From Serinicoccus kebangsaanensis (GTDB lineage Bacteria; Actinomycetota; Actinomycetes; Actinomycetales; Dermatophilaceae): a stretch of DNA of 64,000 nucleotides. The notes below the pieces were generated by a model. That model searched no databases and was not told where the DNA came from. It worked only from the letters and a program-made list of their open reading frames with translations. Position numbers and translations under genes: made by a program. This document shows positions 1-64,000 of the stretch, one piece after another. The DNA is taken from assembly GCF_008919445.1 (NCBI RefSeq), contig NZ_VSLG01000016.1, positions 1 through 64,000 on the forward strand. The letters are read 5' to 3'. Positions within the stretch are counted from its first letter, which is position 1; each line of letters begins with the position of its first letter.

Positions 1-187
1 TCCGGGGCTCGGCCGCGTCGACCACCGACCCCTTGGCCGGTCGCTGGTACACCGGAGGCCCGGACGCAGCCAGCGCCCTCTTCACAGTGTTCTTCGAGCA
101 CCCCATCACCCGCGCGATCGCCTTGATCGGCATGCCCTCCGACCGGTGCAACCGGCGAACCTTCGCCCAGTCCTCCACGTTCAACAC
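1..187 (-). CDS. istA: IS21-family transposase IstA, 5' part (runs off the left edge)
   Basis: Only the first 62 codons are in the window. GTG at 187 is chosen as start because an AGGAGG lies six bases before it (199-194). The protein begins VLNVEDWAKVRRLHRSEG, followed by AIARVMGCSKNTVKRAL, the N-terminal helix-turn-helix typical of IstA, the DDE transposase of IS21 elements. The catalytic core and the partner ATPase gene istB would lie outside the window. An IS3 copy inserted 46 bases upstream separates the gene from the IS21 terminus at 2947, so its native promoter is probably cut off. Family assignment rests on this short N-terminus and on the IS21-like end at 2947. Confidence 0.72.
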   Translation of the reverse strand, partial: MLNVEDWAKVRRLHRSEGMPIKAIARVMGCSKNTVKRALAASGPPVYQRPAKGSVVDAAEPR

Positions 188-1224
188 CCGCTTCCTCCTG
201 TCCTCGTCGACGAGGACAGGATCTCGGCAGGGGTGAACCGCCCCGGCAAGTCCGGAGACTTTCTAGTTTGAGACTCCAGCGATCGCTGGGTCTGGTGGTG
301 AGCGTAGTGCGCCTGCTCTGCCTCGGCGGGAGTGAGGTCGTCGCAGTACTCGTGGGGGCGGCGGTGGTTGTACCAGTCGACCCACTCGGCGGTGGCGAGC
401 TCGAGGTCGTCGAGGCCCTTCCACGGGCGGTGCTTCTTGATCAGTTCGGTCTTGTAGAGCCTGATGATCGATTCGGCCAGGGCGTTGTCATACGACGATC
501 CGACTGCCCCGGTTGAGGGCTTGATCCCAGCGGTGTCGAGCTTCTCGGAGTAGGCCACCGAGAGGTACTGGCTGCCGTGATCGTGATGAGCGATCAGCCC
601 GGCCAGGTCCCGGCCATCGCGGCCGCGGACCCAGATCCCCTGCGCGACCGCGTCCACGACGAGTTGGCTGGCCATCGTGGTCGCTACCGACCAGCCGAGG
701 ATCCGTCGAGCGTAGGCATCGATGACGAACGCGGTGTAGCACCAGCCCGACCACGTCGAGCAGTAGGTGAAGTCCGCGACCCACAGACGGTCGGGTGCCA
801 GGGGTGCGAAGTTGCGCTCGACCAGATCCAACGGCTTCGCCGTCCGCGGGTCGCTGATCGTGGTCTTCTTGACCTTCCCCCGGATCGCTCCGACCAGCCC
901 AAGGTCGCCCATCAGCCGTTCCACGGTGCACCGCGCGATCGGCAGCGCGTCGGCCGGGCGTTCACGGTTCAGCGTCAGCCAGACCTTCCGGGCGCCGTAG
1001 ACGCCGTAGTTCGACGCATGGACCGCCGCGATCTTGGGCTTGAGCTCTTCGTCACGCAGCTCGCGCGCGGTCGGTCTGCGTCCGCGGTGTTCGTAGTAGG
1101 TCGCAGGGGCGATCTTGACGCCGAGCTCGGTGAGCCCGGCGCAGATCGACTCGACACCCCAGCGCAGACCCTGCCCGTCGGCGTCCTCGTGGCGTTCACC
1201 GACGTGCTCGTCGATGTAGCGCAC
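181..1224 (-). CDS. IS3-family transposase OrfB (DDE), separated from OrfA
   Basis: Catalytic subunit of an IS3 transposase with an rve-type integrase core. The acidic residues are visible in VADFTY (first D), HHDHGSQY (second D) and NALAESI (E), with HTH_21-like sequence (YGARKVWLTL) before them. The GTG at 1224 is not a true start: in an intact element this frame is reached from orfA by a -1 frameshift, and the IS110 insertion begins about nine bases upstream. No stop lies inside the element, so the frame crosses the terminal repeat at 234-260 and ends at 181 in flanking IS21 DNA, adding a short foreign tail. Probably non-functional. Confidence 0.88.
   Translation of the reverse strand: MRYIDEHVGERHEDADGQGLRWGVESICAGLTELGVKIAPATYYEHRGRRPTARELRDEELKPKIAAVHASNYGVYGARKVWLTLNRERPADALPIARCTVERLMGDLGLVGAIRGKVKKTTISDPRTAKPLDLVERNFAPLAPDRLWVADFTYCSTWSGWCYTAFVIDAYARRILGWSVATTMASQLVVDAVAQGIWVRGRDGRDLAGLIAHHDHGSQYLSVAYSEKLDTAGIKPSTGAVGSSYDNALAESIIRLYKTELIKKHRPWKGLDDLELATAEWVDWYNHRRPHEYCDDLTPAEAEQAHYAHHQTQRSLESQTRKSPDLPGRFTPAEILSSSTRTGGSGC
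234..260 (+). repeat. IS3 terminal inverted repeat, orfB end
   Basis: 27 bp, 26 of 27 matching the inverse of 2871-2897. The orfB reading frame passes through it (residues KSPDLPGRF). Confidence 0.9.
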
Positions 1225-1279
1225 GATCAGCGCAGTGGCCGGTCGAGTTCGGCGATGCTCCTATGTCAAGGCCGGCGTC

Positions 1280-2323
1280 TCAGGCAGCCTGCTGGATGTG
1301 TGCGGAGGCTGGGATCTGGTCGGCGCGCAGAGCGGAGTAGATGGCGTCGGAGAGTCTTCGACGCAGCAGTCGCAGAGCGGCGACGCGGTCCTTGCCGCGG
1401 GCTTCGGCCTTGGCCAGGTAGGCCCGGCCGGGTCCGACGCCGCGCGCCTGGGTGAGGGCGATCATGTGCAGGGCGTAGTTCATCTGACGGTTGCCGCCGC
1501 GGTTGAGGCGGACTTTGCCGGCCGAGGCGCCGGACCACACCGGCACGGGCGCGGTGCCGGTGAACCGGGCGAAGGCGTCCTTGTCCCGGAACCGGTGGAC
1601 ACCGGCAGTCTCGCCGATGATGACCGCGGCAGAGAACACGCCGCAGCCGGGCAGCGACAGCAGCGTCGGTGCTTGGTCCGCCACCAGGATCTTGAGCTCC
1701 TTCTCGATGTCCTTGATCTCCTCGCTGAGGTCAGCGATCCGGACCAGGAGCTTGCGTGCCAGGCGGACGACGATGCCGTCCCGGGTGTCGAGGAAGGCCT
1801 CGACGCGGGCCCGGGTGTTGGCCTGACGCAGGCTGCGGGACGGCAGCGACAGATCGGGGTCCAGCTCGTGCAGCTGCCAACGCAGCTGGCAGCACGCGCG
1901 GGTGCGCTGCATGACCAGGTCACGGCGGTAGTCGGACAGCAGCTTGACCTGACGGGCGGGGCCGTCGAGCTCAGCGACCGGCAATCCTGGGTGACGCAAC
2001 GCAGCCACAGCGACGGCCTCGGCGTCGATCGGGTCGGACTTGCCCGGTGTCCGCGCCCCGCGGCGCGCACCGGCCATCAGCCGGGTCGGAACCCGCACCA
2101 CCCGCTGGCCGGCCCGCAGGAGGTCGCCCTCCAGTCTGCGGGTCAGGTGCCGGCAGTCTTCCAGGGCGAAGGTGACGTCCTCGAACTGTGCCGCCCAGGT
2201 CAGCAGCTGCAGGTGCCCGTCGGTGTTGGCGCGCAGCGTGCACCCGCCCAGGCGTCGGCCGACGTCGTCGACGGCGACGAAGGTGTGGGTGCGTTTGTGG
2301 GAGTCGGTGCCGATCATCACCAT
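1280..2323 (-). CDS. IS110-family transposase (DEDD recombinase)
   Basis: 347 aa, the normal length for the family. The N-terminal RuvC-like DEDD domain shows D in IGTDSHKRTHT (about residue 6), E in FALEDCRHL and D in KSDPIDAEAV. The C-terminal Tnp_20 domain carries LLSLPGCGVFSAAVIIGE and the region FTGTAPVPVWSG with its conserved serine, then RLNRGGNRQMN. IS110 recombinases act with a bridge RNA encoded in the element's non-coding end. The frame is intact, so this innermost and presumably most recent element may still be active. ATG at 2323 follows a GGAGG (on the minus strand). Confidence 0.92.
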   Translation of the reverse strand: MVMIGTDSHKRTHTFVAVDDVGRRLGGCTLRANTDGHLQLLTWAAQFEDVTFALEDCRHLTRRLEGDLLRAGQRVVRVPTRLMAGARRGARTPGKSDPIDAEAVAVAALRHPGLPVAELDGPARQVKLLSDYRRDLVMQRTRACCQLRWQLHELDPDLSLPSRSLRQANTRARVEAFLDTRDGIVVRLARKLLVRIADLSEEIKDIEKELKILVADQAPTLLSLPGCGVFSAAVIIGETAGVHRFRDKDAFARFTGTAPVPVWSGASAGKVRLNRGGNRQMNYALHMIALTQARGVGPGRAYLAKAEARGKDRVAALRLLRRRLSDAIYSALRADQIPASAHIQQAA

Positions 2324-2530
2324 GGCGGTGGACCTCCTGGTCGATACTGGGATGGACGTCCTGGTCGCCGGGTGCGGCGGGCACGCCTCAATCCAGCCCG
2401 GAGCAGGCTCCTATCAAGCCACGTCACGCCCGACGGCCAGGGCGTCCGGCCGAGCCGCACATCGGACGAGCAGCCAACGACGGGTCTCCGCCGCAGCAGC
2501 GAAAAAAGGAGCGAACCCGACCGGACCCCA
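2324..2530 (-). ncRNA. candidate IS110 bridge RNA region
   Basis: This is the 207-bp non-coding left end between the element tip and the transposase ATG. IS110-group elements encode a structured bridge RNA here whose loops pair with donor and target DNA. I see a T-run (about 2506-2501 on the minus strand) and several GC-rich inverted segments but did not fold the RNA or locate guide loops. The call rests on position and element architecture only. Confidence 0.35.
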
Positions 2531-2845
2531 TCAGCGTGCCATTGACACGAAGAAACTCGTGGCCGCCTTCAGGATCGCGTTGGCGCGCTTCAATTCGGCG
2601 TTCTCCCGCTTGAGCCGCTTCAGCTCCGCCGACTCCTCGGTCGTCATCCCGGGCCGCTGGCCGGCATCGACCTCGGCCTGGCGGTACCACTTCCGAACCG
2701 TTTCCGGTGTGCCGACACCGAGCAACTCGGCGACCCTACTCATCGCTGCCCACTCCGACTCGTGATCGGGCCGGATCTCGGTGACCATCCGGACCGCGCG
2801 ATCCCGCAGCTCGGCCGGGTACCTCTTCGACGTACTTCCTGACAT
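2531..2845 (-). CDS. IS3-family transposase OrfA (HTH, leucine zipper)
   Basis: 104 aa. An N-terminal helix-turn-helix (YPAELRDRAVRMV ... VGTPETVRKWYRQ) is followed by a leucine-zipper stretch (ESAELKRLKRENAELKR) and the usual NAILKAATSFF end. OrfA binds the element's ends and is the N-terminal part of the OrfAB transposase made by -1 frameshifting. The TGA at 2533-2531 is the natural stop: IS110 inserted in the orfA/orfB overlap without changing it. ATG at 2845 lies 26 bases inside the inverted repeat. Confidence 0.88.
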   Translation of the reverse strand: MSGSTSKRYPAELRDRAVRMVTEIRPDHESEWAAMSRVAELLGVGTPETVRKWYRQAEVDAGQRPGMTTEESAELKRLKRENAELKRANAILKAATSFFVSMAR

Positions 2846-2870
2846 GACTCCATCCTTCCCAAGGAACGGA

Positions 2871-2897
2871 GTCTCCGGACTCGCCGGGGCGGTTCAG
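2871..2897 (-). repeat. IS3 terminal inverted repeat, orfA end
   Basis: 27 bp, the inverse of 234-260 with one mismatch. GGG follows at 2898-2900. Confidence 0.9.
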
Positions 2898-2947
2898 GGT
2901 CAGGTTTCACCTGCGGTCAGGGGGTCAGTTTTTACGTGCCGTCGACA

Positions 2948-3087
2948 AGCTGGCATTCCCTTGATGCCAGTGGCACTGCGGGCGCGTCCGCGATGGATCA
3001 CGGGCGGCCGCCTACCGGAACTCAAAACTCATCGTGTCCTCCGCACGCCCCCTTTTGACTAGGCCAAAGACGTGACAAGGTGCACGC
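2948..3087. other. junction between IS nest and kinase island
   Basis: Non-coding. A hairpin CTGGCAT/ATGCCAG (2950-2956 and 2964-2970, 7-base loop) sits 3 bp outside the IS21 tip. The rest has no recognised feature. GC falls towards the kinase gene. Confidence 0.5.
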
Positions 3088-3927
3088 ATGCCAGATCTCT
3101 TAGAAGACGCGTGCAGATTGCTCGGCGTGTCTGTCGTACGGCCCCTCATTGACGGGGGGCAGAAGCAAGTCCACGTTGTCGCCGATCCGTTCGGGCACTG
3201 GCATGTCCTCAAACTGATCGACCTCCGCGCGGCGGCCGACCCAGCCGCGCTGGAACGGGCGAGAAGGGAGGTTGCGCTCCTCGGCAACTTGGACCACCCG
3301 AACGTCGTGAAGGTGTCCTCAGCCTTTGTGGAGATCGGGACCCCGGTGACGGCGGTGTGCTGGTTGGAGGAGTTCCTGAATGGTCAGGATCTACGCTATG
3401 CGGGCTCGCGCTGGGGCGCCGAGGAACTGCTGGCGTTAGGTAAAGACGTCTCTGCGGGGCTGGGAGAACTTCACCGCAACCGTGTGATCCACCGCGACCT
3501 GAGTCCGGGCAACATACAACTCCTCAGCGATAATCGGTTTGTCGTCATGGATCCTGGCTTTGCGAAGCACACGCTGAGAAGCGGTCTTACAGTAGGCGGG
3601 CAGCCAGGTACTCCAGGATTCATGACACCCGAACACCTCCAGAGCTACTCAGGAGCCCCAACGGCAGCGTCGGACGTCTTTGGATGTGCCGCATTGGTGT
3701 ACTACGCCGCCACTGGTTCCTCTCCGGTCCCGTACAAGGGCGATGACGTCGACTATATGCGTCGTTTGCGCGGAGCCACCCACATACCACTTAGCGCTGC
3801 ACGACCGGACTTAGAGTCCGGTTTCGTTGCTGTTGTCGAGCGAGCCTTGCATCCGCAACCGGCCCGTCGATACAGAAACGGAGCAGCGCTCAGATCCGCA
3901 TTGGAAGAGGCTGAGTTGCTTTGGTAA
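3088..3927 (+). CDS. minimal Ser/Thr protein-kinase-like protein with DPG loop
   Basis: 279 aa, essentially only a kinase domain, with no membrane segment, PASTA or other sensor domain. Visible kinase features: Lys42 in HVLKLIDL, Glu61 in the C-helix, the catalytic loop HRDLSPGN (H135, D137, N142), the metal-binding motif as DPG (155-157) instead of DFG, a TPEH sequence near 180 in place of APE, and D196 in SDVFG. The glycine loop is degenerate (DGGQKQV, 22-28). Catalytic Lys, HRD Asp, Asn and metal Asp are all present, so activity is plausible. The stop overlaps the TTG start of the next gene. Lower GC and the absence of the local GTATGC word mark the region as foreign. Substrate unknown. 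Confidence 0.82.
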   Translation: MPDLLEDACRLLGVSVVRPLIDGGQKQVHVVADPFGHWHVLKLIDLRAAADPAALERARREVALLGNLDHPNVVKVSSAFVEIGTPVTAVCWLEEFLNGQDLRYAGSRWGAEELLALGKDVSAGLGELHRNRVIHRDLSPGNIQLLSDNRFVVMDPGFAKHTLRSGLTVGGQPGTPGFMTPEHLQSYSGAPTAASDVFGCAALVYYAATGSSPVPYKGDDVDYMRRLRGATHIPLSAARPDLESGFVAVVERALHPQPARRYRNGAALRSALEEAELLW

Positions 3928-5069
3928 CCTTTCTGCAGGACACTGCACGGAACAATCTGATCTCGTGGACGGCGGAGGCGGTCCGCCTAGGCTTTGCGCG
4001 AGGGGCGATGTTGTCGCCTTTCTCCTCGCCACGCGAAGGAAACGGGTTCAAGCGATCAGCAATAGATACGTCTGAGTCGATCCGGACTGCTGGCGGGGAG
4101 TTCTGGTTCGATCCGATGACACACGCCCTTAACATGCCTAGGGCGGGGGACTTTCGGTTTTATGACGGATGGCCTCTTTGGAGCGATACTCGTGGAGAAT
4201 TAGTAACGGCTGAGCACCAGCGAGACCATATAAGGCGCGTCTACGATATCCAGGATGGCCTGGGCTCGCCGCGACTGGCACCGACAGTCTTGGTTTCATA
4301 CCCGGATACGCCGCAGAGTCAGTTGGCGCTCATTCTCGCGGGCGAGGCGGTTACCGAGGATGGAGGCGCATGGGTTGCCATTGCGGGCGACCAGCAATTT
4401 TGGACGTCCGGAGCCGAGTTGGATGCGCATATTGGCGCTCTTGACCAATTGGAGCCCGGCGGCTGGCTTCTGACAGTCTCCCGCTCGGATAACGCAATGC
4501 CTCCCGGCGCCACGTCCGACGAGATTTACGGGCTTATGCGAAGCGTCTACGCTTTGAGTAGGGACAGGCCGGTGCGAGTTGCTTTCGGGGACTTGAGCGC
4601 CCTCCCAGCGATCGCGGCCGGTGCAGAAAGTCTCGGCACCGGTTGGGATATGAGGCAACGCATATGCGCCTATCAAGACTTTGAGGAGCGCCTAGGCGAT
4701 GCGCCGGGAGGAGGCTGGTATCAGCGCCCCACCCTTGCGGGGCTTCTGGGAGGGCTTGCACAAGGCGAGTACCGGGTGCTCCAATCAGAGGATCCAGAGA
4801 GGGCCCGAGCTTTGACCCCAGGCACAATTGGGCCACGGCCGGGCCAGGCCTTTATGCACCACGCCTCAGTGCTTGCTGGCGTTATCTCGGAACTCGCGCC
4901 ACTCCAAGACCGGGATCGCGTCGAGGCGCTCAGAGCGCGCTACGTCGCTGCGGGGGCGGAGTGGCCCGAAGTGCAGCGAATTACTCATACGCGCCTAGGC
5001 TACGCCAATTGGATACAACCGCTACTCGCCGGCGTGGACGCCTTCATGGCTGCCGAGGGCTGGGTCTGA
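3921..5069 (+). CDS. unknown protein coupled to the kinase; possible TIM-barrel fold
   Basis: 382 aa from a TTG at 3921 that overlaps the kinase stop by seven bases, so translation is probably coupled; no separate ribosome-binding site is seen. I do not recognise the family. Alternating hydrophobic strands and helices (GEFWFDPMTHAL, PTVLVSYPD, AWVAIAGDQQFW, GWLLTVSRSD, PVRVAFGDLSALPAIAAGA, then LGTGWDMRQRICAY) suggest a beta/alpha barrel of the kind found in tRNA-guanine-transglycosylase-like proteins. That is a structural guess. There is no signal peptide or membrane helix. Its last 48 bases overlap the 3' end of the convergent gene at 5022. It may be a substrate or effector of the kinase. 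Confidence 0.7.
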   Translation: MVTFLQDTARNNLISWTAEAVRLGFARGAMLSPFSSPREGNGFKRSAIDTSESIRTAGGEFWFDPMTHALNMPRAGDFRFYDGWPLWSDTRGELVTAEHQRDHIRRVYDIQDGLGSPRLAPTVLVSYPDTPQSQLALILAGEAVTEDGGAWVAIAGDQQFWTSGAELDAHIGALDQLEPGGWLLTVSRSDNAMPPGATSDEIYGLMRSVYALSRDRPVRVAFGDLSALPAIAAGAESLGTGWDMRQRICAYQDFEERLGDAPGGGWYQRPTLAGLLGGLAQGEYRVLQSEDPERARALTPGTIGPRPGQAFMHHASVLAGVISELAPLQDRDRVEALRARYVAAGAEWPEVQRITHTRLGYANWIQPLLAGVDAFMAAEGWV

Positions 5070-5759
5070 TCCGATAGCCGCAAACAGATGTTCGAAACCT
5101 CGTAGCCGCTGAGGGAACTTCTGCTTGCGGGGTTGGGGTTTCAGCAGCCAGCCACTGGGCAGGTAGAGTCCCGCTCCCTCATGCTCTAGTGCTTCTTGGG
5201 CGCGCAGAGTAGCGGTTTGTCCTAACTGCCCCATAACCACGATATAGTTATCTGCCCAGGTTCGATAGGAGCGACCCTGCCGGATGGCGCGTTGCCATCC
5301 AGTTACTTTGGCCTCGATCGCGTATAGTGTGCCGGTCGGACTGAATGCTGGGTGCCGCACGAGGGAGCCTCCGTCAGTAAATTGAATCGCGCCTGATCTC
5401 GTCAATCGAGACAAAACCGAGTCGATGTCCGCGGTTTGCCATGCGAGTCTATTCGCAACGGTCCTCACTGACAGGGGTCTGTGAGGCATCAACACTGACA
5501 GGACTGTGCAATCAATCTCTGATAAGACGGGGGGAACTCCTGATGCCATCCTTGAGGCCAACCATTGACCGCAGTTGACCGCTGCGACAAAGTCAGGCAA
5601 GCCGAGCGGGCTTGGCATCTCTGGGACGAGGAGGATGTGTTTCGCACCCGGGAGGGCGGTCGCGACCTTGCGCACGAATGGGTGAAGCGAGCGCTCGTCG
5701 ATTGGTTCGAAGCGTCTACCGCCTAGGGACGTGCTCGGGCGGACTACTTGCAGTGTCAT
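5022..5759 (-). CDS. PD-(D/E)xK nuclease-like protein with inserted winged helix
   Basis: 245 aa from ATG 5759; the frame stays open upstream to 5966, but that extension (Pro/Cys-rich) looks non-coding. Glu47 and Asp56 in PEMPSPLGLPDFVA, then Glu149-x-Lys151 in LYAIEAKV followed by W155, Q161, Y165 and D170, match the spacing of restriction-endonuclease-fold nucleases. Between them, about residues 78-130 look like a winged helix (LSEIDCTVLSVL ... VRTVANRLAWQ ... VLSRLTRSGAI). Such proteins act on DNA or RNA; the target here is unknown. It is convergent with the kinase pair and overlaps it by 48 bases. Low GC like its neighbours. Confidence 0.65.
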   Translation of the reverse strand: MTLQVVRPSTSLGGRRFEPIDERSLHPFVRKVATALPGAKHILLVPEMPSPLGLPDFVAAVNCGQWLASRMASGVPPVLSEIDCTVLSVLMPHRPLSVRTVANRLAWQTADIDSVLSRLTRSGAIQFTDGGSLVRHPAFSPTGTLYAIEAKVTGWQRAIRQGRSYRTWADNYIVVMGQLGQTATLRAQEALEHEGAGLYLPSGWLLKPQPRKQKFPQRLRGFEHLFAAIGSDPALGSHEGVHAGE

Positions 5760-6165
5760 GCTGACGTGCACGCAAGTGCGATCAGTGACGGTGGTGTCGG
5801 CATGGGCAACGTGGACATTGCACCATTGTGCGCCAGGGGGTTTCCTGTTGGCGCAGGGCGGCTGGAGCTCCCACGTTCGTGCCGGAGACGTTGTCGGTTC
5901 GCTCAACCTCCCACAACTCCGCGCGGGTCTCTTAGGTGACGGCCACGACGACGGGGACTGCTGCACGCACAGGTGACATCTATTCTGTGGTGCCGAACCC
6001 GGTATCCGCTCATCGGCATGAGCGGTCTGTCACGACCCTGGGACGTCCTGACTGCCAAAGCACTGAGAGAGGACCTCCGAGTTTCGGGCCGGGGGAGCGC
6101 CGTGTTACCGGCTATTTGTCGATGGGGAGATCACGGGTCCGGCATGGGCCTCTCTGCGAGAGAAC
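5760..6165. other. non-coding end of the foreign island
   Basis: No convincing gene in 406 bp. Two inverted repeats: TGCGCCA/TGGCGCA (5829-5835, 5849-5855), upstream of the nuclease-like gene and possibly an operator, and CCGCTCAT/ATGAGCGG with a 4-base loop (6006-6025). No tRNA or attachment-site-like direct repeat was seen. The first GTATGC/GCATAC word of the window appears just to the right, near 6198. Confidence 0.5.
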
Positions 6166-7281
6166 TCAGCCGAGCACGTCCGCGACGGTGACGGACGGCA
6201 TACCGAACGCGTCACCGACCGCCGGGTAGGTGAGCTGCCCGGCGTGCGTGTTCAGACCGAGTGCCAGTGACGGGTTGTCCGTCAGCGCGGCGCGCCAGCC
6301 CTTCTCGGCGAGCTGCACGGCATACGGCAGGGTCGCGTTGGTCAGCGCCCACGTCGAGGTGTGGGGCACGGCGCCGGGCATGTTGGCGACGCAGTAGTAG
6401 AGCGAGTTGTGCACGGGGAAGGTCGGGTCGGCGTGCGTGGTGGGGCGGGAGCCCTCGAAGCAGCCACCCTGGTCGATCGCGACGTCGACGAGCACCGACC
6501 CCGGCTTCATCGTGGCCACCATGTCGTCGGTCACCAGCTTCGGTGCCTTCGCGCCGGGGATGAGCACCGTGCCGATGACCATGTCGGCCTCCGGCACCAG
6601 CTCGGTGATGGTGAGGTTGTTGGAGGCCAGCTGCTTGACCTGGTTGTCGAACCGCCAGAAGAGGGTGCGCAGCTTGTCCAGGTCGGTGTCCAGGATGGTG
6701 ACGTCGGCACCCATGCCGAGCGCGATGTTGGCGGCGTTCTGCCCCGCGACCCCACCGCCGAGCACCAGCACCTTGGCGTTCGCGACGCCACCGATGCCGC
6801 CCATGAGCACGCCACGACCACCCTGCGCCTTCATCATCGTGTGCGCCCCCACCTGCGGAGCCAAGCACCCGGCGACCTCGGACATCGGATAGAGCAGCGG
6901 CAGCATCCCGCTCGGCAGCTGCACCGTCTCGTAGGCGATTGCCGTCGTGCGTGCCTCGATCAGCCGTCGCGTCAGCGGCTCGTCCGCCGCGAGGTGCAGG
7001 TAGGTGAAGAGGGTCAGGTCCTCCCGGAGATAGGCATACTCGCTCTCGATCGGCTCCTTGACCTTGAGCACCATCTCGCCGGCCGCCCAGGTGGCGTCCG
7101 GCCCGTCGACGATGGTCGCGCCCTGCGCGACATACTCCTCGTCGCTGATCGACGAGCCGATCCCCGCCCCCTGCTGCACGAAGACCTCGTGCCCCCGCCG
7201 CACCAGCTCGTGCACCCCGACAGGGGTGATGGCCACGCGGAACTCGTTGTTCTTGACCTCGGTCGGCACGGCGATCTTCAT
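6166..7281 (-). CDS. ald: alanine dehydrogenase
   Basis: 371 aa, the standard length of L-alanine dehydrogenase, which interconverts L-alanine and pyruvate plus ammonium with NAD. The known substrate residues are at their usual positions: Arg15 (NNEFRVAITP), Lys75 (KVKEP) and His96 (TYLHLA). The NAD-binding glycine motif is VLGGGVAGQNAA, and VDVAIDQGGCFEG carries the conserved Asp. ATG 7281 (MKIAVPTEV) is chosen over an upstream in-frame start; a CATAGT box six bases before it suggests a leaderless transcript. First gene with native sequence character after the island. Confidence 0.96.
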   Translation of the reverse strand: MKIAVPTEVKNNEFRVAITPVGVHELVRRGHEVFVQQGAGIGSSISDEEYVAQGATIVDGPDATWAAGEMVLKVKEPIESEYAYLREDLTLFTYLHLAADEPLTRRLIEARTTAIAYETVQLPSGMLPLLYPMSEVAGCLAPQVGAHTMMKAQGGRGVLMGGIGGVANAKVLVLGGGVAGQNAANIALGMGADVTILDTDLDKLRTLFWRFDNQVKQLASNNLTITELVPEADMVIGTVLIPGAKAPKLVTDDMVATMKPGSVLVDVAIDQGGCFEGSRPTTHADPTFPVHNSLYYCVANMPGAVPHTSTWALTNATLPYAVQLAEKGWRAALTDNPSLALGLNTHAGQLTYPAVGDAFGMPSVTVADVLG

Positions 7282-7364
7282 GGCCCCACTATGCCGTCCC
7301 TGCTCGACGCACAACACCCCTCCCTCAGGTCGCCGCGTCCCGCCACGGCACCTACTGTCGCCTC

Positions 7365-7391
7365 ATGGACCTCTCCGGACGCACCCGATGA
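7365..7391 (+). CDS. 8-codon leader ORF overlapping the photolyase start
   Basis: ATG at 7365 opens MDLSGRTR and stops at a TGA that overlaps the photolyase ATG (ATGA at 7388-7391). TACTGT lies six bases before this ATG, the spacing seen before leaderless starts elsewhere in the window. The transcript may therefore begin at the leader ATG and photolyase translation may follow by coupled reinitiation. Inferred from sequence spacing only. Confidence 0.35.
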   Translation: MDLSGRTR

Positions 7392-8758
7392 CCGCCCTGC
7401 TCTGGCTGCGGCGCGACCTGCGCCGCGGCGACCACCCGGCCCTGCTGGCGGCGCGCGAGGCCTCCGAGGACGGCAGCGTCTGCGCGCTCTTCGTCCTCGA
7501 CCCGCACCTGTGGGAGCGCGGCGGCCCGGTCCGCCGCGCCTGGCTCGCCGCGAGCCTGCACGCCGCGACGGAGGACTTCGACGGCCACCTGGTGATCCGG
7601 CACGGCGACCCGGAGAAGGTCGTGCCCGCCGTCGCCAAGGAGGTCGAGGCCACTTCGGTGCACGTGACCCGCGAGGTCACCCCCGCCGGTCGACGCCGGG
7701 ACGAGCGGGTCGCGCAGGCGCTCAAGGACAAGGACATCGACTGGGTCGAGACCGGGACGCCGTATGCCGTGGGTCCCGGGCTGGTGCGCAACGGCTCGGG
7801 GGACCCCTACAAGGTGTTCACCCCGTTCCACCGGGCCTGGCACGACCACGGCTGGCCCGAGCCGGCGGCATACCCCCGGTCCCTGGACCTGGTCGAGGTC
7901 GACAGCCACCAGAAGGCCCTGGACATGCTCGACAAGGCGCTGCGCGAGGACGACCTGCCCACCCTCCCCGACGCGGGGGAGAAGGCGGCGCTGCAGCGGT
8001 GGCGCGACTTCCGCGACGAGGCGCTGGACGACTACGACGGCGACCGCGACAAGCCGGCGCTCGACGGCACCAGCCGGCTCTCGCCCTACCTCAAGATCGG
8101 CGCCATCCACCCCCGGACGATCCTCGCCGACCTCTCCTCCAAGCGGTCCCAGGGCGCGCAGACCTTCGAGCAGGAGATCGCCTGGCGCGAGTTCTACGCC
8201 GACGTGCTCTTCCAGGCGCCGAAGAGCGCGTGGGAGGACCTGCGCGACGCCCTCCCCGGCATGCGCTACGACGAGCCGACGGACGCGATCGAGGCGTGGA
8301 AGCAGGGCCGCACCGGATATCCCGTCGTCGACGCCGGCATGCGGCAGCTGCTCGAGGTCGGGTGGATGCACAACCGGGTGCGGATGATCACCGCCAGCTT
8401 CCTCACCAAGGACCTGCACGTGTGGTGGCCGGTCGGTGCCCGCTGGTTCCTCGACCGGCTGGTCGACGGCGACATCGCCTCCAACAACCACGGGTGGCAG
8501 TGGGTCGCCGGGACCGGCACCGACGCCTCGCCCTACTTCCGCGTCTTCAATCCGGTGACGCAGGGGGAGAAGTTCGACCCGACGGGCGACTACGTCCGCC
8601 GCTGGGTGCCCGAGCTGCGGCACCTGGAGGGCAAGGCCGCGCACCAGCCGTGGAACCAGGACGACGGCTACGACCACGACTACCCCAAGCCGATCGTCGA
8701 CCACGCCGAGGAGCGCAAGGAGGCGCTGGCGCGGTATGACTCGGCCCGGGGCGGGTGA
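7388..8758 (+). CDS. phr: deoxyribodipyrimidine photolyase
   Basis: 456 aa. Light-driven repair of UV pyrimidine dimers using FAD. The N-terminal alpha/beta antenna domain opens LLWLRRDLRRGDHPALLAA. The FAD domain contains TSRLSPYLKIGAIHPRT, EIAWREFYADVLF, GYPVVDAGMRQLLEVGWMHN, the Asn-His pair in SNNHGWQW, and FRVFNP. These are class I CPD photolyase/cryptochrome signatures, and the tryptophans of the electron-transfer path appear retained. ATG 7388 is placed by homology to family N-termini. It overlaps a short leader ORF. Monocistronic. Confidence 0.95.
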   Translation: MTALLWLRRDLRRGDHPALLAAREASEDGSVCALFVLDPHLWERGGPVRRAWLAASLHAATEDFDGHLVIRHGDPEKVVPAVAKEVEATSVHVTREVTPAGRRRDERVAQALKDKDIDWVETGTPYAVGPGLVRNGSGDPYKVFTPFHRAWHDHGWPEPAAYPRSLDLVEVDSHQKALDMLDKALREDDLPTLPDAGEKAALQRWRDFRDEALDDYDGDRDKPALDGTSRLSPYLKIGAIHPRTILADLSSKRSQGAQTFEQEIAWREFYADVLFQAPKSAWEDLRDALPGMRYDEPTDAIEAWKQGRTGYPVVDAGMRQLLEVGWMHNRVRMITASFLTKDLHVWWPVGARWFLDRLVDGDIASNNHGWQWVAGTGTDASPYFRVFNPVTQGEKFDPTGDYVRRWVPELRHLEGKAAHQPWNQDDGYDHDYPKPIVDHAEERKEALARYDSARGG

Positions 8759-8954
8759 GGTCGGGCGCCTCGCCGGAATGCCGCAGGACCGGCACCACGA
8801 GCGAGTCCTCGCCGTGATGGTTGGGCCGCGGGGTCGAGGGGAGGGTCCCAGCCGCCATCGTTCGAGCCTCGTCGGCGCGGGTCGGGTATGCCTGGGTCGG
8901 GCGACATCGTTGCAGGTCAGCGGGTCTGTCGGTGGCAGGTGGTGGAGTGTGTCC

Positions 8955-10472
8955 ATGGGCGGGACGAGTGGTGGCGAGCAGGCAGGGGCAGACCCGTGGG
9001 TGGCCGCTGCCAATGCCGCTGCCGGGCCGCGGCCGTGGGAGAGCAAGACGGCGGTGGCGCAGTTGCGCGCGGTCGCGGATGGTAGCGGGGATCCTGTGGC
9101 CGAGGCGGCGCCGGTCGTGGTGCCGTTCGACGGGGACGACGCGTGGGCCGGGTTCGATGAGACCGAGGCGATGGATGCCGCCGCGTACCGGGAGTTGATG
9201 GACGATGTCGCCGCTGCCCTGGACGGTAGTGGCCATGACCTTCCTGCGCAGGAGCTGCAGGAGGGGCTGACGGGAGCCAGGCGCGGGCTGGCGCGGTCGT
9301 CGTTGACTGCGGACGAGGCGGTCACCGTCCTGGATGAGGGACTGGTGGGCGCGGTCGAGGCGGTCGGGGAGTTGACAACGCAGCTGGGCGCAGTGAGCTT
9401 CATCCTCGCGCGGGAGGCGGCATCGCGAGGTCTGCACACGGCTTTGTCGCTGTCCTTGGTGGACTGGTTGCGGGTGCGGTGCCCATGGATGTCGGTCCAG
9501 GACGCCACCCAGATGACCGCCATTGTCACGGCCGCCGGTGACCCGGCGATGGCCGCGATCGGGGACGCGGTTGCGGCCGGCAGGGTTCCGATCCACCGCG
9601 CCGCGTTGGTGGCGCGGACGATGAGCCGGCTGCGGTCGTCGTTGGAGGTGGATCAGGTGGAGGACTACACCGGCATCGCCGTCCGGGCGGCGGCTCGCAA
9701 GGACCTGTCGGACCGGGATCTGTCGAGGGTATGCCGGCGGCTGATCGAGGACCTGCTGGAGGAGAAGACGCCGGGTGCGCGGGACAGGGCCGCGCACGAG
9801 TTGAGATCGGTGACGAGCCGGAAGGTCGGGCGAGGGCTGACGCGGTTCACGATCGATGCGCCGGCTGGCGAGGCAGCGACGATCTCCGGGGTCCTGACGT
9901 CGGCCTTGGCGGCGCCTGCGCCGGTGAAGGACGCGCACGGTCAGATCACCGAGCCCGACCTGCGCTCGCCCGGTCAGCGCCGCTTCGACGCGTTGACGAC
10001 GGTGATCAACCGGGGCGTCTCGAACCCAGGGGCCGGGCCATCGCAAGCCCGGTCCACGGTGATGCTGCTGATCCCGTTCGATCCGACCACGGGCGGGCCC
10101 GGCGGCGGTCCCGCATTCACGACCAACGGTGACTTCGTCCCGCCACGTGCGGCGGCGCAGCACGCCTGCGCGGGAGATGTGACGCCGGTGTGGGTCTCTC
10201 CCCATGGGGTGCCGTTGATGCTGGGAAAGACCTCGAGGTTCGCGACACCAGCGCAATGGAAGGCGTTGGCCGTGCGTGATGGCGGTTGCACCTTCCCCGG
10301 ATGCAGTGCGCCCCCGCAGTGGTGCGACTCCCATCACGTGGAGCACTGGGCCCGCGGTGGTGAGACGGACCTGACGAACCTGGCTCTGCTGTGCGGGCGA
10401 CATCACACGCACGTCCACCAGCACGATCTGAGCGCCACGATCCGTGGCGGCACGGTGACCTGGCACCTGTGA
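8955..10472 (+). CDS. HNH endonuclease with DUF222 (13E12 family)
   Basis: 505 aa from ATG 8955 with GGTGGAG upstream; the frame is open to 8736 but that part is low-complexity. The middle (LTTQLGAVSFILAREAASR ... RGLTRFTIDAPAGEA) is the DUF222 domain of the 13E12 repeat family, abundant in high-GC actinobacteria. The C-terminus is an HNH nuclease: CTFPGC, CDSHHVEHWARGG, TDLTNLALLCGRHH. The biological role of the family is unclear; many copies are repetitive and may be mobile. It contains native-style GTATGC words, so it is not obviously recent. Confidence 0.9.
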   Translation: MGGTSGGEQAGADPWVAAANAAAGPRPWESKTAVAQLRAVADGSGDPVAEAAPVVVPFDGDDAWAGFDETEAMDAAAYRELMDDVAAALDGSGHDLPAQELQEGLTGARRGLARSSLTADEAVTVLDEGLVGAVEAVGELTTQLGAVSFILAREAASRGLHTALSLSLVDWLRVRCPWMSVQDATQMTAIVTAAGDPAMAAIGDAVAAGRVPIHRAALVARTMSRLRSSLEVDQVEDYTGIAVRAAARKDLSDRDLSRVCRRLIEDLLEEKTPGARDRAAHELRSVTSRKVGRGLTRFTIDAPAGEAATISGVLTSALAAPAPVKDAHGQITEPDLRSPGQRRFDALTTVINRGVSNPGAGPSQARSTVMLLIPFDPTTGGPGGGPAFTTNGDFVPPRAAAQHACAGDVTPVWVSPHGVPLMLGKTSRFATPAQWKALAVRDGGCTFPGCSAPPQWCDSHHVEHWARGGETDLTNLALLCGRHHTHVHQHDLSATIRGGTVTWHL

Positions 10473-10487
10473 CAACCACGCTCCACA

Positions 10488-10507
10488 GCCGGCCCCGACG
10501 GGCCGGC
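10488..10507 (+). terminator. GC-rich hairpin after the HNH gene
   Basis: An 8-bp stem GCCGGCCC/GGGCCGGC with loop CGAC begins 16 bases after the stop. There is no U-run, as common for actinobacterial terminators. Confidence 0.5.
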
Positions 10508-10600
10508 CTGCAGGCGTGCCTCAGGCATGCTCACCAGCCAGGCTCACCGACGTCGGCCCGAGTCGACCGCCTCGGTGGATCGCCAGGTGAGCGAGCGGCG

Positions 10601-11251
10601 TCAGGCTGCGGGCAGGTCGACGACCCGCACCATCGACCCGGTGAGCGCGGCGAGCAACGTGCTGGCCGGCGGCTGCTCCAGGTCCTCGCCGGAGCTGCGC
10701 AGGTAGTCCACGAGGTAGTCGCGGACCGGCCCGGCGTCCACCGTGTCCGGCACCGGCCCGGGGGTGAGCAGGCCGAGCAGCATGCCGTCGACCCGCGGGT
10801 GACCCGGTGCCACGGGCGGCTGGAAGTAGGGCACCTGCAGGGCGCGGACCCCGTGGCGGCGGTAGAACTCGACGCGTCGCCACGGGTCGCCGAAGCCGCG
10901 CTCACCGTGCTCTCGCGGGTCCTCGATCTCGATGAGCAGCATCGGCTCGTGCGCCCGCACCTGCTGCATCAGCATCGACCCCACCCCGCGGGCGCGACGG
11001 GTGGGGTGCGTGGCGAGGTAGGACAGCAGGGCGACCGGGGCGTCGACCGCCGCCGAGTCCACCATCGACAGCCCGACCGGTGCCCCGGCGTCCAGGGCGA
11101 AGAGCACCCGGCTGGTCGGCCGCTCGCGGGCCGCGACGAAGTCCTGCTCACCGACCAGCTCGTCGGCGGGGAAGGAGGGCGCCAGGACCTGGTCGTAGCA
11201 GTCCCGCCAGACCTGCACCGGCTGCGAGCTGCCCTCGACCAGATCAACCAC
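10601..11251 (-). CDS. GNAT-family acetyltransferase
   Basis: 216 aa from GTG 11251, which overlaps the upstream gene by eight bases; the two are probably co-transcribed. Acetyl-CoA-binding motif A is visible as LATHPTRRARGVGSMLMQQV, with WRRVEFYRRHGVRALQVPY following. Substrate not predictable. The C-terminal 50 residues (RDYLVDYLRSSGEDLEQPP) are an extension beyond a minimal GNAT fold. The tight link with the large membrane protein upstream suggests a shared task. Confidence 0.8.
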   Translation of the reverse strand: MVDLVEGSSQPVQVWRDCYDQVLAPSFPADELVGEQDFVAARERPTSRVLFALDAGAPVGLSMVDSAAVDAPVALLSYLATHPTRRARGVGSMLMQQVRAHEPMLLIEIEDPREHGERGFGDPWRRVEFYRRHGVRALQVPYFQPPVAPGHPRVDGMLLGLLTPGPVPDTVDAGPVRDYLVDYLRSSGEDLEQPPASTLLAALTGSMVRVVDLPAA

Positions 11252-13508
11252 GGACGCTCCTGCGATACCCGACGATGCCCCATACCGCCAACCCGACGAT
11301 GGCCAGAGCATAGGCGACCAGCTCGACCCCGACCACGACCGCGGGCGTGCCCTCGGCGAAGAGCGAGTCGTTGAGGAAGCCGAAGAGGTCGGCGAGGGAG
11401 AACAGCGCGAGGACGTAGAGGACCAGCCCGACGACGTTCTGGTAGGACGCGGTGCGTGCCTCCTCCACCGCCGCCGCGTCGTCGCCCAGCTGGGTGTAGA
11501 GCTCGTCCAGCTCGGCGATACTCGTGTCCAGCTCGGCCTCGAGCCGCGCCGCGCCGCTGGTGTGCAGCAGGTTGTCCAGGATGTGCCGGTGCCCCGGTGA
11601 CCGGGCCAGCTCCTCGGAGTGCAGGAGCGCCCGCTGCTGCCGGATGAGCGCACCGTGGTCGGCCAGCCGCAGCCGCAGCAGCCGCACCTCGTCGGTCTTG
11701 AGCACCTCGCCGGAGAGCCGCCTCCGCAGCATCTTGGTGGCCCCCTCCACCGCCTCCTGCACGTGCCCGTTCCACTGTCGGATGAGCGCGCGGGAGGACA
11801 CGACGAACTCGATGAGCTCCCCGGTCCCGAGCAGCGACCAGTCGGGGAGGCCGGGGGTGTAGAGGCAGGTGCTGCGCGCGGTCTGGACGGCCAACGACTG
11901 CAGCGGCGCGAGCCGGCCGAGGAAGTTGGGCACCTCGGCGTCCGGGCCGGGGTCGTCGTAGCGCAACCACTCCTCCAGGCCGGCGGCGGTGCGTTCGACC
12001 GGGATGAGCAGCAGCGGGCCGACCGCCTCGAGGATCTGGGTGCCGGTGGCGTCGACGTCGCTCTCGCCGTCCGCCGCGCGGACGAAGGCCTCGGGCATGG
12101 TGATGATCGCGTGGGTGTCGATCCCCGGGTCGACGTGGCAGCGGAGCCGGTCCACGCCCAGCGGCACGTCCCAGTCGGACACCATCGCCACCGCGGCCGC
12201 GGCCAGCTGCCCGACGGACTCGTAGGCGGTGTCGCACCCGTCGACGAGGACGTCCTCGGCCCCCATGAAGCCGGAGCCGCGGCGCAGCGCCTGGTTGAGG
12301 TCGTGGTAGCCCGGGGTGCGGGTGTCGTCCGGTGGTTGGACCGGCCCCCTGACCCGCACGTGGTGGTTGCCGAAGGAGGAGAAACGGATCTCGACCCGGT
12401 AGGGGCCCAGGCGCGGCAGCTCGGGGGAGCGGGGCGCGATCCACAGGTCGGGGAGGACGGCGGCCACGACACGGTATGCCGTGGGCTCCAGCCGCTCCTC
12501 GCTGAAGACCTCGTCGCGGCCGTGGCTCCAGATGTCGCTCAGCTCCAGGTCGTGGACCTGCACCGGCGCCAGGGGTCCGCTGCCGATCAGCCGCTGCCCG
12601 CGCTCCCGGACCGCCTGCACAAGCCTCTCGCTCTCCTGCGCCAGGTTGTCGGTGGTGCCGCGCGCGGTGAACGGCACGACATACGTCACCGTGAGGTCGG
12701 GGAAGGTCAGCCCGGGCAGCGGCGTCGCGCGCAGCCGCCGCGCGAGCGCGGTGAGCGCCATCACGTGGGCGCGCAGCTCGCTCTGGTAGACGTCCGCGGC
12801 GAGCCGCTCGTCCATCAGCGAGTGCTGCAGCGAGACGGCGCGCTCCTCCACCTCACGCACGTCGATCTCGCCCACGACGTGCTCCAGGATGGTCTGGGCG
12901 GACAGCCGCACCCCGTCGAAGTAGATCCGGTGCGCCTCCAGCACCTGCCGCAGCACCTCGGTCTGGGCGCCCCAGGCGCGGGCCTGCGAGTCCAGCGCCG
13001 CCAGCACGTCGACCGAGCCGTCCGCGACCTGCGCGGCCGCGGCGATCGTCTCGACCGCGCACGAGCAGTTGAGGCCGTTCTCCATCTGGAAGGCGGCGTC
13101 CAGGTCGCCCAGGTGCTGGACGAGCAGGTCGACGTGAGCCCGCTCCTCGGGGTCGCCCACGTCGTGCCGCGCCGACGCCCAGGTCCGCTGCACGGCCCGG
13201 ATGAGCACGAGCATGTTGTCGGTGTCGGCGCTCAGCTCCCACCCGTGCTGCACCTCGGCGTAGAGCGAGAAGGCCAGCAGGAAGGTGGCGCCGGGCTGGC
13301 CCGAGGCCTGCTCCCACAGCGACCGCACCGCCGCGGTCACGGCCTCCAGGTCGCGCTCGGGGCCGCCGACGAGACCCTCGACGGCACGCGTGAAGTCGGC
13401 GAGGTCGACGGTGGAGGCATGGATCGCCCGGCGGGTGGCGATGACGTCCCGGTCGCGGTGGAACTCGCTGGCCACCCGTGACCAGTCAACGCTCACGGCT
13501 GCGTCCAC
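11244..13508 (-). CDS. large uncharacterised protein with C-terminal membrane anchor
   Basis: 754 aa, family not recognised. No signal peptide. The N-terminal two thirds is soluble and helix-rich. About residues 560-685 are strongly charged and likely coiled coil (ALIRQWNGHVQEAVEGATKM ... LDTSIAELDELYTQLGDD), followed by two membrane helices near 690-712 and 725-748 separated by a short acidic loop. The shape recalls CorA-type proteins but the GMN signature is missing. The GTG start at 13508 sits seven bases after TAGGCT, suggesting leaderless expression. It is followed by a coupled GNAT gene. The soluble part is probably cytoplasmic. Confidence 0.75.
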   Translation of the reverse strand: MDAAVSVDWSRVASEFHRDRDVIATRRAIHASTVDLADFTRAVEGLVGGPERDLEAVTAAVRSLWEQASGQPGATFLLAFSLYAEVQHGWELSADTDNMLVLIRAVQRTWASARHDVGDPEERAHVDLLVQHLGDLDAAFQMENGLNCSCAVETIAAAAQVADGSVDVLAALDSQARAWGAQTEVLRQVLEAHRIYFDGVRLSAQTILEHVVGEIDVREVEERAVSLQHSLMDERLAADVYQSELRAHVMALTALARRLRATPLPGLTFPDLTVTYVVPFTARGTTDNLAQESERLVQAVRERGQRLIGSGPLAPVQVHDLELSDIWSHGRDEVFSEERLEPTAYRVVAAVLPDLWIAPRSPELPRLGPYRVEIRFSSFGNHHVRVRGPVQPPDDTRTPGYHDLNQALRRGSGFMGAEDVLVDGCDTAYESVGQLAAAAVAMVSDWDVPLGVDRLRCHVDPGIDTHAIITMPEAFVRAADGESDVDATGTQILEAVGPLLLIPVERTAAGLEEWLRYDDPGPDAEVPNFLGRLAPLQSLAVQTARSTCLYTPGLPDWSLLGTGELIEFVVSSRALIRQWNGHVQEAVEGATKMLRRRLSGEVLKTDEVRLLRLRLADHGALIRQQRALLHSEELARSPGHRHILDNLLHTSGAARLEAELDTSIAELDELYTQLGDDAAAVEEARTASYQNVVGLVLYVLALFSLADLFGFLNDSLFAEGTPAVVVGVELVAYALAIVGLAVWGIVGYRRSVRG

Positions 13509-13550
13509 GACGGGCAGCCTAGCGGCAACGCGTGGAGCGGCCGGCGCCCG

Positions 13551-14429
13551 TCAGCCGTCGAGGAGGGCCAGCTCCTCCTCGCTCAGCCGCAGCTCGGCGG
13601 CGGCCGCGGAGTCGGTGACCGACTGGGGCCGCTTGGCCCCGGGGATGGGGATGACGACCGGCGACTGCGCCAGCTCCCACGCCAGGGCCACCTGCTGCGG
13701 GCTGACCCCCCGCTGCTGGGCGATCTCGGCGAAGGCCGGGTGGTTCTCCGCGAGCTGCTTGGCGTCGTTCAGGCCGCCGAGGGGGGACCAGGGCAGGAAG
13801 GCCAGACCCAGCTCGGTGCAGACCTCGATCTCGGCCTGGCTGCTGCGGAACTTCGGGCTGAACTGGTTCTGCACGCTCACGAGCGAGTCCCCGAGGACGG
13901 CGTGCGCGGCCCTGATCTGGGCCGGGTCGGCGTTGGACAGGCCGATCATCGCCACCTTGCCGGAGTCGGCGATCTCCTTGAGCGTGGCGAAGACCTGCTC
14001 GTCCGGGGTCTCCGGGTCGGGCCGGTGGTGCTGCCACAGGGCGATCTGCTCGACGCCGAGCCGGTCGAGGCTGGCGTCCACCGTGGACAGGAGGTAGTCG
14101 TGGCTGCTGTCGGTGTCCCACGCGCCGCCGTCTGTGCGCACGTGCCCGCCCTTGGTGGCGAGCAGGACCTGGTCGCGGGCGCCGAGCTCGTCCAGCAACG
14201 AGGCGATGAGGCGCTCGTTCTCCCCCTGGGCGCCGGCACCCTTGTCGCCCGGGCCGTAGGCGTCCGCGGTGTCGAAGAGCGTCACCCCCGCGTCCAGGGC
14301 GGCGCGCACGGTGTCGAGGAGCTGCTCGCGGGGCTGCTCCCCGCTCTGGTCGAAGGTCATCAGGCCCAGGCCGATCGCACCGACCTGGTGCTCGCCGACG
14401 GTGGGGTTGCCGAGAGTGCGTGTCTGCAT
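13551..14429 (-). CDS. aldo/keto reductase
   Basis: 292 aa TIM-barrel NADPH oxidoreductase. The catalytic tetrad is visible: Asp and Tyr in LFDTADAYGPG, Lys in LLATKGGH, His in LWQHHRPD. PGAKRPQSV near the end is the NADP phosphate-binding segment. ATG 14429 follows TACGCT by six bases, indicating a leaderless mRNA, and that box lies within a GCATAC word. Physiological substrate unknown. Confidence 0.92.
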   Translation of the reverse strand: MQTRTLGNPTVGEHQVGAIGLGLMTFDQSGEQPREQLLDTVRAALDAGVTLFDTADAYGPGDKGAGAQGENERLIASLLDELGARDQVLLATKGGHVRTDGGAWDTDSSHDYLLSTVDASLDRLGVEQIALWQHHRPDPETPDEQVFATLKEIADSGKVAMIGLSNADPAQIRAAHAVLGDSLVSVQNQFSPKFRSSQAEIEVCTELGLAFLPWSPLGGLNDAKQLAENHPAFAEIAQQRGVSPQQVALAWELAQSPVVIPIPGAKRPQSVTDSAAAAELRLSEEELALLDG

Positions 14430-14523
14430 CCCTCGAGCGTATGCCGGTGACCGGGCGACCGCTCAGTCAGCCACCCAGGCCTTTGCTGCGACGCTGACCA
14501 GGTGCGTCTCGTGACGGCGTCGC

Positions 14524-15486
14524 TCAGTCCGCGAAGGCCTTGGCCAGGGCGATCATCCGCGCCCGGAAGTCGTCGGAGGCGGGTGCATGGGGCGCTGCCC
14601 ACACGGAGTTGAGCACCAGCCGGACGAAGGTCCAGGCCCGCACCCGGTCCTCGTCCAGCCCGGCGGCGTCGGCGACGACGTCGGCCCGCAGCCGGGCGTG
14701 GGTGCGCAGGTTGCTCGCCCGCGCTGCCTCCTCGGCGCGGTTCCAGACCACGGGGGCGACGGCATACGCCCACTCCGCCGCGAGCGGCTTGGGGTCGATC
14801 GCGAGCCAGTCGCCGCGGTCCGTCGTGCCGGGGAGCGGGGCGAGCACGTTGAGGTCGTGCAGGTCCTCGTGGACCAGGCGGGGGTCGGGCGCGTCCCCGA
14901 GCAGCCCGGCCAGCGTGGAGGTCGCCTGCTCGGTCAGGCGGCGGGGCACGAGGGTCGAGCCCTCGGCGAGCTGGCCGGCCCACCGCTGCGCGCGGTCCTC
15001 GACCGTGTCGAGCTGGGGTGTCGCCGGCCGGTCGAGCTCGGTCATCAGCCGCCCGATCACCTCGCAGGCCTCGAGCAGCGGCTGGTCGCGCAGGCAGCGG
15101 TCGGCGTCGAGGCGCTCCAGCAGCAGCGCCGAGGAGGTCGGCTCGGCGGCCAGCAGTCGCACGGCGCCCTGGCCGTCCCACGCCCGGAGGGCGAGGTGCT
15201 CGTGCCGCGCCTCCGTGTGCGGCCAGGTGACCTTGAGGGCCGCGGGCTCGCCGGTGTGCCGGCGCACCGGCACCACCAGGGCGCACTCCCCGTGCCGGCT
15301 GGGGCCGTCGACCGTGAGCCGCCACCCGCCCAGCAGGTCGTCCACCAAGCCCGGTAGGCGGCGCAGCCAGGTCGCCCCGTCCACCGGAGTGGGCCTCCCG
15401 GCGGCCCGGGGCAGCGCGCCGAGGACCGCGTCGGCCGGGCGGTCCAGCAGCAGCTCGGTGAAGGTGCCGGGGACGAGGTCGGTCAT
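14524..15486 (-). CDS. APH-type small-molecule kinase (streptomycin-6-kinase-like)
   Basis: 320 aa. Resembles the aminoglycoside/hydroxyurea phosphotransferase family: ALKVTWP carries the ATP-binding Lys, LVHEDLHDLNVL is the catalytic loop (usually HGDLHxxN, here with E for G), and WLAIDPKPLAAEWAY has the metal-binding Asp. Actinobacteria carry many such genes and the presence of one does not establish resistance. The ATG at 15486 lies 13 bases after the stop of the phosphodiesterase gene, so these two are probably one transcript. Confidence 0.85.
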   Translation of the reverse strand: MTDLVPGTFTELLLDRPADAVLGALPRAAGRPTPVDGATWLRRLPGLVDDLLGGWRLTVDGPSRHGECALVVPVRRHTGEPAALKVTWPHTEARHEHLALRAWDGQGAVRLLAAEPTSSALLLERLDADRCLRDQPLLEACEVIGRLMTELDRPATPQLDTVEDRAQRWAGQLAEGSTLVPRRLTEQATSTLAGLLGDAPDPRLVHEDLHDLNVLAPLPGTTDRGDWLAIDPKPLAAEWAYAVAPVVWNRAEEAARASNLRTHARLRADVVADAAGLDEDRVRAWTFVRLVLNSVWAAPHAPASDDFRARMIALAKAFAD

Positions 15487-15499
15487 CGGTGAGGGGCGG

Positions 15500-16420
15500 T
15501 CAGTCGTCGAGCGCGGAGTCCTTGCGGGAGACCAGCTCCCGGCGCTCCTGCGGGCTGAGCGCGGCCAGCTGGTCCACGACCGCGGCCGGGTGCCCCGCGA
15601 CCTCGGGCTCCTGCGCCACGGGGACGATCGAGTGGACGACGCGGTCGGCATACACGTGCACCACGTTGACCGACTGGTGCGCGTCGACCGCAGAGGTGAA
15701 GCGGCCCAGCGGCGCCGGGTCCTCCAGGTAGCAGGTGGCTGCGGCGACCGACACCGGGATCCCTGCGAAGGTCGAGTGCGACGAGAAGTGGAAGTGCCCA
15801 CCCAGGATGCTGACGACGTCGGACCCCTCGAGCACGCCGGCCAGCCCGTCCTGGTCCAGGAGCTCGATGATGGCCGCCGCGGGCACCATGGGCACCGGGA
15901 TCGGCGGGTGGTGCAGGGCGAGGACCGTGCCGTGCTCGGCCGGCGTCGCGAGGACGTCCGCGAGCCACTCCAACTGCTCCTCGCGCAGCTCACCGTGGTG
16001 GTAGCCCGGCACCGTCGTGTCGAGGGACACGACCCGGAGGCCGCGCACGTCGTGGACCCGGTCCTGCGGCTGCTCCTGCGTCACCTGCTCGCCGAACAGC
16101 CCCGCGGCGTAGGCCGGCCGCTCGTCGTGGTTGCCCATCACCCAGACGACCTGGGCGCCGAGGTCGACGGCGAGCGGGTCGACGAGCTCGCGCAGCTGCT
16201 GGTATGCCCCTGGCTCGCCCAGGTCGGCGAGGTCGCCGGTGACCACGATCGCGTCCGGCGCCGGGTCCAGCCGGGTGAGCCGCTCCAGCGCCGCGCGGAG
16301 CCGGGCGGTCGTGTCGATCGCGCCGAACTGCAGCGCCCCGTCGGCCAGCAGGTGGGTGTCGCTGACGTGGGCGAGCGTGCGCAGCGGGGGCGGATGCTGG
16401 CCGAACTGGGGTGTGCTCAC
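15500..16420 (-). CDS. metallophosphoesterase, CpdA/Icc-like
   Basis: 306 aa. All binuclear-metal motifs are present in order: D-x-H in AHVSDTHLL, GD in VVTGDLADLG, GNHDE in VWVMGNHDE, H in LALHHPPIP, and GHFHFS. This arrangement is typical of class III cyclic-nucleotide phosphodiesterases and related phosphoesterases; cAMP is a reasonable but unproven substrate. GTG 16420 is selected because TAGATT precedes it by seven bases (leaderless). It heads an apparent operon with the APH-type kinase. Confidence 0.88.
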   Translation of the reverse strand: MSTPQFGQHPPPLRTLAHVSDTHLLADGALQFGAIDTTARLRAALERLTRLDPAPDAIVVTGDLADLGEPGAYQQLRELVDPLAVDLGAQVVWVMGNHDERPAYAAGLFGEQVTQEQPQDRVHDVRGLRVVSLDTTVPGYHHGELREEQLEWLADVLATPAEHGTVLALHHPPIPVPMVPAAAIIELLDQDGLAGVLEGSDVVSILGGHFHFSSHSTFAGIPVSVAAATCYLEDPAPLGRFTSAVDAHQSVNVVHVYADRVVHSIVPVAQEPEVAGHPAAVVDQLAALSPQERRELVSRKDSALDD

Positions 16421-16425
16421 GGCCC

Positions 16426-17292
16426 TCAATCTAGGCCGACCGAGCGGGGGCCCGCCCACCGGTAGCACATGGTCGTCTCGGCACCGGTGAAGCCGAGGCG
16501 GGTGTAGAGCTCTCCCGCGCGCTCGGTCTCCCAGCTGATCTTGAGCTCCCGCGACCCGCAGGCAGCGAGCCGGTCCAGACCCTCGGCGATCATCGCGTAG
16601 GCCACACCCCGCCCGGAGTGATCGTCCTCGACGCGCACCGGCTCGACCAGACCCACGAGGGTGTGCGGGTCGTGCCAGAGCACGGCATACCCGGCGATCG
16701 TCCCGTCCGGGGACAGGACGGCGAGGTCCAGCCGCGGGTCGTAGGTGTCGACCTGTGCCAGCCGGTGCTCCACGTCCGTCCCGTTGCGCTGCTCCAGTGG
16801 GTGCGGCCCGTCGGGGCGGGCCAGGCGGTCGGTGAGGGCAAATCCCTCGGGCAGGGTCGGGACACGGGGGCGGTCCTGCGCGCGCAGCCACCCGGTCGTG
16901 TCCGAGTCACCGGCGACGAAGCCACGCCCGACCAACCAGTCGACGACCTCCAGGTCACCGGGTGGGACCCACGCCTCCACCGCGGCGACGTCGTGGTCGA
17001 GCGCACGCTGCACCGCCTCCTCGGCGAGCTCTCGCCAGCCCGTCCCGGCTCCTGCGGTGCGGATGACGTCCAGCGCCCAGTGCGACCTCCACGCGGTCAG
17101 CCGCGCCGTCGCCACCGGCCCGTGGGCATCCGTCAGGAAGGCCTGCTCGAGGTGGTCCGTCGCTCGCGGCGCCCGCCACCACCACTGCAGGTCGGCCGCC
17201 TCCCAGACGCCGGCGCGTGGATCCTCCCGCCGGACCCGACGCAGCAGGTCGCAGCTGAGCTCGAGGGCGGTCAGGCCGGTCGCGGTGTGCAC
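16426..17292 (-). CDS. tandem GNAT acetyltransferase
   Basis: 288 aa with two GNAT-like halves. The C-terminal half is canonical: AGYAVLWHD, VRVEDDHSGRGVAYAMIAEG (acetyl-CoA motif), ELYTRLGFTGAETTMCYRW. The N-terminal half (DHLEQAFLTDAHGPVATARL ... VDWLVGRGFVAGD) is degenerate. Double-GNAT proteins of this kind include mycothiol synthases, but the match is weak here. GTG 17292 follows TAGAGT by six bases (leaderless). Only five bases separate it from the next gene's start. Confidence 0.82.
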   Translation of the reverse strand: MHTATGLTALELSCDLLRRVRREDPRAGVWEAADLQWWWRAPRATDHLEQAFLTDAHGPVATARLTAWRSHWALDVIRTAGAGTGWRELAEEAVQRALDHDVAAVEAWVPPGDLEVVDWLVGRGFVAGDSDTTGWLRAQDRPRVPTLPEGFALTDRLARPDGPHPLEQRNGTDVEHRLAQVDTYDPRLDLAVLSPDGTIAGYAVLWHDPHTLVGLVEPVRVEDDHSGRGVAYAMIAEGLDRLAACGSRELKISWETERAGELYTRLGFTGAETTMCYRWAGPRSVGLD

Positions 17293-17319
17293 GCCCCGAC
17301 TCTAGGCGCGTATCGTCGG

Positions 17320-18069
17320 TCAGAGGGTGGCGAGGACCGCGACGAGGCAGGCCAGCCGGGTGACCTCGGCGGCGGCGCCGAGGACGTCGCCGGTGACGCC
17401 ACCCAGGGTCCGGCGCGACCACCACCCCACGGACAGGACGGCCAGGGCACCGGCGGCGACCAGCGCGATCCCCGTGCCGGGTCCGAGCAGCAGTGCGGCC
17501 ACCAGCGCCGCCACCGCGCCGGAGGCCACCGCGGCGACTACGCGCCGACCGGTCAACCCGGCGACGAACGCGCCGGCGGTGCCGGCGGCGCGGGCATACG
17601 GCAGCGCGTGGGCGAGCACCGGCACGACGGTCCGCGACACCGCGCCCGCGGCGGCGGTCAGCACGACCAGCTGCCAGCCGTCGAGCACGGCGAGGAGCCC
17701 ACCCAGGGCTGCGACGTGCAGCAGCAGGGCGAGCACCACCGCGGTCGCGCCGTAGACGCCGGTCGCGTGGTCCTTCATGATTGCCAGCCGGCTCTCCCGG
17801 TCGCGCCCGCCGCACCCGTCGGCGCAGTCGGCCAGACCGTCCAGGTGCAGCGCACCGGTGAGGAGCACCTCGACGAGCACCGCGAGCGTCGCGGCGACCA
17901 GGGGCGGGAGCAGGAAGACGCCGGCCCACGCGGTGAGCCCGGTCGCCGCACCCACCACGGCGCCGACGACCGGCAGCGCCCAGGCGGCGCGGGCCAGGTC
18001 GAAGCCCTCCCGCGCGGGCAGCGGCAGCCTGGTGAGGAAGGTCGTGGCGTCGCGGAGCCCGGCGAGCAT
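17320..18069 (-). CDS. cobS: adenosylcobinamide-GDP ribazoletransferase
   Basis: 249 aa integral membrane enzyme joining AdoCbi-GDP and alpha-ribazole (phosphate), the last assembly step of adenosylcobalamin. Family signatures: TFLTRLPLP at the N-terminus, ALHLDGLADCADG and RLAIMKDHATGVYGA. Six or more hydrophobic segments follow. Last gene of the riboswitch-controlled cobalamin operon, eight bases after cobT. Confidence 0.95.
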   Translation of the reverse strand: MLAGLRDATTFLTRLPLPAREGFDLARAAWALPVVGAVVGAATGLTAWAGVFLLPPLVAATLAVLVEVLLTGALHLDGLADCADGCGGRDRESRLAIMKDHATGVYGATAVVLALLLHVAALGGLLAVLDGWQLVVLTAAAGAVSRTVVPVLAHALPYARAAGTAGAFVAGLTGRRVVAAVASGAVAALVAALLLGPGTGIALVAAGALAVLSVGWWSRRTLGGVTGDVLGAAAEVTRLACLVAVLATL

Positions 18070-18077
18070 GGCCCGGC

Positions 18078-19160
18078 TCAGACGCCGTCCGCCACGCCCA
18101 GGTCCGCCAGCTCGCCCATCTCCCGGAGCAGGGCGAGGCTGGAGCGGACGACCGGGATGGCCAGGGCGGCGCCGCTGCCCTCGCCGAGGTGCATCTCGAG
18201 GTCCAGCAGCGGCGTCAGGCCCAGCTCGTCCAGCTGCATGCTGTGGCCCGGCTCGGTGGAGCGGTGCGAGACGATCATGGCGTCCGCGACCCGCGGCTCG
18301 AGCCGCCAGGCCATGAGTGCCCCGGCGGTGCTGATGAAGCCGTCCAGCAGGGCCGGCACCCGGTGCGCGGCGCAGGCCAGCGCCACCCCGGTGAGCGCCG
18401 CGATCTCCAGCCCGCCCATCGCGGCCAGCACCTCCCACGGGTCCTCGACGTCGGCGTGGCGGGCCAGGACCGCGTCCACCATCTCGACCTTGTGCGCGAG
18501 GGCCTCCCCGGCCACGCCGGTGCCGGCCCCGACCACGCGGGCCGGGTCGCGGTCGAGGATCGCGGAGGTGAGCACGCTGGCCGTCGTCGTGCTGCCGATC
18601 CCCATCTCGCCGAGCGCGATGAGGTCGACCCCATCTCGTATGAGGTCCTCCGCGAGGCCGATCCCGGCGGCGACGGCAGCCTCCGCCTCGGCCACGCTCA
18701 TCGCCGGGCCCTCGGCGCTGTTGTCCGTCCCGGCCCGGATGCGCCGGTCCAGGACCGGGGTCTGCCCGCCGTCGATCGTGGGTGGGTCGACCACGCCGAG
18801 GTCCGCGACGACCAGCCGCGCCTGAGCCTGCCGCGCGAGCACGGACACCGCCGCCCGGCCGCCGGCGAAGGCGGTCAGCATCTGCCCGGTGACCTCCTGC
18901 GGATAGGCGCTCACCCCGGACCGGGCGATCCCGTGGTCGGCCGCGCAGACCAGGACCGTCGGCGCCTCCATGCGTGGCTCGGCGGTGCCCTGGATGCCGG
19001 CGACCCGCGCGGCCAGCCCCTCGAGGCGGCCCAGGCTGTGCAACGGCTTCACCTTGCCGTCGAAGCGATGGGCCACGGCGGCCGAGCTCTCGTGGTCCAG
19101 GCCCTGGACGGCGGCGAGGGTTCGGTCCACGACCGCCCGCGCGCTGTTGTCCTCCGGCAT
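18078..19160 (-). CDS. cobT: nicotinate-nucleotide-dimethylbenzimidazole phosphoribosyltransferase
   Basis: 360 aa. Activates the lower-ligand base by making alpha-ribazole 5'-phosphate from nicotinate mononucleotide. Typical segments: VLVCAADHGIARSGVSAYP, LIALGEMGIGSTTTAS, and LDLEMHLGEGSGAALA with the catalytic Glu. Length matches the family. Six bases separate it from cobU. No bluB or other route to dimethylbenzimidazole is in the window. Confidence 0.96.
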   Translation of the reverse strand: MPEDNSARAVVDRTLAAVQGLDHESSAAVAHRFDGKVKPLHSLGRLEGLAARVAGIQGTAEPRMEAPTVLVCAADHGIARSGVSAYPQEVTGQMLTAFAGGRAAVSVLARQAQARLVVADLGVVDPPTIDGGQTPVLDRRIRAGTDNSAEGPAMSVAEAEAAVAAGIGLAEDLIRDGVDLIALGEMGIGSTTTASVLTSAILDRDPARVVGAGTGVAGEALAHKVEMVDAVLARHADVEDPWEVLAAMGGLEIAALTGVALACAAHRVPALLDGFISTAGALMAWRLEPRVADAMIVSHRSTEPGHSMQLDELGLTPLLDLEMHLGEGSGAALAIPVVRSSLALLREMGELADLGVADGV

Positions 19161-19166
19161 GTGTCC

Positions 19167-19688
19167 TCAGTCCTTGGGGTCGAGGGTCAGGGTACGTCCG
19201 GCGACGACGAGCTGAGCCAGGTCGGCGGTGCGGGAGACCGTCGCGTTGACCCGGCCCAACCGGTCACGGTAGTCGCGGGAGACAGGGTGCATGGGGACGA
19301 TGCCCAGCCCCACCTCGTTGGTCACCACGACGACCGATCCCTGGTATGCCGCCGCCCAGGTCGCGAGGTCGGCGGCCCGGCCCACGGTGGTCGCCTCGTC
19401 GTCGCCGTGCTCCATCAGGTTGGAGACCCACAGCGCGAGGCAGTCGATGACGACCGTCCTCCCGGGCGGGATCTGCCGGCAGGCGTCGACCAGCTCGACC
19501 GGCGCCTCGACCGTCTCCCACGCCTGCGGGCGCTCGGCGCGGTGGTCGGCGATCCGCCGGGTCATCTCGGCGTCGCGGGCCTCGCCGGTGGCGACGAAGG
19601 TGACCGGTCGCCCGCCGCGGCCCGCCCGCCGCACCGCCAGGTCGGACTTGCCGCTGCGCGCGCCGCCCGTGAGCAGGGTGAGGCTCAT
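19167..19688 (-). CDS. cobU: adenosylcobinamide kinase / adenosylcobinamide-phosphate guanylyltransferase
   Basis: 173 aa. Phosphorylates adenosylcobinamide and transfers GMP to it. Walker A is LLTGGARSGKSDLA. VTFVATGEARDAEMTRRIADH contains the region around the guanylylated histidine; VVIDCLALWVSNLM and VVVTNEVGLGIVP are also family-typical. The start ATG overlaps the stop of cbiB by four bases (ATGA). Confidence 0.95.
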   Translation of the reverse strand: MSLTLLTGGARSGKSDLAVRRAGRGGRPVTFVATGEARDAEMTRRIADHRAERPQAWETVEAPVELVDACRQIPPGRTVVIDCLALWVSNLMEHGDDEATTVGRAADLATWAAAYQGSVVVVTNEVGLGIVPMHPVSRDYRDRLGRVNATVSRTADLAQLVVAGRTLTLDPKD

Positions 19689-20635
19689 GCAGCGTTCCTC
19701 CGTCGGTGCCGGACCAGGGTGTCGAGGACCCACCCTGCCATGCACACCGCCACGAGCACCGTCTCCACCCGGTCCACGAGCCGGCGCGCCCGCGCGATGT
19801 CGTCCGGGGTCGGGCGCGGGCCCTCTCCCAGGCGGGGGCGCTCCTCCCGGCGCCCGGCATACCGCAGCGGCCCACCGAGCCCGACGCCCAGCACCCCGGC
19901 CACCGCCGCCTCGGCGACGCCCGCGTTGGGGGAGGGGTGCGCGGGCGCGTCCCGCCGCACGGTGCTCAGCACATGACCCCCTCCGAGGCGTGCAGCGGTC
20001 GCATCCAGGGCGACGAGCCCGGCGAACAGGCGGGCGGGGACCCAGGCCATGACGTCGTCGAGCCGGGCGGCGGCGGTGCCGAAGTGGGCATACCTGGCGC
20101 TGCGGTGACCCACCATGGCGTCCATCGTGTTGACCGCCCGGTGGACGAGCACCCCCGGGGCACCCACGACCAGACCCCAGAAGGTCGGCGCCACGACGGC
20201 GTCGACGGTGTTCTCCGCGAGCGACTCGACGACGGCGGCCGCGACCCCGGACCCGTCCAGCCCGCTCGGGTCGCGCCCGACCAGCCAGGGCAGCCGCTCG
20301 CGCGCGCCGGCCAGGTCGCCGGCGCGCAGCAGGTCCTCGATGTCTCGGGAGGTATGCCGCAGCATCCGTCCCGCGCTCGCGACACCGACGGCGAGGGCCA
20401 GCCCGGCGGCACCGGCTCTCCCGGTCATCGCGCCGGCGAGCGCGCCGAGCCCGACGCCGGCCAGGGCGTAGCGGGTGCCGGCCACCCGGCTGTCGGCATA
20501 GGTCTCCCGCTCGACCCGGCCCATCGCGGTGCCGAACCACGCCACCGGGTGCCAGGCGTCCGGCGGTTCGCCGAGCGCGCGGTCGAGCAGCAGGCCGCCC
20601 GCGACGCCGAGCGCCCGTCGCCCCGCCCTGCTCAC
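19685..20635 (-). CDS. cbiB: adenosylcobinamide-phosphate synthase
   Basis: 316 aa membrane protein (also named CobD) that attaches aminopropanol or its phosphate to cobyric acid. Signatures: LLLDRALGEPPDAWHPVAWFG, ESLAENTVDAVVAPTFWGL, NTMDAMVGHRSARYAHFGTAAARLDDV and AHPSPNAGVAEAAVAG. GTG 20635 is chosen; it overlaps the upstream gene stop by four bases (GTGA). The frame continues upstream only as a shadow of other genes. Confidence 0.94.
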   Translation of the reverse strand: MSRAGRRALGVAGGLLLDRALGEPPDAWHPVAWFGTAMGRVERETYADSRVAGTRYALAGVGLGALAGAMTGRAGAAGLALAVGVASAGRMLRHTSRDIEDLLRAGDLAGARERLPWLVGRDPSGLDGSGVAAAVVESLAENTVDAVVAPTFWGLVVGAPGVLVHRAVNTMDAMVGHRSARYAHFGTAAARLDDVMAWVPARLFAGLVALDATAARLGGGHVLSTVRRDAPAHPSPNAGVAEAAVAGVLGVGLGGPLRYAGRREERPRLGEGPRPTPDDIARARRLVDRVETVLVAVCMAGWVLDTLVRHRRRNAA

Positions 20636-21300
20636 CAGCGGACCCCGGCCGCGTCCGACCCCCAGGGCCGGGCCGCCAGCCCGGCCGCGACGCAGGCGTG
20701 CGTCGCCGTGGCGATCCGCCGACCCCACCGGGACCGGACCCCGGCGAAGATCTCCGGCTCCGCGCCCTGCTCCGGGCACAGCACGACGACGGCGTCGCTG
20801 GCGGTGCCGGTGCCGGGCACGCCGGCCTCCACCAGGGCCTGGGCCTTGGCCTCGGTGACCGTCCCGACCGCCTGCACCAGGGCCGAGCCGGACAGCGGCA
20901 CCGGCACGACGACCACGATGTTGATGGTCCCGGGGCGGTCGACGCCCGGACCGGCATCCTCGGGCAACGACACGTCGTGCGGCGGCACCGCCCAGGTGGG
21001 CTTGGTGACACCGACCGTCGCCCAGACCCGAGTCCCGGCGTCCTCGGACCTCTCGACCTGCGTCACGTCGGCCGCGGTCAGCAGCGTCGTGCCCGGCCCG
21101 GACAGGCGGAGCCCGGCGGCGCGGGCGGAGGCATACGCGTCCAGGTCGGTGCGGGTGAAGTCGTCGCCGACGTCGAGGTTGACGACCCAGCGGGGGCGGA
21201 TCAGCCCGCCCCCGACGGACGCCGAGCTGAGCCCCACCCAGCCCTCGGGCAGCGTCCAGACGAGCGCGCGGGCCTCCTTGTCCGCGGTGAAGGTCACCAT
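20632..21300 (-). CDS. cbiZ: adenosylcobinamide amidohydrolase
   Basis: 222 aa. CbiZ removes the aminopropanol side chain of adenosylcobinamide (and of pseudocobalamin in some bacteria) to give cobyric acid, the salvage and remodelling route first known from archaea. Family-like segments: GLSSASVGGGL, TTLLTAADVTQVER, VGVTKPTWA, TINIVVVVPVPLS, EAKAQALVEAGVPGTGTASD, and ATHACVAAGL near the C-terminus. Start overlaps cobQ by seven bases. Confidence 0.9.
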   Translation of the reverse strand: MVTFTADKEARALVWTLPEGWVGLSSASVGGGLIRPRWVVNLDVGDDFTRTDLDAYASARAAGLRLSGPGTTLLTAADVTQVERSEDAGTRVWATVGVTKPTWAVPPHDVSLPEDAGPGVDRPGTINIVVVVPVPLSGSALVQAVGTVTEAKAQALVEAGVPGTGTASDAVVVLCPEQGAEPEIFAGVRSRWGRRIATATHACVAAGLAARPWGSDAAGVRW

Positions 21301-22868
21301 CCGGGACCCGTTCCGGGTGCCGCGGCGGTGCCGGCCAGCGCCAGCACCACCGGCACGTCCAGGTGCGCCTCGACCCAGTCCGCGAGGTGATCCAGGTGGG
21401 CGTCCAGCGCCCGGGCGTAGGGCAGCGTCGAGGACTGGAAATCACGCCCACGGTGCTCCGCGACCACGCCGAGGTAGGCGTGCCGGAGCTCGTCGGCGTC
21501 GAGGAGTCCGTGCACGGAGGTGCCGCGGACCCGGCCGTCAGCCCCCAGGCAGCCCTCGGGTCCGCCCTGACCGCTGCCCCCGCCAGCAGCGGCGGGCTGG
21601 CCGTCGGCGCTGGCCAGGTCCAGCCACGGCTCGGCCCCCGCGTCGAGGTGCACCCGGCCCAGGTGGATCTGGTAGCCGCCCACCGGCAGCGTCGCGTCAC
21701 CGACGCGGGCCCGTCCGGTCGCGCGGCGCACGACCTTCGGCCGCTCGAACCGGGTGGAGACCGGCAGCAGGTCGAGACCGGGCACGCTCGCCGGGGCCTG
21801 CGCCTCCACCGCGTCGTCCTCGACGCGGGACCCGAGCATCTGGTATCCACCGCACAGCCCGAGGACGTGCGGTCCGGCCTGATCAGCGGCCAGCCCCGTG
21901 ATCGCCTCGGCCAGCCCACGCTCCCGCAGCCAGGCCAGGTCACCGACCGTGGCGCGGGTGCCCGGGAGCACGACGAGGTCGGCGTCGTGCAGGTCCCCGG
22001 GCCGCGACGCCCACCTCAGCTCGACCGAGGGCTCCAGCACGAGCGGGTCCAGGTCGGACGGGTTGGACAGGTGCGGCAGGGACACCACCGCCACCCGCAC
22101 CGGCCGGTCACCACCCGCCGCACCCACGGCGCGGGGTCGCCCCGCCGCGCGCAGGTCCAGCGAGTCCTCGACGCCCAGCATGAGGTGCTCGCCCAGGTGC
22201 GGCAGCACGCCGAGGACGGGTATGCCCGTGCGTGCCTCGAGGTCGTCGATCGCGGGTCGCAGCAGGGAGACCTCACCGCGCATGCCGTTGAGGACGACAC
22301 CCCGCAGCCGTCGCCGCAGCCGCTCCGGCAGCAGCGCCCAGGTGCCGTAGGCCGCCGCGAACGCGCCGCCCCGGTCGATGTCGACGACCAGGACGGCGGG
22401 CATACCTGCCGCGTCGGCCAGGGGCAGGTTGACCACGTCCCGGTCCAGCAGGTTGGGCTCCGCGGCCCCGCCGGCGCCCTCGGCCACGACGACCGCGTGC
22501 TCCCGCCGCAGCGAGGTCAGGGCGTCGAGCACCACCGGCCGCAACGACCGCGCCCGGTCCCCGTAGCTGACGGCGTCGTCGACCGCGACCTCCTCGCCGA
22601 GGACCACGACGTGCGAGCGCATGCCGGACGGTTTGAGCAGGAGCGGGCCCATCCGCCGGTCGGTGTCGAGGCCGGAGGCCAGTGCCTGCATCGCCTGCGC
22701 CCGCCCGATCTCGCCACCGTCCGCGGTGACCGCACTGTGGTTGGACATGTTCTGCGCCTTGAACGGTGCCACGTCGACGCCGCGGCGGGCGAGGGCGCGG
22801 CACAGGGCCGACGTGAGCGTCGACTTGCCGGCACCGCTGGTGGCACCCGCGACGAGCAGGGCACCCAT
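21294..22868 (-). CDS. cobQ: cobyric acid synthase (glutamine-hydrolysing)
   Basis: 524 aa. Amidates adenosylcobyrinic a,c-diamide at four positions. N-terminal P-loop synthetase domain: GATSGAGKSTLTSALCRAL, FKAQNMSNHSAVT, IDRGGAFAA. C-terminal glutaminase domain: the nucleophile Cys is in VLGLCGGYQMLG and the His in SVHGLLD. A Gly-rich linker (about residues 424-436) is unusual but in frame. It would let the cell use incompletely amidated corrinoids. Three bases separate it from cobO. Confidence 0.95.
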   Translation of the reverse strand: MGALLVAGATSGAGKSTLTSALCRALARRGVDVAPFKAQNMSNHSAVTADGGEIGRAQAMQALASGLDTDRRMGPLLLKPSGMRSHVVVLGEEVAVDDAVSYGDRARSLRPVVLDALTSLRREHAVVVAEGAGGAAEPNLLDRDVVNLPLADAAGMPAVLVVDIDRGGAFAAAYGTWALLPERLRRRLRGVVLNGMRGEVSLLRPAIDDLEARTGIPVLGVLPHLGEHLMLGVEDSLDLRAAGRPRAVGAAGGDRPVRVAVVSLPHLSNPSDLDPLVLEPSVELRWASRPGDLHDADLVVLPGTRATVGDLAWLRERGLAEAITGLAADQAGPHVLGLCGGYQMLGSRVEDDAVEAQAPASVPGLDLLPVSTRFERPKVVRRATGRARVGDATLPVGGYQIHLGRVHLDAGAEPWLDLASADGQPAAAGGGSGQGGPEGCLGADGRVRGTSVHGLLDADELRHAYLGVVAEHRGRDFQSSTLPYARALDAHLDHLADWVEAHLDVPVVLALAGTAAAPGTGPGW

Positions 22869-22871
22869 CGG

Positions 22872-23447
22872 CTAGTAGTCGATCCCGCGGCGGGCACGGA
22901 TGCCGGAGGCGAAGGCGTGCTTCACGGCCACCATCTCGGTGACGGTGTCGGCGACGTCGATGACCGGCTGCGGCATCTCCCGCCCGGTGAGGAAGACGCT
23001 GGTGTCCTCCGGCCGGGACCGGAGGGCCTGGACGACGTCCTCCACCGGGATCCACCCCCAGTTCATCGGGTAGGAGATCTCGTCGAGCAGCAGCATCCGG
23101 TGCTCGCCGGCGGCGATCAGCCCGGCGCTGAACTCCCAGGCCGCGACCGCCTTGGCCCGGCTCTCGTCCAGGTCGGTGCTGTCCCAGGAGAAGCCGTCGC
23201 CGGCGCTGAACCACTCGACCCCGAGCTGGCGCAGCATCGCCTCCTCGCCGGTCCGCCACGTGCCGGACTTGAGGAACTGCACGCAGGCGGTGGGCCAGTC
23301 CCGCCCGCGGCTGCGCAGCAGCGTGCCGAAGGCCGCCGTGGACTTGCCCTTGCCGTGGCCGGTGCTGACGAGCACCAACGACGGGACCGAGCGCAGCTCG
23401 CGCCGGTCGTAGGGACGCTCCTTGCGCGGCTGGTCGTGGTCGCTCAC
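22872..23447 (-). CDS. cobO: cob(I)yrinic acid a,c-diamide adenosyltransferase (CobA/CobO type)
   Basis: 191 aa. Transfers adenosyl from ATP to cobalt(I) corrinoids. The P-loop VSTGHGKGKSTAAFG and LLLDEISYPMNWGWIP and VFLTGREMPQPVIDVAD are diagnostic. The ATG overlaps the stop of the ABC ATPase gene by four bases. Confidence 0.96.
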   Translation of the reverse strand: MSDHDQPRKERPYDRRELRSVPSLVLVSTGHGKGKSTAAFGTLLRSRGRDWPTACVQFLKSGTWRTGEEAMLRQLGVEWFSAGDGFSWDSTDLDESRAKAVAAWEFSAGLIAAGEHRMLLLDEISYPMNWGWIPVEDVVQALRSRPEDTSVFLTGREMPQPVIDVADTVTEMVAVKHAFASGIRARRGIDY

Positions 23448-24304
23448 GAGACCTCCTCGGTGGCACTTCTGGACAGAGCTTTCTGGTGCCCGTCGCCCAC
23501 TTTCCTGTGTCCAGAAGTGGGGGTGCGGGGTGCCGGGAGCACCACCAGGTGGCCGTCGACGTGGTGGATCCGGACGGGGTGGCCGTAGACGCGGCTCAGC
23601 AGGTCGGCCGTCAGCACCTCGTCGGGCGCGCCCAGCGCCGCCGGGCTGCCGTGCTCCAGCAGCAGCAGCCGGTCGGCGTAGCGCGCCGCCAGACCCAGGT
23701 CATGCATCGCGGCGACCACGGTCAGGCCCTCGTGCCGACGCAGCTCGTCCACCAGCTCGAGCACCTCCACCTGGTGGCCGACGTCGAGAGCGCTCGTCGG
23801 CTCGTCGAGCAGCAGCACCGGGCTCTGCTGGACCAGCGCCCGGGCGATGACGATCCGCTGGGCCTCGCCGCCGGAGAGGCTGCGCACCTCGCGCCGGGCG
23901 AAGTCGCCCAGCCCGAGCCGGCGCAGCACGTCGGTCGCGATCCGTCGGTCCTCGCGCGACTCGAGCGAGAGCCAGCCGAGGTGGGCGGTGCGGCCGAGCA
24001 GGACGTACTCGACGACGCTCATGCCGGGCGGCAGCTCGGGCGACTGGGGCATGAGCGAGATGTCGGTCGGGCCGGGCTGGCTCCCGTCGCCCAGCTCCAC
24101 GGTGCCGGTCCGCGGCACGAGCCGCACGAGCGAGCGCAGGAAGGTGGACTTGCCCGAGCCGTTCGGGCCGATCAGGCCGAGCCACTCGCCGGTCCGCAGG
24201 TCCAGGTCCACCCCGGCGACCACGACGGTGCCGTCGAAGGCCACCCGCACGTCCCGCGTGCGCAGCGCGTGGCTGGGGTTCGGGTGCGCCGGCTGCTCGC
24301 TCAC
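23444..24304 (-). CDS. btuD: ABC transporter ATPase for corrinoid uptake
   Basis: 286 aa. Walker A GPNGSGKST, Q-loop LMPQSPELP, signature LSGGEAQR, Walker B VLLLDEPTSALD, switch His in AAMHDLG. Belongs to the FecCD-linked iron/B12 group. GTG 24304 is preferred; it overlaps the permease stop (GTGA). The final 25 residues after APRTPTSG are encoded by a palindromic element at 23464-23519 and look added. Cobalamin specificity is inferred from the upstream riboswitch and the linked cob genes. Confidence 0.9.
   Translation of the reverse strand: MSEQPAHPNPSHALRTRDVRVAFDGTVVVAGVDLDLRTGEWLGLIGPNGSGKSTFLRSLVRLVPRTGTVELGDGSQPGPTDISLMPQSPELPPGMSVVEYVLLGRTAHLGWLSLESREDRRIATDVLRRLGLGDFARREVRSLSGGEAQRIVIARALVQQSPVLLLDEPTSALDVGHQVEVLELVDELRRHEGLTVVAAMHDLGLAARYADRLLLLEHGSPAALGAPDEVLTADLLSRVYGHPVRIHHVDGHLVVLPAPRTPTSGHRKVGDGHQKALSRSATEEVS
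23464..23519. repeat. palindromic element inside the btuD 3' end
   Basis: Perfect 12-bp arms CACTTCTGGACA (23464-23475) and TGTCCAGAAGTG (23508-23519) enclose 32 bases. The element is in frame and supplies the C-terminal tail of BtuD, ending nine codons before the stop. It could also form a hairpin in the mRNA between btuD and cobO. Confidence 0.75.
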
Positions 24305-25380
24305 ATCCCCACCTTCCTCCGCCACAGGACCACGCAGAAGAAGGGCGCCCCGACGAAGGCGGTGATGACCCCCACGGGCAGCTCGGCGGGAGCCACCAGG
24401 GTGCGGGCGCCGATGTCGACGGTGGCGAGGAAGGCGGCTCCGAGGACCGCCGACAGCGGCACGATGAGGCGGTAGGAGTGGCCGACGAGCAGCCGGACCA
24501 GGTGCGGCGTCACCAGCCCCACGAAGGCGATCAGCCCGCTCACCGACACCGCGGCCGCGGTGATCAGCGTGGCGGCCGCGACCACGACCAGGCGGGACCG
24601 GGCCGGCGACAGGCCCAGCGCCCTCGCCTCGTCGTCACCGAGCCGCAGCACGTCGAGGTGCCGCGCGTGCAGCCATAGCACCGCGCCGGCGAGCAGGACG
24701 TAGGGCAGCAGCAGCGTCACCGGCCCCCATCCGCTCGTCGCGAGCCGTCCGAAGAGCCAGGAGAGCACCTCCCGGGACCGGGTCTCGTCGAGCCGGGTGA
24801 GGGCATACGTCTGCGTCGCGGAGAAGAGCGCCGCCATCGCGACACCGGCGAGCAGCAGCGTCGCCGGGTCGCGGAACGATCCCCGGGCGACGAGCACCGA
24901 CCCGGTCACCGCCAGCACGGCCCCGACGAAGGCCGCCATCGGCAGCGCCGCGATCGGGCCCCAGGACAGGTCGAGGCCGAAGCCCAGGGCCAGGACGGCG
25001 CCGAGGCCCGCGCCGGCGGAGACACCGAGGAGGTAGGGGTCGGCCAGCGGGTTGCGGAAGACGCCCTGGTAGCCGGCCCCCGCCATCGCCAGGCTGGCCC
25101 CGACGAGCGCGGCGAGGATCGTCCGGGGGAGGCGGATCTGCCAGAGCACCGCCTGCTGCGCGGAGCTGAGGGTCTGGTCCAGGTCGATGCCCGGGACGCC
25201 CCCGACGAGCGCCCGCACCACACCCTCCACCGGGAGCCCGGCCGCACCCTGGGTCGCGGAGGCCACAATCGCCAGGAGCAGCAGGGCGGTGCACCCGAGC
25301 AGCGCGGGCACCGAGAGCCGGAAGGCGCGGTCGGCGACCTCCTCCAGCGCGTCGGTCGGTGCCTGCGCCCGGGTGCTCAT
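24301..25380 (-). CDS. btuC: FecCD/BtuC-type ABC permease
   Basis: 359 aa with about ten membrane segments. Typical FecCD motifs: QIRLPRTILAALVGASLAMAG, YQGVFRNPLADPYLLGVSAG, LFGRLATSGWG, ARALGLSP, SGLIAFVGLVTPHLVR and ELPVGVITAFVGAPFF. Forms the membrane channel of the BtuCDF importer. It follows btuF after 16 bases. Confidence 0.93.
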   Translation of the reverse strand: MSTRAQAPTDALEEVADRAFRLSVPALLGCTALLLLAIVASATQGAAGLPVEGVVRALVGGVPGIDLDQTLSSAQQAVLWQIRLPRTILAALVGASLAMAGAGYQGVFRNPLADPYLLGVSAGAGLGAVLALGFGLDLSWGPIAALPMAAFVGAVLAVTGSVLVARGSFRDPATLLLAGVAMAALFSATQTYALTRLDETRSREVLSWLFGRLATSGWGPVTLLLPYVLLAGAVLWLHARHLDVLRLGDDEARALGLSPARSRLVVVAAATLITAAAVSVSGLIAFVGLVTPHLVRLLVGHSYRLIVPLSAVLGAAFLATVDIGARTLVAPAELPVGVITAFVGAPFFCVVLWRRKVGM

Positions 25381-25396
25381 CGGGTATGCCTCGGGC

Positions 25397-26398
25397 TCAG
25401 CGGCCCGCCGGCACCGAGACCTGGCTCATGGCGTCGGCGACGGTGGTGACGAGCTGCGGCAGGCGCGGCCCCCAGCGGGAGGCGATGTCGGCGTTCACCG
25501 TGACGATGTTGCCGTCCTGCACCGCCGAGATCTCGGACCAGCCGGGGCGGTCCGCGACGTCCTCGGCGGTGTAGGACACCTGGTCGGTGATGACGATGAG
25601 CTGCGGGTCGGCCTCGATGATGGCCTCCTCGGTCAGCTGGGGATATCCCGTGCCGTCGGTGTCCGCCTCGTCGGCGATGTTGACCGCGCCGAACTGGCTG
25701 TAGACGTCGCCGATGAAGCTGGTGCTGCTGGCGGAGAAGAAGGTCTCGTCGAGCTCGTGGTAGACCCGCAGCCCGTCCGCCCCGTCGAAGCCGGCGAAGG
25801 CGTCCTCCACCTGCTGGCGCAGGTCGGCGACCGTGTCAGCCGTCTCGTCGACGTGCCCCGTGGCCAGGCCGAGCGCGGCCATGCCGTCCCACCCGGCCTC
25901 GATCGTGGTGGGCGCCTGGTTGTCGATGACCGGGATGTCCAGCTCGGACAGCGAGGCGGTGAGGTCGTTCGTGTCGCCGGAGATGACGACGAGGTCGGGC
26001 TCGTAGCCGGCGATCGCCTCGACGTTGGGCTCGTAGCCGGACAGGTCGGTCGTGGGGGCCTCCTCCGGGAAGGTGGAGAAGGAGTCCACGGCCACCACCT
26101 GATCGCCGGCACCGATCTCGAAGAGGATCTCGGTGGCCGAGGGGGACAGGGAGACGATCGACTGCGGCTGCTCCTCGATGGTCACCTCGCCGCTGGGCGT
26201 GTCGACGGTGACGGGGAAGGACCCCGGGCCGGCCATCTCGTCCTCGGTGGCGGCGGTGTCGTCCTCGCCGCCCTCGGCCTCGTCCGTGCTCTGGGCCGTG
26301 GTGTCGTCGGCCGGCTCGGTGTCACCCTGGCCGCAGGCGGCCAGGGTCAGGCCGAGCGCCAGGGCGCCGACGAGGGGGAACGGGTGACGGATGCTCAT
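25397..26398 (-). CDS. btuF: corrinoid-binding lipoprotein (BtuF-like)
   Basis: 333 aa. The signal peptide ends in a lipobox LTLAACG (Cys about residue 22), followed by an acidic low-complexity linker rich in D, E, T and A, then a two-lobe binding domain with IVSLSPSATEILFEIGAGDQVVAVD and VEAIAGYEPDLVVISG. It delivers the corrinoid to BtuCD. First gene of the operon, behind the riboswitch. SD AGGAG is five bases before the ATG and lies at the edge of a possible sequestering stem. Confidence 0.92.
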   Translation of the reverse strand: MSIRHPFPLVGALALGLTLAACGQGDTEPADDTTAQSTDEAEGGEDDTAATEDEMAGPGSFPVTVDTPSGEVTIEEQPQSIVSLSPSATEILFEIGAGDQVVAVDSFSTFPEEAPTTDLSGYEPNVEAIAGYEPDLVVISGDTNDLTASLSELDIPVIDNQAPTTIEAGWDGMAALGLATGHVDETADTVADLRQQVEDAFAGFDGADGLRVYHELDETFFSASSTSFIGDVYSQFGAVNIADEADTDGTGYPQLTEEAIIEADPQLIVITDQVSYTAEDVADRPGWSEISAVQDGNIVTVNADIASRWGPRLPQLVTTVADAMSQVSVPAGR

Positions 26399-26405
26399 GG
26401 TGTCT

Positions 26406-26441
26406 CCTGTCGATCGAGGAGGTGACTGCTCGAGCGACAGG
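26406..26441 (-). promoter_or_regulatory. putative SD-sequestering hairpin of the cobalamin riboswitch
   Basis: On the minus strand CCTGTCG (26441-26435) can pair with CGACAGG (26412-26406). The second arm runs into AGGAG, the btuF ribosome-binding site, so this could be the expression platform controlling translation. Pairing read by eye. Confidence 0.5.
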
Positions 26442-26489
26442 AGCGGGGGCTCCGCCGTCCGAACCGGCCCTGGGTCCTCGAGGGCGAGT

Positions 26490-26610
26490 GGTCTCGGATC
26501 GCGTCGGGCAGTTCGACCGGACTCGGTCCCTGAGGACAAGGACTCCACCGTTGCGGGACAGTGCCGGGTTCGCACCGGACTTCGTCTGCACGACCGGGTC
26601 AGTCTAGCGC
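26490..26610 (-). promoter_or_regulatory. cobalamin riboswitch
   Basis: Minus-strand sequence contains the conserved core: AAGTCCGGTGCGAACCCGGC, then CTGTCCCGCAACGGTG (the B12-box region) and further on CCGAGTCCGGTC-GAACTGCCCGACGC, matching the J6/3 segment of adenosylcobalamin aptamers. It precedes btuF by about 90 bases and should switch off the whole btuFCD-cob operon when cobalamin is plentiful. Confidence 0.92.
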
Positions 26611-26639
26611 CGGGGCAGAGGTGGCCGGGTGCGGTGTAT

Positions 26640-26700
26640 TCAACTCAATGGTTGACAAAGAGTCCCGTGGCGTGTTTCTCTGTATTCAACCAATCAGTTG
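26640..26700 (+). promoter_or_regulatory. paired ArsR operators and -35 box
   Basis: Two related sites: TGTATTCAACTCAATGGTTG (26635-26654) with dyad TCAAC-N6-GTTGA at 26640-26655, and TGTATTCAACCAATCAGTTG (26681-26700) with dyad CAAC-N6-GTTG at 26687-26700. A consensus TTGACA (26652-26657) overlaps the first. This looks like autoregulation by the ArsR protein starting at 26719. Confidence 0.6.
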
Positions 26701-26718
26701 TGTAGAGGAGGAGGTCTC

Positions 26719-27111
26719 ATGACGATCGTGGCCGCCGTCGCGGAGGACCAGCTGTCGCAGGTCTTCGCCGCCCTCGCGGACCCGGTGCGGCGTGACCTCG
26801 TGGCCCGGCTCGCCGACGGCGACGCCACCGTCACCGAGCTGTCCGCGCCCTACGACATCAGCCTGCAGGCGGTGTCCAAGCACCTCAAGGTGCTCGGTGC
26901 CGCCGGGCTGGTGAGCCGCACCAAGGAGGCGCAGCGCCGCCCCGTCCACCTGGAGGCCGACGTGTTCCAGCTCGCCACCGTCTGGCTCGAGCGCTACCGC
27001 CGCCGCGCCGAGGAGCGCTACGCCCGGCTCGACGACGTCCTCGCCGAGCTCACCGACGCACCACCCACCGACCCAGCACCGCCCACCACCACCGAGAAGG
27101 AGTCATCATGA
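26719..27111 (+). CDS. ArsR-family regulator of the SRPBCC operon
   Basis: 130 aa winged-helix repressor. VFAALADPVRRDLVARLADG, TVTELSAPYDISLQAVSKHLKVL (recognition helix) and AGLVSRTKEAQRRPVHLE are typical of the ArsR group that accompanies AHSA1 proteins. It has no CxC metal site, so it is unlikely to sense metals. GAGGAGGAGG precedes ATG 26719. Its stop overlaps the next start (ATGA). Two operator-like dyads lie just upstream. Confidence 0.9.
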   Translation: MTIVAAVAEDQLSQVFAALADPVRRDLVARLADGDATVTELSAPYDISLQAVSKHLKVLGAAGLVSRTKEAQRRPVHLEADVFQLATVWLERYRRRAEERYARLDDVLAELTDAPPTDPAPPTTTEKESS

Positions 27112-27626
27112 GCACCACCACCCGCAACCAGAAGGCGCTCGACGGCGTCGGCCGCTACCCCACCGAGATCACCGCCGACCCGCACGTGCCCGGCGTCCGG
27201 ATCGAGCGCGTCTTCGACGCCACGCCCGCGCAGCTGGTGCGCGCGCATACCGACCCCGACCTCGTCGTCCGCTGGCTGGGCCCGCGCGACCTGACGATGG
27301 AGATCGACACCTGGGACGCCCGGACCGGCGGCGAGTACCGCTACCTGCACCGCCGCGGCGACGAGGAGTACGGCTTCCACGGCTGCTTCCACGAGGTCGG
27401 GCCGAACCGCATCGTCCAGACGTTCACCTTCGAGGGCTACCCCGAGGGCGTCAGCCTCGAGTGGCTCAACCTCACCGACCTCGGGGACGGCCGCACCAAG
27501 CTCGAGGTGCTCTCCATCGTGGAGAGCTTCGAGGCGCGGGACATGATGCTCGCCTCCGGCATGGAGACGGGCGTCGTCCAGGGCTACGAGCAGATCGAGG
27601 AGCTCATCCTGGCGGGAGACCTGTGA
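27108..27626 (+). CDS. SRPBCC (AHSA1-like) protein
   Basis: 172 aa helix-grip protein: IERVFDATPAQLVRAHTDPDLVVRWLGP, TGGEYRYLHR, RIVQTFTFEGYP and a C-terminal helix MMLASGMETGVVQGYEQIEEL. Such proteins bind small hydrophobic ligands; the ArsR-SRPBCC pair is common in actinobacteria but its ligand is unknown. Overlaps arsR by four bases and the glyoxalase-like gene by one. Confidence 0.9.
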   Translation: MSTTTRNQKALDGVGRYPTEITADPHVPGVRIERVFDATPAQLVRAHTDPDLVVRWLGPRDLTMEIDTWDARTGGEYRYLHRRGDEEYGFHGCFHEVGPNRIVQTFTFEGYPEGVSLEWLNLTDLGDGRTKLEVLSIVESFEARDMMLASGMETGVVQGYEQIEELILAGDL

Positions 27627-28033
27627 TGAAGTACCGCCTCGAGGTGTTCGTCCTCCCCGTCTCCGACGTCGACCGGGCCAAGGAGTTCTACGCCCGCTGC
27701 GGGTTCCACTGCGACGTGGACCACGACGGCGGCGAGCACTTCCGCGTCGTCCAGTTCACCCCGCCCGGCTCGGCCTGCTCGATCACCTTCGGGATCGGTA
27801 TGCCGAGCAGGGCCGAACCGGGGCAGTACTCGGGGATCCACCTGGTCGTCAACGACGTCGAGGCTGCTGTCGCCGAGCTGCGGGAGAGGGGGATCGACGT
27901 GAGCGACCCCTATCACTTCGGCGAGACCGGGCAGGGGCCTGGCGTCCACCCGGAGCGGATCGACTTCGGCAGCTACGCCAGCTTCGACGACCCCGACGGC
28001 AACAGCTGGCTGCTGGTCACCGGTCGGGAGTGA
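27626..28033 (+). CDS. glyoxalase/VOC superfamily protein
   Basis: 135 aa, one vicinal-oxygen-chelate unit: LEVFVLPVSDVDRAKEFYAR, YSGIHLVVNDVEAAVAELRERGI, SFDDPDGNSWLLV. Function unknown; might be dioxygenase-like, resistance-like or a binding protein. Third gene of the ArsR operon (TGATG overlap). Its last 17 bases overlap the convergent aminotransferase-like gene. Confidence 0.88.
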   Translation: MKYRLEVFVLPVSDVDRAKEFYARCGFHCDVDHDGGEHFRVVQFTPPGSACSITFGIGMPSRAEPGQYSGIHLVVNDVEAAVAELRERGIDVSDPYHFGETGQGPGVHPERIDFGSYASFDDPDGNSWLLVTGRE

Positions 28034-28928
28034 CGCGCAGCGCCGCCTCCAGCCGGGCCAGCCCGCGCTCGTCGGTCACGGCGACGCGGGCGGTGCCGGG
28101 CATACCGAAGCTGGCGCAGTCGCGCACCAGGACACCCTGGGGCGCGAGCCGCTCCCGCAGCCCGGCCCGGTGCACGAGCACCCAGGAGGAGTCCGTGTCC
28201 TCGACCTCAAGCCCGTGGCCGCGCAGCAGCGTGGTCAGCTCCGAGCGCAGCTCGCGTATGCCCCGCGCCCAGCCCTGCAGGTCGGCCGCGGCGAGCAGGT
28301 CGGGCAGGGCGGCGAGCGCCAGGCTGCTCACCGGCCAGTGCGGCTGCCGGGCGTCCAGCCGGGCGACGAGGTCGGGGTCGGCCAGCACGTAGCCCAGCCG
28401 CAGCCCGGGGCAGGCGAAGGTCTTGGTGAGCGAGCCGACGGTGATCTGGCCGCGTCCGGCGGTCCACCGGCCGGTGGCGAGGGGGTAGAACGCCTCGTCC
28501 CAGACGTCCGCCCGCTCCGAGGGTGCGGCCAGTCGTCCGGTCGGGTTGTGCGGGTCCGACCGCCAGCGCGGGCCGTCGGGAGAGCGTGGGTGCAGCCCGA
28601 ACTCCGGCTCGTCGCGGACCCCGCCGCCGAGCTCGGCGGCGACGAGGGCGATCGCCTCGCTGCCGCCGTTGGTCAGCAGGACGTGTGAAAGATCCACCCC
28701 GAGCGCCGACGCCAGCTCCCGCGTGGCCGCGGTGCGGTCCGGGTAGCGGTGCAGCTCGCCGAGGTGCCGCTCCACGACCCGCTCGACGGGCGGGGCCAGC
28801 GGGTTCATCGTCTGGCTCAGGTCGAGCAGGTCCTCCGGGGCCAGGCCCAGCGCCCGCGCCACCGCCGCACCGTCCCCGCCGTGCGCCCCCGCCGGCGGGA
28901 CCGCGCCGAGGGCAGGTGACGTGCTCAC
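28017..28928 (-). CDS. cobC: threonine-phosphate decarboxylase-like aminotransferase
   Basis: 303 aa PLP enzyme of fold type I. The PLP lysine is in GSLTKTFACPGLRLGY; LLTNGGSEAIALVA, SDPHNPTGRL and LDLSQTMNPLAPP are typical of the CobC/CobD group that makes aminopropanol phosphate for the nucleotide loop. Its proximity to the cobalamin operon supports this over histidinol-phosphate aminotransferase. GTG 28928 is chosen because TAGGCT precedes it by seven bases (leaderless). The protein is somewhat short for the family. Not under the riboswitch. Confidence 0.82.
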   Translation of the reverse strand: MSTSPALGAVPPAGAHGGDGAAVARALGLAPEDLLDLSQTMNPLAPPVERVVERHLGELHRYPDRTAATRELASALGVDLSHVLLTNGGSEAIALVAAELGGGVRDEPEFGLHPRSPDGPRWRSDPHNPTGRLAAPSERADVWDEAFYPLATGRWTAGRGQITVGSLTKTFACPGLRLGYVLADPDLVARLDARQPHWPVSSLALAALPDLLAAADLQGWARGIRELRSELTTLLRGHGLEVEDTDSSWVLVHRAGLRERLAPQGVLVRDCASFGMPGTARVAVTDERGLARLEAALRVTPDR

Positions 28929-29006
28929 CCGGGGCAGCCTATGCCTCGCTGGGGCCTGCGACACACCGCCCAGAGGCAGAATTCCGCGACGCGCCGGGGT
29001 CTGGAG

Positions 29007-29037
29007 TTGGCAAAACGCGAGGTTCTCTGCCTACGGT
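29007..29037 (+). promoter_or_regulatory. candidate hup promoter
   Basis: TTGGCA (29007-29012) and TACGGT (29032-29037), 19 bases apart, precede a short leader with AGGAAAGG before ATG 29074. Confidence 0.45.
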
Positions 29038-29073
29038 GTGGCCGACTCATTGGCTCTAGGAAAGGCTGTCAGC

Positions 29074-29346
29074 ATGAGCAAGAAGGTCATCGTCGAGGCT
29101 GTCGCCCGCGAGGCGGGCATGACCCAGGCGGCTGCCGACAAGGTCGTCAGCTCGGTTCTCGAGGCCATCTCGGCCGAGCTCGCCAAGGGCGAGAAGGTCT
29201 CCCTCCCCGGCTTCGGCACCTTCGAGGTCCGCGAGCGGGCTGCCCGCACCGGCCGCAACCCGCAGACCGGCGCGGAGATCCAGATCGCCGCGAGCAAGGC
29301 CCCGGCCTTCAAGGCCGGCTCCAAGCTCAAGGAGCGCGTCTCCTGA
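29074..29346 (+). CDS. hup: HU-type nucleoid protein
   Basis: 90 aa, the short HU form without the lysine-rich tail of mycobacterial HupB. MSKKVIVEAVAREAGMTQAA, VSLPGFGTFEVRERAARTGRNPQTG (the DNA-intercalating arm with Pro) and KAPAFKAGSKLKE are diagnostic. It compacts and bends DNA. ATG 29074 has AGGAAAGG upstream. A strong terminator follows at 29371. Confidence 0.97.
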   Translation: MSKKVIVEAVAREAGMTQAAADKVVSSVLEAISAELAKGEKVSLPGFGTFEVRERAARTGRNPQTGAEIQIAASKAPAFKAGSKLKERVS

Positions 29347-29370
29347 GCTGACGCTCGAGACACACCTCCA

Positions 29371-29408
29371 CGACGCCCGGTCGGCCCAGCAGGGTCGCCC
29401 GGGCGTCG
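29371..29408 (+). terminator. terminator of hup
   Basis: Perfect 10-bp stem CGACGCCCGG/CCGGGCGTCG with an 18-base loop, 25 bases after the stop. Confidence 0.75.
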
Positions 29409-29440
29409 TGCGTCTGGTGACACGCAGGTGCTGAGCATGG

Positions 29441-29506
29441 TGGTGCAGGAACGGTGCGTCACATCCGTTGCCCTGACGACGGATGTGCCGCACCGTTCCT
29501 GCACCA
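29441..29506. repeat. 66-bp near-perfect palindrome between hup and the SGNH gene
   Basis: Arms 29441-29468 and 29479-29506 pair over 28 bp with one mismatch, around a 10-base centre. The left arm begins TGGTGCAGGAACGGTGCG. No protein is encoded. Too long and too exact for a simple terminator, and a separate hup terminator precedes it. Confidence 0.85.
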
Positions 29507-29576
29507 GGGTCCGTGGGTCGACGGGGGGCGGCGGGCCAGTTCCGATTGACGCGGCGTCACTTCTTATCCTGCGGGT

Positions 29577-30410
29577 ATGCCCACACGTCCAGATGCCCCG
29601 CAGCCGCGCGTCTGGGAGCGTTTCGTGGCCCTGGGGGACTCGTTCACCGAGGGCCTCGTGGACGCGGACCCCGTCGCGGAGGACGACTACGTCGGCTGGG
29701 CCGACCGGGTCGCCGCAGCGCTGGCTGCCCGCAACGCCGAGATCGGCGCGCCGTTCGGCTATGCCAACCTGGCCATCCGGGGCCGGTTGATCGATGCCGT
29801 GATCGGGGAGCAGCTGGAGCCCGCGCTGGCGCTGCGCCCCGACCTGGTGAGCATCTCGGCCGGCGGCAACGACGTGCTGCGGCCCCGGGTGTCAATGCCG
29901 GCGGTCATGGATCGGCTCGAGCAGGCCACCCTCCGGGTCCGGGAGACGGGCGCCGACGTCCTGCTCGTGACCGCCCCGGACGTGTCCTGGGCACCGCTGG
30001 TCAACCGGGTGCACCCCCGCATGGTCGAGTACACCGCCAACCTCTGGGGCGTGGGCCAGCGCACCGGCGCCTTCGTCGTCGACATCTTCACCCTGCACGC
30101 CCTCAACGACGCACGGATGTGGGGACCGGACCGGATCCACTTCAGCAGCCAGGGGCATACCCGCATCGCGGCGCAGGCGCTGTGGACCCTCGGTCTGGAG
30201 CAGGACGAGGACTGGACCACCCCGCTGGAGGCGGCGCCCCCGCTGGGCCGGATCGAGTCGCTCCAGGCGGACCGCGAGTGGGTGGCCTCCCACCTGCGCC
30301 CCTGGATCCGGCGGCGCATCCGCGGCGAGAGCTCCGGTGACGACCGGGTGCCGAAGCGCCCGCAGGTCACCCCCGTCACGCCGATGGACGACCCGCCGGC
30401 GACACCCTGA
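29577..30410 (+). CDS. SGNH/GDSL hydrolase
   Basis: 277 aa cytoplasmic esterase/lipase-like protein. Block I FVALGDSFTEGL (Ser nucleophile), block II Gly in NLAIRGR, block III SAGGNDVLRP, block V WGPDRIHFSSQGHTR with the Asp-His pair. The last 80 residues are an Arg-rich, then Pro-rich extension. ATG 29577 is preceded by TATCCT at six bases, indicating leaderless expression. The 3' end overlaps the convergent CDF gene by 35 bases. Confidence 0.9.
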   Translation: MPTRPDAPQPRVWERFVALGDSFTEGLVDADPVAEDDYVGWADRVAAALAARNAEIGAPFGYANLAIRGRLIDAVIGEQLEPALALRPDLVSISAGGNDVLRPRVSMPAVMDRLEQATLRVRETGADVLLVTAPDVSWAPLVNRVHPRMVEYTANLWGVGQRTGAFVVDIFTLHALNDARMWGPDRIHFSSQGHTRIAAQALWTLGLEQDEDWTTPLEAAPPLGRIESLQADREWVASHLRPWIRRRIRGESSGDDRVPKRPQVTPVTPMDDPPATP

Positions 30411-31353
30411 CCGTCGCCTCACCGAGGTGGACGACCGTGTCGGGCAGTCGTCGGCGGACCTCGTCGCAGATCTCGTGCGCCACACCGACGGAGAGGTCGG
30501 GGTCCACGGTGACCTCCACCTCCGCCTGGAGGGTGTGCCCGCTCCATCGCGCGCGGGCGCTCGCGACACCGTGCACCCCCGGCACTTGTGAGGCGGTGGC
30601 AGTCAGGGACGGGACCACGCTGGCGTCGACCCCGTCCATGAGGCGGCTGATCACCGAGCGCAGCGACAGCACGAGGATCCACAGGATCACCACGCCGATG
30701 AGCAGGCCGATGATGGCGTCGAGCTGGGGGAATCCGAACCATGCTGCGACAGCGCCGACAACTACGGCGAGCGAGGTCAGGCCGTCGGCCCTGGCGTGGT
30801 TGCCCTCGGCCACCAGGGCCGCCGAGCCGATGCGCCGACCGGCACGGATCCGGTAGACGGCCACCAGCTCGTTACCCAAGAAACCGACCAGCCCGGCGGC
30901 GAACACCCACCCGAGGTGGGTGAGCTGCCGATCGCTGGTGAGGGCTCGGACCGACTCCCAGATGATCAGTCCCGCGGAGAGGGCGATGACGGCCGCGATG
31001 AGCAGCCCCACGACGTCCTCGGCCCGGCGGAAGCCGTAGCTGTAGCGCGCGGTGGGCGCCTTGGCGCCCAGCTTGAAGGCGATGATGAGCGGAATGGTCG
31101 TGGCCAGGTGGCCCAGGTTGTGGACCGTATCCGCGAGCAGTGCGACTGATCCCGAGAGCCACACGATGGCGACTTGTCCCAGAGCCGTGAGACCCATGAC
31201 GGCAAGGCTGATCCAGGCCGCACGAATCCCCAGTGCGCGAGCGTCCTCGCCGACCACCACGTGATCGACGTGGTCGTGGGAGTGCGGCACGAGGACGTGC
31301 CGTAGTCGGGACCAGACGGAAGGGTGGTCGTGCGGGTGGTGCGGCTCGATCAT
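30376..31353 (-). CDS. cation diffusion facilitator (zinc/cadmium-type efflux)
   Basis: 325 aa, six membrane helices plus a cytoplasmic domain. HPHDHPS and HSHDHVDH at the N-terminus are His-rich metal ligands. The transmembrane metal sites are ADTVHNLGH (HxxxD-type, TM2) and HARADGLTS (TM5). ATG 31353 follows TACAAT by six bases, so the mRNA is probably leaderless. Divergent from an ArsR gene, which likely represses it in the absence of metal. Confidence 0.92.
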   Translation of the reverse strand: MIEPHHPHDHPSVWSRLRHVLVPHSHDHVDHVVVGEDARALGIRAAWISLAVMGLTALGQVAIVWLSGSVALLADTVHNLGHLATTIPLIIAFKLGAKAPTARYSYGFRRAEDVVGLLIAAVIALSAGLIIWESVRALTSDRQLTHLGWVFAAGLVGFLGNELVAVYRIRAGRRIGSAALVAEGNHARADGLTSLAVVVGAVAAWFGFPQLDAIIGLLIGVVILWILVLSLRSVISRLMDGVDASVVPSLTATASQVPGVHGVASARARWSGHTLQAEVEVTVDPDLSVGVAHEICDEVRRRLPDTVVHLGEATVRVSPAGRPSA

Positions 31354-31405
31354 CTGCGCATTGTATGCATACCTGCGCGGATATGAAGATATGTAGACTG
31401 CCGCA
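31354..31405. promoter_or_regulatory. divergent promoter/operator of the CDF-ArsR pair
   Basis: 52 bp holding TACAAT (minus strand, -10 for the CDF gene), TATGTA (31390-31395, -10 for arsR), the perfect 10-bp palindrome GTATGCATAC (31363-31372) and GATATGAAGATATG with an ATAT-N4-ATAT dyad (31380-31393). Both start codons sit at leaderless distance from their -10 boxes. Confidence 0.6.
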
Positions 31406-31753
31406 GTGCCAGAGCGACAGGTCCCCCAGGACGACCACGCCCACCAGGCGGCGCAGACCTTCCGTCTGCTCACGGACCCGACGAGGATCAAGCTGCTCTG
31501 GGTTCTGTCGCAGGGTGAGTGCAGTGTGGGTGACCTGGCGAACCTGGTGGGGGCCGGGGCGACGGTCGTGAGTCAGCACCTTGCCAAGCTTCGACTGGCT
31601 GGCCTGGTGAGCACGCGCCGGGAGGGGACCTTCGTGTTCTACTCGGGCACCAGCCACCACGTGCGCGATCTCCTCGCAGAGAGCCTGGCCGAGGCTGAGC
31701 ACGCCACGGGCACCCGACGCCCAGGGGGTCACCGTTATGCCCCGCGGGACTGA
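31406..31753 (+). CDS. ArsR/SmtB-family metal-sensing repressor
   Basis: 115 aa winged helix: TFRLLTDPTRIKLLWVLSQGECSVGDLANLVGAGATVVSQHLAKL, then VSTRREGTFVFYSG. The Cys in GECSV and the C-terminal SHHVRDLL, with HAHQ near the N-terminus, are potential metal ligands of an alpha5-type site. GTG 31406 is ten bases after TATGTA (leaderless). It faces the CDF efflux gene, a classic sensor-pump pair, probably for zinc or another divalent ion. Confidence 0.9.
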   Translation: MPERQVPQDDHAHQAAQTFRLLTDPTRIKLLWVLSQGECSVGDLANLVGAGATVVSQHLAKLRLAGLVSTRREGTFVFYSGTSHHVRDLLAESLAEAEHATGTRRPGGHRYAPRD

Positions 31754-31804
31754 GCGTCCGGCGGCACAGCGGCGGGGCGGGGGCACCACCGAGCGCCGGT
31801 CCCG

Positions 31805-32263
31805 TCATAGCTCACGGGTGAGCACGACCTCCTCGGTGACATAGCCCAGCTGCGCGTAGAGGGCTCGCGCGCGTTCGTTGTGCTGACCGGTCTCCAGCGT
31901 CACGCGGGTGTGCCCGTGCTCGCGGGCCCAGTCCTCCGCCCGGGCGACGAGCCGTCGGCCTATCCCGGCACCGGTGTGCGTCTCCGCGACGACGAGCTCA
32001 CTGATGTAGGCGTCCACCTCGCCGGACCAGTGGGTTCGCGTTCCCGCGTGCACGAAGCCGACGACCCTGTCCTGCTCCCGGGCGACCCAGACGGGGGCCG
32101 AGCCGGGTTCCGCGCCGGCCAGCGCCTCGCGGACCCACTCGCGGACCGTGCGTGCCACCGCGTCCGCGTCTCTCCACGGCGCGGTGCCCTCGGTAAGGCG
32201 ATCGGCCAGGGCCAGCACCGCGGCGTGATCACCAGCCGCACAGTCGGAGATGATGATGTCCAT
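31805..32263 (-). CDS. GNAT-family acetyltransferase
   Basis: 152 aa, a minimal GNAT domain: VWVAREQDRVVGFVHAG, ISELVVAETHTGAGIGRRLVARAEDWAREHGHTRVTLETG (acetyl-CoA motif) and ERARALYAQLGYVTEEV. Substrate unknown. Short intergenic regions on both sides; probably a single gene. Confidence 0.88.
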   Translation of the reverse strand: MDIIISDCAAGDHAAVLALADRLTEGTAPWRDADAVARTVREWVREALAGAEPGSAPVWVAREQDRVVGFVHAGTRTHWSGEVDAYISELVVAETHTGAGIGRRLVARAEDWAREHGHTRVTLETGQHNERARALYAQLGYVTEEVVLTREL

Positions 32264-32368
32264 GGCAGCAGGCTCTCACCTGGGGACTGCCATAAAAAAG
32301 GCCCTCTGACCTGCGGAATCGACGTGCGGGCGACCAGACCCGTCCGCGACCCAGGGCGTCTGCCGGCC

Positions 32369-33595
32369 TCAGCGCCGGCCCCACTCCCAGCTCGGCGTCG
32401 AGAGCAGCCCCTGCCCGGCGACGAAGGTCTCCCCGAGGTCCTTCTCCAGCGTGTGCAGCCTCAGGTCGGCGACCGTGCCGGGGTCGTGCTCCACCTCGCG
32501 CGGGTCGTCGTCGAGGCCGCACAGGTCGCGCACCGCGTCGGCCAGGGCGTCGACCAGGTGCTGCGCGTGGGTGACCACGACGACCTGGGTGCGCCGGGAG
32601 GCCGCGGCGATGCTGCGTGCCAGGGGCGGCACGAGGCTGGGGTGCAGGCTGGTCTCCGGCTCGTTGAGAGCCAGCAGCCGCGGAGGCACCGGGGTGAGCA
32701 GCGCGGCGAGCCAGAGCAGGTAGCGCAGCGTGCCGTCGGACAGCTCGGCGGAGCGCAGCGGTCGCAGCATGCCGGGCTGGTGCAGCGCCAGGTCGAAGAG
32801 TCCGTCGCTGGCCACCACCTCGAGCCGGGCGCCGTCGAAGGCGTCCGCGACCGCGGCGTCGAGCTCCGCGCGGGAGTCCTCCCGGATCGTCTGCAGCGCC
32901 GCCGCCAGGTCCGAGCCGTCCTCGGCGACCGCCCAGGTGCGCGTGCCCACGTGCGGTCGCCGGGCTGGTGCACCGGCGTCCACCCGGAAGCCGTCGTAGA
33001 ACCGCCAGGTCCCCAGCGCCTCCCGCACGGCCCACGGCTCGGGCACGGCGAGCGGGTCCACGAGCTCGGTCAGCATGCTCGACCACGGAGGCACCCGGAC
33101 CGCGGTGGGCTCCCACCCTCCACCGTCCTGCCGCACCTCCACCCGGCTGTGCTTTCGCCGCGCGGTGAGGGTGGCGGGCCGCATCACCGGCCCGCGCCAC
33201 ACCGCCTCACGCTTGATCTCGGGGTCCCGGTTGAAGAGGGTCCCCTCGGACTGCACCGGTATGCCCAGGTCGGTCAGGTAGGACAGCTCACCGTCGGTGC
33301 CACCGACACCGAGCCGGATCGCCACCGGCCCCGAGCGCATCGTGCCCTGCACCTCGTGACCGCGTCGGGCCTGGGTGAGCGACTCCGGACCGGCCCACAG
33401 CGCGGACTCCAGACCGCCCTCCGCGGCCAGGGCACGGACGACCGCGCCCTGGCCGCAGGAGCCGAGCAGCCGCAGCGCGCGGTAGACGCTGCTCTTGCCC
33501 GAGCCGTTGGCCCCGGTGACGACCGTGAGCCGCCCCATGGGCAGCAGCACGTCGCGCAGCGATCGATAACCGCTGATGGCGACGGTGGCGTACAT
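32369..33595 (-). CDS. AAA-family ATPase, RecF/SMC-like
   Basis: 408 aa. Walker A VVTGANGSGKSSVYRAL near residue 20, signature-like region SAELSDGTLRYLLWLAAL, Walker B RLLALNEPETSLHPSLVPP and the switch His in VVVVTHAQHL: the layout of predicted ATPases with an SMC/ABC-type head and no long coiled coil. No TOPRIM nuclease domain is attached and no nuclease gene adjoins, so a defence role is unsupported. ATG 33595 follows TACGGT by seven bases (leaderless). Confidence 0.85.
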   Translation of the reverse strand: MYATVAISGYRSLRDVLLPMGRLTVVTGANGSGKSSVYRALRLLGSCGQGAVVRALAAEGGLESALWAGPESLTQARRGHEVQGTMRSGPVAIRLGVGGTDGELSYLTDLGIPVQSEGTLFNRDPEIKREAVWRGPVMRPATLTARRKHSRVEVRQDGGGWEPTAVRVPPWSSMLTELVDPLAVPEPWAVREALGTWRFYDGFRVDAGAPARRPHVGTRTWAVAEDGSDLAAALQTIREDSRAELDAAVADAFDGARLEVVASDGLFDLALHQPGMLRPLRSAELSDGTLRYLLWLAALLTPVPPRLLALNEPETSLHPSLVPPLARSIAAASRRTQVVVVTHAQHLVDALADAVRDLCGLDDDPREVEHDPGTVADLRLHTLEKDLGETFVAGQGLLSTPSWEWGRR

Positions 33596-33648
33596 GTCGC
33601 CGACCGTAAGGGTCGGCGCCGACACCCTGCGGTCCGAGGGGTATGCCC

Positions 33649-34413
33649 TCACCGCCGGGCGGCGCGCTCCTCGCGGTCGGCGAGCAGCCACTGTGCGGTG
33701 AGTGACCGGAACCGGTCCTCACCGTCGCGCAGCCGCTCCAGCGCCGGTTCCACCTCCGGGGCGTCGAGCACCGCCAGCGCCTCGAGGGCCACCATCGCGA
33801 TGTCCTGCTCGTCCGCCTCCGCGGTCGCGGCCAGCGCGGCCGCGGCCGGCCGGGCAGCCGGGTCGCCGATCAGGACGAGCGCCTGCGTTGCGTGCCGCCG
33901 GACCGTGGGGTCCTCGTCGGCCAGCGCGGCGGCGAGCCCCTCGACACCGGGCTCGCCCAGCTGCTCCAGCGCGCGGGACAGCTCGCGCTGCTGCTCCTCG
34001 TCGCCGCTGCCCAGGTGCGGCAGCAGGGCCGGGGCCGCCTCGGGCGCGCCGGTGCGGCCGAGCGCCCACCAGGCCTTCATCGCCACCGCCGGGTCGTCGT
34101 CGGCGGCGAGCGGCAGGATGTGGTCGACGGCCTCCGGCGCCTGGATCTTGCTCAGCGCGTGCAGGACCTGCACCCGCGCCTGCGGGTCGGTCCCCAGCGC
34201 CGCGAGGAGGTGCGGCAGCGCGGTCTGCGGGTGGCGGCAGACCGCCCAGGTCAACGTCTCGCGGACGAAGAAGTCGGGCTCGGCGACCAGCAGCGTGACC
34301 AGCTCCCGCGCGAGCGTGGCATCACCGTGGGTGCCCAGGTGCACCGCGGCCTTCTGGCGCACGGTGGGGCTCAGGTCGTAGGCGGCCCGGCGGGCCTGCT
34401 CGAGGGTGGTCAC
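33649..34413 (-). CDS. HEAT-repeat protein
   Basis: 254 aa made almost wholly of HEAT/PBS-lyase-like helical repeats, for example PTVRQKAAVHLGTHGD, FFVRETLTWAVCRHP, PAVAMKAWWALGRTG and PTVRRHATQALVLIGDP, each about 31 residues. Probably a protein-interaction scaffold. GTG 34413 (VTTLEQARRAAY) is preferred to an ATG 45 bases upstream because GGAGAG lies just before it. Function unknown. Confidence 0.82.
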   Translation of the reverse strand: MTTLEQARRAAYDLSPTVRQKAAVHLGTHGDATLARELVTLLVAEPDFFVRETLTWAVCRHPQTALPHLLAALGTDPQARVQVLHALSKIQAPEAVDHILPLAADDDPAVAMKAWWALGRTGAPEAAPALLPHLGSGDEEQQRELSRALEQLGEPGVEGLAAALADEDPTVRRHATQALVLIGDPAARPAAAALAATAEADEQDIAMVALEALAVLDAPEVEPALERLRDGEDRFRSLTAQWLLADREERAARR

Positions 34414-34526
34414 CGATCTCTCCTTCGTGTCTCGGACGCTGAACGCGCCCGGGTTCATGGTGATTCCTCACGTGGGGTGAGGGTCAACGGGATTCGCCGA
34501 GCACCACCGCCGCAGCCGGCCGACAT

Positions 34527-34562
34527 ATACCTCTAGGGGGTATGCCTTCGCTGTGCCATACT
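34527..34562 (+). promoter_or_regulatory. operator-like dyad and -10 box of the second CDF gene
   Basis: ATACC-TCTAGGG-GGTAT (34527-34543) resembles G-tract operators of CsoR/RcnR metal sensors. CATACT (34557-34562) lies seven bases before ATG 34570, fitting leaderless transcription. No csoR-like gene is in the window. Confidence 0.5.
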
Positions 34563-34569
34563 GGCGCGC

Positions 34570-35493
34570 ATGAGTGCCGAGCACCGTCACGACCACGCTG
34601 CCGGGGCGAGCAGCACGCGGTTGCTGCTCGCCTTCCTCGTCACCGCCGTCATCCTCGTCGCCGAGGTGGTGGGTGCCATCATCACGGGCAGCCTGGCTCT
34701 CCTCGTGGACGCCGGGCACATGCTCACCGACGCGGGTGGGCTGCTCATCGCCCTCACCGCTGCCCGGCTGATGGCGCGGCCGCCGAGCGAGCGACGCACC
34801 TGGGGCTTCGCCCGCGCCGAGGTGCTGGGGGCGGGAGCCCAGGCCACGGTGCTCCTGGGGGTGGGGATCTACGCGATCGTCGAGGGCGTCCAGCGACTGC
34901 TGAGCAGCGAGCCCGGGGAGGTCACCGGTGGCCTGCTGCTCGTCTTCGGCGTCGTCGGCCTGCTGGGCAACATCGTCGCGATGCTCATCCTGGCCGGCGG
35001 CCGGGACAGCAACCTCAACCTGCGCGCCGCCTTCCTCGAGGTGGTCGCCGACGCGCTCGGGTCGGTCGCGGTGATCGTCTCCGCCGTGCTCATCCAGACG
35101 CAGGGCTGGGTGAAGGCGGACGCCATCGCGGGCCTGCTCATCGCGCTGCTCATCATCCCGCGCGCCGTCAGCATCCTGCGTGAGGCCGGGAGCGTGCTGC
35201 TGGAGTCGGTGCCGCCGGGGCTGGACCTCGCCGAGGTCCGCGACCACATCCTCGAGGTCGACCATGTCGTCGACGTGCACGACCTGCACGCCTCCCGGAT
35301 CGGGACGGGGACCCCGGTGCTCACGGCCCACGTGGTCGTCGAGGAGGGATGCTTCCGCGACGGGCACGCGCCGCAGATGCTGGACGCCCTGCAGGCCTGC
35401 GTGGCCGACCACTTCGACGTGAGCGTGGACCACTCGACCTTCCAGCTGGAGCCGCCGCGGCATACCGAGCACGAGCACAGCCACCACCCCTGA
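34570..35493 (+). CDS. cation diffusion facilitator, CzcD-like
   Basis: 307 aa, six membrane helices. Metal-site residues: LLVDAGHMLTDAGG (HxxxD in TM2) and EVVADALGS (DxxxD-type in TM5). GTGTPVLTAHVVV begins the cytoplasmic domain. His-rich ends (EHRHDHAAG; HTEHEHSHHP) bind metal. Zinc, cobalt or cadmium efflux is likely. Paralogous to, but not closely similar to, the gene at 30376. Confidence 0.93.
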   Translation: MSAEHRHDHAAGASSTRLLLAFLVTAVILVAEVVGAIITGSLALLVDAGHMLTDAGGLLIALTAARLMARPPSERRTWGFARAEVLGAGAQATVLLGVGIYAIVEGVQRLLSSEPGEVTGGLLLVFGVVGLLGNIVAMLILAGGRDSNLNLRAAFLEVVADALGSVAVIVSAVLIQTQGWVKADAIAGLLIALLIIPRAVSILREAGSVLLESVPPGLDLAEVRDHILEVDHVVDVHDLHASRIGTGTPVLTAHVVVEEGCFRDGHAPQMLDALQACVADHFDVSVDHSTFQLEPPRHTEHEHSHHP

Positions 35494-35517
35494 GGGTCGC
35501 CGGAGGTATGCCCGCGC

Positions 35518-36513
35518 TCACCCCGTGGAGTCGTGGTCCGTCGGCGTGGGTACGGGTCGCAGGACTGTCGGCGGCGCAGACGCCTGCGGTTCTCGGGGAG
35601 TCCAGTCCTCCCAGGGCCCGAGATTCTCGGCGAACGGTGTGCGCCAGGCGGTGTGGCCCAGCGTCGCCACCACGAAACGATCGAAGGACATGCCGAACTT
35701 CGTGGCCCGACGGCTGAGCTCACCGTAGAGGGCCTCGGGCATCCCTGCCACGGAGAAGGACACCACCTCGCCCGCCTCCCAGGCTGCAGTGTCCTCGACC
35801 AAGTGCTGGCGTGAGTACTCAGCCAGGATGCCGTGCAACACCTCGTCCAGCGGTCCTACCGGGTCGGTGAACAATTGCGGATCCTCGAGCAGCGCGTGAG
35901 CCAGCGCCCGAGCCAGCTCGGGGCGACGGTCTAGCTCGTCCTCCGAGCCCCAGCCCGACCACCACCTCTGCTCACGGACGTGCCGCCCGACGATGCCACG
36001 CACCTCGGCGTCCCGGGCCACCGGAACTCCAGAATCGGGGCAGGCACTGATCCTGAGCGCACCGTCCTCCCAGGTCAGCGCGATCAGGCCTCCCCGCGGC
36101 ACGTCGGGCAGCCAGCCCTCGGGCCCGACCAGCGCGTCGTGTGCGAAGGTCCCACGTGTGACCTCGCCACCCCCCGCCAGCGGGAGCGGCTCGCCCTCGG
36201 CGCACACCTGGAAGGGCAGCAGCGACAGATCCGTCCACAGGTCGCGTCGGTCGGTGGTGGAGGCGGTGACCCGATGGGTCAGGGTCTGACCCTCGAGCAG
36301 ATCGAGGAATCGGCAGGCCAGACCGTCGGGCCGGCCCACGAGGAGCGTCGAGCTGTCGATCGCGGCGCACACGCGCTGCGCCGTGATCCGGGCGTCGCCC
36401 AGCTCGTTGGCGAGACAGCGCGCCAACCACTCAGGATCGGCCGGGCCGGAGCGCAGCAGGCGTAGCGCCGAGGTCGACCAGGAGAACGGGAGCGATTCGG
36501 CGTCGTCGAGCAT
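35518..36513 (-). CDS. uncharacterised protein
   Basis: 331 aa from ATG 36513; the frame opens upstream to 36627 but that part lacks coding character. No signal peptide or membrane segment. Not recognised. The C-terminal region (VVSFSVAGMPEALYGELSRRATKFGMSFDRFVVATLGHTAWRTPFAENLGPWEDW) contains a stretch reminiscent of ribbon-helix-helix antitoxins near residues 270-295, but the whole is much larger. The end is Pro-rich. Stands alone between a CDF gene and a LysR gene. Confidence 0.7.
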   Translation of the reverse strand: MLDDAESLPFSWSTSALRLLRSGPADPEWLARCLANELGDARITAQRVCAAIDSSTLLVGRPDGLACRFLDLLEGQTLTHRVTASTTDRRDLWTDLSLLPFQVCAEGEPLPLAGGGEVTRGTFAHDALVGPEGWLPDVPRGGLIALTWEDGALRISACPDSGVPVARDAEVRGIVGRHVREQRWWSGWGSEDELDRRPELARALAHALLEDPQLFTDPVGPLDEVLHGILAEYSRQHLVEDTAAWEAGEVVSFSVAGMPEALYGELSRRATKFGMSFDRFVVATLGHTAWRTPFAENLGPWEDWTPREPQASAPPTVLRPVPTPTDHDSTG

Positions 36514-36682
36514 GTCGCCACCCTGCCCGACTCCCGCCGCGGAGCGCAGAAGTTGTCCACAGGTGATGAGGCTGACGACGACGGTGCCGCTAAACCGCGC
36601 CCACGCTCGGGCACTCTCCTGTGACACATCGGTCGCCAGAGCGGCAGAGACGTCACAGATGACGGCACAGGTATGCCCGTGC

Positions 36683-37615
36683 TCACCCCTCCGTCGGCGG
36701 CACCGGGGTGGGCAGCAACCCGGCCTCCGCGCGGTCCAGCACGTGCCGGCGGAAGAGCTCCGCGGCGGGCAGCAGCCGCCGCTGCGGCGCCCAGGACAGG
36801 CCGACGTCCCGGGTCGCCGTGCGGTCCGCCAGGGCCAGGACGTGCAGCCCGGCCACCGGCGCCGCCACCGACCCGCCCCAGCGCGTGGGGGCGACGGCGA
36901 CGCCGAGCCCGGCCGCGACGTAGCCCCGCAGGGTGGGCAGGTCGGCGGCCACGAAGGAGATGCTGGGGGTGAAGCCGGCCTCGCGGCACAGCTGCTCGGT
37001 GTGCTTGCGCAGCACCGAGGTCGGGACCATCATCACGAAGTCGTCGTGGGCGACGTCGCCGAGGGCCACCTCCGGGGTGCCCACCAGGCGGTGGTCCGGC
37101 CCGACCAGGAGCCGCATCGGCTCGGCGACGAGAGCCCGCCACCGAGGCTGGTCGTCGCCGACGCGAGGACGCAGGGTCGAGAGCTCGAGGTCGACCGTGC
37201 TGTGCGGCCCCAGGGCGGTGACGGTCTCGTCCTCCTTGGTCCGCAGGTCGAGCCGGACCTCCGGGTGCGCGCGGCGAAAGCTGGTCACCAGGTCGGGGAC
37301 CAGCCAGGTGCCCAGCGAGGGCTGGAAGGCGACGGTCACGGTGCCGGTCTCGGGGTCGAGCAGCTGGTGGACCGCCGCGAGACCGTCGTCCAGCTGGTGC
37401 AGCACGGCGTCCACATGACGCTTGAAGACGGTGCCGGCGTGGGTCATCCGCAGGACCCGCCCCTCGCGGCGCAGCAGCGGGGTCCCGACCTCGCGCTCCA
37501 GCCGCGCGAGCGCCCGCGACACCGCCGGCTGGGACACCATCTCGATGTCGCTCACCTCGGTCACCGTTACGCCGTCCGCGACGAGCTGGAACCAGCGCAG
37601 GGTGGCCACGTCCAT
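36683..37615 (-). CDS. LysR-type transcriptional regulator
   Basis: 310 aa. N-terminal winged helix WFQLVADGVTVTEVSDIEMVSQPAVSRALARLEREVGTPLL, then a substrate-binding domain (TVTVAFQPSLGTWLVPDLV ... GLGVAVAPT). The ATG is seven bases after TAGCGT, indicating leaderless expression. A 40-codon ORF is divergently placed 77 bases away and may be its target or an attached small gene. Confidence 0.93.
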   Translation of the reverse strand: MDVATLRWFQLVADGVTVTEVSDIEMVSQPAVSRALARLEREVGTPLLRREGRVLRMTHAGTVFKRHVDAVLHQLDDGLAAVHQLLDPETGTVTVAFQPSLGTWLVPDLVTSFRRAHPEVRLDLRTKEDETVTALGPHSTVDLELSTLRPRVGDDQPRWRALVAEPMRLLVGPDHRLVGTPEVALGDVAHDDFVMMVPTSVLRKHTEQLCREAGFTPSISFVAADLPTLRGYVAAGLGVAVAPTRWGGSVAAPVAGLHVLALADRTATRDVGLSWAPQRRLLPAAELFRRHVLDRAEAGLLPTPVPPTEG

Positions 37616-37692
37616 ACCTATGACGCTAATGCATGGGTAAGACTGTGGCTAGACATTGGACGTATGAGTCCGTATGCCGGACCGTAGGCTTC

Positions 37693-37815
37693 ATGACGAA
37701 GTTCCTGCTCTCCCTCATGGTCGGCCGCTCCGAGCACGACATCCGTTCCTTCCCCGCGACGCGCAGCGCCGCCGTGGTCGCCTGGCCGACCACGACCCAG
37801 CGCACCCTCCGCTGA
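37693..37815 (+). CDS. 40-aa micro-ORF divergent from LysR
   Basis: Starts MTKFLLSLMVGRSEHD, then IRSFPATRSAAVVAWPTTT. The frame opens from 37633, but ATG 37693 is more likely. It is short and of unknown function. It faces the LysR gene in the manner of LysR target genes, and a similarly placed micro-ORF faces the second LysR gene at 45199. A 7-codon ORF (MSPYAGP, ATG near 37663) lies just upstream. Coding status uncertain. Confidence 0.4.
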   Translation: MTKFLLSLMVGRSEHDIRSFPATRSAAVVAWPTTTQRTLR

Positions 37816-37817
37816 CC

Positions 37818-38837
37818 TCAGCCGGTCGGGTCCTCGTCGATCGCCTCGGCGACGGCGGAGATCACCGGCCAGGCACCCTCTGAGGTGTTGCCCAGGACGC
37901 TCACCGTGGTGGACGTCCCCGGGAGGTGCGTCGAGCGCATGGACACGCCCGCGTCGTAGCCCTCGAGGATCGTCGCGGTCCTGGTCGCGTGCAGCCACAC
38001 GCCCGCCCCGTAGCGCATGCCCTCGTCCGGGACGACGTGGCGCGGCCGGGTCATCGTCGTGACCGTGTCGGCTGAGACGATCCGGCCGGCGTGGAGCGCG
38101 CGCCAGAAGCGGTGCAGGTCAGCGGCCGTGCTGAACGCTCCGCCGTCACCGTTGCCCAGCACCGGGAGGTGCAGCGTGTTGACGCGGTCGCCGCTCTCGT
38201 TGAGATACCCGGTCGCGGCCGCGGCGGGCAGGTCGTCCAGGCGCAGGTAGTCGGTCTCGTGCAGCTCGGCCGGCGCGAGGACGGACCGGCGCACGGCCTC
38301 CTGGAAGGTCGCCCGCGTGAGGCGCTCGACCACGACGGCGAGCACCATGTAGCCACCGTTGCAGTAGGCGAACCGGGCGCCGGGGGCGAAGGCCTGGGGG
38401 AGCCCGTCGAGCATCGGCAGGAAGGCCTCGGCGGTCGTGAGGGTATGCACCGGCGCCGACAGCACGTAGTCGTCCACCTCCCACCCCGCCTCCTCGTCCA
38501 GGTAGTCGCCGATCCCCGAGGTGTGGGTCAGCAGGTGCTCGATCGTGACTGCGTCGTCCACGAGCGGCAGGTCGGCACCGAGCACCTCCCGCACCCGCTG
38601 GTCGAGGCGTAGCGCGCCGTCCTCGACCAGCCGCAGGACCGCGAGCGCCGTGAACGCCTTGCTCCCGCTGGCGAGGGCGAACCGCGTGCCCGGTGTCACC
38701 GGGACCTCGTGGGCGCGGTGCGCGAAGCCGTAGCAGCGCTCCAGGACGCGCCGGTCCTCGACGTCGACCGTCACGAGTCCGGAGAACGCCTGTCGGGAGG
38801 CTGCGGCGTCCAGCGCGGACGGGTCCAGCGTGAGCAT
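37818..38837 (-). CDS. serine hydrolase (beta-lactamase/esterase class C family)
   Basis: 339 aa, no signal peptide, so probably cytoplasmic rather than a periplasmic beta-lactamase. Nucleophile motif FALASGSKAF (SxxK), YxN as ARFAYCNGG, and LLTHTSGIGDY are family-typical; a late His/Lys-Gly motif is not clear. The family includes esterases and D-amino peptidases. ATG 38837 chosen from the MLTLDPSALDAAA start. The stop is two bases from the end of the convergent micro-ORF. Confidence 0.88.
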   Translation of the reverse strand: MLTLDPSALDAAASRQAFSGLVTVDVEDRRVLERCYGFAHRAHEVPVTPGTRFALASGSKAFTALAVLRLVEDGALRLDQRVREVLGADLPLVDDAVTIEHLLTHTSGIGDYLDEEAGWEVDDYVLSAPVHTLTTAEAFLPMLDGLPQAFAPGARFAYCNGGYMVLAVVVERLTRATFQEAVRRSVLAPAELHETDYLRLDDLPAAAATGYLNESGDRVNTLHLPVLGNGDGGAFSTAADLHRFWRALHAGRIVSADTVTTMTRPRHVVPDEGMRYGAGVWLHATRTATILEGYDAGVSMRSTHLPGTSTTVSVLGNTSEGAWPVISAVAEAIDEDPTG

Positions 38838-38847
38838 CGGGGTCGCC

Positions 38848-39849
38848 CTAGGAGCCCCAGCAGGTCCGGACGCCGAACTCCACCCGGCGGGACTCGACAC
38901 CCTCCACCGGGTCGTCGCTGATCAGCTCGGTGCCGGTGTCGAGGTATCCCGTGGGTTGGTCGCCCTCACGCACCGCGTCGGCGATCGCCTCGACGCCCTC
39001 CCGGGCCATGTTCTGCGGGTACTGCGACGCGGTGGCGTCGATGAGCCCGGGCCGGACGCCCTCGCGCATCGTGCGGCAGCCTCCGTCGACCGACACCATG
39101 ACGATCTGATCCATGTCGGCCCCGGCGTCCTCGAGCGCGGCGAGCGCCCCGAGCGCCGCGGGTTCGTTCACCGTGTAGACCACGTTGACGTCCGGGTGCT
39201 CGGCGAGCACCTGGGTCATCGCGACCGCGGCTTTGTCGCGATCCCCCTCCGTGTCCACCGACGCGACGATCGCCGCGTCGCCCTCCTCGATGCCGAAACC
39301 GCTGAGGAAGCCCGCATGCCGCTGCTCCCCGGTGCTGACTCCCGGCGTCAGGTCCAGAGTCGCGATCCGGGGCTCCAGCCCGAGCTCGGCAGCCTTCGCC
39401 GCGGCATACCGCCCGATGAGCTCGCCGGCCCGCTCGTTGTCGGTCGCGAAGGTGGCATCCACCGCCTCCGGCGGGTCCGTCGGCGTGTCGACCGCTATCA
39501 CCAGCACCCCGGCCTCCTGTGCGCGGGTGATCGCGGCGCTGAGCGCCTCGGCGTCCGTCGGCGCGATGAGGATGCCGTCCGCCCCCTCGGCCACCATCTC
39601 CTCGAGCGCCCTCTCCTGCGAGGCCACGTCGGTGTCGCTCTCGCCGGTCGCGGTGAGCAGCTCGACGTCGAGGTCGGCGGCCGTGTCCTGCGCCACCTCG
39701 CGCATCTCGACCCAGTACGGGTTCTCCTCCTGCTTGGTGATGAGCCCGACGGTGACCGGCTCCTGATCCTCCTGCGTGCAGCCCGCGAGCGCCGCCCCGG
39801 CGACCAGGGTCGCCGCCAGCAGGGTATGCACCCTCCCGCGCCTCACCAT
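38848..39849 (-). CDS. sugar-binding lipoprotein (periplasmic binding protein type 1)
   Basis: 333 aa. Signal peptide with lipobox LVAGAALAGC. Mature domain: TVGLITKQEENPYWVEMREVA, ADGILIAPTDAEALSAAI, VIAVDTPTD, FATDNERAGELIGRYAA, VSVDGGCRTMREG: the Peripla_BP_4 family of ribose/galactose/inositol binders. No ABC ATPase or permease gene adjoins. It overlaps a FucP-like permease gene by seven bases, so the two are co-expressed, an unusual pairing. Confidence 0.92.
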   Translation of the reverse strand: MVRRGRVHTLLAATLVAGAALAGCTQEDQEPVTVGLITKQEENPYWVEMREVAQDTAADLDVELLTATGESDTDVASQERALEEMVAEGADGILIAPTDAEALSAAITRAQEAGVLVIAVDTPTDPPEAVDATFATDNERAGELIGRYAAAKAAELGLEPRIATLDLTPGVSTGEQRHAGFLSGFGIEEGDAAIVASVDTEGDRDKAAVAMTQVLAEHPDVNVVYTVNEPAALGALAALEDAGADMDQIVMVSVDGGCRTMREGVRPGLIDATASQYPQNMAREGVEAIADAVREGDQPTGYLDTGTELISDDPVEGVESRRVEFGVRTCWGS

Positions 39850-41183
39850 TCCTGTGCACCCACCTCGGGCGCCGGTGCCGGTGCCGCGTCGGGACGGTCG
39901 GTGCGCAGGTCGAAGACCGCGTACGCGGCGACCAGGGCCAGGCATACCCCCGGGACGACGTAGCCCGCCGCCGAGCCGGCGCTGTCCATCACCGCCGCAT
40001 GGATCATCGGCACGAGCGCGCCACCGAGGATCGCCATGACGAGGCCGGCCGAGCCGAACTTCGCGTCCGGCCCGAGCCCCTGCAGGGCCAGGCCGTAGAT
40101 CGTCGGGAACATCAGGGACAGGGCCGCGGAGATCGCCACGACGGCGATCAGCCCGACGACGTTGAGGACGAACATCGAGGTGAGGCAGCAGGCCACCCCG
40201 AAGAGCGCCATGACGAGCAGCAGCAGCGCCGGGCGCACGATCCCGAGCAGCCAGGTCATGACGAAGCGCGAGACGAGGAAGATGAGCAGGCTCGCCTGCA
40301 GCCACCACCCCGCGGCGGCGGAGGAGGTCCCGGCGACGTCCTGGGCGTAGAGGATGGTGAAGGTCCAGGTGCAGGTCTGGGCGGCGACGTTGAAGAACTG
40401 GGCGAGCACGCCGTAGCGGTAGTGCCGGTTGGCCCACAGCCGGGCCAGCGTGCCACCGCCGCCCTCGGTCAGGTCCACGGCCTCGGGCTGGCTCGGCAGC
40501 TGCATCTTGCGGAAGGCGATGAGCAGCCAGATCGCGACCAGGATCGCCGCGATGACGAGGTAGGGCCGCAGCACCAGCAGGAGGTCGGCCTCCTGGCTGG
40601 CGACCAGCTCAGCCTCGCTCATGATGGTCTTGCTCTCCTCCGGCGTGAGGTTGGGGAGGATGAGCACGGCACCCATGAGCACGCCGAGGTTGGCGCCGAC
40701 GGGGTTGAACGACTGGGCCAGGTTGAGCCGCTGGGTGGAGCTCGCCTCGTCGCCCATGGCGATGACGAAGGGGTTCGCCGAGGTCTCCAGGATGGACAGG
40801 CCCGCGGCGAGCACGAAGAGCGCCAGCAGGAACATGTTGTAGGCCAGGAGCTGGCTGGCGGGGATGAAGAGGAAGCCGCCGAGGGCGGCCAGCCCGAGCC
40901 CGACCAGGACGCCTGCCTTGAAGCCGAAGCGGGAGTTGATGAAGGCGGCGGGGATCGCCAGCAGGAAGTAGGCGCCGTAGTAGGCGAACTGGACCAGCGA
41001 GGACTGGAAGTTCGACATGCTGAAGATGCCGCGGAAGACGCCGACGAGGATGTCGGTGAGGTTGGCCGCCATGCCCCAGGCGGCGAAGCACAGGACGAGC
41101 AGGATGAAGGGGACGCGCAGGTGTTGCGCCACCAGCGGTGCGCTGCGCTGGTCGGCGTCCGTCTCGGCCGGCACCGTTGCCAT
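39843..41183 (-). CDS. fucP: FucP-like sugar:proton symporter (MFS)
   Basis: 446 aa, twelve membrane segments. Fucose/glucose-galactose permease features: PFILLVLCFAAWGMAANLTD, QSSLVQFAYYGAYFLLAIP, the acidic-loop segment ILETSANPFV and LNLAQSFNPVGANLG, plus MFPTIYGLALQGLG. Substrate may be fucose or another hexose. First gene of a two-gene unit with the sugar-binding lipoprotein; divergent from an SDR gene that might act on the same sugar. Confidence 0.9.
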   Translation of the reverse strand: MATVPAETDADQRSAPLVAQHLRVPFILLVLCFAAWGMAANLTDILVGVFRGIFSMSNFQSSLVQFAYYGAYFLLAIPAAFINSRFGFKAGVLVGLGLAALGGFLFIPASQLLAYNMFLLALFVLAAGLSILETSANPFVIAMGDEASSTQRLNLAQSFNPVGANLGVLMGAVLILPNLTPEESKTIMSEAELVASQEADLLLVLRPYLVIAAILVAIWLLIAFRKMQLPSQPEAVDLTEGGGGTLARLWANRHYRYGVLAQFFNVAAQTCTWTFTILYAQDVAGTSSAAAGWWLQASLLIFLVSRFVMTWLLGIVRPALLLLVMALFGVACCLTSMFVLNVVGLIAVVAISAALSLMFPTIYGLALQGLGPDAKFGSAGLVMAILGGALVPMIHAAVMDSAGSAAGYVVPGVCLALVAAYAVFDLRTDRPDAAPAPAPEVGAQEW

Positions 41184-41292
41184 CCGAACTCCCCTCCTGA
41201 CGTGACGTCAAGCAGTCCCTGGGGTGACAGTAACCCACGCGGGCCTCGCGCACTACCCTGGCGGGCACCAGCCCACGACGAGCGGAGCGCCC

Positions 41293-42105
41293 GTGCAGAT
41301 CTCCCACCAGACCTTCGTCGTGACCGGCGCCGGCAACGGCATCGGACGCGAGATCGCCCTCGAGCTGCTGCGGCGGGAGGCGCGGGTCGCGGCCGTGGAC
41401 GTGCGCGAGGAGTCCCTCCAGGAGACCGCCCGGCTGGCCGGCGCCGGCGACCGGGTGTCCGTGCATACCGTCGACATCACCGACCGGGACGCCGTCCAGG
41501 CGTTGCCGGGCGAGGTGATCGCGCACCACGGTCACCTCGACGGGCTGCTCAACGTCGCGGGGATCATCCAGGAGTTCGTCCCCTTCATGGAGCTGTCCGG
41601 GGAGGCGATGCGCAGGGTGCTCGACGTCAACCTGTGGGGCACCATCCACACCGCGCAGGCCTGCCTGCCGCACCTCGTCGAGCGCCCCGAGGCGTGCCTG
41701 GTCAACGTGTCCAGCATGGGCGGGTTCGTCCCCGTCCCGGGGCAGACGATCTACGGCGCGAGCAAGGCCGCCGTCCGGCTGCTGACCGAGGGCCTGTATG
41801 CCGAGCTGCGCGGCACCGCGGTCGCGGTCAGCGTGGTCTTCCCGGGAGCGATCGGGACCGACATCACGACCAACTCCGGGGTCGCCTCGCCCGGCGGCGG
41901 GGGCCAGGAGCGCGCGGAGTCGGGTGCGCACCGGACGCTGCCCCCGGCCAGGGCCGCCCGGATCATCGTCGACGAGGCGGTCGTCAAGGGCAGGTACCGC
42001 GTCACCGTCGGCTCCGACGCCGCCATGCTGGACCGGCTCTCCCGGGTCGCCCCGCAGCGGGCCACCGACCTCATCGCCCGGCGGATGGGCGACCTGCTCG
42101 GCTGA
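41293..42105 (+). CDS. short-chain dehydrogenase/reductase
   Basis: 270 aa Rossmann enzyme. VVTGAGNGIGREIAL (cofactor glycine motif), VDVREESL (Asp after strand 2 suggests NAD), NVAG, and catalytic Ser-Tyr-Lys in VNVSSMGG and IYGASKAAV. The C-terminal part IIVDEAVVKGRYRVTVGSDAAMLDR is typical of classical SDRs. GTG 41293 chosen; an upstream ATG at 41224 is in frame but gives an atypical leader. Substrate unknown. Confidence 0.9.
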   Translation: MQISHQTFVVTGAGNGIGREIALELLRREARVAAVDVREESLQETARLAGAGDRVSVHTVDITDRDAVQALPGEVIAHHGHLDGLLNVAGIIQEFVPFMELSGEAMRRVLDVNLWGTIHTAQACLPHLVERPEACLVNVSSMGGFVPVPGQTIYGASKAAVRLLTEGLYAELRGTAVAVSVVFPGAIGTDITTNSGVASPGGGGQERAESGAHRTLPPARAARIIVDEAVVKGRYRVTVGSDAAMLDRLSRVAPQRATDLIARRMGDLLG

Positions 42106-42133
42106 GCCCCGGAATACAACAGCCCCCCACGCG

Positions 42134-42154
42134 TTATATAGTTGATTCGTCAAC
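42134..42154 (+). promoter_or_regulatory. promoter/operator of the flavin monooxygenase operon
   Basis: TTATATA (42134-42140) overlaps a perfect dyad GTTGA-TTCG-TCAAC (42141-42154), compatible with a MarR-type repressor site over the -10 region. The regulator gene is not in the window. Confidence 0.5.
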
Positions 42155-42175
42155 AACCTGTGGAGGGTGAGTCAG

Positions 42176-43333
42176 ATGCAGTTCGGGATCTTCAGCGTCG
42201 GCGACGTCACGCCGGACCCCACGACCGGACGGACCCCGACCGAGGGGGAGCGCATCAGCGCGATGACGGCGTATGCCCTGAAGGCCGAGGAGGTCGGGCT
42301 CGACGTCTTCGCGACCGGGGAGCACCACAACCCGCCGTTCGTGCCCTCCGCGCCCACGACCCACCTGGCCTGGATCGCGGCGCAGACGCAGGACCTGCTG
42401 CTGTCCACGTCGACCACGCTGATCACCACGACCGACCCGGTCCGGATCGCCGAGGACTACGCCTTCCTGCAGCACCTCTCCGGTGGGCGGGTGGACCTGA
42501 TGATGGGCCGCGGCAACACCGGCCCCGTCTACCCGTGGTTCGGCAAGGACATCCGCCAGGGCATCCCGCTCGCGGTGGAGAACTACCACCTGCTGCGCCG
42601 GCTGTGGCGGGAGGACGTCGTCGACTGGCAGGGGAAGTTCCGCACCCCGCTGCAGGGCTTCACCTCGACGCCGCGGCCGCTGGACGGCACCCCGCCGTTC
42701 GTCTGGCACGGGTCGATCCGGTCCACCGAGATCGCCGAGCAGGCGGCCTACTACGGCGACGGCTTCTTCCACAACAACATCTTCTGGGACATGGGCCACA
42801 CCGCCCAGATGGTGAACCTCTACCGGCGCCGCTTCGAGCACTACGGTCACGGGGGCGCCGACCAGGCGGTCGTCGGCCTCGGCGGCCAGGTCTTCATGGC
42901 CGGCTCGGAGGCGGAGGCGAAGCGGGCGTTCCGGCCCTACTTCGACGAGGCGCCCGTCTACGGCCACGGGCCGAGCCTGGAGGACTTCACCCGGATGACC
43001 CCGCTGACCGTGGGCACGCCCGAGATGGTCATCGAGCGGACCCTCGGGTTCGCCGACGCCGTGGGTGACTACCAGCGGCAGCTGTTCCTCATGGACCACG
43101 CCGGCCTGCCGACCGACGTCGTCCTGGAGCAGATCGAGATCCTCGGCCGCGAGGTCGTGCCGGTGCTGCGCCGCGAGTTCGAGGCGCGCCGCCCTGCGCA
43201 CGTCCCGAGCGACCCGCCCACCCACCGCTCGCTCGTGGCGGCCGGCCCCGACGCGCCGCACCACCTGGTGGCACCGGCGGCGAAGGCCGACGTCGCCACC
43301 CCGAGCGGCGACCCGGCCACGGTGTCCGGCTGA
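42176..43333 (+). CDS. LLM-class flavin-dependent oxidoreductase
   Basis: 385 aa luciferase-like monooxygenase. MQFGIFSVGDV, LDVFATGEHHNPPFVPSAPTT, LSTSTTLITTTDPVRIAEDYA, LSGGRVDLMMGRGNTGPVY and NNIFWDMGHTAQMVNLYR are diagnostic of the group resembling Corynebacterium CE1758. ATG 42176 is selected since GGAGG lies about nine bases before it; the GTG at 42167 would be too close. Reduced flavin is probably supplied by the reductase gene 31 bases downstream. Confidence 0.92.
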   Translation: MQFGIFSVGDVTPDPTTGRTPTEGERISAMTAYALKAEEVGLDVFATGEHHNPPFVPSAPTTHLAWIAAQTQDLLLSTSTTLITTTDPVRIAEDYAFLQHLSGGRVDLMMGRGNTGPVYPWFGKDIRQGIPLAVENYHLLRRLWREDVVDWQGKFRTPLQGFTSTPRPLDGTPPFVWHGSIRSTEIAEQAAYYGDGFFHNNIFWDMGHTAQMVNLYRRRFEHYGHGGADQAVVGLGGQVFMAGSEAEAKRAFRPYFDEAPVYGHGPSLEDFTRMTPLTVGTPEMVIERTLGFADAVGDYQRQLFLMDHAGLPTDVVLEQIEILGREVVPVLRREFEARRPAHVPSDPPTHRSLVAAGPDAPHHLVAPAAKADVATPSGDPATVSG

Positions 43334-43364
43334 CCCGCACCCGGCATACCTCAAGGAGCACGTC

Positions 43365-44003
43365 ATGACCCGACGCATCGTCGTCCTCACCGCCGGCCTC
43401 TCCCAGCCGAGCTCCACCCGGCTGCTCGCCGACCGCCTCGCCGACGCCGTGACCGCCCAGATCGGCGCGCGGGGCGAGTCGGCGCAGGTCGAGGTGATCG
43501 AGCTGCGCGAGCTGGCCCACGACCTGGCCACCACGATGACCACGGGAGGTATGCCCACGCCCGCCGTCGAGCGCGCGCGGGAGACCGTGGCCGGCGCCGA
43601 CGCGCTGATCGCGGTGACCCCGGTCTTCGCGGCCAGCTACTCCGGGCTCTTCAAGATGTTCGTGGACGTGCTCGAGCCGGAGTCGATCGCCGGGACGCCG
43701 GTGCTGGTCGCCGCGACGGCGGGCACGGCGCGGCACCAGCTCGTCCTCGACCACGCGCTGCGTCCGCTCTTCAGCTACCTGCGGGCGGCGGTCGTGCCGA
43801 GCGGCGTCTTCGCAGCCACCGACGACTTCGGCGGGCCGGGATCGGCCGAGCTGGGGCGGCGGATCACCCGGGCCGCGGAGGAGATGGCGGGCGCCGTCGT
43901 CTCGGCGGGGGTCGAGGGTTTCGCCCCGGCCGCGGCGCGCCGGCGTGACCGGGCCGAGGAGCCCACCGACTTCGCCGACCTGCTGGCGAGCCTGGGCCAG
44001 TAG
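43365..44003 (+). CDS. NADPH-dependent FMN reductase
   Basis: 212 aa flavodoxin-fold enzyme (CE1759-like): RRIVVLTAGLSQPSSTRLLADRLADAV, ALIAVTPVFAASYSGLFKMFVDVLEPESIAGTP, LVAATAGTARHQLVLDHALRPLFSYL. AAGGAG precedes ATG 43365. Partner of the upstream monooxygenase; supplies FMNH2. The gene is followed 17 bases later by a palindromic repeat. Confidence 0.93.
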   Translation: MTRRIVVLTAGLSQPSSTRLLADRLADAVTAQIGARGESAQVEVIELRELAHDLATTMTTGGMPTPAVERARETVAGADALIAVTPVFAASYSGLFKMFVDVLEPESIAGTPVLVAATAGTARHQLVLDHALRPLFSYLRAAVVPSGVFAATDDFGGPGSAELGRRITRAAEEMAGAVVSAGVEGFAPAAARRRDRAEEPTDFADLLASLGQ

Positions 44004-44020
44004 CGATCCTCGTGCCCACC

Positions 44021-44072
44021 GAATTCGACCTCTCGATTGTCTGCCATGGCGAGCATTCGAGAGGTCGAATTC
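44021..44072. repeat. 52-bp palindromic repeat, copy A
   Basis: Perfect 16-bp arms GAATTCGACCTCTCGA and TCGAGAGGTCGAATTC around a 20-base centre containing GCCATGGC. Same family as 44860-44910, 49903-49954 and 49966-50017. Intergenic here. Confidence 0.92.
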
Positions 44073-44127
44073 GTGCGGGCGGATCCCGTCGCGGGGTCCG
44101 CTCAGGTCGGCGGGGCACACTGAGCGC

Positions 44128-44841
44128 GTGAACGGTCAGCGACGCGGCGGAGGATGCACGAGCGTGCTCAGCGTGCTGCTCGTCCTGGGGCTGGTCATCG
44201 GCCTCATGGTCTACCTCTCGCCGACCCTCGACCTGGGCAACGTGCAGCGCACCGTCACGCCGGACCGGATGGACGGCGTGCCCGGTTCCGGCGGCGAGGG
44301 CTACACCTTCATGCAGGTGACCGACGACGGGTCACCGATCACCTGGCCCTGTGACGAGGTCATCGAGATCGAGGTGAACCCGCAGGGTGCGCCCGACGGG
44401 TATGCCGACCTGGTCGCCGGCGCCGTCGGCCGGCTCAACGAGGTGAGCGGCTTCACGTTCGAGGTGACGGGCGAGACCGATGACCGCGAGTTCCTGGGCC
44501 GGGGGCGCGGGCCGGTCCTGCTGGGGTGGGCCGACGAGGCGGAGGTGCCGGAGCTGACCGGTCCGACCGCTGGGCTGGGAGGTGCGGCCTACGTCATCGG
44601 GCCCGGGGGAGCGGCCCGCTCGGTGGGCGGCATGGTCGTGCTGGACACCGACCTGCCCGGGTTCTGGCTGGGCGGCCTGGACGAGGAGACGGTGATCCTG
44701 CACGAGCTCATCCACGTCCTCGGGCTGGGTCACTCGCAGGATCCGGTGCAGCTCATGGCGGCGGAGAACTCGGGGCAGGACGAGCTCGGCGAGGGGGACC
44801 TGGCCGGCCTGGCCGCGCTGGAGGAGGCCACCTGCGGGTGA
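44128..44841 (+). CDS. matrixin-like zinc metalloprotease, membrane anchored
   Basis: 237 aa. One N-terminal membrane helix (about residues 11-30, SVLSVLLVLGLVIGLMVYL), then an extracytoplasmic domain with the zinc motif HELIHVLGLGHS (HExxHxxGxxH, about residues 192-202) and the Met-turn candidate LMAAENSGQDELGEGD. This is the metzincin/matrixin pattern. The GTG at 44128 is six bases after CACACT (leaderless). Palindromic repeats of the same family flank the gene on both sides. Confidence 0.88.
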   Translation: MNGQRRGGGCTSVLSVLLVLGLVIGLMVYLSPTLDLGNVQRTVTPDRMDGVPGSGGEGYTFMQVTDDGSPITWPCDEVIEIEVNPQGAPDGYADLVAGAVGRLNEVSGFTFEVTGETDDREFLGRGRGPVLLGWADEAEVPELTGPTAGLGGAAYVIGPGGAARSVGGMVVLDTDLPGFWLGGLDEETVILHELIHVLGLGHSQDPVQLMAAENSGQDELGEGDLAGLAALEEATCG

Positions 44842-44859
44842 GGGGCGCTCGACCCCTCG

Positions 44860-44910
44860 GATTCGACTACGCGAATCGTCGCCATGGCGACGATTCGAGA
44901 GGTCGAAATC
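44860..44910. repeat. palindromic repeat, copy B (diverged)
   Basis: About 51 bp, centred on CCATGG. The arms pair over most of about 25 positions; the end AGAGGTCGAAATC matches the family, the other arm is diverged. Begins 18 bases after the metalloprotease stop. Confidence 0.82.
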
Positions 44911-44953
44911 GCGAGGTCGGCACAGGGAGGTCGACGACGGCCAGGATGCACGA

Positions 44954-44984
44954 AGCCGCCCCCGGACCAGGTCCGGGGGCGGCT
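44954..44984 (-). terminator. strong terminator downstream of the micro-ORF
   Basis: 14-bp perfect stem AGCCGCCCCCGGAC/GTCCGGGGGCGGCT with a 3-base loop, 16 bases beyond the stop of the minus-strand micro-ORF at 45001. It may also stop plus-strand transcription from the metalloprotease. Confidence 0.75.
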
Positions 44985-45000
44985 CCGTGTGCGTGTCGGG

Positions 45001-45093
45001 TCAGCCGCGCAGGTGCTCGATCGGGCGCCAGGAGCGACCGATCTCGAGGATCACGTGGGTGCTGCTGCGGAGAGCCTTGGACAGAGCGGTCAT
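45001..45093 (-). CDS. 30-aa micro-ORF divergent from LysR
   Basis: Starts MTALSKALRSSTHVI, ending RPIEHLRG. GAAAGGTGG precedes the ATG at a good distance and a strong terminator follows the stop, both arguing for a real small gene. Basic, no membrane segment. It faces the LysR gene starting at 45199, with regulator-type dyads between. Function unknown. Confidence 0.55.
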   Translation of the reverse strand: MTALSKALRSSTHVILEIGRSWRPIEHLRG

Positions 45094-45171
45094 GATGGCC
45101 ACCTTTCTTCGTGTCGGGGTCTGACAGGTACTACTCTGACACTCTTTTTCTGTTAGCACAAGCGAACATTT

Positions 45172-45189
45172 CTTACAGATACCTGTAAG
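45172..45189 (+). promoter_or_regulatory. LysR operator and -10 of the LysR gene
   Basis: Perfect 18-bp dyad CTTACAG-ATAC-CTGTAAG. TAAGAT (45186-45191) overlaps its right half and lies seven bases before ATG 45199. A related half-site CTGACAGGTA occurs at 45121-45130 towards the micro-ORF. Confidence 0.65.
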
Positions 45190-45198
45190 ATCATGTGT

Positions 45199-46107
45199 AT
45201 GTTTTCCCCCGAGCAGCTGGTGAGTCTCAAGGCGGTCGTCGAGGAGGGCACGGTGCTCGCCGCGGCGGACCGGCTCGGCCTCACCGCGTCGGCCGTGAGC
45301 CAGCAGCTGACCCGGCTGCAGAAGGAGGCCGGGCAGCCCGTGCTGGTGCGGCGAGGGCGCAACGTCGTCCCCACGGATGCGGCCGAGGTGCTGGTCCAGC
45401 TGGCCTCCCAGCTCGAGCAGCTGGACGAGGCCGCCCGGGCCGAGCTGGAGCACCTCACCAGCGACGTGGCCGGGCCGCTGGTGCTCTCCTCCTTCCCGAC
45501 CGGGATCGTCGGCCTGCTCGCGCCGTCCCTCCCGGTGCTGCGGTCGCTGCACCCGCTGCTGCGGATCACCATGCGGGAGCTGACCCCGGAGGGCTCGCTC
45601 GGCGCGCTGCGCCGCGGCGAGGTGGACCTGGCCGTGGTGCACGACTGGACCGACTACCACAAGGCCCTGCCCGGGGGCCTGACTGCCCACGTGCTCGGCC
45701 ACGACGTGGTGGACCTCATCGCCCCGCACGACCACGACCTGCGGGTCGGCCGCAACGGGGTGGTCGACCTCGGCGACTGCGGCGGCCGCGACTGGGTCGA
45801 CGACTCGCCGGGCGTCTTCAGCGACTGGCTGCTCACGGCCCTGCACGAGCGCAGCCTGGACTACCGGATCGCCGCCACTGCGGACACCCACCCCAGCAAG
45901 ATCGCGCTCGTCGCCGCCGGCCTCGGGATCGGGCTGATGCCGCGCCTGGGCCGCCCCGAGCTGCCGGACACGGTGGTGAGCTTCCCGGTCCGGAACCCGC
46001 CCACCCGACGCATCATGCTGGTCCACCGCGACTCCAGCGTGCGCCGCCCCGCCGTCGTCTCCGTCATGCGGGAGGTCCGGCGCGTCTGGACCGAGGAGCA
46101 CGCCTGA
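45199..46107 (+). CDS. LysR-type transcriptional regulator
   Basis: 302 aa from ATG 45199 (MFSPEQLVSL), preferred to ATG 45193 because it sits at leaderless distance from TAAGAT. HTH: LKAVVEEGTVLAAADRLGLTASAVSQQLTRLQKEAGQPVLVRR. Effector domain includes VDLAVVHDWTDYHKALPGG and VAAGLGIGLMPRLG. The operator dyad overlapping its own promoter suggests autoregulation and control of the divergent micro-ORF. Confidence 0.93.
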   Translation: MFSPEQLVSLKAVVEEGTVLAAADRLGLTASAVSQQLTRLQKEAGQPVLVRRGRNVVPTDAAEVLVQLASQLEQLDEAARAELEHLTSDVAGPLVLSSFPTGIVGLLAPSLPVLRSLHPLLRITMRELTPEGSLGALRRGEVDLAVVHDWTDYHKALPGGLTAHVLGHDVVDLIAPHDHDLRVGRNGVVDLGDCGGRDWVDDSPGVFSDWLLTALHERSLDYRIAATADTHPSKIALVAAGLGIGLMPRLGRPELPDTVVSFPVRNPPTRRIMLVHRDSSVRRPAVVSVMREVRRVWTEEHA

Positions 46108-46125
46108 CCGCCGTGGGTCGACGGG

Positions 46126-46410
46126 TCAGGAGTCGCGGGGCTGCATCCCGGTCTGCTCCTGGAGCCGGTCGATGTGCTCGGAGGCCTGCGCCTTCGTGAG
46201 CCCCTCGGCGGGGATCTGCTCGCCGGCGGCGCTGGCGAGCCGGTCGAGGTAGGACTTCTGCGCCTCGGTGGCCGGGTCGTCGCCGGTCGCCCAGTCCTCC
46301 GGGTCGCGCTCGATCTGCTCGTCCGGCGACTGCGGGCTGGGAGCGCCCAGCATCTCCGCGTCGTCCTCCGGCCCGGCGGGCCGGGTCTGGTCGTCCATGG
46401 GGTTCGTCAT
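46126..46410 (-). CDS. DUF3072-like small protein
   Basis: 94 aa. Acidic, disordered N-terminal half followed by DWATGDDPATEAQKSYLDRLASAAG and GLTKAQASEHIDRLQEQTG, a helical module often named DUF3072. Function unknown. ATG 46410 follows TACAGT by six bases (leaderless). Convergent with the LysR gene. Confidence 0.82.
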   Translation of the reverse strand: MTNPMDDQTRPAGPEDDAEMLGAPSPQSPDEQIERDPEDWATGDDPATEAQKSYLDRLASAAGEQIPAEGLTKAQASEHIDRLQEQTGMQPRDS

Positions 46411-46516
46411 GGCCCGACTGTAGGTCGCGGGTCCGACACCGTCGCGACGAAGACTTACCGGCGGGGTCCGGGCCTGCGGCTGACAGGCATACCCCGCCGG
46501 GTGTAGGCATGAGGTC

Positions 46517-48253
46517 ATGGCGACGACGTCCACCGACCAGCCCGCGACCCAGGCCTACCGTGCCGCGCGGGACCAGCTCGTCGAGCTCTACGGCGACCCC
46601 GACCGCGCCCGCACCGAGTTCCGCTACCCCGACGTCGGCGAGCGCTTCAACTGGGCGGTCGACTGGTTCGACGCCGTCGCGCGCGGCAACGACGCCCCCG
46701 CCCTGGTCGTCGTCGAGGAGGACGGCAGCGAGGCCTCGCTCACCTACGACGAGGTGGCCACCCGCTCGGACCAGGTCGCCGCGATGCTCGCGCACCAGGG
46801 GATCGGCAAGGGCGACAGCGTCATGGTCATGCTCGGCAACCAGGTCGAGCTGTGGGACACGATGCTCGGCGTGATGAAGCTCGGCGCGGTCATCATGCCC
46901 ACGACCACGGCTGCCGGTGCGGCCGACCTGCGCGACCGGCTGGAGCGTGGCGAGGCCCGCGCCGTCGTGGCCAACGCGGCCGACACCGGCAAGTTCGACG
47001 ACGTCCCGGGCGACTACCTCCGGGTCAGCGTCGGCGAGGTGGACGGGTGGACCGACCTGCGCGCGGCATACCGCGAGCACGTCAACGAGGTCGAGCACCC
47101 AGGGACCATGCCGGACGACCGGCTCCTGCTCTACTTCACCTCCGGCACCACCAACAAGCCCAAGCTCGTCGAGCACACCCAGGTCAGCTACCCGGTGGGG
47201 CACCTGTCGACGACCTACTGGCTGGGGCTGCGGCCCGGCGACGTGCACCTCAACATCTCCTCCCCGGGCTGGGCCAAGCACGCGTGGAGCTGCTTCTTCG
47301 CGCCGTGGATCGCCGAGGCCACGATCCTGGTCTACAACTACGCGCGGTTCGACCCGGCCGCGCTGCTGACGGTGATCCGCAGCCACCGGGTCACGACCTT
47401 CTGCGCCCCGCCCACGGTGTGGCGGATGCTCATCAACGCCGACCTGTCCGGCGGCCCGGGGTCGCTGCGCGAGGTCATCGGGGCCGGCGAGCCGCTCAAC
47501 CCGGAGGTGATCGCGCAGGTGCAGCGGCAGTGGGGGCTGACCCTGCGCGACGGCTACGGCCAGACCGAGACGACCGCCCAGATCGGCAACTGCCCGGGTG
47601 GTCGGGTCAAGCCCGGGTCGATGGGTATGCCCCTGCCCGGCGTCCCCACGGTGCTCGTCGACCCGGAGCGGGGCGAGGTCGTCGACGGGGCCGGGGAAGG
47701 GGAGATCTGCCTGGACCTCTCGGCGTCGCCGGTGGCGCTGATGACCGGCTACCAGGGCGACGACGGCCGCAACGCCGAGGCGATGGCCGGCGGTTTCTAC
47801 CACACCGGGGACGTCGCCGAGCGGGACGAGCGCGGCATGATCACCTACGTCGGCCGCACCGACGACGTGTTCAAGGCCAGCGACTACAAGATCAGCCCGT
47901 TCGAGCTGGAGTCGGTGCTCATCGAGCACCCGGCCGTCGCCGAGGCCGCCGTCGTCCCGGCGCCCGACGAGGTCCGCCTGGCCGTGCCGAAGGCCTACGT
48001 CGCCCTGGTCGACGGCCACCGGCCGGACGCCGACACGGCGAGGTCGATCCTGGCGCACGCCCGCGAGCACCTGCAGCCGTGGCAACGGGTGCGGCGGGTC
48101 GAGTTCTACGAGCTGCCGAAGACGATCAGCGGCAAGATCCGCCGGGTCGAGCTGCGCGCCCGCGAGGAGGAGCTGGCGGGGTCGGCCCAGACCCCACCAC
48201 CGACCGGGCAGACCGAGTGGCGGGACAGCGACTTCCCCGACCTCAGGGGCTGA
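46517..48253 (+). CDS. AMP-forming acyl-CoA synthetase
   Basis: 578 aa adenylate-forming enzyme. LLYFTSGTTNKPKLVEHTQ (P-loop), DGYGQTETTAQIG (A5), GGFYHTGDVAERDERG (A7), YVGRTDDVFKASDYKISPFELE (A8) and ELPKTISGKIRRVELR with the catalytic Lys. The sequence SSPGWAKHAWSCFFAPW resembles medium-chain or aryl-acid ligases. Activates a carboxylic acid as CoA thioester. Its 3' end overlaps the convergent membrane-protein gene by 11 bases. Confidence 0.93.
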   Translation: MATTSTDQPATQAYRAARDQLVELYGDPDRARTEFRYPDVGERFNWAVDWFDAVARGNDAPALVVVEEDGSEASLTYDEVATRSDQVAAMLAHQGIGKGDSVMVMLGNQVELWDTMLGVMKLGAVIMPTTTAAGAADLRDRLERGEARAVVANAADTGKFDDVPGDYLRVSVGEVDGWTDLRAAYREHVNEVEHPGTMPDDRLLLYFTSGTTNKPKLVEHTQVSYPVGHLSTTYWLGLRPGDVHLNISSPGWAKHAWSCFFAPWIAEATILVYNYARFDPAALLTVIRSHRVTTFCAPPTVWRMLINADLSGGPGSLREVIGAGEPLNPEVIAQVQRQWGLTLRDGYGQTETTAQIGNCPGGRVKPGSMGMPLPGVPTVLVDPERGEVVDGAGEGEICLDLSASPVALMTGYQGDDGRNAEAMAGGFYHTGDVAERDERGMITYVGRTDDVFKASDYKISPFELESVLIEHPAVAEAAVVPAPDEVRLAVPKAYVALVDGHRPDADTARSILAHAREHLQPWQRVRRVEFYELPKTISGKIRRVELRAREEELAGSAQTPPPTGQTEWRDSDFPDLRG

Positions 48254-49856
48254 GCTCCACCGGGCAGTCGCCGAGCGCGAGGGTCGGGTAGGAGTAGCCG
48301 TCGACGGGCGTCAGGCTCTGCGGGCCGGCCGCGACCGCCCGGTCCCGACCGAGGTTCCAGCTCAGCGCGTCCTCGGCGAGCTCCTCGTCCGGGGCCCACC
48401 CGACCGCGCAGTCGGCGAGGTCGTCGCCGTCCGCCAGGCCCGGGACGGTCTCTCCCTCGAGCCCCGCCCGGATCGTCGGCACCGCGTCGGCGCCGAGGCT
48501 CTGCAGATAGGCCAGGTCCAGCTCACCGGTCCGCTCGTAGCGCTCGATGTTGCGCTGCGCGACCCACGCCTCGGGGTTGCCCAGCCCGATGACCAGCAGC
48601 ATCGCGGCACCGGAGGCGAGCGCCGCCCGCGGCAGCCACCGCCCCCGCATCCGGACGCCCGCGACGAGCACCAGCACGATGAGCAGCCCGAGCCACAGCT
48701 CGAAGGCGTCGACCAGGACCCGCAGCACGGTGAACCCGTAGGCCTGCTGGTAGACGTGCATCCGGTACAGCGCCGAGCCGACCACCACGAGGGTGAGCAC
48801 GCACAGGGCACCGAGCGCCGCGCGCACCAGCAACCGCTCCCGGTCGCTCTCCTGCGGCGCCCGCCTGCTGGCGATCGCCACGGTGACGAGGGTGAGCGCG
48901 GTCGCGAGGGTGAGCTGGCCGAAACCCTGGTGCACGGACTCGGCATACGTCATGCCGGTGGTGCGCTGCACATAGTCGTGGCCGCCGAACAGCGCCGCCC
49001 CCTGCGCCAGGAGGAAGACCACGAAGGTGGCGATGACCACACCCACGGGCACCAGCCACTCCCAGGTGCGGGTGACCCGGCGGGGCTCCGGGAGCGCGAC
49101 GAGGTCCACCCGGGGCGGGTTCAGCGCCAGATAGCAGCCGGCGAGCACGATCCCCCCGACGACGAACCAGGTGAAGCTGCGCAGCACCAGCGACTCGGCG
49201 ATGCTCACGTCGGGCAGCAGGTCGCTCACCCAGGCGCCGACCACCGCGTCGCCGGAGGCGAAGAGGCCGCCGAAGATCACCAGGGCGACGAGGGAGATGG
49301 CGGCGGTCCGCAGGACCGGCCAGAGGAGGGTATGCCGTGAGGTCGCCGTGATGGTGCGGCCGAGGAGCGGGAGGCCGCGCAGCCCGCTCGCCACCCAGGA
49401 GGCCGCGCCGGCGACCATGGCGGGCAGGCCGCGCGCGCCGGTGAGGGCGGTCGTGACCAGGACGGCCGCGGTGAGCAGGGCCAGGACGGAGAGCCACTCG
49501 GCGGCCCGCAGCACCAGCAGGCTGGCCAGCCCCAGGCACAGCACGGTCGACACGACGGTCCACGGGTCGCGCCGTCGGGCGCTGAGGTGCAGCACCAGGG
49601 CGCCGCCCAGCAGCAGGACCGCGAGGTAGCTCAGGCCGATGCCGCGGTAGGGCAGCAGGATCGCGGCGGCGGCCCCGACCGCGATCGACGCCCACAGGGC
49701 GACCGGGGCGGTGCGCAGACGTGAGGTCGGCTCGGGCCAGAACCGACCGAAGAGGGTGTCGAAGATCGACGGTGTCGGCACCGGGATGGGGTGCGCCGGG
49801 GTGGGCGGAGGGCTGGGTTGCGCCGGGGTGGGCGGGGGCGGGGTCTCGGTGGTCAT
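48243..49856 (-). CDS. DUF4173-type membrane protein (own start inside the kinase ORF)
   Basis: 537 aa. A Pro/Thr-rich N-terminus (TETPPPPTPAQPSPPPT) is followed by about ten membrane helices and a C-terminal soluble part. WEWLVPVGVVIATFVVFLLAQ, TGMTYAESVHQGFGQL and AYGFTVLRVLVDAFELWLG match the DUF4173 (ex-DUF4153) family. An AGGAGAG before ATG 49856 supports separate initiation, although the frame is continuous with the histidine-kinase gene upstream. Possibly the kinase's sensory partner. Confidence 0.85.
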   Translation of the reverse strand: MTTETPPPPTPAQPSPPPTPAHPIPVPTPSIFDTLFGRFWPEPTSRLRTAPVALWASIAVGAAAAILLPYRGIGLSYLAVLLLGGALVLHLSARRRDPWTVVSTVLCLGLASLLVLRAAEWLSVLALLTAAVLVTTALTGARGLPAMVAGAASWVASGLRGLPLLGRTITATSRHTLLWPVLRTAAISLVALVIFGGLFASGDAVVGAWVSDLLPDVSIAESLVLRSFTWFVVGGIVLAGCYLALNPPRVDLVALPEPRRVTRTWEWLVPVGVVIATFVVFLLAQGAALFGGHDYVQRTTGMTYAESVHQGFGQLTLATALTLVTVAIASRRAPQESDRERLLVRAALGALCVLTLVVVGSALYRMHVYQQAYGFTVLRVLVDAFELWLGLLIVLVLVAGVRMRGRWLPRAALASGAAMLLVIGLGNPEAWVAQRNIERYERTGELDLAYLQSLGADAVPTIRAGLEGETVPGLADGDDLADCAVGWAPDEELAEDALSWNLGRDRAVAAGPQSLTPVDGYSYPTLALGDCPVELSP

Positions 49857-51101
49857 CGCGCTCTCCTGGGCCTGCTTGGGGGTCGGTCGGGGGGCGTCGC
49901 CGGAATTCGACTGCTCGTTTGTCTGCCATGGCGGCGTTTCGAGAGGTCGAATTCGTGGGCTGCCGGAATTCGACTGCTGGTTTGTCTGCCATGGCGACGT
50001 TTCGAGAGGTCGAATTCGGGCGGTGGCGGGGGAGCGGGGCAGCACGGCGCGGACCACGGCTCCGGCAGCGCTGGTATGCCCCGCGCCGGGGGACGGCGTC
50101 GCCAGGCCCTGGTCCTGCGAGCTGGCCTCCGCGTCCTCGACCGCGGCCACCGCGCCGCCGTGCAGCTCGCAGACCCAGCGGACGATGGACAGCCCGAGGC
50201 CGGTGCCGCCGCTCGCGTCGTCACCGACGCCGAAGCGGGCGAACAGCTGCTCGCTACGCCCCGGAGGGAAGCCGGGGCCCTCGTCGCCGACCTCCAGGGT
50301 CCAGCTCTCCCCGCCGGCGCCGTCGGCGACGACCCGCACGGTCCCGCCCTCCGGGCTGTGCCGGAGCGCGTTGTCGAGCAGGTTGGTGACGACCTGGGCC
50401 AGCCGGGCACGGTCGGCCGACACCTCCAGGTCCTCGGGCGAGACGGCCACCTCCACGGACACCCCGCGACCGGCGGCCGCGGACGTGGCCCGGGCCTCGT
50501 CGGCGCACCGGGCGAGCAGGTCGCCCACCCGGACCGGCTCCAGGTCCAGGGCCGCGACGCCTGCCTCCACCCGGCTCAGGTCGAGCAGGTCCTGGACCAG
50601 CGCGCTCAGCCGCTCCGACTGGTCGAGAGCGGTCTGCAGCGCCCGGTCGTCCGAGCTCACCACGCCGTCGACGAGGTTCTCCAGCAGCGCCCGCTGCGCG
50701 GCGAGGGGCGTGCGCAGCTCGTGCGACACCGTGGCCAGCAGCTCGCGCCGCTGCCGGTCCGCGCCCTCCAGCTCCGCGGACATCGTGTTGAAGGCCGAGC
50801 CGAGCTGGCCGACCTCGTCGCTCGAGGTCGCCGCGACCCGGATGGAGTAGTCGCCACCGGCCATCCGCCGGGTGGCGACGGTCATCTGCCGCAGCGGCGA
50901 GGTCATTCCGCGGGCCAGCCACTGGGTCACGAAGAGCGCGGCGGCCACCGACACCGGGATGGTCAGCCAGGCCGAGACGCCCGCCCGGTCGCCCACCTCG
51001 GAGACCACCACCGCCGCGAGGATGCTGAGGGTGACGAGCACACCGATCTTGACGGTGATCGAGCCGACCTGGTCCAGCGGCTGCTCCGGCGCCGGGCTCA
51101 T
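48243..51101 (-). CDS. sensor histidine kinase, no stop before the DUF4173 gene (in-frame fusion ORF)
   Basis: The kinase part is about residues 1-360: two membrane helices (about 17-34 and 43-62) with a very short outside loop, a HAMP domain (RGMTSPLRQMTVATRRMAGGDY), phospho-acceptor His127 in ATVSHELRTPL, N-box NLLDNALRHS, and DEGPGF and GTGLGLSIV. After VVRAVLPRSPA the frame runs through two palindromic repeats (50017-49903), giving the repeated peptide RIRPLE(T)-PWQTN-QSNS, and continues into the DUF4173 ORF without a stop, for 952 residues in all. Its ATG overlaps the response-regulator stop. Either a fusion protein is made or reinitiation at 49856 dominates. Confidence 0.8.
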   Translation of the reverse strand: MSPAPEQPLDQVGSITVKIGVLVTLSILAAVVVSEVGDRAGVSAWLTIPVSVAAALFVTQWLARGMTSPLRQMTVATRRMAGGDYSIRVAATSSDEVGQLGSAFNTMSAELEGADRQRRELLATVSHELRTPLAAQRALLENLVDGVVSSDDRALQTALDQSERLSALVQDLLDLSRVEAGVAALDLEPVRVGDLLARCADEARATSAAAGRGVSVEVAVSPEDLEVSADRARLAQVVTNLLDNALRHSPEGGTVRVVADGAGGESWTLEVGDEGPGFPPGRSEQLFARFGVGDDASGGTGLGLSIVRWVCELHGGAVAAVEDAEASSQDQGLATPSPGAGHTSAAGAVVRAVLPRSPATARIRPLETSPWQTNQQSNSGSPRIRPLETPPWQTNEQSNSGDAPRPTPKQAQESAMTTETPPPPTPAQPSPPPTPAHPIPVPTPSIFDTLFGRFWPEPTSRLRTAPVALWASIAVGAAAAILLPYRGIGLSYLAVLLLGGALVLHLSARRRDPWTVVSTVLCLGLASLLVLRAAEWLSVLALLTAAVLVTTALTGARGLPAMVAGAASWVASGLRGLPLLGRTITATSRHTLLWPVLRTAAISLVALVIFGGLFASGDAVVGAWVSDLLPDVSIAESLVLRSFTWFVVGGIVLAGCYLALNPPRVDLVALPEPRRVTRTWEWLVPVGVVIATFVVFLLAQGAALFGGHDYVQRTTGMTYAESVHQGFGQLTLATALTLVTVAIASRRAPQESDRERLLVRAALGALCVLTLVVVGSALYRMHVYQQAYGFTVLRVLVDAFELWLGLLIVLVLVAGVRMRGRWLPRAALASGAAMLLVIGLGNPEAWVAQRNIERYERTGELDLAYLQSLGADAVPTIRAGLEGETVPGLADGDDLADCAVGWAPDEELAEDALSWNLGRDRAVAAGPQSLTPVDGYSYPTLALGDCPVELSP
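49903..49954. repeat. 52-bp palindromic repeat, copy C (in frame in the kinase ORF)
   Basis: GAATTCGAC at one end and GAGGTCGAATTC at the other, with CCATGG at the centre. Starts 63 bases from copy D, so both are in the same frame. Confidence 0.9.
49966..50017. repeat. 52-bp palindromic repeat, copy D (in frame in the kinase ORF)
   Basis: Nearly identical to copy C (differences at a few inner positions); 11 bases separate them. Confidence 0.9.
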
Positions 51102-51790
51102 CGGCCGGCCTCCAGGGCATACCCGACGCCGTGCACCGTGCGCACCCGCTCGGCGCCGATCTTGGCGCGCAACGCCTTGACGTGGCTGTCGAGGGTGCGG
51201 GTGCCGTGGGCGTCCGCCCAGCCCCACACCTCGGTCATCAGCGCCTCCCGGCCCCGCACCGCGCCCGGCCGCTCCGCCAGCGCGGTGAGCAGGTCGAACT
51301 CCAGCGGCGTCAGGTGCACCTCCCGCCCAGCGACGCGGACCCGTCGGGCCGAGGAGTCGATCCGCAGGTCGCCGACGGTGAGCACCGGGAGCCGCGAGTC
51401 GGCCAGCTCTGCCGCGCGCTCGACCCGGCGCAGCAGCGCCTGCACCCGTGCGACCACCTCGCGCATGCGGAACGGCTTGGTGACGTAGTCGTCGGCGCCC
51501 GCCGCGAGCCCCACGAGGATGTCGGTCTCGTCCGTCTTCGCGGTGAGCATGAGGATCGGGACGGGCCGCTCGGCCTGGAGCCGGCGGCAGACCTCCAGGC
51601 CGTCCAGGCCGGGGAGCATGAGGTCCAGGACGACCACGTCGGGGGTGTGCCGGGCCGCCTCGGTGAGGGCTGTGGGCCCGTCGACCGCCCGCACGACCGT
51701 GAACCCCTCGGCGGCGAACCGGTCGGTCAGCGCCTGGTTGATCGTCGGGTCGTCCTCGACCACCAGCACCGTGCGCGTCGTCTGCGTCAT
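51098..51790 (-). CDS. OmpR/PhoP-family response regulator
   Basis: 230 aa. Receiver domain with acidic pair Asp13-Asp14, phospho-acceptor Asp56 (VVVLDLMLPG) and Lys105 (DDYVTKPF). The C-terminal winged helix contains RVRVAGREVHLTPLEFDLL and RTLDSHVKALRAKIGAERVRTVHGVGY. ATG 51790 follows TACGCT by seven bases (leaderless). Its stop overlaps the kinase ATG, so both are one operon. Confidence 0.95.
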   Translation of the reverse strand: MTQTTRTVLVVEDDPTINQALTDRFAAEGFTVVRAVDGPTALTEAARHTPDVVVLDLMLPGLDGLEVCRRLQAERPVPILMLTAKTDETDILVGLAAGADDYVTKPFRMREVVARVQALLRRVERAAELADSRLPVLTVGDLRIDSSARRVRVAGREVHLTPLEFDLLTALAERPGAVRGREALMTEVWGWADAHGTRTLDSHVKALRAKIGAERVRTVHGVGYALEAGR

Positions 51791-51881
51791 GGTCTCGAGC
51801 GTAGGTCCGTGCAGGTGGAGGGGGTGCTGGACAGATGTGGAGGTTGTGTGAATGTCGGTGGCGGGCTCTAGGTTGTGCGCT

Positions 51882-52682
51882 GTGAGCACCATCGTCTTCC
51901 TCCACGCGCACCCCGACGACGAGGCGAGCGGCACCGGCGGCACCATGCGCCTCGCGGCCGACGCCGGGCACCGGGTGATCTGCGTCTACGCCACCAACGG
52001 CGACCACGGCACCGTCCCCACCGACCTGCGCGAGGGCGAGACGGTCGTCGACCGGCGCCGGACCGAGGCCGACGGCTCCGCGGTCGCGCTCGGCACCGCC
52101 CGCGTGGCCTGGCTGGGCTACGCCGACTCCGGCATGACCGGGTGGGAGCAGAACAGTCACGAGCAGTCCTTCCACGGGTCCGACACGGACGAGGCGGCGC
52201 GGCGGGTCGCGGCGGTCCTCGACGAGGAGGACGCCGACGTGCTCGTGGGCTACGACTGGCACGGGGGTTACGGCCACCCGGACCACGTCAAGGTGCACCA
52301 CGTGGCCCACCGCGCGGCCGAGCTGGCCGCCCGCCGCCCGCGCGAGCTGGAGGCGACGCTGAACCGCGACCACATGCGGCGCATGTTCGAGGCGGCCAAG
52401 GAGGCCGGGATGGCCGAGGAGGACGCCGACTGGGACCCGGACGCTCCGGCCGACGACGGCAACCCCGTCGGCACGCCCGAGGCGGAGCTCCACTGGCACG
52501 TCGACGTCCGCCCGGTGCTGGCGGCCAAGCGGGCCGCGCTCTCGGCGCACGCCAGCCAGGAGGACGTCGGCTGGATGCTGGGTATGCCCGAGGAGCAGTT
52601 CGCGGCGGCCTTCGGCGACGAGTGGTTCATCGAGCCGGGCCGGGAGCCGGGCCTGACCCACACCCACCCGCTGGCTCCCTAA
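51882..52682 (+). CDS. PIG-L-family zinc deacetylase
   Basis: 266 aa. The zinc motif HAHPDDE is at residues 8-14 and GGYGHPDHVKVHH carries further ligands. Family members deacetylate N-acetylglucosaminyl lipids or, in actinobacteria, mycothiol precursors and conjugates (MshB, Mca). Mca-like features (YGHPDH, long insert with DWDPDAPADDGNPVG) are present but I cannot separate the two. GTG 51882 is seven bases after TAGGTT (leaderless). Confidence 0.88.
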   Translation: MSTIVFLHAHPDDEASGTGGTMRLAADAGHRVICVYATNGDHGTVPTDLREGETVVDRRRTEADGSAVALGTARVAWLGYADSGMTGWEQNSHEQSFHGSDTDEAARRVAAVLDEEDADVLVGYDWHGGYGHPDHVKVHHVAHRAAELAARRPRELEATLNRDHMRRMFEAAKEAGMAEEDADWDPDAPADDGNPVGTPEAELHWHVDVRPVLAAKRAALSAHASQEDVGWMLGMPEEQFAAAFGDEWFIEPGREPGLTHTHPLAP

Positions 52683-52747
52683 GGCCACCCCGCCGGACGC
52701 CGAGGGTGCAGATCGCCGGCCCCGGACCGGCGGCATACCCTCGAGCC

Positions 52748-53983
52748 ATGAGTGAGGCACCAGAGCCGATGCCCGAGGCCGACCGGGCGGTCCCCGACGG
52801 GGCCGACCTAGGGCGCGCGCGGGGGACCGACTTCCTCCACCTCGACGACCTGCTGGACGACACCGAACGCGAACTCCGGGACGCGGTGCGCGCCTGGTGC
52901 GACGCCGAGGTGGTGCCGGCGGCGCAGGAGTGGTGGGAGGCGGCCCGCTTCCCGGCCGAGATGGTGCCCGGGTATGCCGCGACCCGCGTGGCGGGCGCCT
53001 CGATCCAGGGCTACGGCTGCGCCGGGGTCTCCCCCGTGGCGGAGGGGATGCTGTGCGCCGAGCTGGCGCGCGGCGACGGGTCGATCGCGACCTTCAACGC
53101 CGTGCACTCCGGGCTGGCGATGACCTCGGTCCACCTGCTCGGCAGCGAGGAGCAGCGCGAGCGGTGGCTGCCGTCGATGGCGCGGGTCGAGACCGTTGGC
53201 GCGGTCGCCCTCACCGAGCCCACGCACGGCTCCGACGTGGTCAGCCTGGAGACGACCGCCCGGCGGGACGGCGACGAGTGGGTCCTGGACGGGGCCAAGC
53301 GGTGGATCGGCAACGGGTCGGTCGCCGACCTGGTCGTCGTCTGGGCGCGGGACGAGGCCGGCGACGTCGGCGGCTTCGTGGTCGAGCAGCCGCAGCAGCG
53401 CGACGGGTGGGACGCCCAGGTGATCGAGGGCAAGATCAGCAACCGTGGGGTCTGGCAGGCGCACATCCGGCTGGACGGGGTGCGGGTGCCTGCGGACCAG
53501 CGGCTGGCGCAGGCCCGCACCTTCGCCGACACCAACAAGGTGCTGGCCAAGTCGCGGCAGACGGTGGCGTGGGAGGCGGTCGGGCACGCGGTCGCGGCCT
53601 ACGAGGGCGCCCTGACCTATGCGTCGCGGCGGGAGCAGTTCGGCCGGCCGCTGGCGAAGAACCAGCTGATCCAGGACGACCTCGCCCGGATGGTCACCCT
53701 CATCACCTCGATGCAGCTGATGTGCACCCGCATGAGCGAGCTCGAGGCGCAGGGCCGCTGCACCATCGAGCACGCCGCGATGGCCAAGCTGCACGCGACG
53801 ACCGCCGCCCGCGAGGTCGTGGGGATCGCCCGCGACATGCTGGGCGGCAACGGCATCCTGCTCGACCACCACGTCGCGCGCCACTTCGCCGACCTGGAGG
53901 CCGTCTACACCTACGAGGGCAGCCGGACGGTGCAGTCGCTGCTCGTCGGCCGCGCGGTGACAGGGGCGAGCGCGTTCCGCTGA
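52748..53983 (+). CDS. acyl-CoA dehydrogenase (glutaryl-CoA-dehydrogenase-like)
   Basis: 411 aa FAD enzyme. GAVALTEPTHGSDVVSLETTA (flavin and substrate region), WVLDGAKRWIGNGSVADLVVVWAR, YASRREQFGRPLAKNQLIQDDLARM and GGNGILLDHHVARHFADLEAVYTYEGSRTVQSLLVGR, where the Glu of TYEG is the likely catalytic base as in glutaryl-CoA dehydrogenases. ATG 52748 lies six bases after TACCCT, part of a GGCATACC word. No linked thioester-pathway genes adjoin. Confidence 0.9.
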   Translation: MSEAPEPMPEADRAVPDGADLGRARGTDFLHLDDLLDDTERELRDAVRAWCDAEVVPAAQEWWEAARFPAEMVPGYAATRVAGASIQGYGCAGVSPVAEGMLCAELARGDGSIATFNAVHSGLAMTSVHLLGSEEQRERWLPSMARVETVGAVALTEPTHGSDVVSLETTARRDGDEWVLDGAKRWIGNGSVADLVVVWARDEAGDVGGFVVEQPQQRDGWDAQVIEGKISNRGVWQAHIRLDGVRVPADQRLAQARTFADTNKVLAKSRQTVAWEAVGHAVAAYEGALTYASRREQFGRPLAKNQLIQDDLARMVTLITSMQLMCTRMSELEAQGRCTIEHAAMAKLHATTAAREVVGIARDMLGGNGILLDHHVARHFADLEAVYTYEGSRTVQSLLVGRAVTGASAFR

Positions 53984-53986
53984 CCA

Positions 53987-54338
53987 CCGCGCGTCGCTCG
54001 TGGTTGCCCCCAGACCCACCGGGCGTCGCGTGTGGTTGTCCTCGGGCCGACCGGGCGTCGCTCGTGGTTGTCCTCGGCCCGACCGGGCGTCGCGTGTGGT
54101 TGTTCTCGGGCCGACCGGGCGTCGCTCGTGGTTGTTCTCGGGCTGACCGGGCGTCGCGTGTGGTTGTTATCGGGCCGACCGGGCGTCGCGCGTGGTTGCC
54201 CCCAGACCCACCGGGCGTCGCGTGTGGTTGCTCCCAGACCCACCGGGCGTCGCTCGTGGTTGTCCTCGGGCCGACCGGGCGTCGCGTGTGGTTGCTCTCG
54301 GGCCGACCGGGCGTCGCGCGTGGTTGCTCTGCGGCCTG
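53987..54338 (+). repeat. tandem array of eleven 32-bp units
   Basis: The 405-bp gap between the acyl-CoA dehydrogenase and the LiaF-like gene is filled by 11 head-to-tail 32-bp units, typically CCGGGCGTCGCGTGTGGTTG followed by TCCTCGGGCCGA. Variation is confined to a few positions: GT, TC or GC after GTCGC, and a second ending CCCAGACCCA in units 1, 7 and 8. There are no spacers. Several frames remain open only because no unit contains a stop. An inverted version lies at 55069-55157. Confidence 0.93.
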
Positions 54339-54388
54339 GTGACACGTGTCACAGAGGCTGGGCCGCTCGGATGGCTACGCTGACGGGT

Positions 54389-54961
54389 ATGCCCGACCCA
54401 GCCGCCCCCGACCCGTCCGCCCAGGGTCCCTCGGACGTGCCGCCCGAGTGGCGACCGGACATACCCGTCCCTGGTCAGCGGCCCGCCCCGCGCGAGGAGC
54501 TGCCGCCGCAGTGGCGCGGCAACCACGTCACCCCATCGGCGAGCTCACCAGCGCCGATGCGTGCGCCGACCCAGTCCCTGGGCACCCTGATGGGCGACGT
54601 CGTGCGGACGGGGGCGTGGCAGGCCGCCGAGCGGACCACGACGATGCTGCTCGTCGGTGACGTCAAGCTCGACCTGCGTGAGGTGATCCGCCCCGGCGAG
54701 ACGCTGGAGTTCTCGTCCTTCACCGGCATGGGCGACATCCGGATCGCCGTCCCCGCCGGGACGAGGGTCGAGCTCTCGGGGTTCACCCTGCTCGGCAACC
54801 TGCGTCACGACGTGGACCCGCAGGCCCAGACTTCGCCCGAGACCGGCGCCTGCGTGCGGATCAACGCCACAAGCCTGCTCGGCGACGTCTCGGTGCGCAC
54901 CATGCCGCCGGACGACGGCACGAAGCCGCCGCGCGGCTGGCGCTGGACCCGCAAGCGCTGA
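54389..54961 (+). CDS. LiaF-like/DUF1707-type cell-envelope protein
   Basis: 190 aa. A Pro-rich N-terminal half (PDPAAPDPSAQGPSDVPPEW ...) precedes a compact beta domain: TTMLLVGDVKLDLRE, FSSFTGMGDIRIAVPAGTRVELSGFTLLGNLRHD, ATSLLGDVSVRT. This is the repeating-strand pattern of the LiaF C-terminal domain linked to envelope-stress signalling. No membrane helix is present. ATG 54389 follows TACGCT by eight bases. The gene sits between two inverted arrays of the same 32-bp repeat. Confidence 0.82.
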   Translation: MPDPAAPDPSAQGPSDVPPEWRPDIPVPGQRPAPREELPPQWRGNHVTPSASSPAPMRAPTQSLGTLMGDVVRTGAWQAAERTTTMLLVGDVKLDLREVIRPGETLEFSSFTGMGDIRIAVPAGTRVELSGFTLLGNLRHDVDPQAQTSPETGACVRINATSLLGDVSVRTMPPDDGTKPPRGWRWTRKR

Positions 54962-54971
54962 GACCCGAGAG

Positions 54972-55059
54972 CCACCGCGGTGGCTTGGTGCGGCCCTGGC
55001 GACCCCTTCCCACCGCGGTGGCTTCGTGCGGCCCTGACGACCCCTTCCCACCGCGGTGG
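54972..55059 (+). repeat. 38-bp tandem repeat with CCACCGCGGTGG palindromes
   Basis: Three copies of the 12-bp palindrome CCACCGCGGTGG start at 54972, 55010 and 55048, exactly 38 bases apart. The spacer GTGCGGCCCTG-CGACCCCTTC is nearly conserved. Directly downstream of the LiaF-like gene. Confidence 0.9.
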
Positions 55060-55068
55060 GTATGCCGG

Positions 55069-55157
55069 CAACCACGAGCGACGCTCGGCGGGCCTGGGGG
55101 CAACCACGACCGACGCTCGGTGGGCCTGAGGGCAACCACAGGCGACGCTCGGTGGGG
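55069..55157 (-). repeat. inverted array of the 32-bp unit (about three copies)
   Basis: Units begin at 55069, 55101 and 55133 (CAACCACGAGCGACGCTCGG type). They are the reverse complement of the 53987-54338 unit core (GCGTCGCTCGTGGTTG). Ends seven bases before the saccharopine dehydrogenase stop. Confidence 0.9.
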
Positions 55158-55163
55158 GGAAGG

Positions 55164-56198
55164 TCAGCCCCGGGGGACGTGCCGGCGGAACCACTCCAGG
55201 CTCGCAGCCCAGGGCCCGCGCCGCTCGGCCAGGTCCTCCAGCAGCGGCGTCAGCTCCGCGGAGAAGCTGACCGAGGACTCCAACGGCAGCAGCGAGGGCA
55301 GGTTGTCGATCGCGATGACCTCGAGCGGCGCCTGCGCCGTCCCGACCTCGCGCACCGGCTCCTCCCACGTGGTGATCGCGGTGTTGACGGGCAGCAGGTT
55401 GTTGTCGGAGGTGACGTCGCAGGTCACGTCGCCGATGGTGCGCAGCCGACGCGGCGCGGGCACGTCGGCCGGACCGACGAAGGGCTCGCGGGGGGTGCTG
55501 CTCACGACGCAGTTGACCAGGACGTCGTGGTCCAGCAGTGCGTCCTTGTCCAGCTCGACGGTGTCGGCGCGGTCCCACCGGGTGACCGCGCACCCCGCCA
55601 GCTCCAGCGCCTCGACCGCACCACGGCCGGACCGACCCCGGGAGCCGATGACCAGGGCACGCTCCGGCTCCCGGCCCGCGGCGCTCTCCCGCAGCTGCCG
55701 GTCGAGGTCGTCCCGCCCCATCGGCGCGACACCGCCGTCGAGTCGACCGCGGTGACGCAGGACGGCGAGGGCGGCGCCGACATATCCCGCCCAGAAGCCG
55801 AACGCGACGACCCGCTTGCCGTCGAGCGTGAGGTACTCGACGTCCAGCAGCTCGCCACCGCCGCGGCGGAACCGGTCCAGCGTCTGCCCGGCACCCTCCT
55901 GACCCTTGTAGGCGTGGGCGAAGAAGACGTGGGTGTGCGCGAGGTCGGCCGGGTCCTCCGGCAGCTCCTTGATCCCGACCACGACGGCACCCTCGGGCGC
56001 GTCGACCCAGGACCCGTACGGAGCCACGGAGCACCCCGCGGCGACGTACTCCTCGAGGTCGACGACCCGGCTCGGGGACTCCTCGACGGTGACGACATAC
56101 CCGTCCGCGACCAGTCGCTCGGCGTCGGCCGGGACGATCGGGACGCGCTGCTCGCCGGGGCGTGCCTCGGCGCGGATCCACAGGTGCGGTCTGGACAT
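55164..56198 (-). CDS. saccharopine dehydrogenase (lysine-forming type)
   Basis: 344 aa. Resembles LYS1-type NAD saccharopine dehydrogenases and alanine dehydrogenase relatives: HLWIRAEARPGEQRVPIVPADAERLVADGYVVTVEESP, VFFAHAYKGQEGAGQTLDRF, RALVIGSRGRSGRGAVEALELAG (NAD motif), DVTCDVTSDNNLLPVNTAIT and IDNLPSLLPLESSVSFSAEL. The Lys-His pair (HAYKG) is family-typical. In bacteria the role could be lysine or pipecolate metabolism. ATG 56198 follows TACGCT by six bases (leaderless). Confidence 0.88.
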   Translation of the reverse strand: MSRPHLWIRAEARPGEQRVPIVPADAERLVADGYVVTVEESPSRVVDLEEYVAAGCSVAPYGSWVDAPEGAVVVGIKELPEDPADLAHTHVFFAHAYKGQEGAGQTLDRFRRGGGELLDVEYLTLDGKRVVAFGFWAGYVGAALAVLRHRGRLDGGVAPMGRDDLDRQLRESAAGREPERALVIGSRGRSGRGAVEALELAGCAVTRWDRADTVELDKDALLDHDVLVNCVVSSTPREPFVGPADVPAPRRLRTIGDVTCDVTSDNNLLPVNTAITTWEEPVREVGTAQAPLEVIAIDNLPSLLPLESSVSFSAELTPLLEDLAERRGPWAASLEWFRRHVPRG

Positions 56199-56274
56199 GA
56201 GGCCAGCGTATGCGCCCGCGCGGGTTGCCCTTGGGTTAGGTTGAGCCATCACACCGACGTGAAGGGGCAGGAGC

Positions 56275-57888
56275 ATGAGCGGCGACATCGTGCGCGAGCA
56301 AGGCGAGTTCGACTACGAGCCGAGCGACCGCGAGCCACCGCGTCCGGCCGGGCGCACCTGGGCCTTCCGGCTCGGCGGGCTGGGCCTGGCGGTCGTGGTC
56401 TACCTGCTCCTCGGCGGGGCGGACATGTCTGACGATGCGCGCTTCGTCGCCGCGATCGCGGTGCTCATGGCCGTGTGGTGGATGACCGAGGCGATCCCGC
56501 TGGCGGCGACCTCGCTGCTGCCGATCGTGCTGATCCCGCCGCTGACCGGGCTCGGGGTGGCCGACGCCACCGCGCCCTACGCCAACTCGATCGTCTTCCT
56601 CTTCCTCGGTGGCTTCCTCATCGCCATCGCGATGCAGAAGTGGAACCTGCACCGGCGGATCGCGCTGCTCACCCTGCGCCGGGTCGGCACGCACCCCCGC
56701 CGGATCATCCTCGGGATGATGATCTCGACCGCCTTCCTCTCCATGTGGGTGTCGAACACCGCCACCACGCTGATGATGCTGCCGATCGCCATCTCGGTGC
56801 TCGCGCTGGTGGTGGAGAACAGCCAGCAGGCCTCCCGGGCCTCCGCTGGGGACGGCGACGTCGCCCAGGAGGTGTCGTCCGGGCGCGCGGTCAGCGACGT
56901 CGTGAGCGACCCGGACGTCCGCATCTTCGGCGTGGCACTCGTGCTGTCGATCGCCTGGGCCGCCTCGATCGGCGGGCTGGGCACCCTGCTCGGCAGCCCG
57001 CCCAACGCGATCGTCGCGGGCTACCTTGCGGACGAGGTCGGTGAGGACGTGGGCTTCCTCGCCTGGATGATGCTGGGCGTCCCGATCGTCGTCGTCTTCA
57101 TCGGGATCGCCTGGTTCCTCATCACCCGGCTGATGTTCCGCTTCAAGCTGGAGGAGATCCCGGGCGGGCGCCAGCTCATCGACAGCGAGATCGACGAGCT
57201 CGGCCCGATGAGCCAGGGGGAGAAGGTCGTGCTCGCCGTCTTCTGCGGTGCCGCCTTCCTCTGGATCGTGCCTGGCCTGCTGTCCAACATCCCGGCCCTG
57301 GGCGAGTCGCTGCCCTGGCTGGGCGAGCTCGACGACACCGCCATCGCCATCGGCGCCGGCCTGGTGCTCTTCCTCATCCCCGGGGACCGGCAGGGCCGGA
57401 TGACGCTGGAGTGGGACGACGCGGAGGAGGGCCTGCCCTGGGGCGTGCTGCTCCTCTTCGGTGGTGGGCTCAGCCTGGCCGCGGCCGTGGCGGGCACCGG
57501 GCTGGACGAGTGGTTCGGCCAGCAGGTGACCGGCCTGGGGACCCTGCCGATCGTGCTGCTGCTGGCGGCCGTCGTCACCATCGTGCTGTTCCTGACCGAG
57601 GTCACCAGCAACACCGCGACCGCGGCGACCTTCATCCCTGTGCTCGGCGGTGTGGCGGTCGGCATCGGGGTGGACCCGATGACCCTGCTCATCCCGGCGG
57701 CGCTCGCGGCCACCTGCGCCTTCATGCTCCCGGTCGGCACCCCGCCGAACGCCATCGTCTTCGGCACCGGGGCGGTGAAGATCCAGGAGATGGCCCGTGG
57801 TGGAATCGTCCTGAACGTCGTCGGGGTGGTCCTCATCACCCTCTTCACCGTCCTCATCGGGCCGTTCGCCCTGGGGTTGGTGCTCTAG
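56275..57888 (+). CDS. DASS/SLC13-family anion:sodium symporter
   Basis: 537 aa, about twelve membrane or hairpin segments. Both SNT motifs are present: MWVSNTATTLMMLPIA and LTEVTSNTATAATFIP, with GGLGTLLGSPPNAI and LPVGTPPNAIVFGTG. Members carry dicarboxylates, citrate or sulfate; specificity unclear. An acidic loop (GDGDVAQEVSSGRAVSDVVSDPD) lies between helices. AGGGGCAGGAG precedes ATG 56275. Confidence 0.93.
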   Translation: MSGDIVREQGEFDYEPSDREPPRPAGRTWAFRLGGLGLAVVVYLLLGGADMSDDARFVAAIAVLMAVWWMTEAIPLAATSLLPIVLIPPLTGLGVADATAPYANSIVFLFLGGFLIAIAMQKWNLHRRIALLTLRRVGTHPRRIILGMMISTAFLSMWVSNTATTLMMLPIAISVLALVVENSQQASRASAGDGDVAQEVSSGRAVSDVVSDPDVRIFGVALVLSIAWAASIGGLGTLLGSPPNAIVAGYLADEVGEDVGFLAWMMLGVPIVVVFIGIAWFLITRLMFRFKLEEIPGGRQLIDSEIDELGPMSQGEKVVLAVFCGAAFLWIVPGLLSNIPALGESLPWLGELDDTAIAIGAGLVLFLIPGDRQGRMTLEWDDAEEGLPWGVLLLFGGGLSLAAAVAGTGLDEWFGQQVTGLGTLPIVLLLAAVVTIVLFLTEVTSNTATAATFIPVLGGVAVGIGVDPMTLLIPAALAATCAFMLPVGTPPNAIVFGTGAVKIQEMARGGIVLNVVGVVLITLFTVLIGPFALGLVL

Positions 57889-57930
57889 CGGCGACGTCGG
57901 GTCTGCGCCACACCACCGGAAGGGGGCAGC

Positions 57931-59184
57931 ATGGCCCCCGCTCCGCGCCGTGGCCGCTCCGCGCTGGTGATGGCGGTCGCCTCGGCCGTCACCACGCTCG
58001 GCGCCATCCCGCCCTTCCTGCTGGGGGCGCAGGCGGTGGAGATCCGGGACGACCTGGGCTTCGGCCTGGGTGCCTTCGGGGTGGCGGTCAGCCTGTTCTT
58101 CGCGACGGCGGCGGTGGCCACCCTGTCCACCTCCACCGTGGTCGACCGCCTCGGCCGCGGTCGGCTGCTGCTCCTGGCCGGCGGGCTGGTGACCGGCGGC
58201 GGGCTGGCGATGAGCCTGCTCGCCTCCGGCTGGTGGTCGTTGATGGCGGTCATGGTGGTGCTCGGCCTGGGCAACGCGGCCTGCCAGGCGACCGCCAACT
58301 CGCTGATGGCCCGCACCCTGCCGCCGGGTCGCCGGGGGCTGGGCTTCGGCGTCAAACAGTCCGCCGTGCCGCTGGCGATCATGCTCGGCGGCCTGGCCGT
58401 GCCGACCACCGGGGCGCTGTGGGGCTGGCGGTCCACCTTCGTCATCACCGCCGGGCTCGGGGTGTGCGTCATGGTGTCCGCGGTGGGTCTGCTCGTGCGG
58501 GGGCGTCGTCGCGGACGGCGTGCGCCCTCGCCCGCCGGACCTGACCTGCTGGAGTCGCCGCCGACGCTCCCGCTGCTGCTCGCGGCGCTCGCGATCACCC
58601 TCGCCAGTGCCGCCGCGAACTACGTGGGTGCCTTCGCCGCCTCGTGGGGCTTCGAGGTGGGGCTCAGCCCCGCCCAGACCGGGATCCTCATGGCGCTCGG
58701 CTCGGGCGGGTCGATCGCGGTCCGGGTCTTCTCCGGCTGGCGCGCCGACCACCGGCACGGCGCGAACCTCCCGGTCGTCGCCACCCAGATGTGGGTGGGT
58801 GCGGTGGGCTGCCTCGGGCTGATGATCGCCGCGCCGTGGGCGGTGTGGGTCTTCGGACTGCTGGCCTTCAGCATCGGGTGGTCCTGGCCCGGCCTGCTGC
58901 TGTATGCCGTCGCCCGGCTCGGCAGGGACAACCCAGCACAGGCGTCGGCGGCGATCCAGGCGGGGGCCTTCGCCGGTGGGGCGCTGGGGCCGGCCACCCT
59001 CGGTGGCCTCTCGGCCGCGGCCGGCTTCCCGGCCACCTGGGCGGTGGCGGCAGGGTGCTTCGCCGTCGCCGGGATCCTCATCCTGCTGTCCCGTCGGCTG
59101 TTCACCGCGGACCTGCTGGCCCGACCGCCCCGGGAGCCGTTCACCTACGCCCGGAGCAAGGTCACCCCTCCGCGCGACGCGTGA
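57931..59184 (+). CDS. major facilitator superfamily transporter
   Basis: 417 aa, twelve helices in two halves split by a basic loop (VRGRRRGRRAPSPAG, about residue 190). DRLGRGRLLLLAGG after helix 2 and FSGWRADHRHG in the second half are MFS loop motifs; GFGVKQSAVPLAIMLGG is typical of organic-anion and CynX-like porters. Substrate unknown. Starts 42 bases after the DASS gene with AAGGGGG upstream; possibly co-transcribed. Confidence 0.9.
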   Translation: MAPAPRRGRSALVMAVASAVTTLGAIPPFLLGAQAVEIRDDLGFGLGAFGVAVSLFFATAAVATLSTSTVVDRLGRGRLLLLAGGLVTGGGLAMSLLASGWWSLMAVMVVLGLGNAACQATANSLMARTLPPGRRGLGFGVKQSAVPLAIMLGGLAVPTTGALWGWRSTFVITAGLGVCVMVSAVGLLVRGRRRGRRAPSPAGPDLLESPPTLPLLLAALAITLASAAANYVGAFAASWGFEVGLSPAQTGILMALGSGGSIAVRVFSGWRADHRHGANLPVVATQMWVGAVGCLGLMIAAPWAVWVFGLLAFSIGWSWPGLLLYAVARLGRDNPAQASAAIQAGAFAGGALGPATLGGLSAAAGFPATWAVAAGCFAVAGILILLSRRLFTADLLARPPREPFTYARSKVTPPRDA

Positions 59185-59270
59185 GCGGTCCCGGTGGCAC
59201 GCCGGTGCCGGACGGCCCAGCGACGCACGTGCGTGCCTGAGCCGTTCTCGACGGGCGTGTCGTCGGCCGG

Positions 59271-60422
59271 TCAGGCCAGTGCCGACGCCATCCGTCGCAC
59301 CGCCTCGGTCACCAGCTCCTCGCTGGTGCCGATGTTGAGCCGGGCGAAGCCGGCCCCGGTCGCGCCGAAGGCCGGCCCGGGCGAGAGCAGCACCCGGCCA
59401 CGCTCCAGGAAGGCCTGCGCCGGGTCGTCCCCGAGCCCGAGCTCGCGGCAGTCCAGCCAGGCGAGGTATGACGCGTGGCCGGGGCGGAAGCGCACCTCCG
59501 GCAGGTGCTCGTCCAGGAGGGCGGGCAGCGCCTGGGTGCGCGCCTCGATCTCCGTCACCGTGCCGGAGAGCCACTCGCGGCAGTCGGTGTAGGCGGCGAC
59601 GGCGGCATACTGCCCCAGGATGCTGGGCGCCCAGTCCGTCTCGGACTGCAGCGCGGGCCACCGCCCCTCCACCGCGGTGACACCGAGGGCCAGCTTGAGC
59701 CCGGCGACGTTCCACGCCTTCGACGGTGCGTGCAGGGCGATGCCGACCTGGCGCGCGGTGTCGCTCACCGTCAGGAACGGCACGAACGGGCGCGGGCTGC
59801 CCGGGTGCACCAGCGGGGCGTGGATCTCGTCCGAGATGACGACGGCGTCGTGCTCGGCGGCCAGCTCGGCGAGGGCGGCCAGCTCCTCCCGGGAGTAGAC
59901 GTAGCCGAGCGGGTTGTGCGGGCTGCACAGCAGCACCACCCTGGCGCCGCTGGCGAGCGCACCACGCATACCGTCCAGGTCCAGCCGTCCCCCGCCGGCG
60001 ATGTCCAGCATCGGCACCTCCAGCGGCTCCACCCGCAGGTCGCGCAACCAGGGGTAGAAGGACAGGTACACCGGCGGGTTGAGGATCACCCGGTCGCCGG
60101 GCGAGGTCATGGCCCGGATGGTCTCCTTGACGCCCTGACCGACGTCCGCGAAGAGGCGGGTCCGCCCCGGGGTCCCCTGCGTCTCCCAGCCCCAGACGTC
60201 GCGCGCGTAGCCGGCGAAGGCGTCGATGACCGGGGTGGGCTCCCCGGCATACCCGAAGTCGCAGCGCTCGATCGCGGTGTGCAGCGCGGCCGAGATCGCC
60301 GGTGCGGTCCGGACGTCCATCTCCGCGGTCCAGGCGGGCAGCACGTCCTCGGGCACGCGGCTCCACTTGGCGCTGCGGTGGGTGCGCATCTGCTCCAGGG
60401 ACAGGTCGAAAGGAGGGGTCAT
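59271..60422 (-). CDS. PatB/MalY-like PLP C-S lyase
   Basis: 383 aa aminotransferase-fold protein. AEMDVRTAPAISAALHTAIERCDFGYAG, LNPPVYLSFYPW, LLCSPHNPLGYVYSREELAALA, VISDEIHAPLVHPG and the PLP Lys in HAPSKAWNVAGLKLALGV. Cystathionine beta-lyase activity is common in this group; HNPLG and WN are characteristic. ATG at 60422. Divergent from the GH32 gene with 36 bp between. Confidence 0.93.
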   Translation of the reverse strand: MTPPFDLSLEQMRTHRSAKWSRVPEDVLPAWTAEMDVRTAPAISAALHTAIERCDFGYAGEPTPVIDAFAGYARDVWGWETQGTPGRTRLFADVGQGVKETIRAMTSPGDRVILNPPVYLSFYPWLRDLRVEPLEVPMLDIAGGGRLDLDGMRGALASGARVVLLCSPHNPLGYVYSREELAALAELAAEHDAVVISDEIHAPLVHPGSPRPFVPFLTVSDTARQVGIALHAPSKAWNVAGLKLALGVTAVEGRWPALQSETDWAPSILGQYAAVAAYTDCREWLSGTVTEIEARTQALPALLDEHLPEVRFRPGHASYLAWLDCRELGLGDDPAQAFLERGRVLLSPGPAFGATGAGFARLNIGTSEELVTEAVRRMASALA

Positions 60423-60458
60423 GGACGCAAGCCTGCCCTACGCCGGACACTGGTCCGC

Positions 60459-61688
60459 ATGGTCCCCGGTACTGCCGACCCCCCGCGCCGCGGCGCGACC
60501 TCCTTCCACCTCCGCCCCCGGAGCGGCTGGCTGAACGACCCGAACGGCATGGTGTGCCGGGACGGGCGGTGGCACGTCTTCTTCCAGCACAACCCGGACG
60601 CCCCGCAGCACGACGCGATCGCCTGGGGGCACAGCAGCAGCACCGACCTGGTGAGCTGGCAGGATCACCCGGTCGCGTTCTCCCCGACGCCGGGCGGGCC
60701 GGACAGCGGCGGCTGCTGGTCCGGCGTCCTCGTCGCCGGGCCGGAGGGCCCGGCGGCGGTCTACACCGGCGTCACCGGGTCGGCCCACGGCAGCACGGTA
60801 TGCCTACGCCATGGCTCGGGCGACGACCTCGACGAGTGGTCCGGACCGGTCGTGGTCGCCTCGCAGCCCGAGGTCGACGGGGTGGCCGAGATGCGTGATC
60901 CCTTCGTCTTCACGCACCGGGGTCATCGCTTCGCGCTGCTGGGCGCCGGTCGGCGTGACGGCACGGCTGCGATCCTGCTCTACTCCTGCGACGACCTGGA
61001 CGACTGGGAGTACCTCGGGGTCTGGCTGACACCGTCCGACCTCCCGACCGGTGCGGCACAGCCGGCGGACGTGTGGGAGTGCCCGCAGCTCTGGGTCCAG
61101 GGTGATAGGGCCGCGCTGGTGCTCTCGTTGCACGACCGCGGCGTGCTCGGCGATGTCGTCGTCTGCACGGGGCGGATGGGCGACGCCGGAGGCCGGCCCG
61201 TGCTCGTCCCGGAGCAGGTGTCCGTGCTGGACACCGGCAACGCCTTCTACGCACCGCAGCTCGCCTCCGACGGTCGGGAGGGCGCCTGGCTCATGGGGTG
61301 GGTGCGCGAGGACGGGCAGGACCCCGCCGTGCGGGACCACGCCGGGTGCCTCACCCTGCCGCGGCGGCTGCTCCTGGACGGGTCGGAGGCGCGGCTGGTG
61401 CTGGATCCCGCGGTGCGGGACGGGCTCGAGCTCGGTCCGCCGGTGGACGAAGAGCTCCCGGACACAGCGGTGATCGCGGTCGGAGCCGCGGGGGCCGAGC
61501 TCAGCCACCCTCGGCTCGGGAGGCACCATCTCGCCGCGGGGACCCTGGTCGCCGTCGACGCGGACGTCGTGGAGGTCTACCCGGCCACCGGCGCGCCGGC
61601 GACCTTCCGGCACGACCTGCCCTGGCGGGTCGCAGGCGACGCGCAGGTCAGGGAGGTCCTGCTCAGGCGGTCGACGCCCACCGGTTGA
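60459..61688 (+). CDS. glycoside hydrolase family 32 (beta-fructosidase-like)
   Basis: 409 aa, no signal peptide, so intracellular. The three acidic motifs are present: nucleophile Asp27 in WLNDPNG, EMRDP (residues 144-148, transition-state stabiliser) and acid/base Glu207 in WECPQL. The five-blade propeller region is complete; the C-terminal beta-sandwich is shortened compared with typical enzymes of about 500 residues. It would hydrolyse sucrose or fructo-oligosaccharide that has entered the cell. No PTS, fructokinase or regulator adjoins. Confidence 0.92.
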   Translation: MVPGTADPPRRGATSFHLRPRSGWLNDPNGMVCRDGRWHVFFQHNPDAPQHDAIAWGHSSSTDLVSWQDHPVAFSPTPGGPDSGGCWSGVLVAGPEGPAAVYTGVTGSAHGSTVCLRHGSGDDLDEWSGPVVVASQPEVDGVAEMRDPFVFTHRGHRFALLGAGRRDGTAAILLYSCDDLDDWEYLGVWLTPSDLPTGAAQPADVWECPQLWVQGDRAALVLSLHDRGVLGDVVVCTGRMGDAGGRPVLVPEQVSVLDTGNAFYAPQLASDGREGAWLMGWVREDGQDPAVRDHAGCLTLPRRLLLDGSEARLVLDPAVRDGLELGPPVDEELPDTAVIAVGAAGAELSHPRLGRHHLAAGTLVAVDADVVEVYPATGAPATFRHDLPWRVAGDAQVREVLLRRSTPTG

Positions 61689-62286
61689 GCACCCGCTGCA
61701 GCTCGTCGACGTGCCAGCGGGGCACATACGCGACGGTGACGTGCTGCCCGTGCCGGACGTGCGCGCTGGCCTGGCCGGGCAGGCAGACGGCGTCGAAGAT
61801 CCAGGGCAGCACCTCCGGGTCGGCCAGGTCATGGTCCAGCCGGGGGTGCAGCTCGCGGGTGACCCGACCCAGCCGGAAGCGCACCACCCACCGGTTGCGG
61901 GCCGGGTCCTGGCTGCCGCGGACCTCGCTCAGCTCGGAGGTGGATCCGGCGGTGGCGGCCAGGCTCCGCACGAGGTCGGGGTAGGAGTCCGGCCCGACGA
62001 CGTGCTCCAGGTCCACGATGGTGACCTGGGGGTGGTGGGTCAGGCTGCCGTCGGGTGCGCGGGCCAGGCAGTGCATGGCCGCGACGTACGGGTGCTGCCG
62101 CAGCGCCTGCGCGGCCTCACGGTCCTGGGCGATGTCGGCCGCCGTCACCCCGTCCTGGGCGCTCAGGCCGAGCCGCTCGAGGGTGGCGAGCTGGTCTCTG
62201 GCCGAGGGCCGTGAGGCCGGGGTGACCAGCGCCGTGGCATCCGGGCTGCCGTCGCTGTGGCGGGCGAAGACCTCCGAGAGGTTCAT
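61663..62286 (-). CDS. uncharacterised protein
   Basis: 207 aa, soluble, no motif I can name. Segments of note: YVAAMHCLARAPDGSLTHHPQVTIVDLEHVVGPD, RNRWVVRFRLGRVTREL and ILPWIFDAVC-like sequence (VLPWIFDAVCLPGQ), ending RWHVDELQRVLNRW. The 3' end overlaps the GH32 gene by 26 bases. ATG 62286 is at leaderless distance from CAGACT. Confidence 0.7.
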   Translation of the reverse strand: MNLSEVFARHSDGSPDATALVTPASRPSARDQLATLERLGLSAQDGVTAADIAQDREAAQALRQHPYVAAMHCLARAPDGSLTHHPQVTIVDLEHVVGPDSYPDLVRSLAATAGSTSELSEVRGSQDPARNRWVVRFRLGRVTRELHPRLDHDLADPEVLPWIFDAVCLPGQASAHVRHGQHVTVAYVPRWHVDELQRVLNRWASTA

Positions 62287-62350
62287 GCTGCCGAGTCTGC
62301 CACCGGCCCCGGCGCTTCACAACGGCACGCGGTCGCCGCCCAGGGGACCG

Positions 62351-63355
62351 TCAGGCGACCCGCGTCCGGGGTGCGTTCTCGGCGGTCTTGCCGGCGTCCT
62401 TCTCCGCGACCCCGCCGATGACGTCGTCGATCTTGGCCATGAGGTCTGCGTCGAGCGTGACCCCGGCGGCCTTGACGTTGTCCTCCACCTGGGACGGCTT
62501 GGAGGCCCCGACCAGGGCGGCCGCGACGTTGGGGTTCTGCAGCACCCAGGCGACGGCGAGCTGCGGCATGGTCAGCCCTGCCTCCTGCGCCAGCGGCTTC
62601 AGACCCTGCACCGCGGTCAGCACGTCCTCGCGCATGAAGCCCTGCATGCCGCGGCCCATGGACTCGTCCGCGGCGCGGCCATCGGTCGGCGCCTCGCCGG
62701 GGAGGTACTTGCCGGACAGCACGCCCTGCGCCATCGGGCTCCAGACGATCTGGGAGATGCCGAGCTCCTCGCAGGTGGGCACGACCTCGGGCTCGATGAC
62801 CCGCCACAGCATGGAGTACTGCGGCTGGGAGGAGATGAGCTGGATGCCGAGGTCCTGCGCGAGGGCGTGCCCGGCGCGGATCTGGTCGGCGGTCCACTCG
62901 CTGACACCGATGTAGAGCGCCTTGCCCTGGCGGACGACGTCGGCGAAGGCCTGCATCGTCTCCTCCAACGGCGTCTCGGTGTCGTAGCGGTGGGCCTGGT
63001 AGAGGTCGACGTAGTCGGTCTGCAGCCGGGTCAGGCTCCCGTTGATCGACTCCATGATGTGCTTGCGGGACAGCCCGGTGTCGTTCTTGCCGCCCGGGCC
63101 GGTGGGCCAGTAGACCTTGGTGAAGACCTCCAGGCTCTCCCGCCGCTCACCCTTGAGGGCCTCGCCGAGCACGGTCTCCGCCTTGGTGTTGGCATACACG
63201 TCGGCGGTGTCGAAGGTGCTGATCCCGGCGTCGAGGGCGGCGCGGACGCACTGGTGGGCGACGTCGTTCTCGACCTGGCTGCCGTGCGTCAGCCAGTTGC
63301 CGTAGGTGATCTCGCTGATCTTGAGCCCGCTGTTGCCGAGGTATCGAAAGTCCAT
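62351..63355 (-). CDS. aldo/keto reductase (Kv-beta-like)
   Basis: 334 aa. Tetrad residues visible: Asp and Tyr in STFDTADVYANTK, Lys in LEVFTKVYWP, His in LYQAHRYD. LGNSGLKISEITYGNWLTHG and GVSEWTADQI, and LVGASKPSQVEDNVKA near the end, mark the voltage-channel beta-subunit-like branch, usually NADPH-dependent. ATG 63355 follows TACGGT by six bases (leaderless); that box overlaps a GCATAC word. Confidence 0.92.
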   Translation of the reverse strand: MDFRYLGNSGLKISEITYGNWLTHGSQVENDVAHQCVRAALDAGISTFDTADVYANTKAETVLGEALKGERRESLEVFTKVYWPTGPGGKNDTGLSRKHIMESINGSLTRLQTDYVDLYQAHRYDTETPLEETMQAFADVVRQGKALYIGVSEWTADQIRAGHALAQDLGIQLISSQPQYSMLWRVIEPEVVPTCEELGISQIVWSPMAQGVLSGKYLPGEAPTDGRAADESMGRGMQGFMREDVLTAVQGLKPLAQEAGLTMPQLAVAWVLQNPNVAAALVGASKPSQVEDNVKAAGVTLDADLMAKIDDVIGGVAEKDAGKTAENAPRTRVA

Positions 63356-63522
63356 GACTGCACCGTATGCCTCGCCCCGGACGGACCTCGGTGCCGGGTG
63401 GTCATCGCGGGCGATCGCCGTCCATCCACGCGCCACGTGATACCGGGGGAGGACCCCACGGCCGCGAGGTGGGGCCCGGCGGCTGACGCGGGAGGTGGTG
63501 GGGCGGCCGCATCGTCAGGGGT

Positions 63523-63714
63523 ATGACTCTCACCCAGCTCCTGCTCGACGTCGTCGTCGTCCTCGGGGTCGTGCTCATGACCCTTCTCGCCATCGTCCCG
63601 GTGTGGCTGGAGGCCGCAGCTCAGCCCTCCCCGAAGGACAGCCGGAAGACCACCTCGCCGATGCCCTCGTCGGCGATGTTCTCGATGATGCCGTTGGAGG
63701 TGAAGCCCAGGTGA
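63523..63714 (+). CDS. possible small membrane protein
   Basis: 63 codons. Residues 4-30 (LTQLLLDVVVVLGVVLMTLL) would form one membrane helix. The last third is antisense to the GNAT gene end (63621 onward), which weakens the case. Start context resembles other leaderless genes (CATCGT seven bases before ATG) but is not convincing. Confidence 0.3.
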   Translation: MTLTQLLLDVVVVLGVVLMTLLAIVPVWLEAAAQPSPKDSRKTTSPMPSSAMFSMMPLEVKPR

Positions 63715-64000
63715 CGGTGCCAGGCCTGCGGCTCCGGCTCGTCGGTCTGCGAGGAGCTCAGCAGCGCGACGTAGCCCTGCCCCTTGAGCCGGGCCACGAG
63801 GTCGTCCACGAGCACCCGGGACAGCCCGCGGCCACGGGCGTCCTCCTGCAGCACGATGAGACTCAGGAAGGGGACCGTGGCCCAGAGGATCGTGTAGTGC
63901 AGCAGCCCGACGACCGCCCCGTCCACCTCGACGACGAGCACCTCCTCGTTGCCGATGAGCCGGGTCCAGGCGCTCTCCCTGGGCCACTCGTCCAGGCGGC
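63621..64000 (-). CDS. GNAT-family acetyltransferase (5' end outside the window)
   Basis: The frame is open to the right edge, reading RLDEWPRESAWTRLIGN before VLVVEVDGAVVGLLHY, so the true start is beyond 64000. The acetyl-CoA motif is VLQEDARGRGLSRVLVDDLVARL; AWHRHLGFTSNGI follows. Substrate unknown. Confidence 0.85.
   Translation of the reverse strand, partial: RLDEWPRESAWTRLIGNEEVLVVEVDGAVVGLLHYTILWATVPFLSLIVLQEDARGRGLSRVLVDDLVARLKGQGYVALLSSSQTDEPEPQAWHRHLGFTSNGIIENIADEGIGEVVFRLSFGEG

Follow-up and report, generated by a model that had tools for sequence, protein, structure and literature searches.

A recurrent trio of a kinase, a TGT-like protein and a predicted nuclease as a candidate mobile defence system of Actinomycetota

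The three-gene island at positions 3088–5759 of Serinicoccus kebangsaanensis contig NZ_VSLG01000016.1, part of the 64,000-nucleotide stretch analysed here (the window), is read as a representative of a mobile system that Actinomycetota would use against invaders, whether phages or plasmids, in which a kinase-gated nuclease would be combined with a nucleic-acid recogniser of the tRNA-guanine transglycosylase (TGT) fold; judged from the sequences, the probability of this reading is about 0.6. Defence as the role of the trio is likely, and the detailed wiring from kinase to partner to nuclease is put forward tentatively. A first-pass annotation of this DNA had seen an architecture expected of a defence or conflict system, which gains from the recurrence of the trio, its invariant catalytic residues and its genomic settings, while the pathway through kinase, effector and nuclease stays conditional. 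New here is the placement of gene 2, probably, as a remote member of the TGT/DpdA superfamily. The trio is a well-delimited candidate defence system that can be cloned in one piece, and the immune repertoire of Actinomycetota is, to our knowledge, thinly explored. If the reading is true, the TGT superfamily also reaches into kinase-linked systems, with the fold there possibly sensing rather than exchanging bases.

The island and its borders

Three ORFs are confirmed in the island. Gene 1 (3088–3927, + strand) encodes a single-domain Ser/Thr protein kinase of 279 aa; gene 2 (3921–5069, + strand, TTG start) encodes a 382-aa protein without family, probably a barrel of the TGT/DpdA superfamily; and gene 3 (5022–5759, − strand), convergent to gene 2, encodes a predicted PD-(D/E)xK nuclease of 245 aa from its ATG. 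The stop of gene 1 and the TTG start of gene 2 overlap by 7 nt (3921–3927, + strand), suggesting translational coupling of the two, and genes 2 and 3 overlap tail to tail by 48 nt (5022–5069), as had been annotated. The GC content of the trio is 60.4% versus 72.5% in the remainder of the window, and the GC3 of its genes is 0.62–0.66 versus 0.93 in the first chromosomal gene to the right, that for alanine dehydrogenase (6166–7317, − strand), which delimits the foreign DNA on that side. To the left lies a nest of insertion sequences at 181–2845, all on the − strand, whose members we take, from their Pfam domains, to be an IS3-type orfB (181–1224), an IS110-type transposase (1280–2323) and an IS3-type orfA (2531–2845), the second sitting between the two IS3-type ORFs. 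The description of a low-GC three-gene island beside an IS nest therefore stands. The island had also been said to lack the word GTATGC, which occurs 68 times in the window against 8.1 expected. No copy is found in 1–6197, where about seven would be expected by density, and the first is at 6198; within the trio alone, however, the absence is by itself a weak sign, because just 2.8 copies are expected there.

Recurrence of the trio

All three genes occur together, with order and orientation unchanged, at 10 of the 10 distinct loci examined in detail, which rules out a chance neighbourhood and answers in the affirmative the question, raised in the first-pass annotation, of whether kinase and nuclease homologues co-occur with the 382-aa protein. 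The loci span several genera of Actinomycetes and one genome outside that class, falling into two deep branches, A (seven loci, the window included) and B (three loci). Genes 2 and 3 overlap at nine loci (48 nt in the window, 4–77 nt in eight relatives) and are 2 nt apart in L011. Genes 1 and 2 overlap by 4 nt in L003, L004, L005, L006, L008 and L042, and also in L011 if the GTG at 2649 is the start; the junction is a 20-nt overlap in L040 and an 8-nt gap in L041. The three proteins diverge in step: their pairwise distances correlate over the 10 loci (r 0.94–0.99; Mantel p 0.0002, the lowest value attainable with 5000 permutations) and within branch A (r 0.92–0.99, p 0.002–0.003), a pattern that can also stem from common descent of the hosts.

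The trio is rare, found in 2 of 97, at least 3 of 394, at least 2 of 396, at least 3 of 394, 1 of 198 and 2 of 200 genomes in six surveys; the first four count the window's own genome, and those of 394, 396 and 394 genomes are lower bounds in which the first four candidates per genome were scored. One of the two in the 200-genome survey, a marginal gene 2 match in G1070 (E 5e-4), was discarded, with none of genes 1, 2 and 3 found in its 3.3-kb locus L015 by 10-row profiles at E 0.01. The nuclease profile passes E 0.001 in 37 of 148 genomes, namely the window's own, G238 (5.4e-13) and 35 with weaker matches, nearly all of which are winged-helix-only by matched range; a profile search at 18 of these 35 (L018–L035, 1.9–3.3 kb each) turned up no kinase and no gene 2. 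The kinase search brought up kinases at 31–34% identity in three other genomes of 118, and the 2.6–3.8 kb around them yielded neither gene 2 nor the nuclease. Genes 2 and 3 have no match among 50,697 phage records, a search of phage records with gene 1 brought up three remote kinases, and scans of viral contigs yielded no confirmed relative; absence from phage records is expected of a host-side system, yet is no proof of one.

Gene 2, a probable remote relative of TGT

The protein of gene 2 has no match in Pfam, NCBIfam, PHROGs or PADLOC, in keeping with its earlier description as belonging to no known family. A housekeeping enzyme is ruled out by this and by its presence in 2 of 97 related genomes, including the window's own. 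The label "barrel-like" given to it gives way to a more specific one, as it is most likely a TGT-superfamily relative. The zinc signature CxCxxC-x16/20-H is present in all three gene 2 proteins of branch B, and CxCxxC is found in none of the seven of branch A, the window's included, in which the His is kept and the Cys residues are lost. In the comparison sets, CxCxxC-x25-H is carried by 11 of 14 bacterial TGTs, and none of 12 phage DpdAs has CxCxxC. The TGT set consists of 13 of 25 loci (L045–L069) that passed a length and motif filter, plus E. coli Tgt, with L070–L073 left out, and the DpdA set of 12 of 13 loci, including 9g, with the unannotated GH32 left out.

Compared with TGT, a joint profile of branches A and B scores 33.0 over 178 collinear columns (best shuffle 25.6, 0 of 200 as high), a result that presupposes homology of A and B and owes its signal mostly to B. 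The branch B profile alone scores 29.6, a value that none of 200 column shuffles reaches; the branch A score is equalled by 14 of 200 shuffles, and that of A against B by 10 of 200. The hhalign probabilities are 0.6% for A against B and 11% for A and B against TGT; in the profile scoring, phage DpdA against TGT, a true pair, reaches only 24.0. When 118 single sequences are ranked by the gene 2 profile, TGTs take six of the top seven places and the other eight rank 9–61, the best of nine barrel or barrel-like decoys coming at rank 16. The 92 decoys are 91 ORFs of 180–900 aa from three E. coli regions and one L014 barrel ORF. TGTs are favoured over decoys by the branch B profile and are not prominent in this ranking with that of branch A alone. 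The Pfam TGT model PF01702 matches neither the window's gene 2, nor any of the six rows of a gene 2 alignment, nor a further gene 2 query, and PDB searches with gene 2 returned no TGT chain and no credible chain of any kind. A relation to phage DpdA itself found no support, shuffles scoring as high in 23 of 60 cases for branch A and 31 of 60 for branch B.

Several residues bear on whether the chemistry is kept. D64 (4110–4112, + strand) is invariant in 10 of 10 proteins, falls near D89 of E. coli TGT and may be the Asp of the DSGGF motif, and H313 (4857–4859, + strand) may correspond to the region of the zinc-site His. In a weak alignment read by eye, G239 (+ strand) stands where TGT has its nucleophilic Asp (D264), a position held by Gly or Ser in both branches. 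D89 and D264 form the catalytic Asp pair of the E. coli enzyme. The window's branch thus seems to have lost the zinc cysteines and, by that alignment, perhaps also the nucleophile, and recognition is therefore somewhat likelier than base exchange.

These observations weigh on the reading, unlikely in our view, that the trio resembles a restriction–modification system, in which gene 2 would be an active base exchanger that labels self DNA in the manner of DpdA, gene 3 would cut DNA lacking the label and the kinase would only tune both. Such an arrangement accords with the TGT-superfamily resemblance, with the invariant D64 near the DSGGF Asp, and with a nuclease that carries a winged helix and converges on a putative modifier; the Gly or Ser at the nucleophile position argues against it, subject to the same weak by-eye alignment. 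The window's genome, moreover, has no Pfam-detectable TGT (PF01702), and a search of three host genomes for QueC (PF06508) found none in the window's genome or in G238 and one partial match over 57 positions in G254. Given that the host has neither a detectable TGT nor QueC, it is unlikely to supply preQ0 to a system of the Dpd type, and no sign of host-made preQ0 was seen in the window's genome or G238. Like the Dpd system, the trio pairs a presumed TGT-superfamily protein with a nuclease in a presumed DNA-directed defence. It differs in that gene 2 has no detectable profile match to phage DpdAs (the DpdAs compared being those of phages), that its locus includes a Ser/Thr kinase, that its host lacks QueC, that the nucleophile is probably lost, and that no DpdB or DpdC partner was recognised among the genes read beside the trios.

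The HerA/FtsK-centred, BREX-related system, likewise proposed to act in defence, is a precedent for a TGT that works in the absence of DpdB and DpdC; it has seven components, PglZ, DUF6079, a STAND NTPase, DUF4007, HerA/FtsK, a GNAT protein and TGT (PMC12839542), of which the TGT-like part alone is recognised in the trio. A new class of immune system is also conceivable, albeit rather unlikely: the TGT-fold protein, its base-exchange chemistry lost, would detect modified guanine, be it in DNA or in tRNA, and signal via the Ser/Thr kinase to the PD-(D/E)xK effector; example ligands would be 7-deazaguanines, which many actinophages may introduce by means of a DpdA of their own. GrwAB of Vibrio cholerae is a modification-dependent restriction system whose escape mutants map to the phage DpdA (PMC12137116). 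It may share with the trio a link to 7-deazaguanine DNA, and it has two genes. DpdA-like genes are found in phages of Mycobacterium, Gordonia, Rhodococcus and Arthrobacter, with 226 phage records matched, and reuse of the same fold by hosts against phages is therefore directly testable.

The kinase and the predicted nuclease

Gene 1 matches Pfam Pkinase (E 1.2e-23) and has the residues of a Ser/Thr protein kinase: the VAIK Lys (K42; 3211–3213, + strand), the HRD Asp (D137; 3496–3498, + strand) and the metal-binding Asp, found in a D155PG that stands in place of DFG (3550–3552, + strand). K42, E61, HRD, N142, D155 and G157 are invariant across the 10 aligned kinases, and in branch A the usual Gly-rich loop is replaced by GGQK. 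PADLOC, whose models do not cover genes 2 and 3, matches the kinase alone, so the trio is not a system described there, in line with the earlier statement that no known system is recognised. The best model is PD-T4-6 (PDLC04042, E 2.5e-38, aligned over 258 residues), which also matches the branch B kinase of L040 (E 4.2e-42); PD-T4-6 models match kinases broadly, and the PglW, MkoA and mad6 models match gene 1 as well. Against the NCBIfam models, it reaches 92.6 bits for MAD6 (cut-off 460) and 48.8 bits for PglW (cut-off 990).

The first-pass annotation had gene 3 as a predicted nuclease with an embedded DNA-binding domain, a reading that the alignment favours. The predicted PD-(D/E)xK motif is complete, with the PD Asp (D56; 5592–5594), the ExK Glu and Lys (E149, 5313–5315; K151, 5307–5309) and the following Gln (Q161; 5277–5279), all on the − strand, invariant in 10 of 10 aligned proteins. 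A winged helix of MarR/TrmB/ArsR-like type (5364–5528, − strand) interrupts the nuclease between its PD Asp and its ExK, as residues 78–132 give a sub-threshold Pfam HVO_A0114/TrmB match and the 10-row profile matches MarR-type PDB chains at E of about 5e-5. No library match to any PD-(D/E)xK family was found, Pfam giving sub-threshold winged-helix matches only, and the profiles of branches A and B match each other with 99% probability (E 5.1e-18).

A Ser/Thr kinase is shared with PD-T4-6 and Stk2. PD-T4-6 acts as a single gene, whereas the kinase of the trio is followed by genes 2 and 3 at 10 of 10 loci. A nuclease paired with Ser/Thr kinase in defence is likewise seen in PglW of type 2 BREX, which holds a nuclease and kinases within one protein (PMC12839542). 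The trio, in contrast, consists of separate genes, no PglX, PglZ or helicase is recognised beside it in the window, and none of the partners of type 2 BREX or MADS (methyltransferase, PglZ, ATPase) is found by Pfam among seven window ORFs, those of the trio and four neighbours. Abortive infection driven by the kinase itself, acting as effector on host proteins while genes 2 and 3 sense or regulate only, has a precedent in Stk2, described as an Abi kinase (PMC6532042), and accords with the kinase being the one member matched in PADLOC, best by PD-T4-6. This is improbable, however, given the breadth of the PD-T4-6 models, the matches to PglW, MkoA and mad6, and the full conservation of the PD-(D/E)xK site at all 10 loci, which would be surprising in a purely regulatory protein. 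In the preferred anti-invader reading, the TGT-fold protein would recognise, or modify, a nucleic-acid feature; the kinase, co-produced with it, would phosphorylate one of its two partners once infection is sensed; and phosphorylation would free the nuclease, placed on DNA by its winged helix, to cut invading (or host) DNA.

Genomic settings of the trio

Defence or mobility genes lie near the trio at each of the 10 loci, which bears on the question, raised earlier, of a defence-island setting; their weight is very unequal, and in L014 none of the neighbouring genes read is evidently a defence gene. Abi_2/AbiD and HEPN AbiV genes adjoin the trio in L005, a chromosomal contig, and PIN_12 and CHAT genes adjoin it in L003; both contigs contain core genes, with no transfer gene recognised nearby. 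Other copies are on plasmids, including a mobilizable MobF plasmid of Dietzia with an N6 methylase and M.Eco57I C-terminal domain (L008), a conjugative MOBP/MPF_T plasmid of Arthrobacter (L041) and a Kineococcus plasmid on which a NERD-domain protein adjoins (L042). L009, with a TrwC relaxase, Prim-Pol and SSB, and L014, with phage-integrase and CHC2 primase domains, are a relaxase-bearing and an integrase-bearing element; L040 has an M78 peptidase, a ThiF with a weak JAB match and NT5C nearby, and transposases flank the trio on both sides in L004 and on the left in the window.

The frequency of plasmids and elements among these settings, together with a nuclease transcribed from its own side, would also suit a toxin–antitoxin-like maintenance module, with the nuclease as toxin and the kinase/TGT-like pair as antidote. 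We hold this to be improbable as well, since the trio comprises three enzyme-sized proteins, two with conserved catalytic sites, rather than a small antidote, and also occurs in a chromosomal contig beside Abi genes. A regulatory or DNA-processing module of mobile elements outside defence, for example in control of transfer or DNA damage, is highly improbable: relaxase, primase or integrase genes are nearby at some loci, but L003 and L005 combine core genes with no recognised transfer gene, and GC and neighbours vary between trio loci.

Two by-eye readings in L040, a recombinase (4686–6452) and a transposase (6449–8347), match Pfam in neither case and are not counted, and a "tRNA-Gly" there lies inside a long ORF and is taken as spurious. 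An element bounded by a tRNA-Ala att repeat in L014 was ruled out, since a search for exact repeats of at least 13 nt found none; the tRNA-Ala gene itself stands just upstream of the kinase gene.

Organization and composition of the trio

Three genes occupy the left end of the contig: a Ser/Thr kinase gene (gene 1, 3088–3927, plus strand), a gene for a 382-aa protein (gene 2, plus strand, from a TTG start at 3921), and a predicted nuclease gene (gene 3, 5022–5759, minus strand). The open reading frames (ORFs) lie where the first-pass annotation placed them, including the 48-nt overlap of the convergent third gene with the second, and the stop of gene 1 falls 7 nt inside the start of gene 2. 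The island had also been described as low in GC, adjacent to a nest of insertion sequences (IS) and devoid of the word GTATGC, all of which holds. The trio has a GC content of 60.4% versus 72.5% in the rest of the window, and its GC3 values are 0.62–0.66 versus 0.93 in alanine dehydrogenase, the next chromosomal gene. Left of the trio, the IS nest (181–2845, all minus strand) consists of an IS3-type element whose orfA and orfB are separated by an IS110-type transposase gene; base 1 of the window is also base 1 of the contig and lies just before this nest. GTATGC occurs 68 times in the 64-kb window against 8.1 expected (largest shuffle, 17), with copies spanning 6198–63370 and none in 1–6197, a gap that agrees with a foreign origin of the whole left end; for the trio alone, just 2.8 copies would be expected.

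Conservation across loci

The suspected linkage of kinase and nuclease to the 382-aa protein is borne out, the three genes having the same order and orientation in all ten loci examined in detail. Seven of these, including the window, form branch A, in which the kinase precedes gene 2 and the convergent nuclease follows. Relatives of gene 2 with 64–68% identity are found in Nocardioides hwasunensis (L003), Leekyejoonella antrihumi (L004), Actinokineospora spheciospongiae (L005), and one further genome (L006/L009), and more distant ones in a genome of the same phylum but outside the class (L011/L014, 42%) and on a plasmid of Dietzia kunjamensis (L008, 30%). A second deep branch, branch B, was found with the nuclease profile (5.4e-13) in genome G238, whose trio (L040:8772–12023) is composed of a kinase, a 463-aa counterpart of gene 2, and a convergent nuclease; this counterpart led to two further plasmids, plasmid 3 of Arthrobacter sp. 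FB24 (L041) and pKRAD01 of Kineococcus radiotolerans (L042). Genes 2 and 3 overlap tail to tail in nine of the ten loci, and genes 1 and 2 overlap in nine as well, by 4 nt in seven of these if the GTG of L011 is the start. Pairwise distances of the three proteins correlate across the ten loci (r 0.94–0.99), which shows joint divergence and is also compatible with common descent with the hosts. Profile searches of the surrounding 1.9–3.8 kb detected no partners at 18 weaker nuclease-profile loci, three kinase loci, and one marginal gene 2 match, which were rejected as trios.

The kinase and the predicted nuclease

Gene 1 encodes a single-domain kinase (Pfam Pkinase, 1.2e-23), as expected from its earlier reading as a stand-alone enzyme. 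Its nearest PADLOC model is PD-T4-6, also the best model for the L040 kinase of branch B, and PknB and PknA chains rank at the top when solved structures are scored with the profile of the ten kinases. Gene 3 carries a PD-(D/E)xK pattern interrupted by a winged helix and is predicted on this basis to be a nuclease; the pattern is taken from the alignment and named by no library, the library matches being to winged helices only, all below the Pfam threshold. The gene 3 proteins of the two branches are homologous by profile comparison (99% probability, E 5.1e-18). In the existing records, the L042 protein (L042:8032–8793) is entered as a BadM/Rrf2 transcriptional regulator, and the Arthrobacter nuclease (L041:10275–11108) is seen as an ORF where the PLSDB gene table has no entry.

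Probable relationship of gene 2 to the TGT superfamily

Gene 2 had been regarded as belonging to no known family, and indeed searches of Pfam, NCBIfam, PHROGs, PADLOC, and the PDB gave no match to it. Nevertheless, it is probably a relative of tRNA-guanine transglycosylases (TGTs). Branch B proteins contain CxCxxC followed by a His 16–20 residues on, reminiscent of the CxCxxC-x25-H present in 11 of the 14 bacterial TGTs compared; branch A keeps this His and has lost the Cys. The joint profile of both branches, which presupposes a homology resting on synteny, aligns collinearly with the profile of the 14 TGTs in 178 columns that extend from the Q..LG strand as far as the zinc cysteines; its score of 33.0 is reached by none of 200 column shuffles (best 25.6), although such shuffles, here and below, leave the periodic pattern of a barrel uncontrolled. 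Branch B alone reaches 29.6 (0/200 shuffles as high), and the known pair DpdA–TGT, DpdA being a TGT-like DNA base exchanger, scored just 24.0 in the same set-up. Among 118 single proteins, TGTs take six of the top seven places, the third going to a decoy; the other eight TGTs rank 9–61, and the best of nine other barrel or barrel-like proteins ranks 16th. For the joint profile against TGTs, the hhalign probability is low (11%). For branch A alone, 14 of 200 shuffles score as high and the ranking does not single out TGTs; branches A and B match each other weakly (0.6% probability; 10/200 shuffles as high). The match to TGT comes in two pieces in each of two actinobacterial genomes (L070 and L072 in G495; L071 and L073 in G063).

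As for activity, D64 is invariant in all ten proteins and lies close to where the DSGGF motif of TGTs has its Asp, and the nucleophile position, aligned by eye, seems to be Gly or Ser. No TGT is detectable with Pfam in the host genome of the window, and QueC, which acts in preQ0 synthesis, is absent from both this genome and G238; therefore, a DpdA-type enzyme relying on preQ0 made by the host is unlikely in both. The protein may instead use a base supplied by a phage or act purely in binding; a QueC-like gene is annotated beside dpdA in four of five actinophage DpdA loci examined.

Proposed function

Gene content, catalytic residues, linkage, and the mobile and defence settings are observed, and every functional step is inferred: most likely, the TGT-fold protein would carry out recognition, the kinase would relay the signal, and the nuclease would cut. 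Precedents include Stk2, a kinase switched on by a phage protein (PMC6532042); PglW, in which a nuclease and kinases are joined in one protein, and a system of seven components that include a TGT (PMC12839542); GrwAB, a system of modification-dependent restriction for which escape mutations map to phage DpdA (PMC12137116); and DpdA itself, an inserter of preQ0 (PMC6884629). No description of a trio of kinase, TGT-like, and PD-(D/E)xK proteins was found among the matches listed in full-text searches of a library of open journal papers. We rate the trio as a variant among multi-gene nucleic acid-directed defence modules, with a minority chance of a new class.

Distribution and neighborhoods

The trio is rare. 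With the window's own genome counted, it occurs in 2 of 97 relatives, at least 3 of 394 genomes of the class (a count that both queries gave), and at least 2 of 396 genomes of the phylum, the class and phylum counts being lower bounds because just four candidates per genome were scored in some of these surveys. It was found in 1 of 198 genomes in the class of G639, the L011/L014 genome, and in the order of G336 2 of 200 genomes matched, one marginal and not upheld. Genes 2 and 3 have no matches among 50,697 phage records, and none of three scans of viral contigs yielded a confirmed relative.

Defence islands had been proposed as the place to look, and defence genes do occur at some loci: Abi_2/AbiD and HEPN AbiV at L005, PIN_12 and CHAT proteins at L003, and N6_Mtase and M_Eco57I_C pieces on the mobilizable MobF plasmid of L008, where they flank an IS1634 transposase that apparently interrupts a single methylase gene. 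At L003 (12200–16190), the PIN_12 protein and the 819-aa CHAT-domain protein adjoin the trio and are matched by no PADLOC model. Other settings are mobile: the L004 trio lies between DDE_3 and Mutator-type transposases, L009 has a TrwC relaxase, Prim-Pol, and SSB, L041 is a conjugative MOBP/MPF_T plasmid, and on the L042 plasmid a NERD-domain protein adjoins the trio. In L014, which looks like an integrative element, one flank of the trio carries a phage-type integrase as well as a CHC2 primase domain, and the other flank tRNA-Ala with apparent core genes; a search for att repeats found none. This tRNA-Ala (L014:11068–11142) lies directly upstream of the kinase, about 9 kb from the integrase. 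Around the L040 trio lie an M78 peptidase, an NT5C nucleotidase, and a ThiF protein that matches JAB weakly. Its island (L040:2552–16495) also holds three large ORFs (671, 588, and 632 aa) with no credible Pfam match, two of which resemble a recombinase and a transposase by eye.
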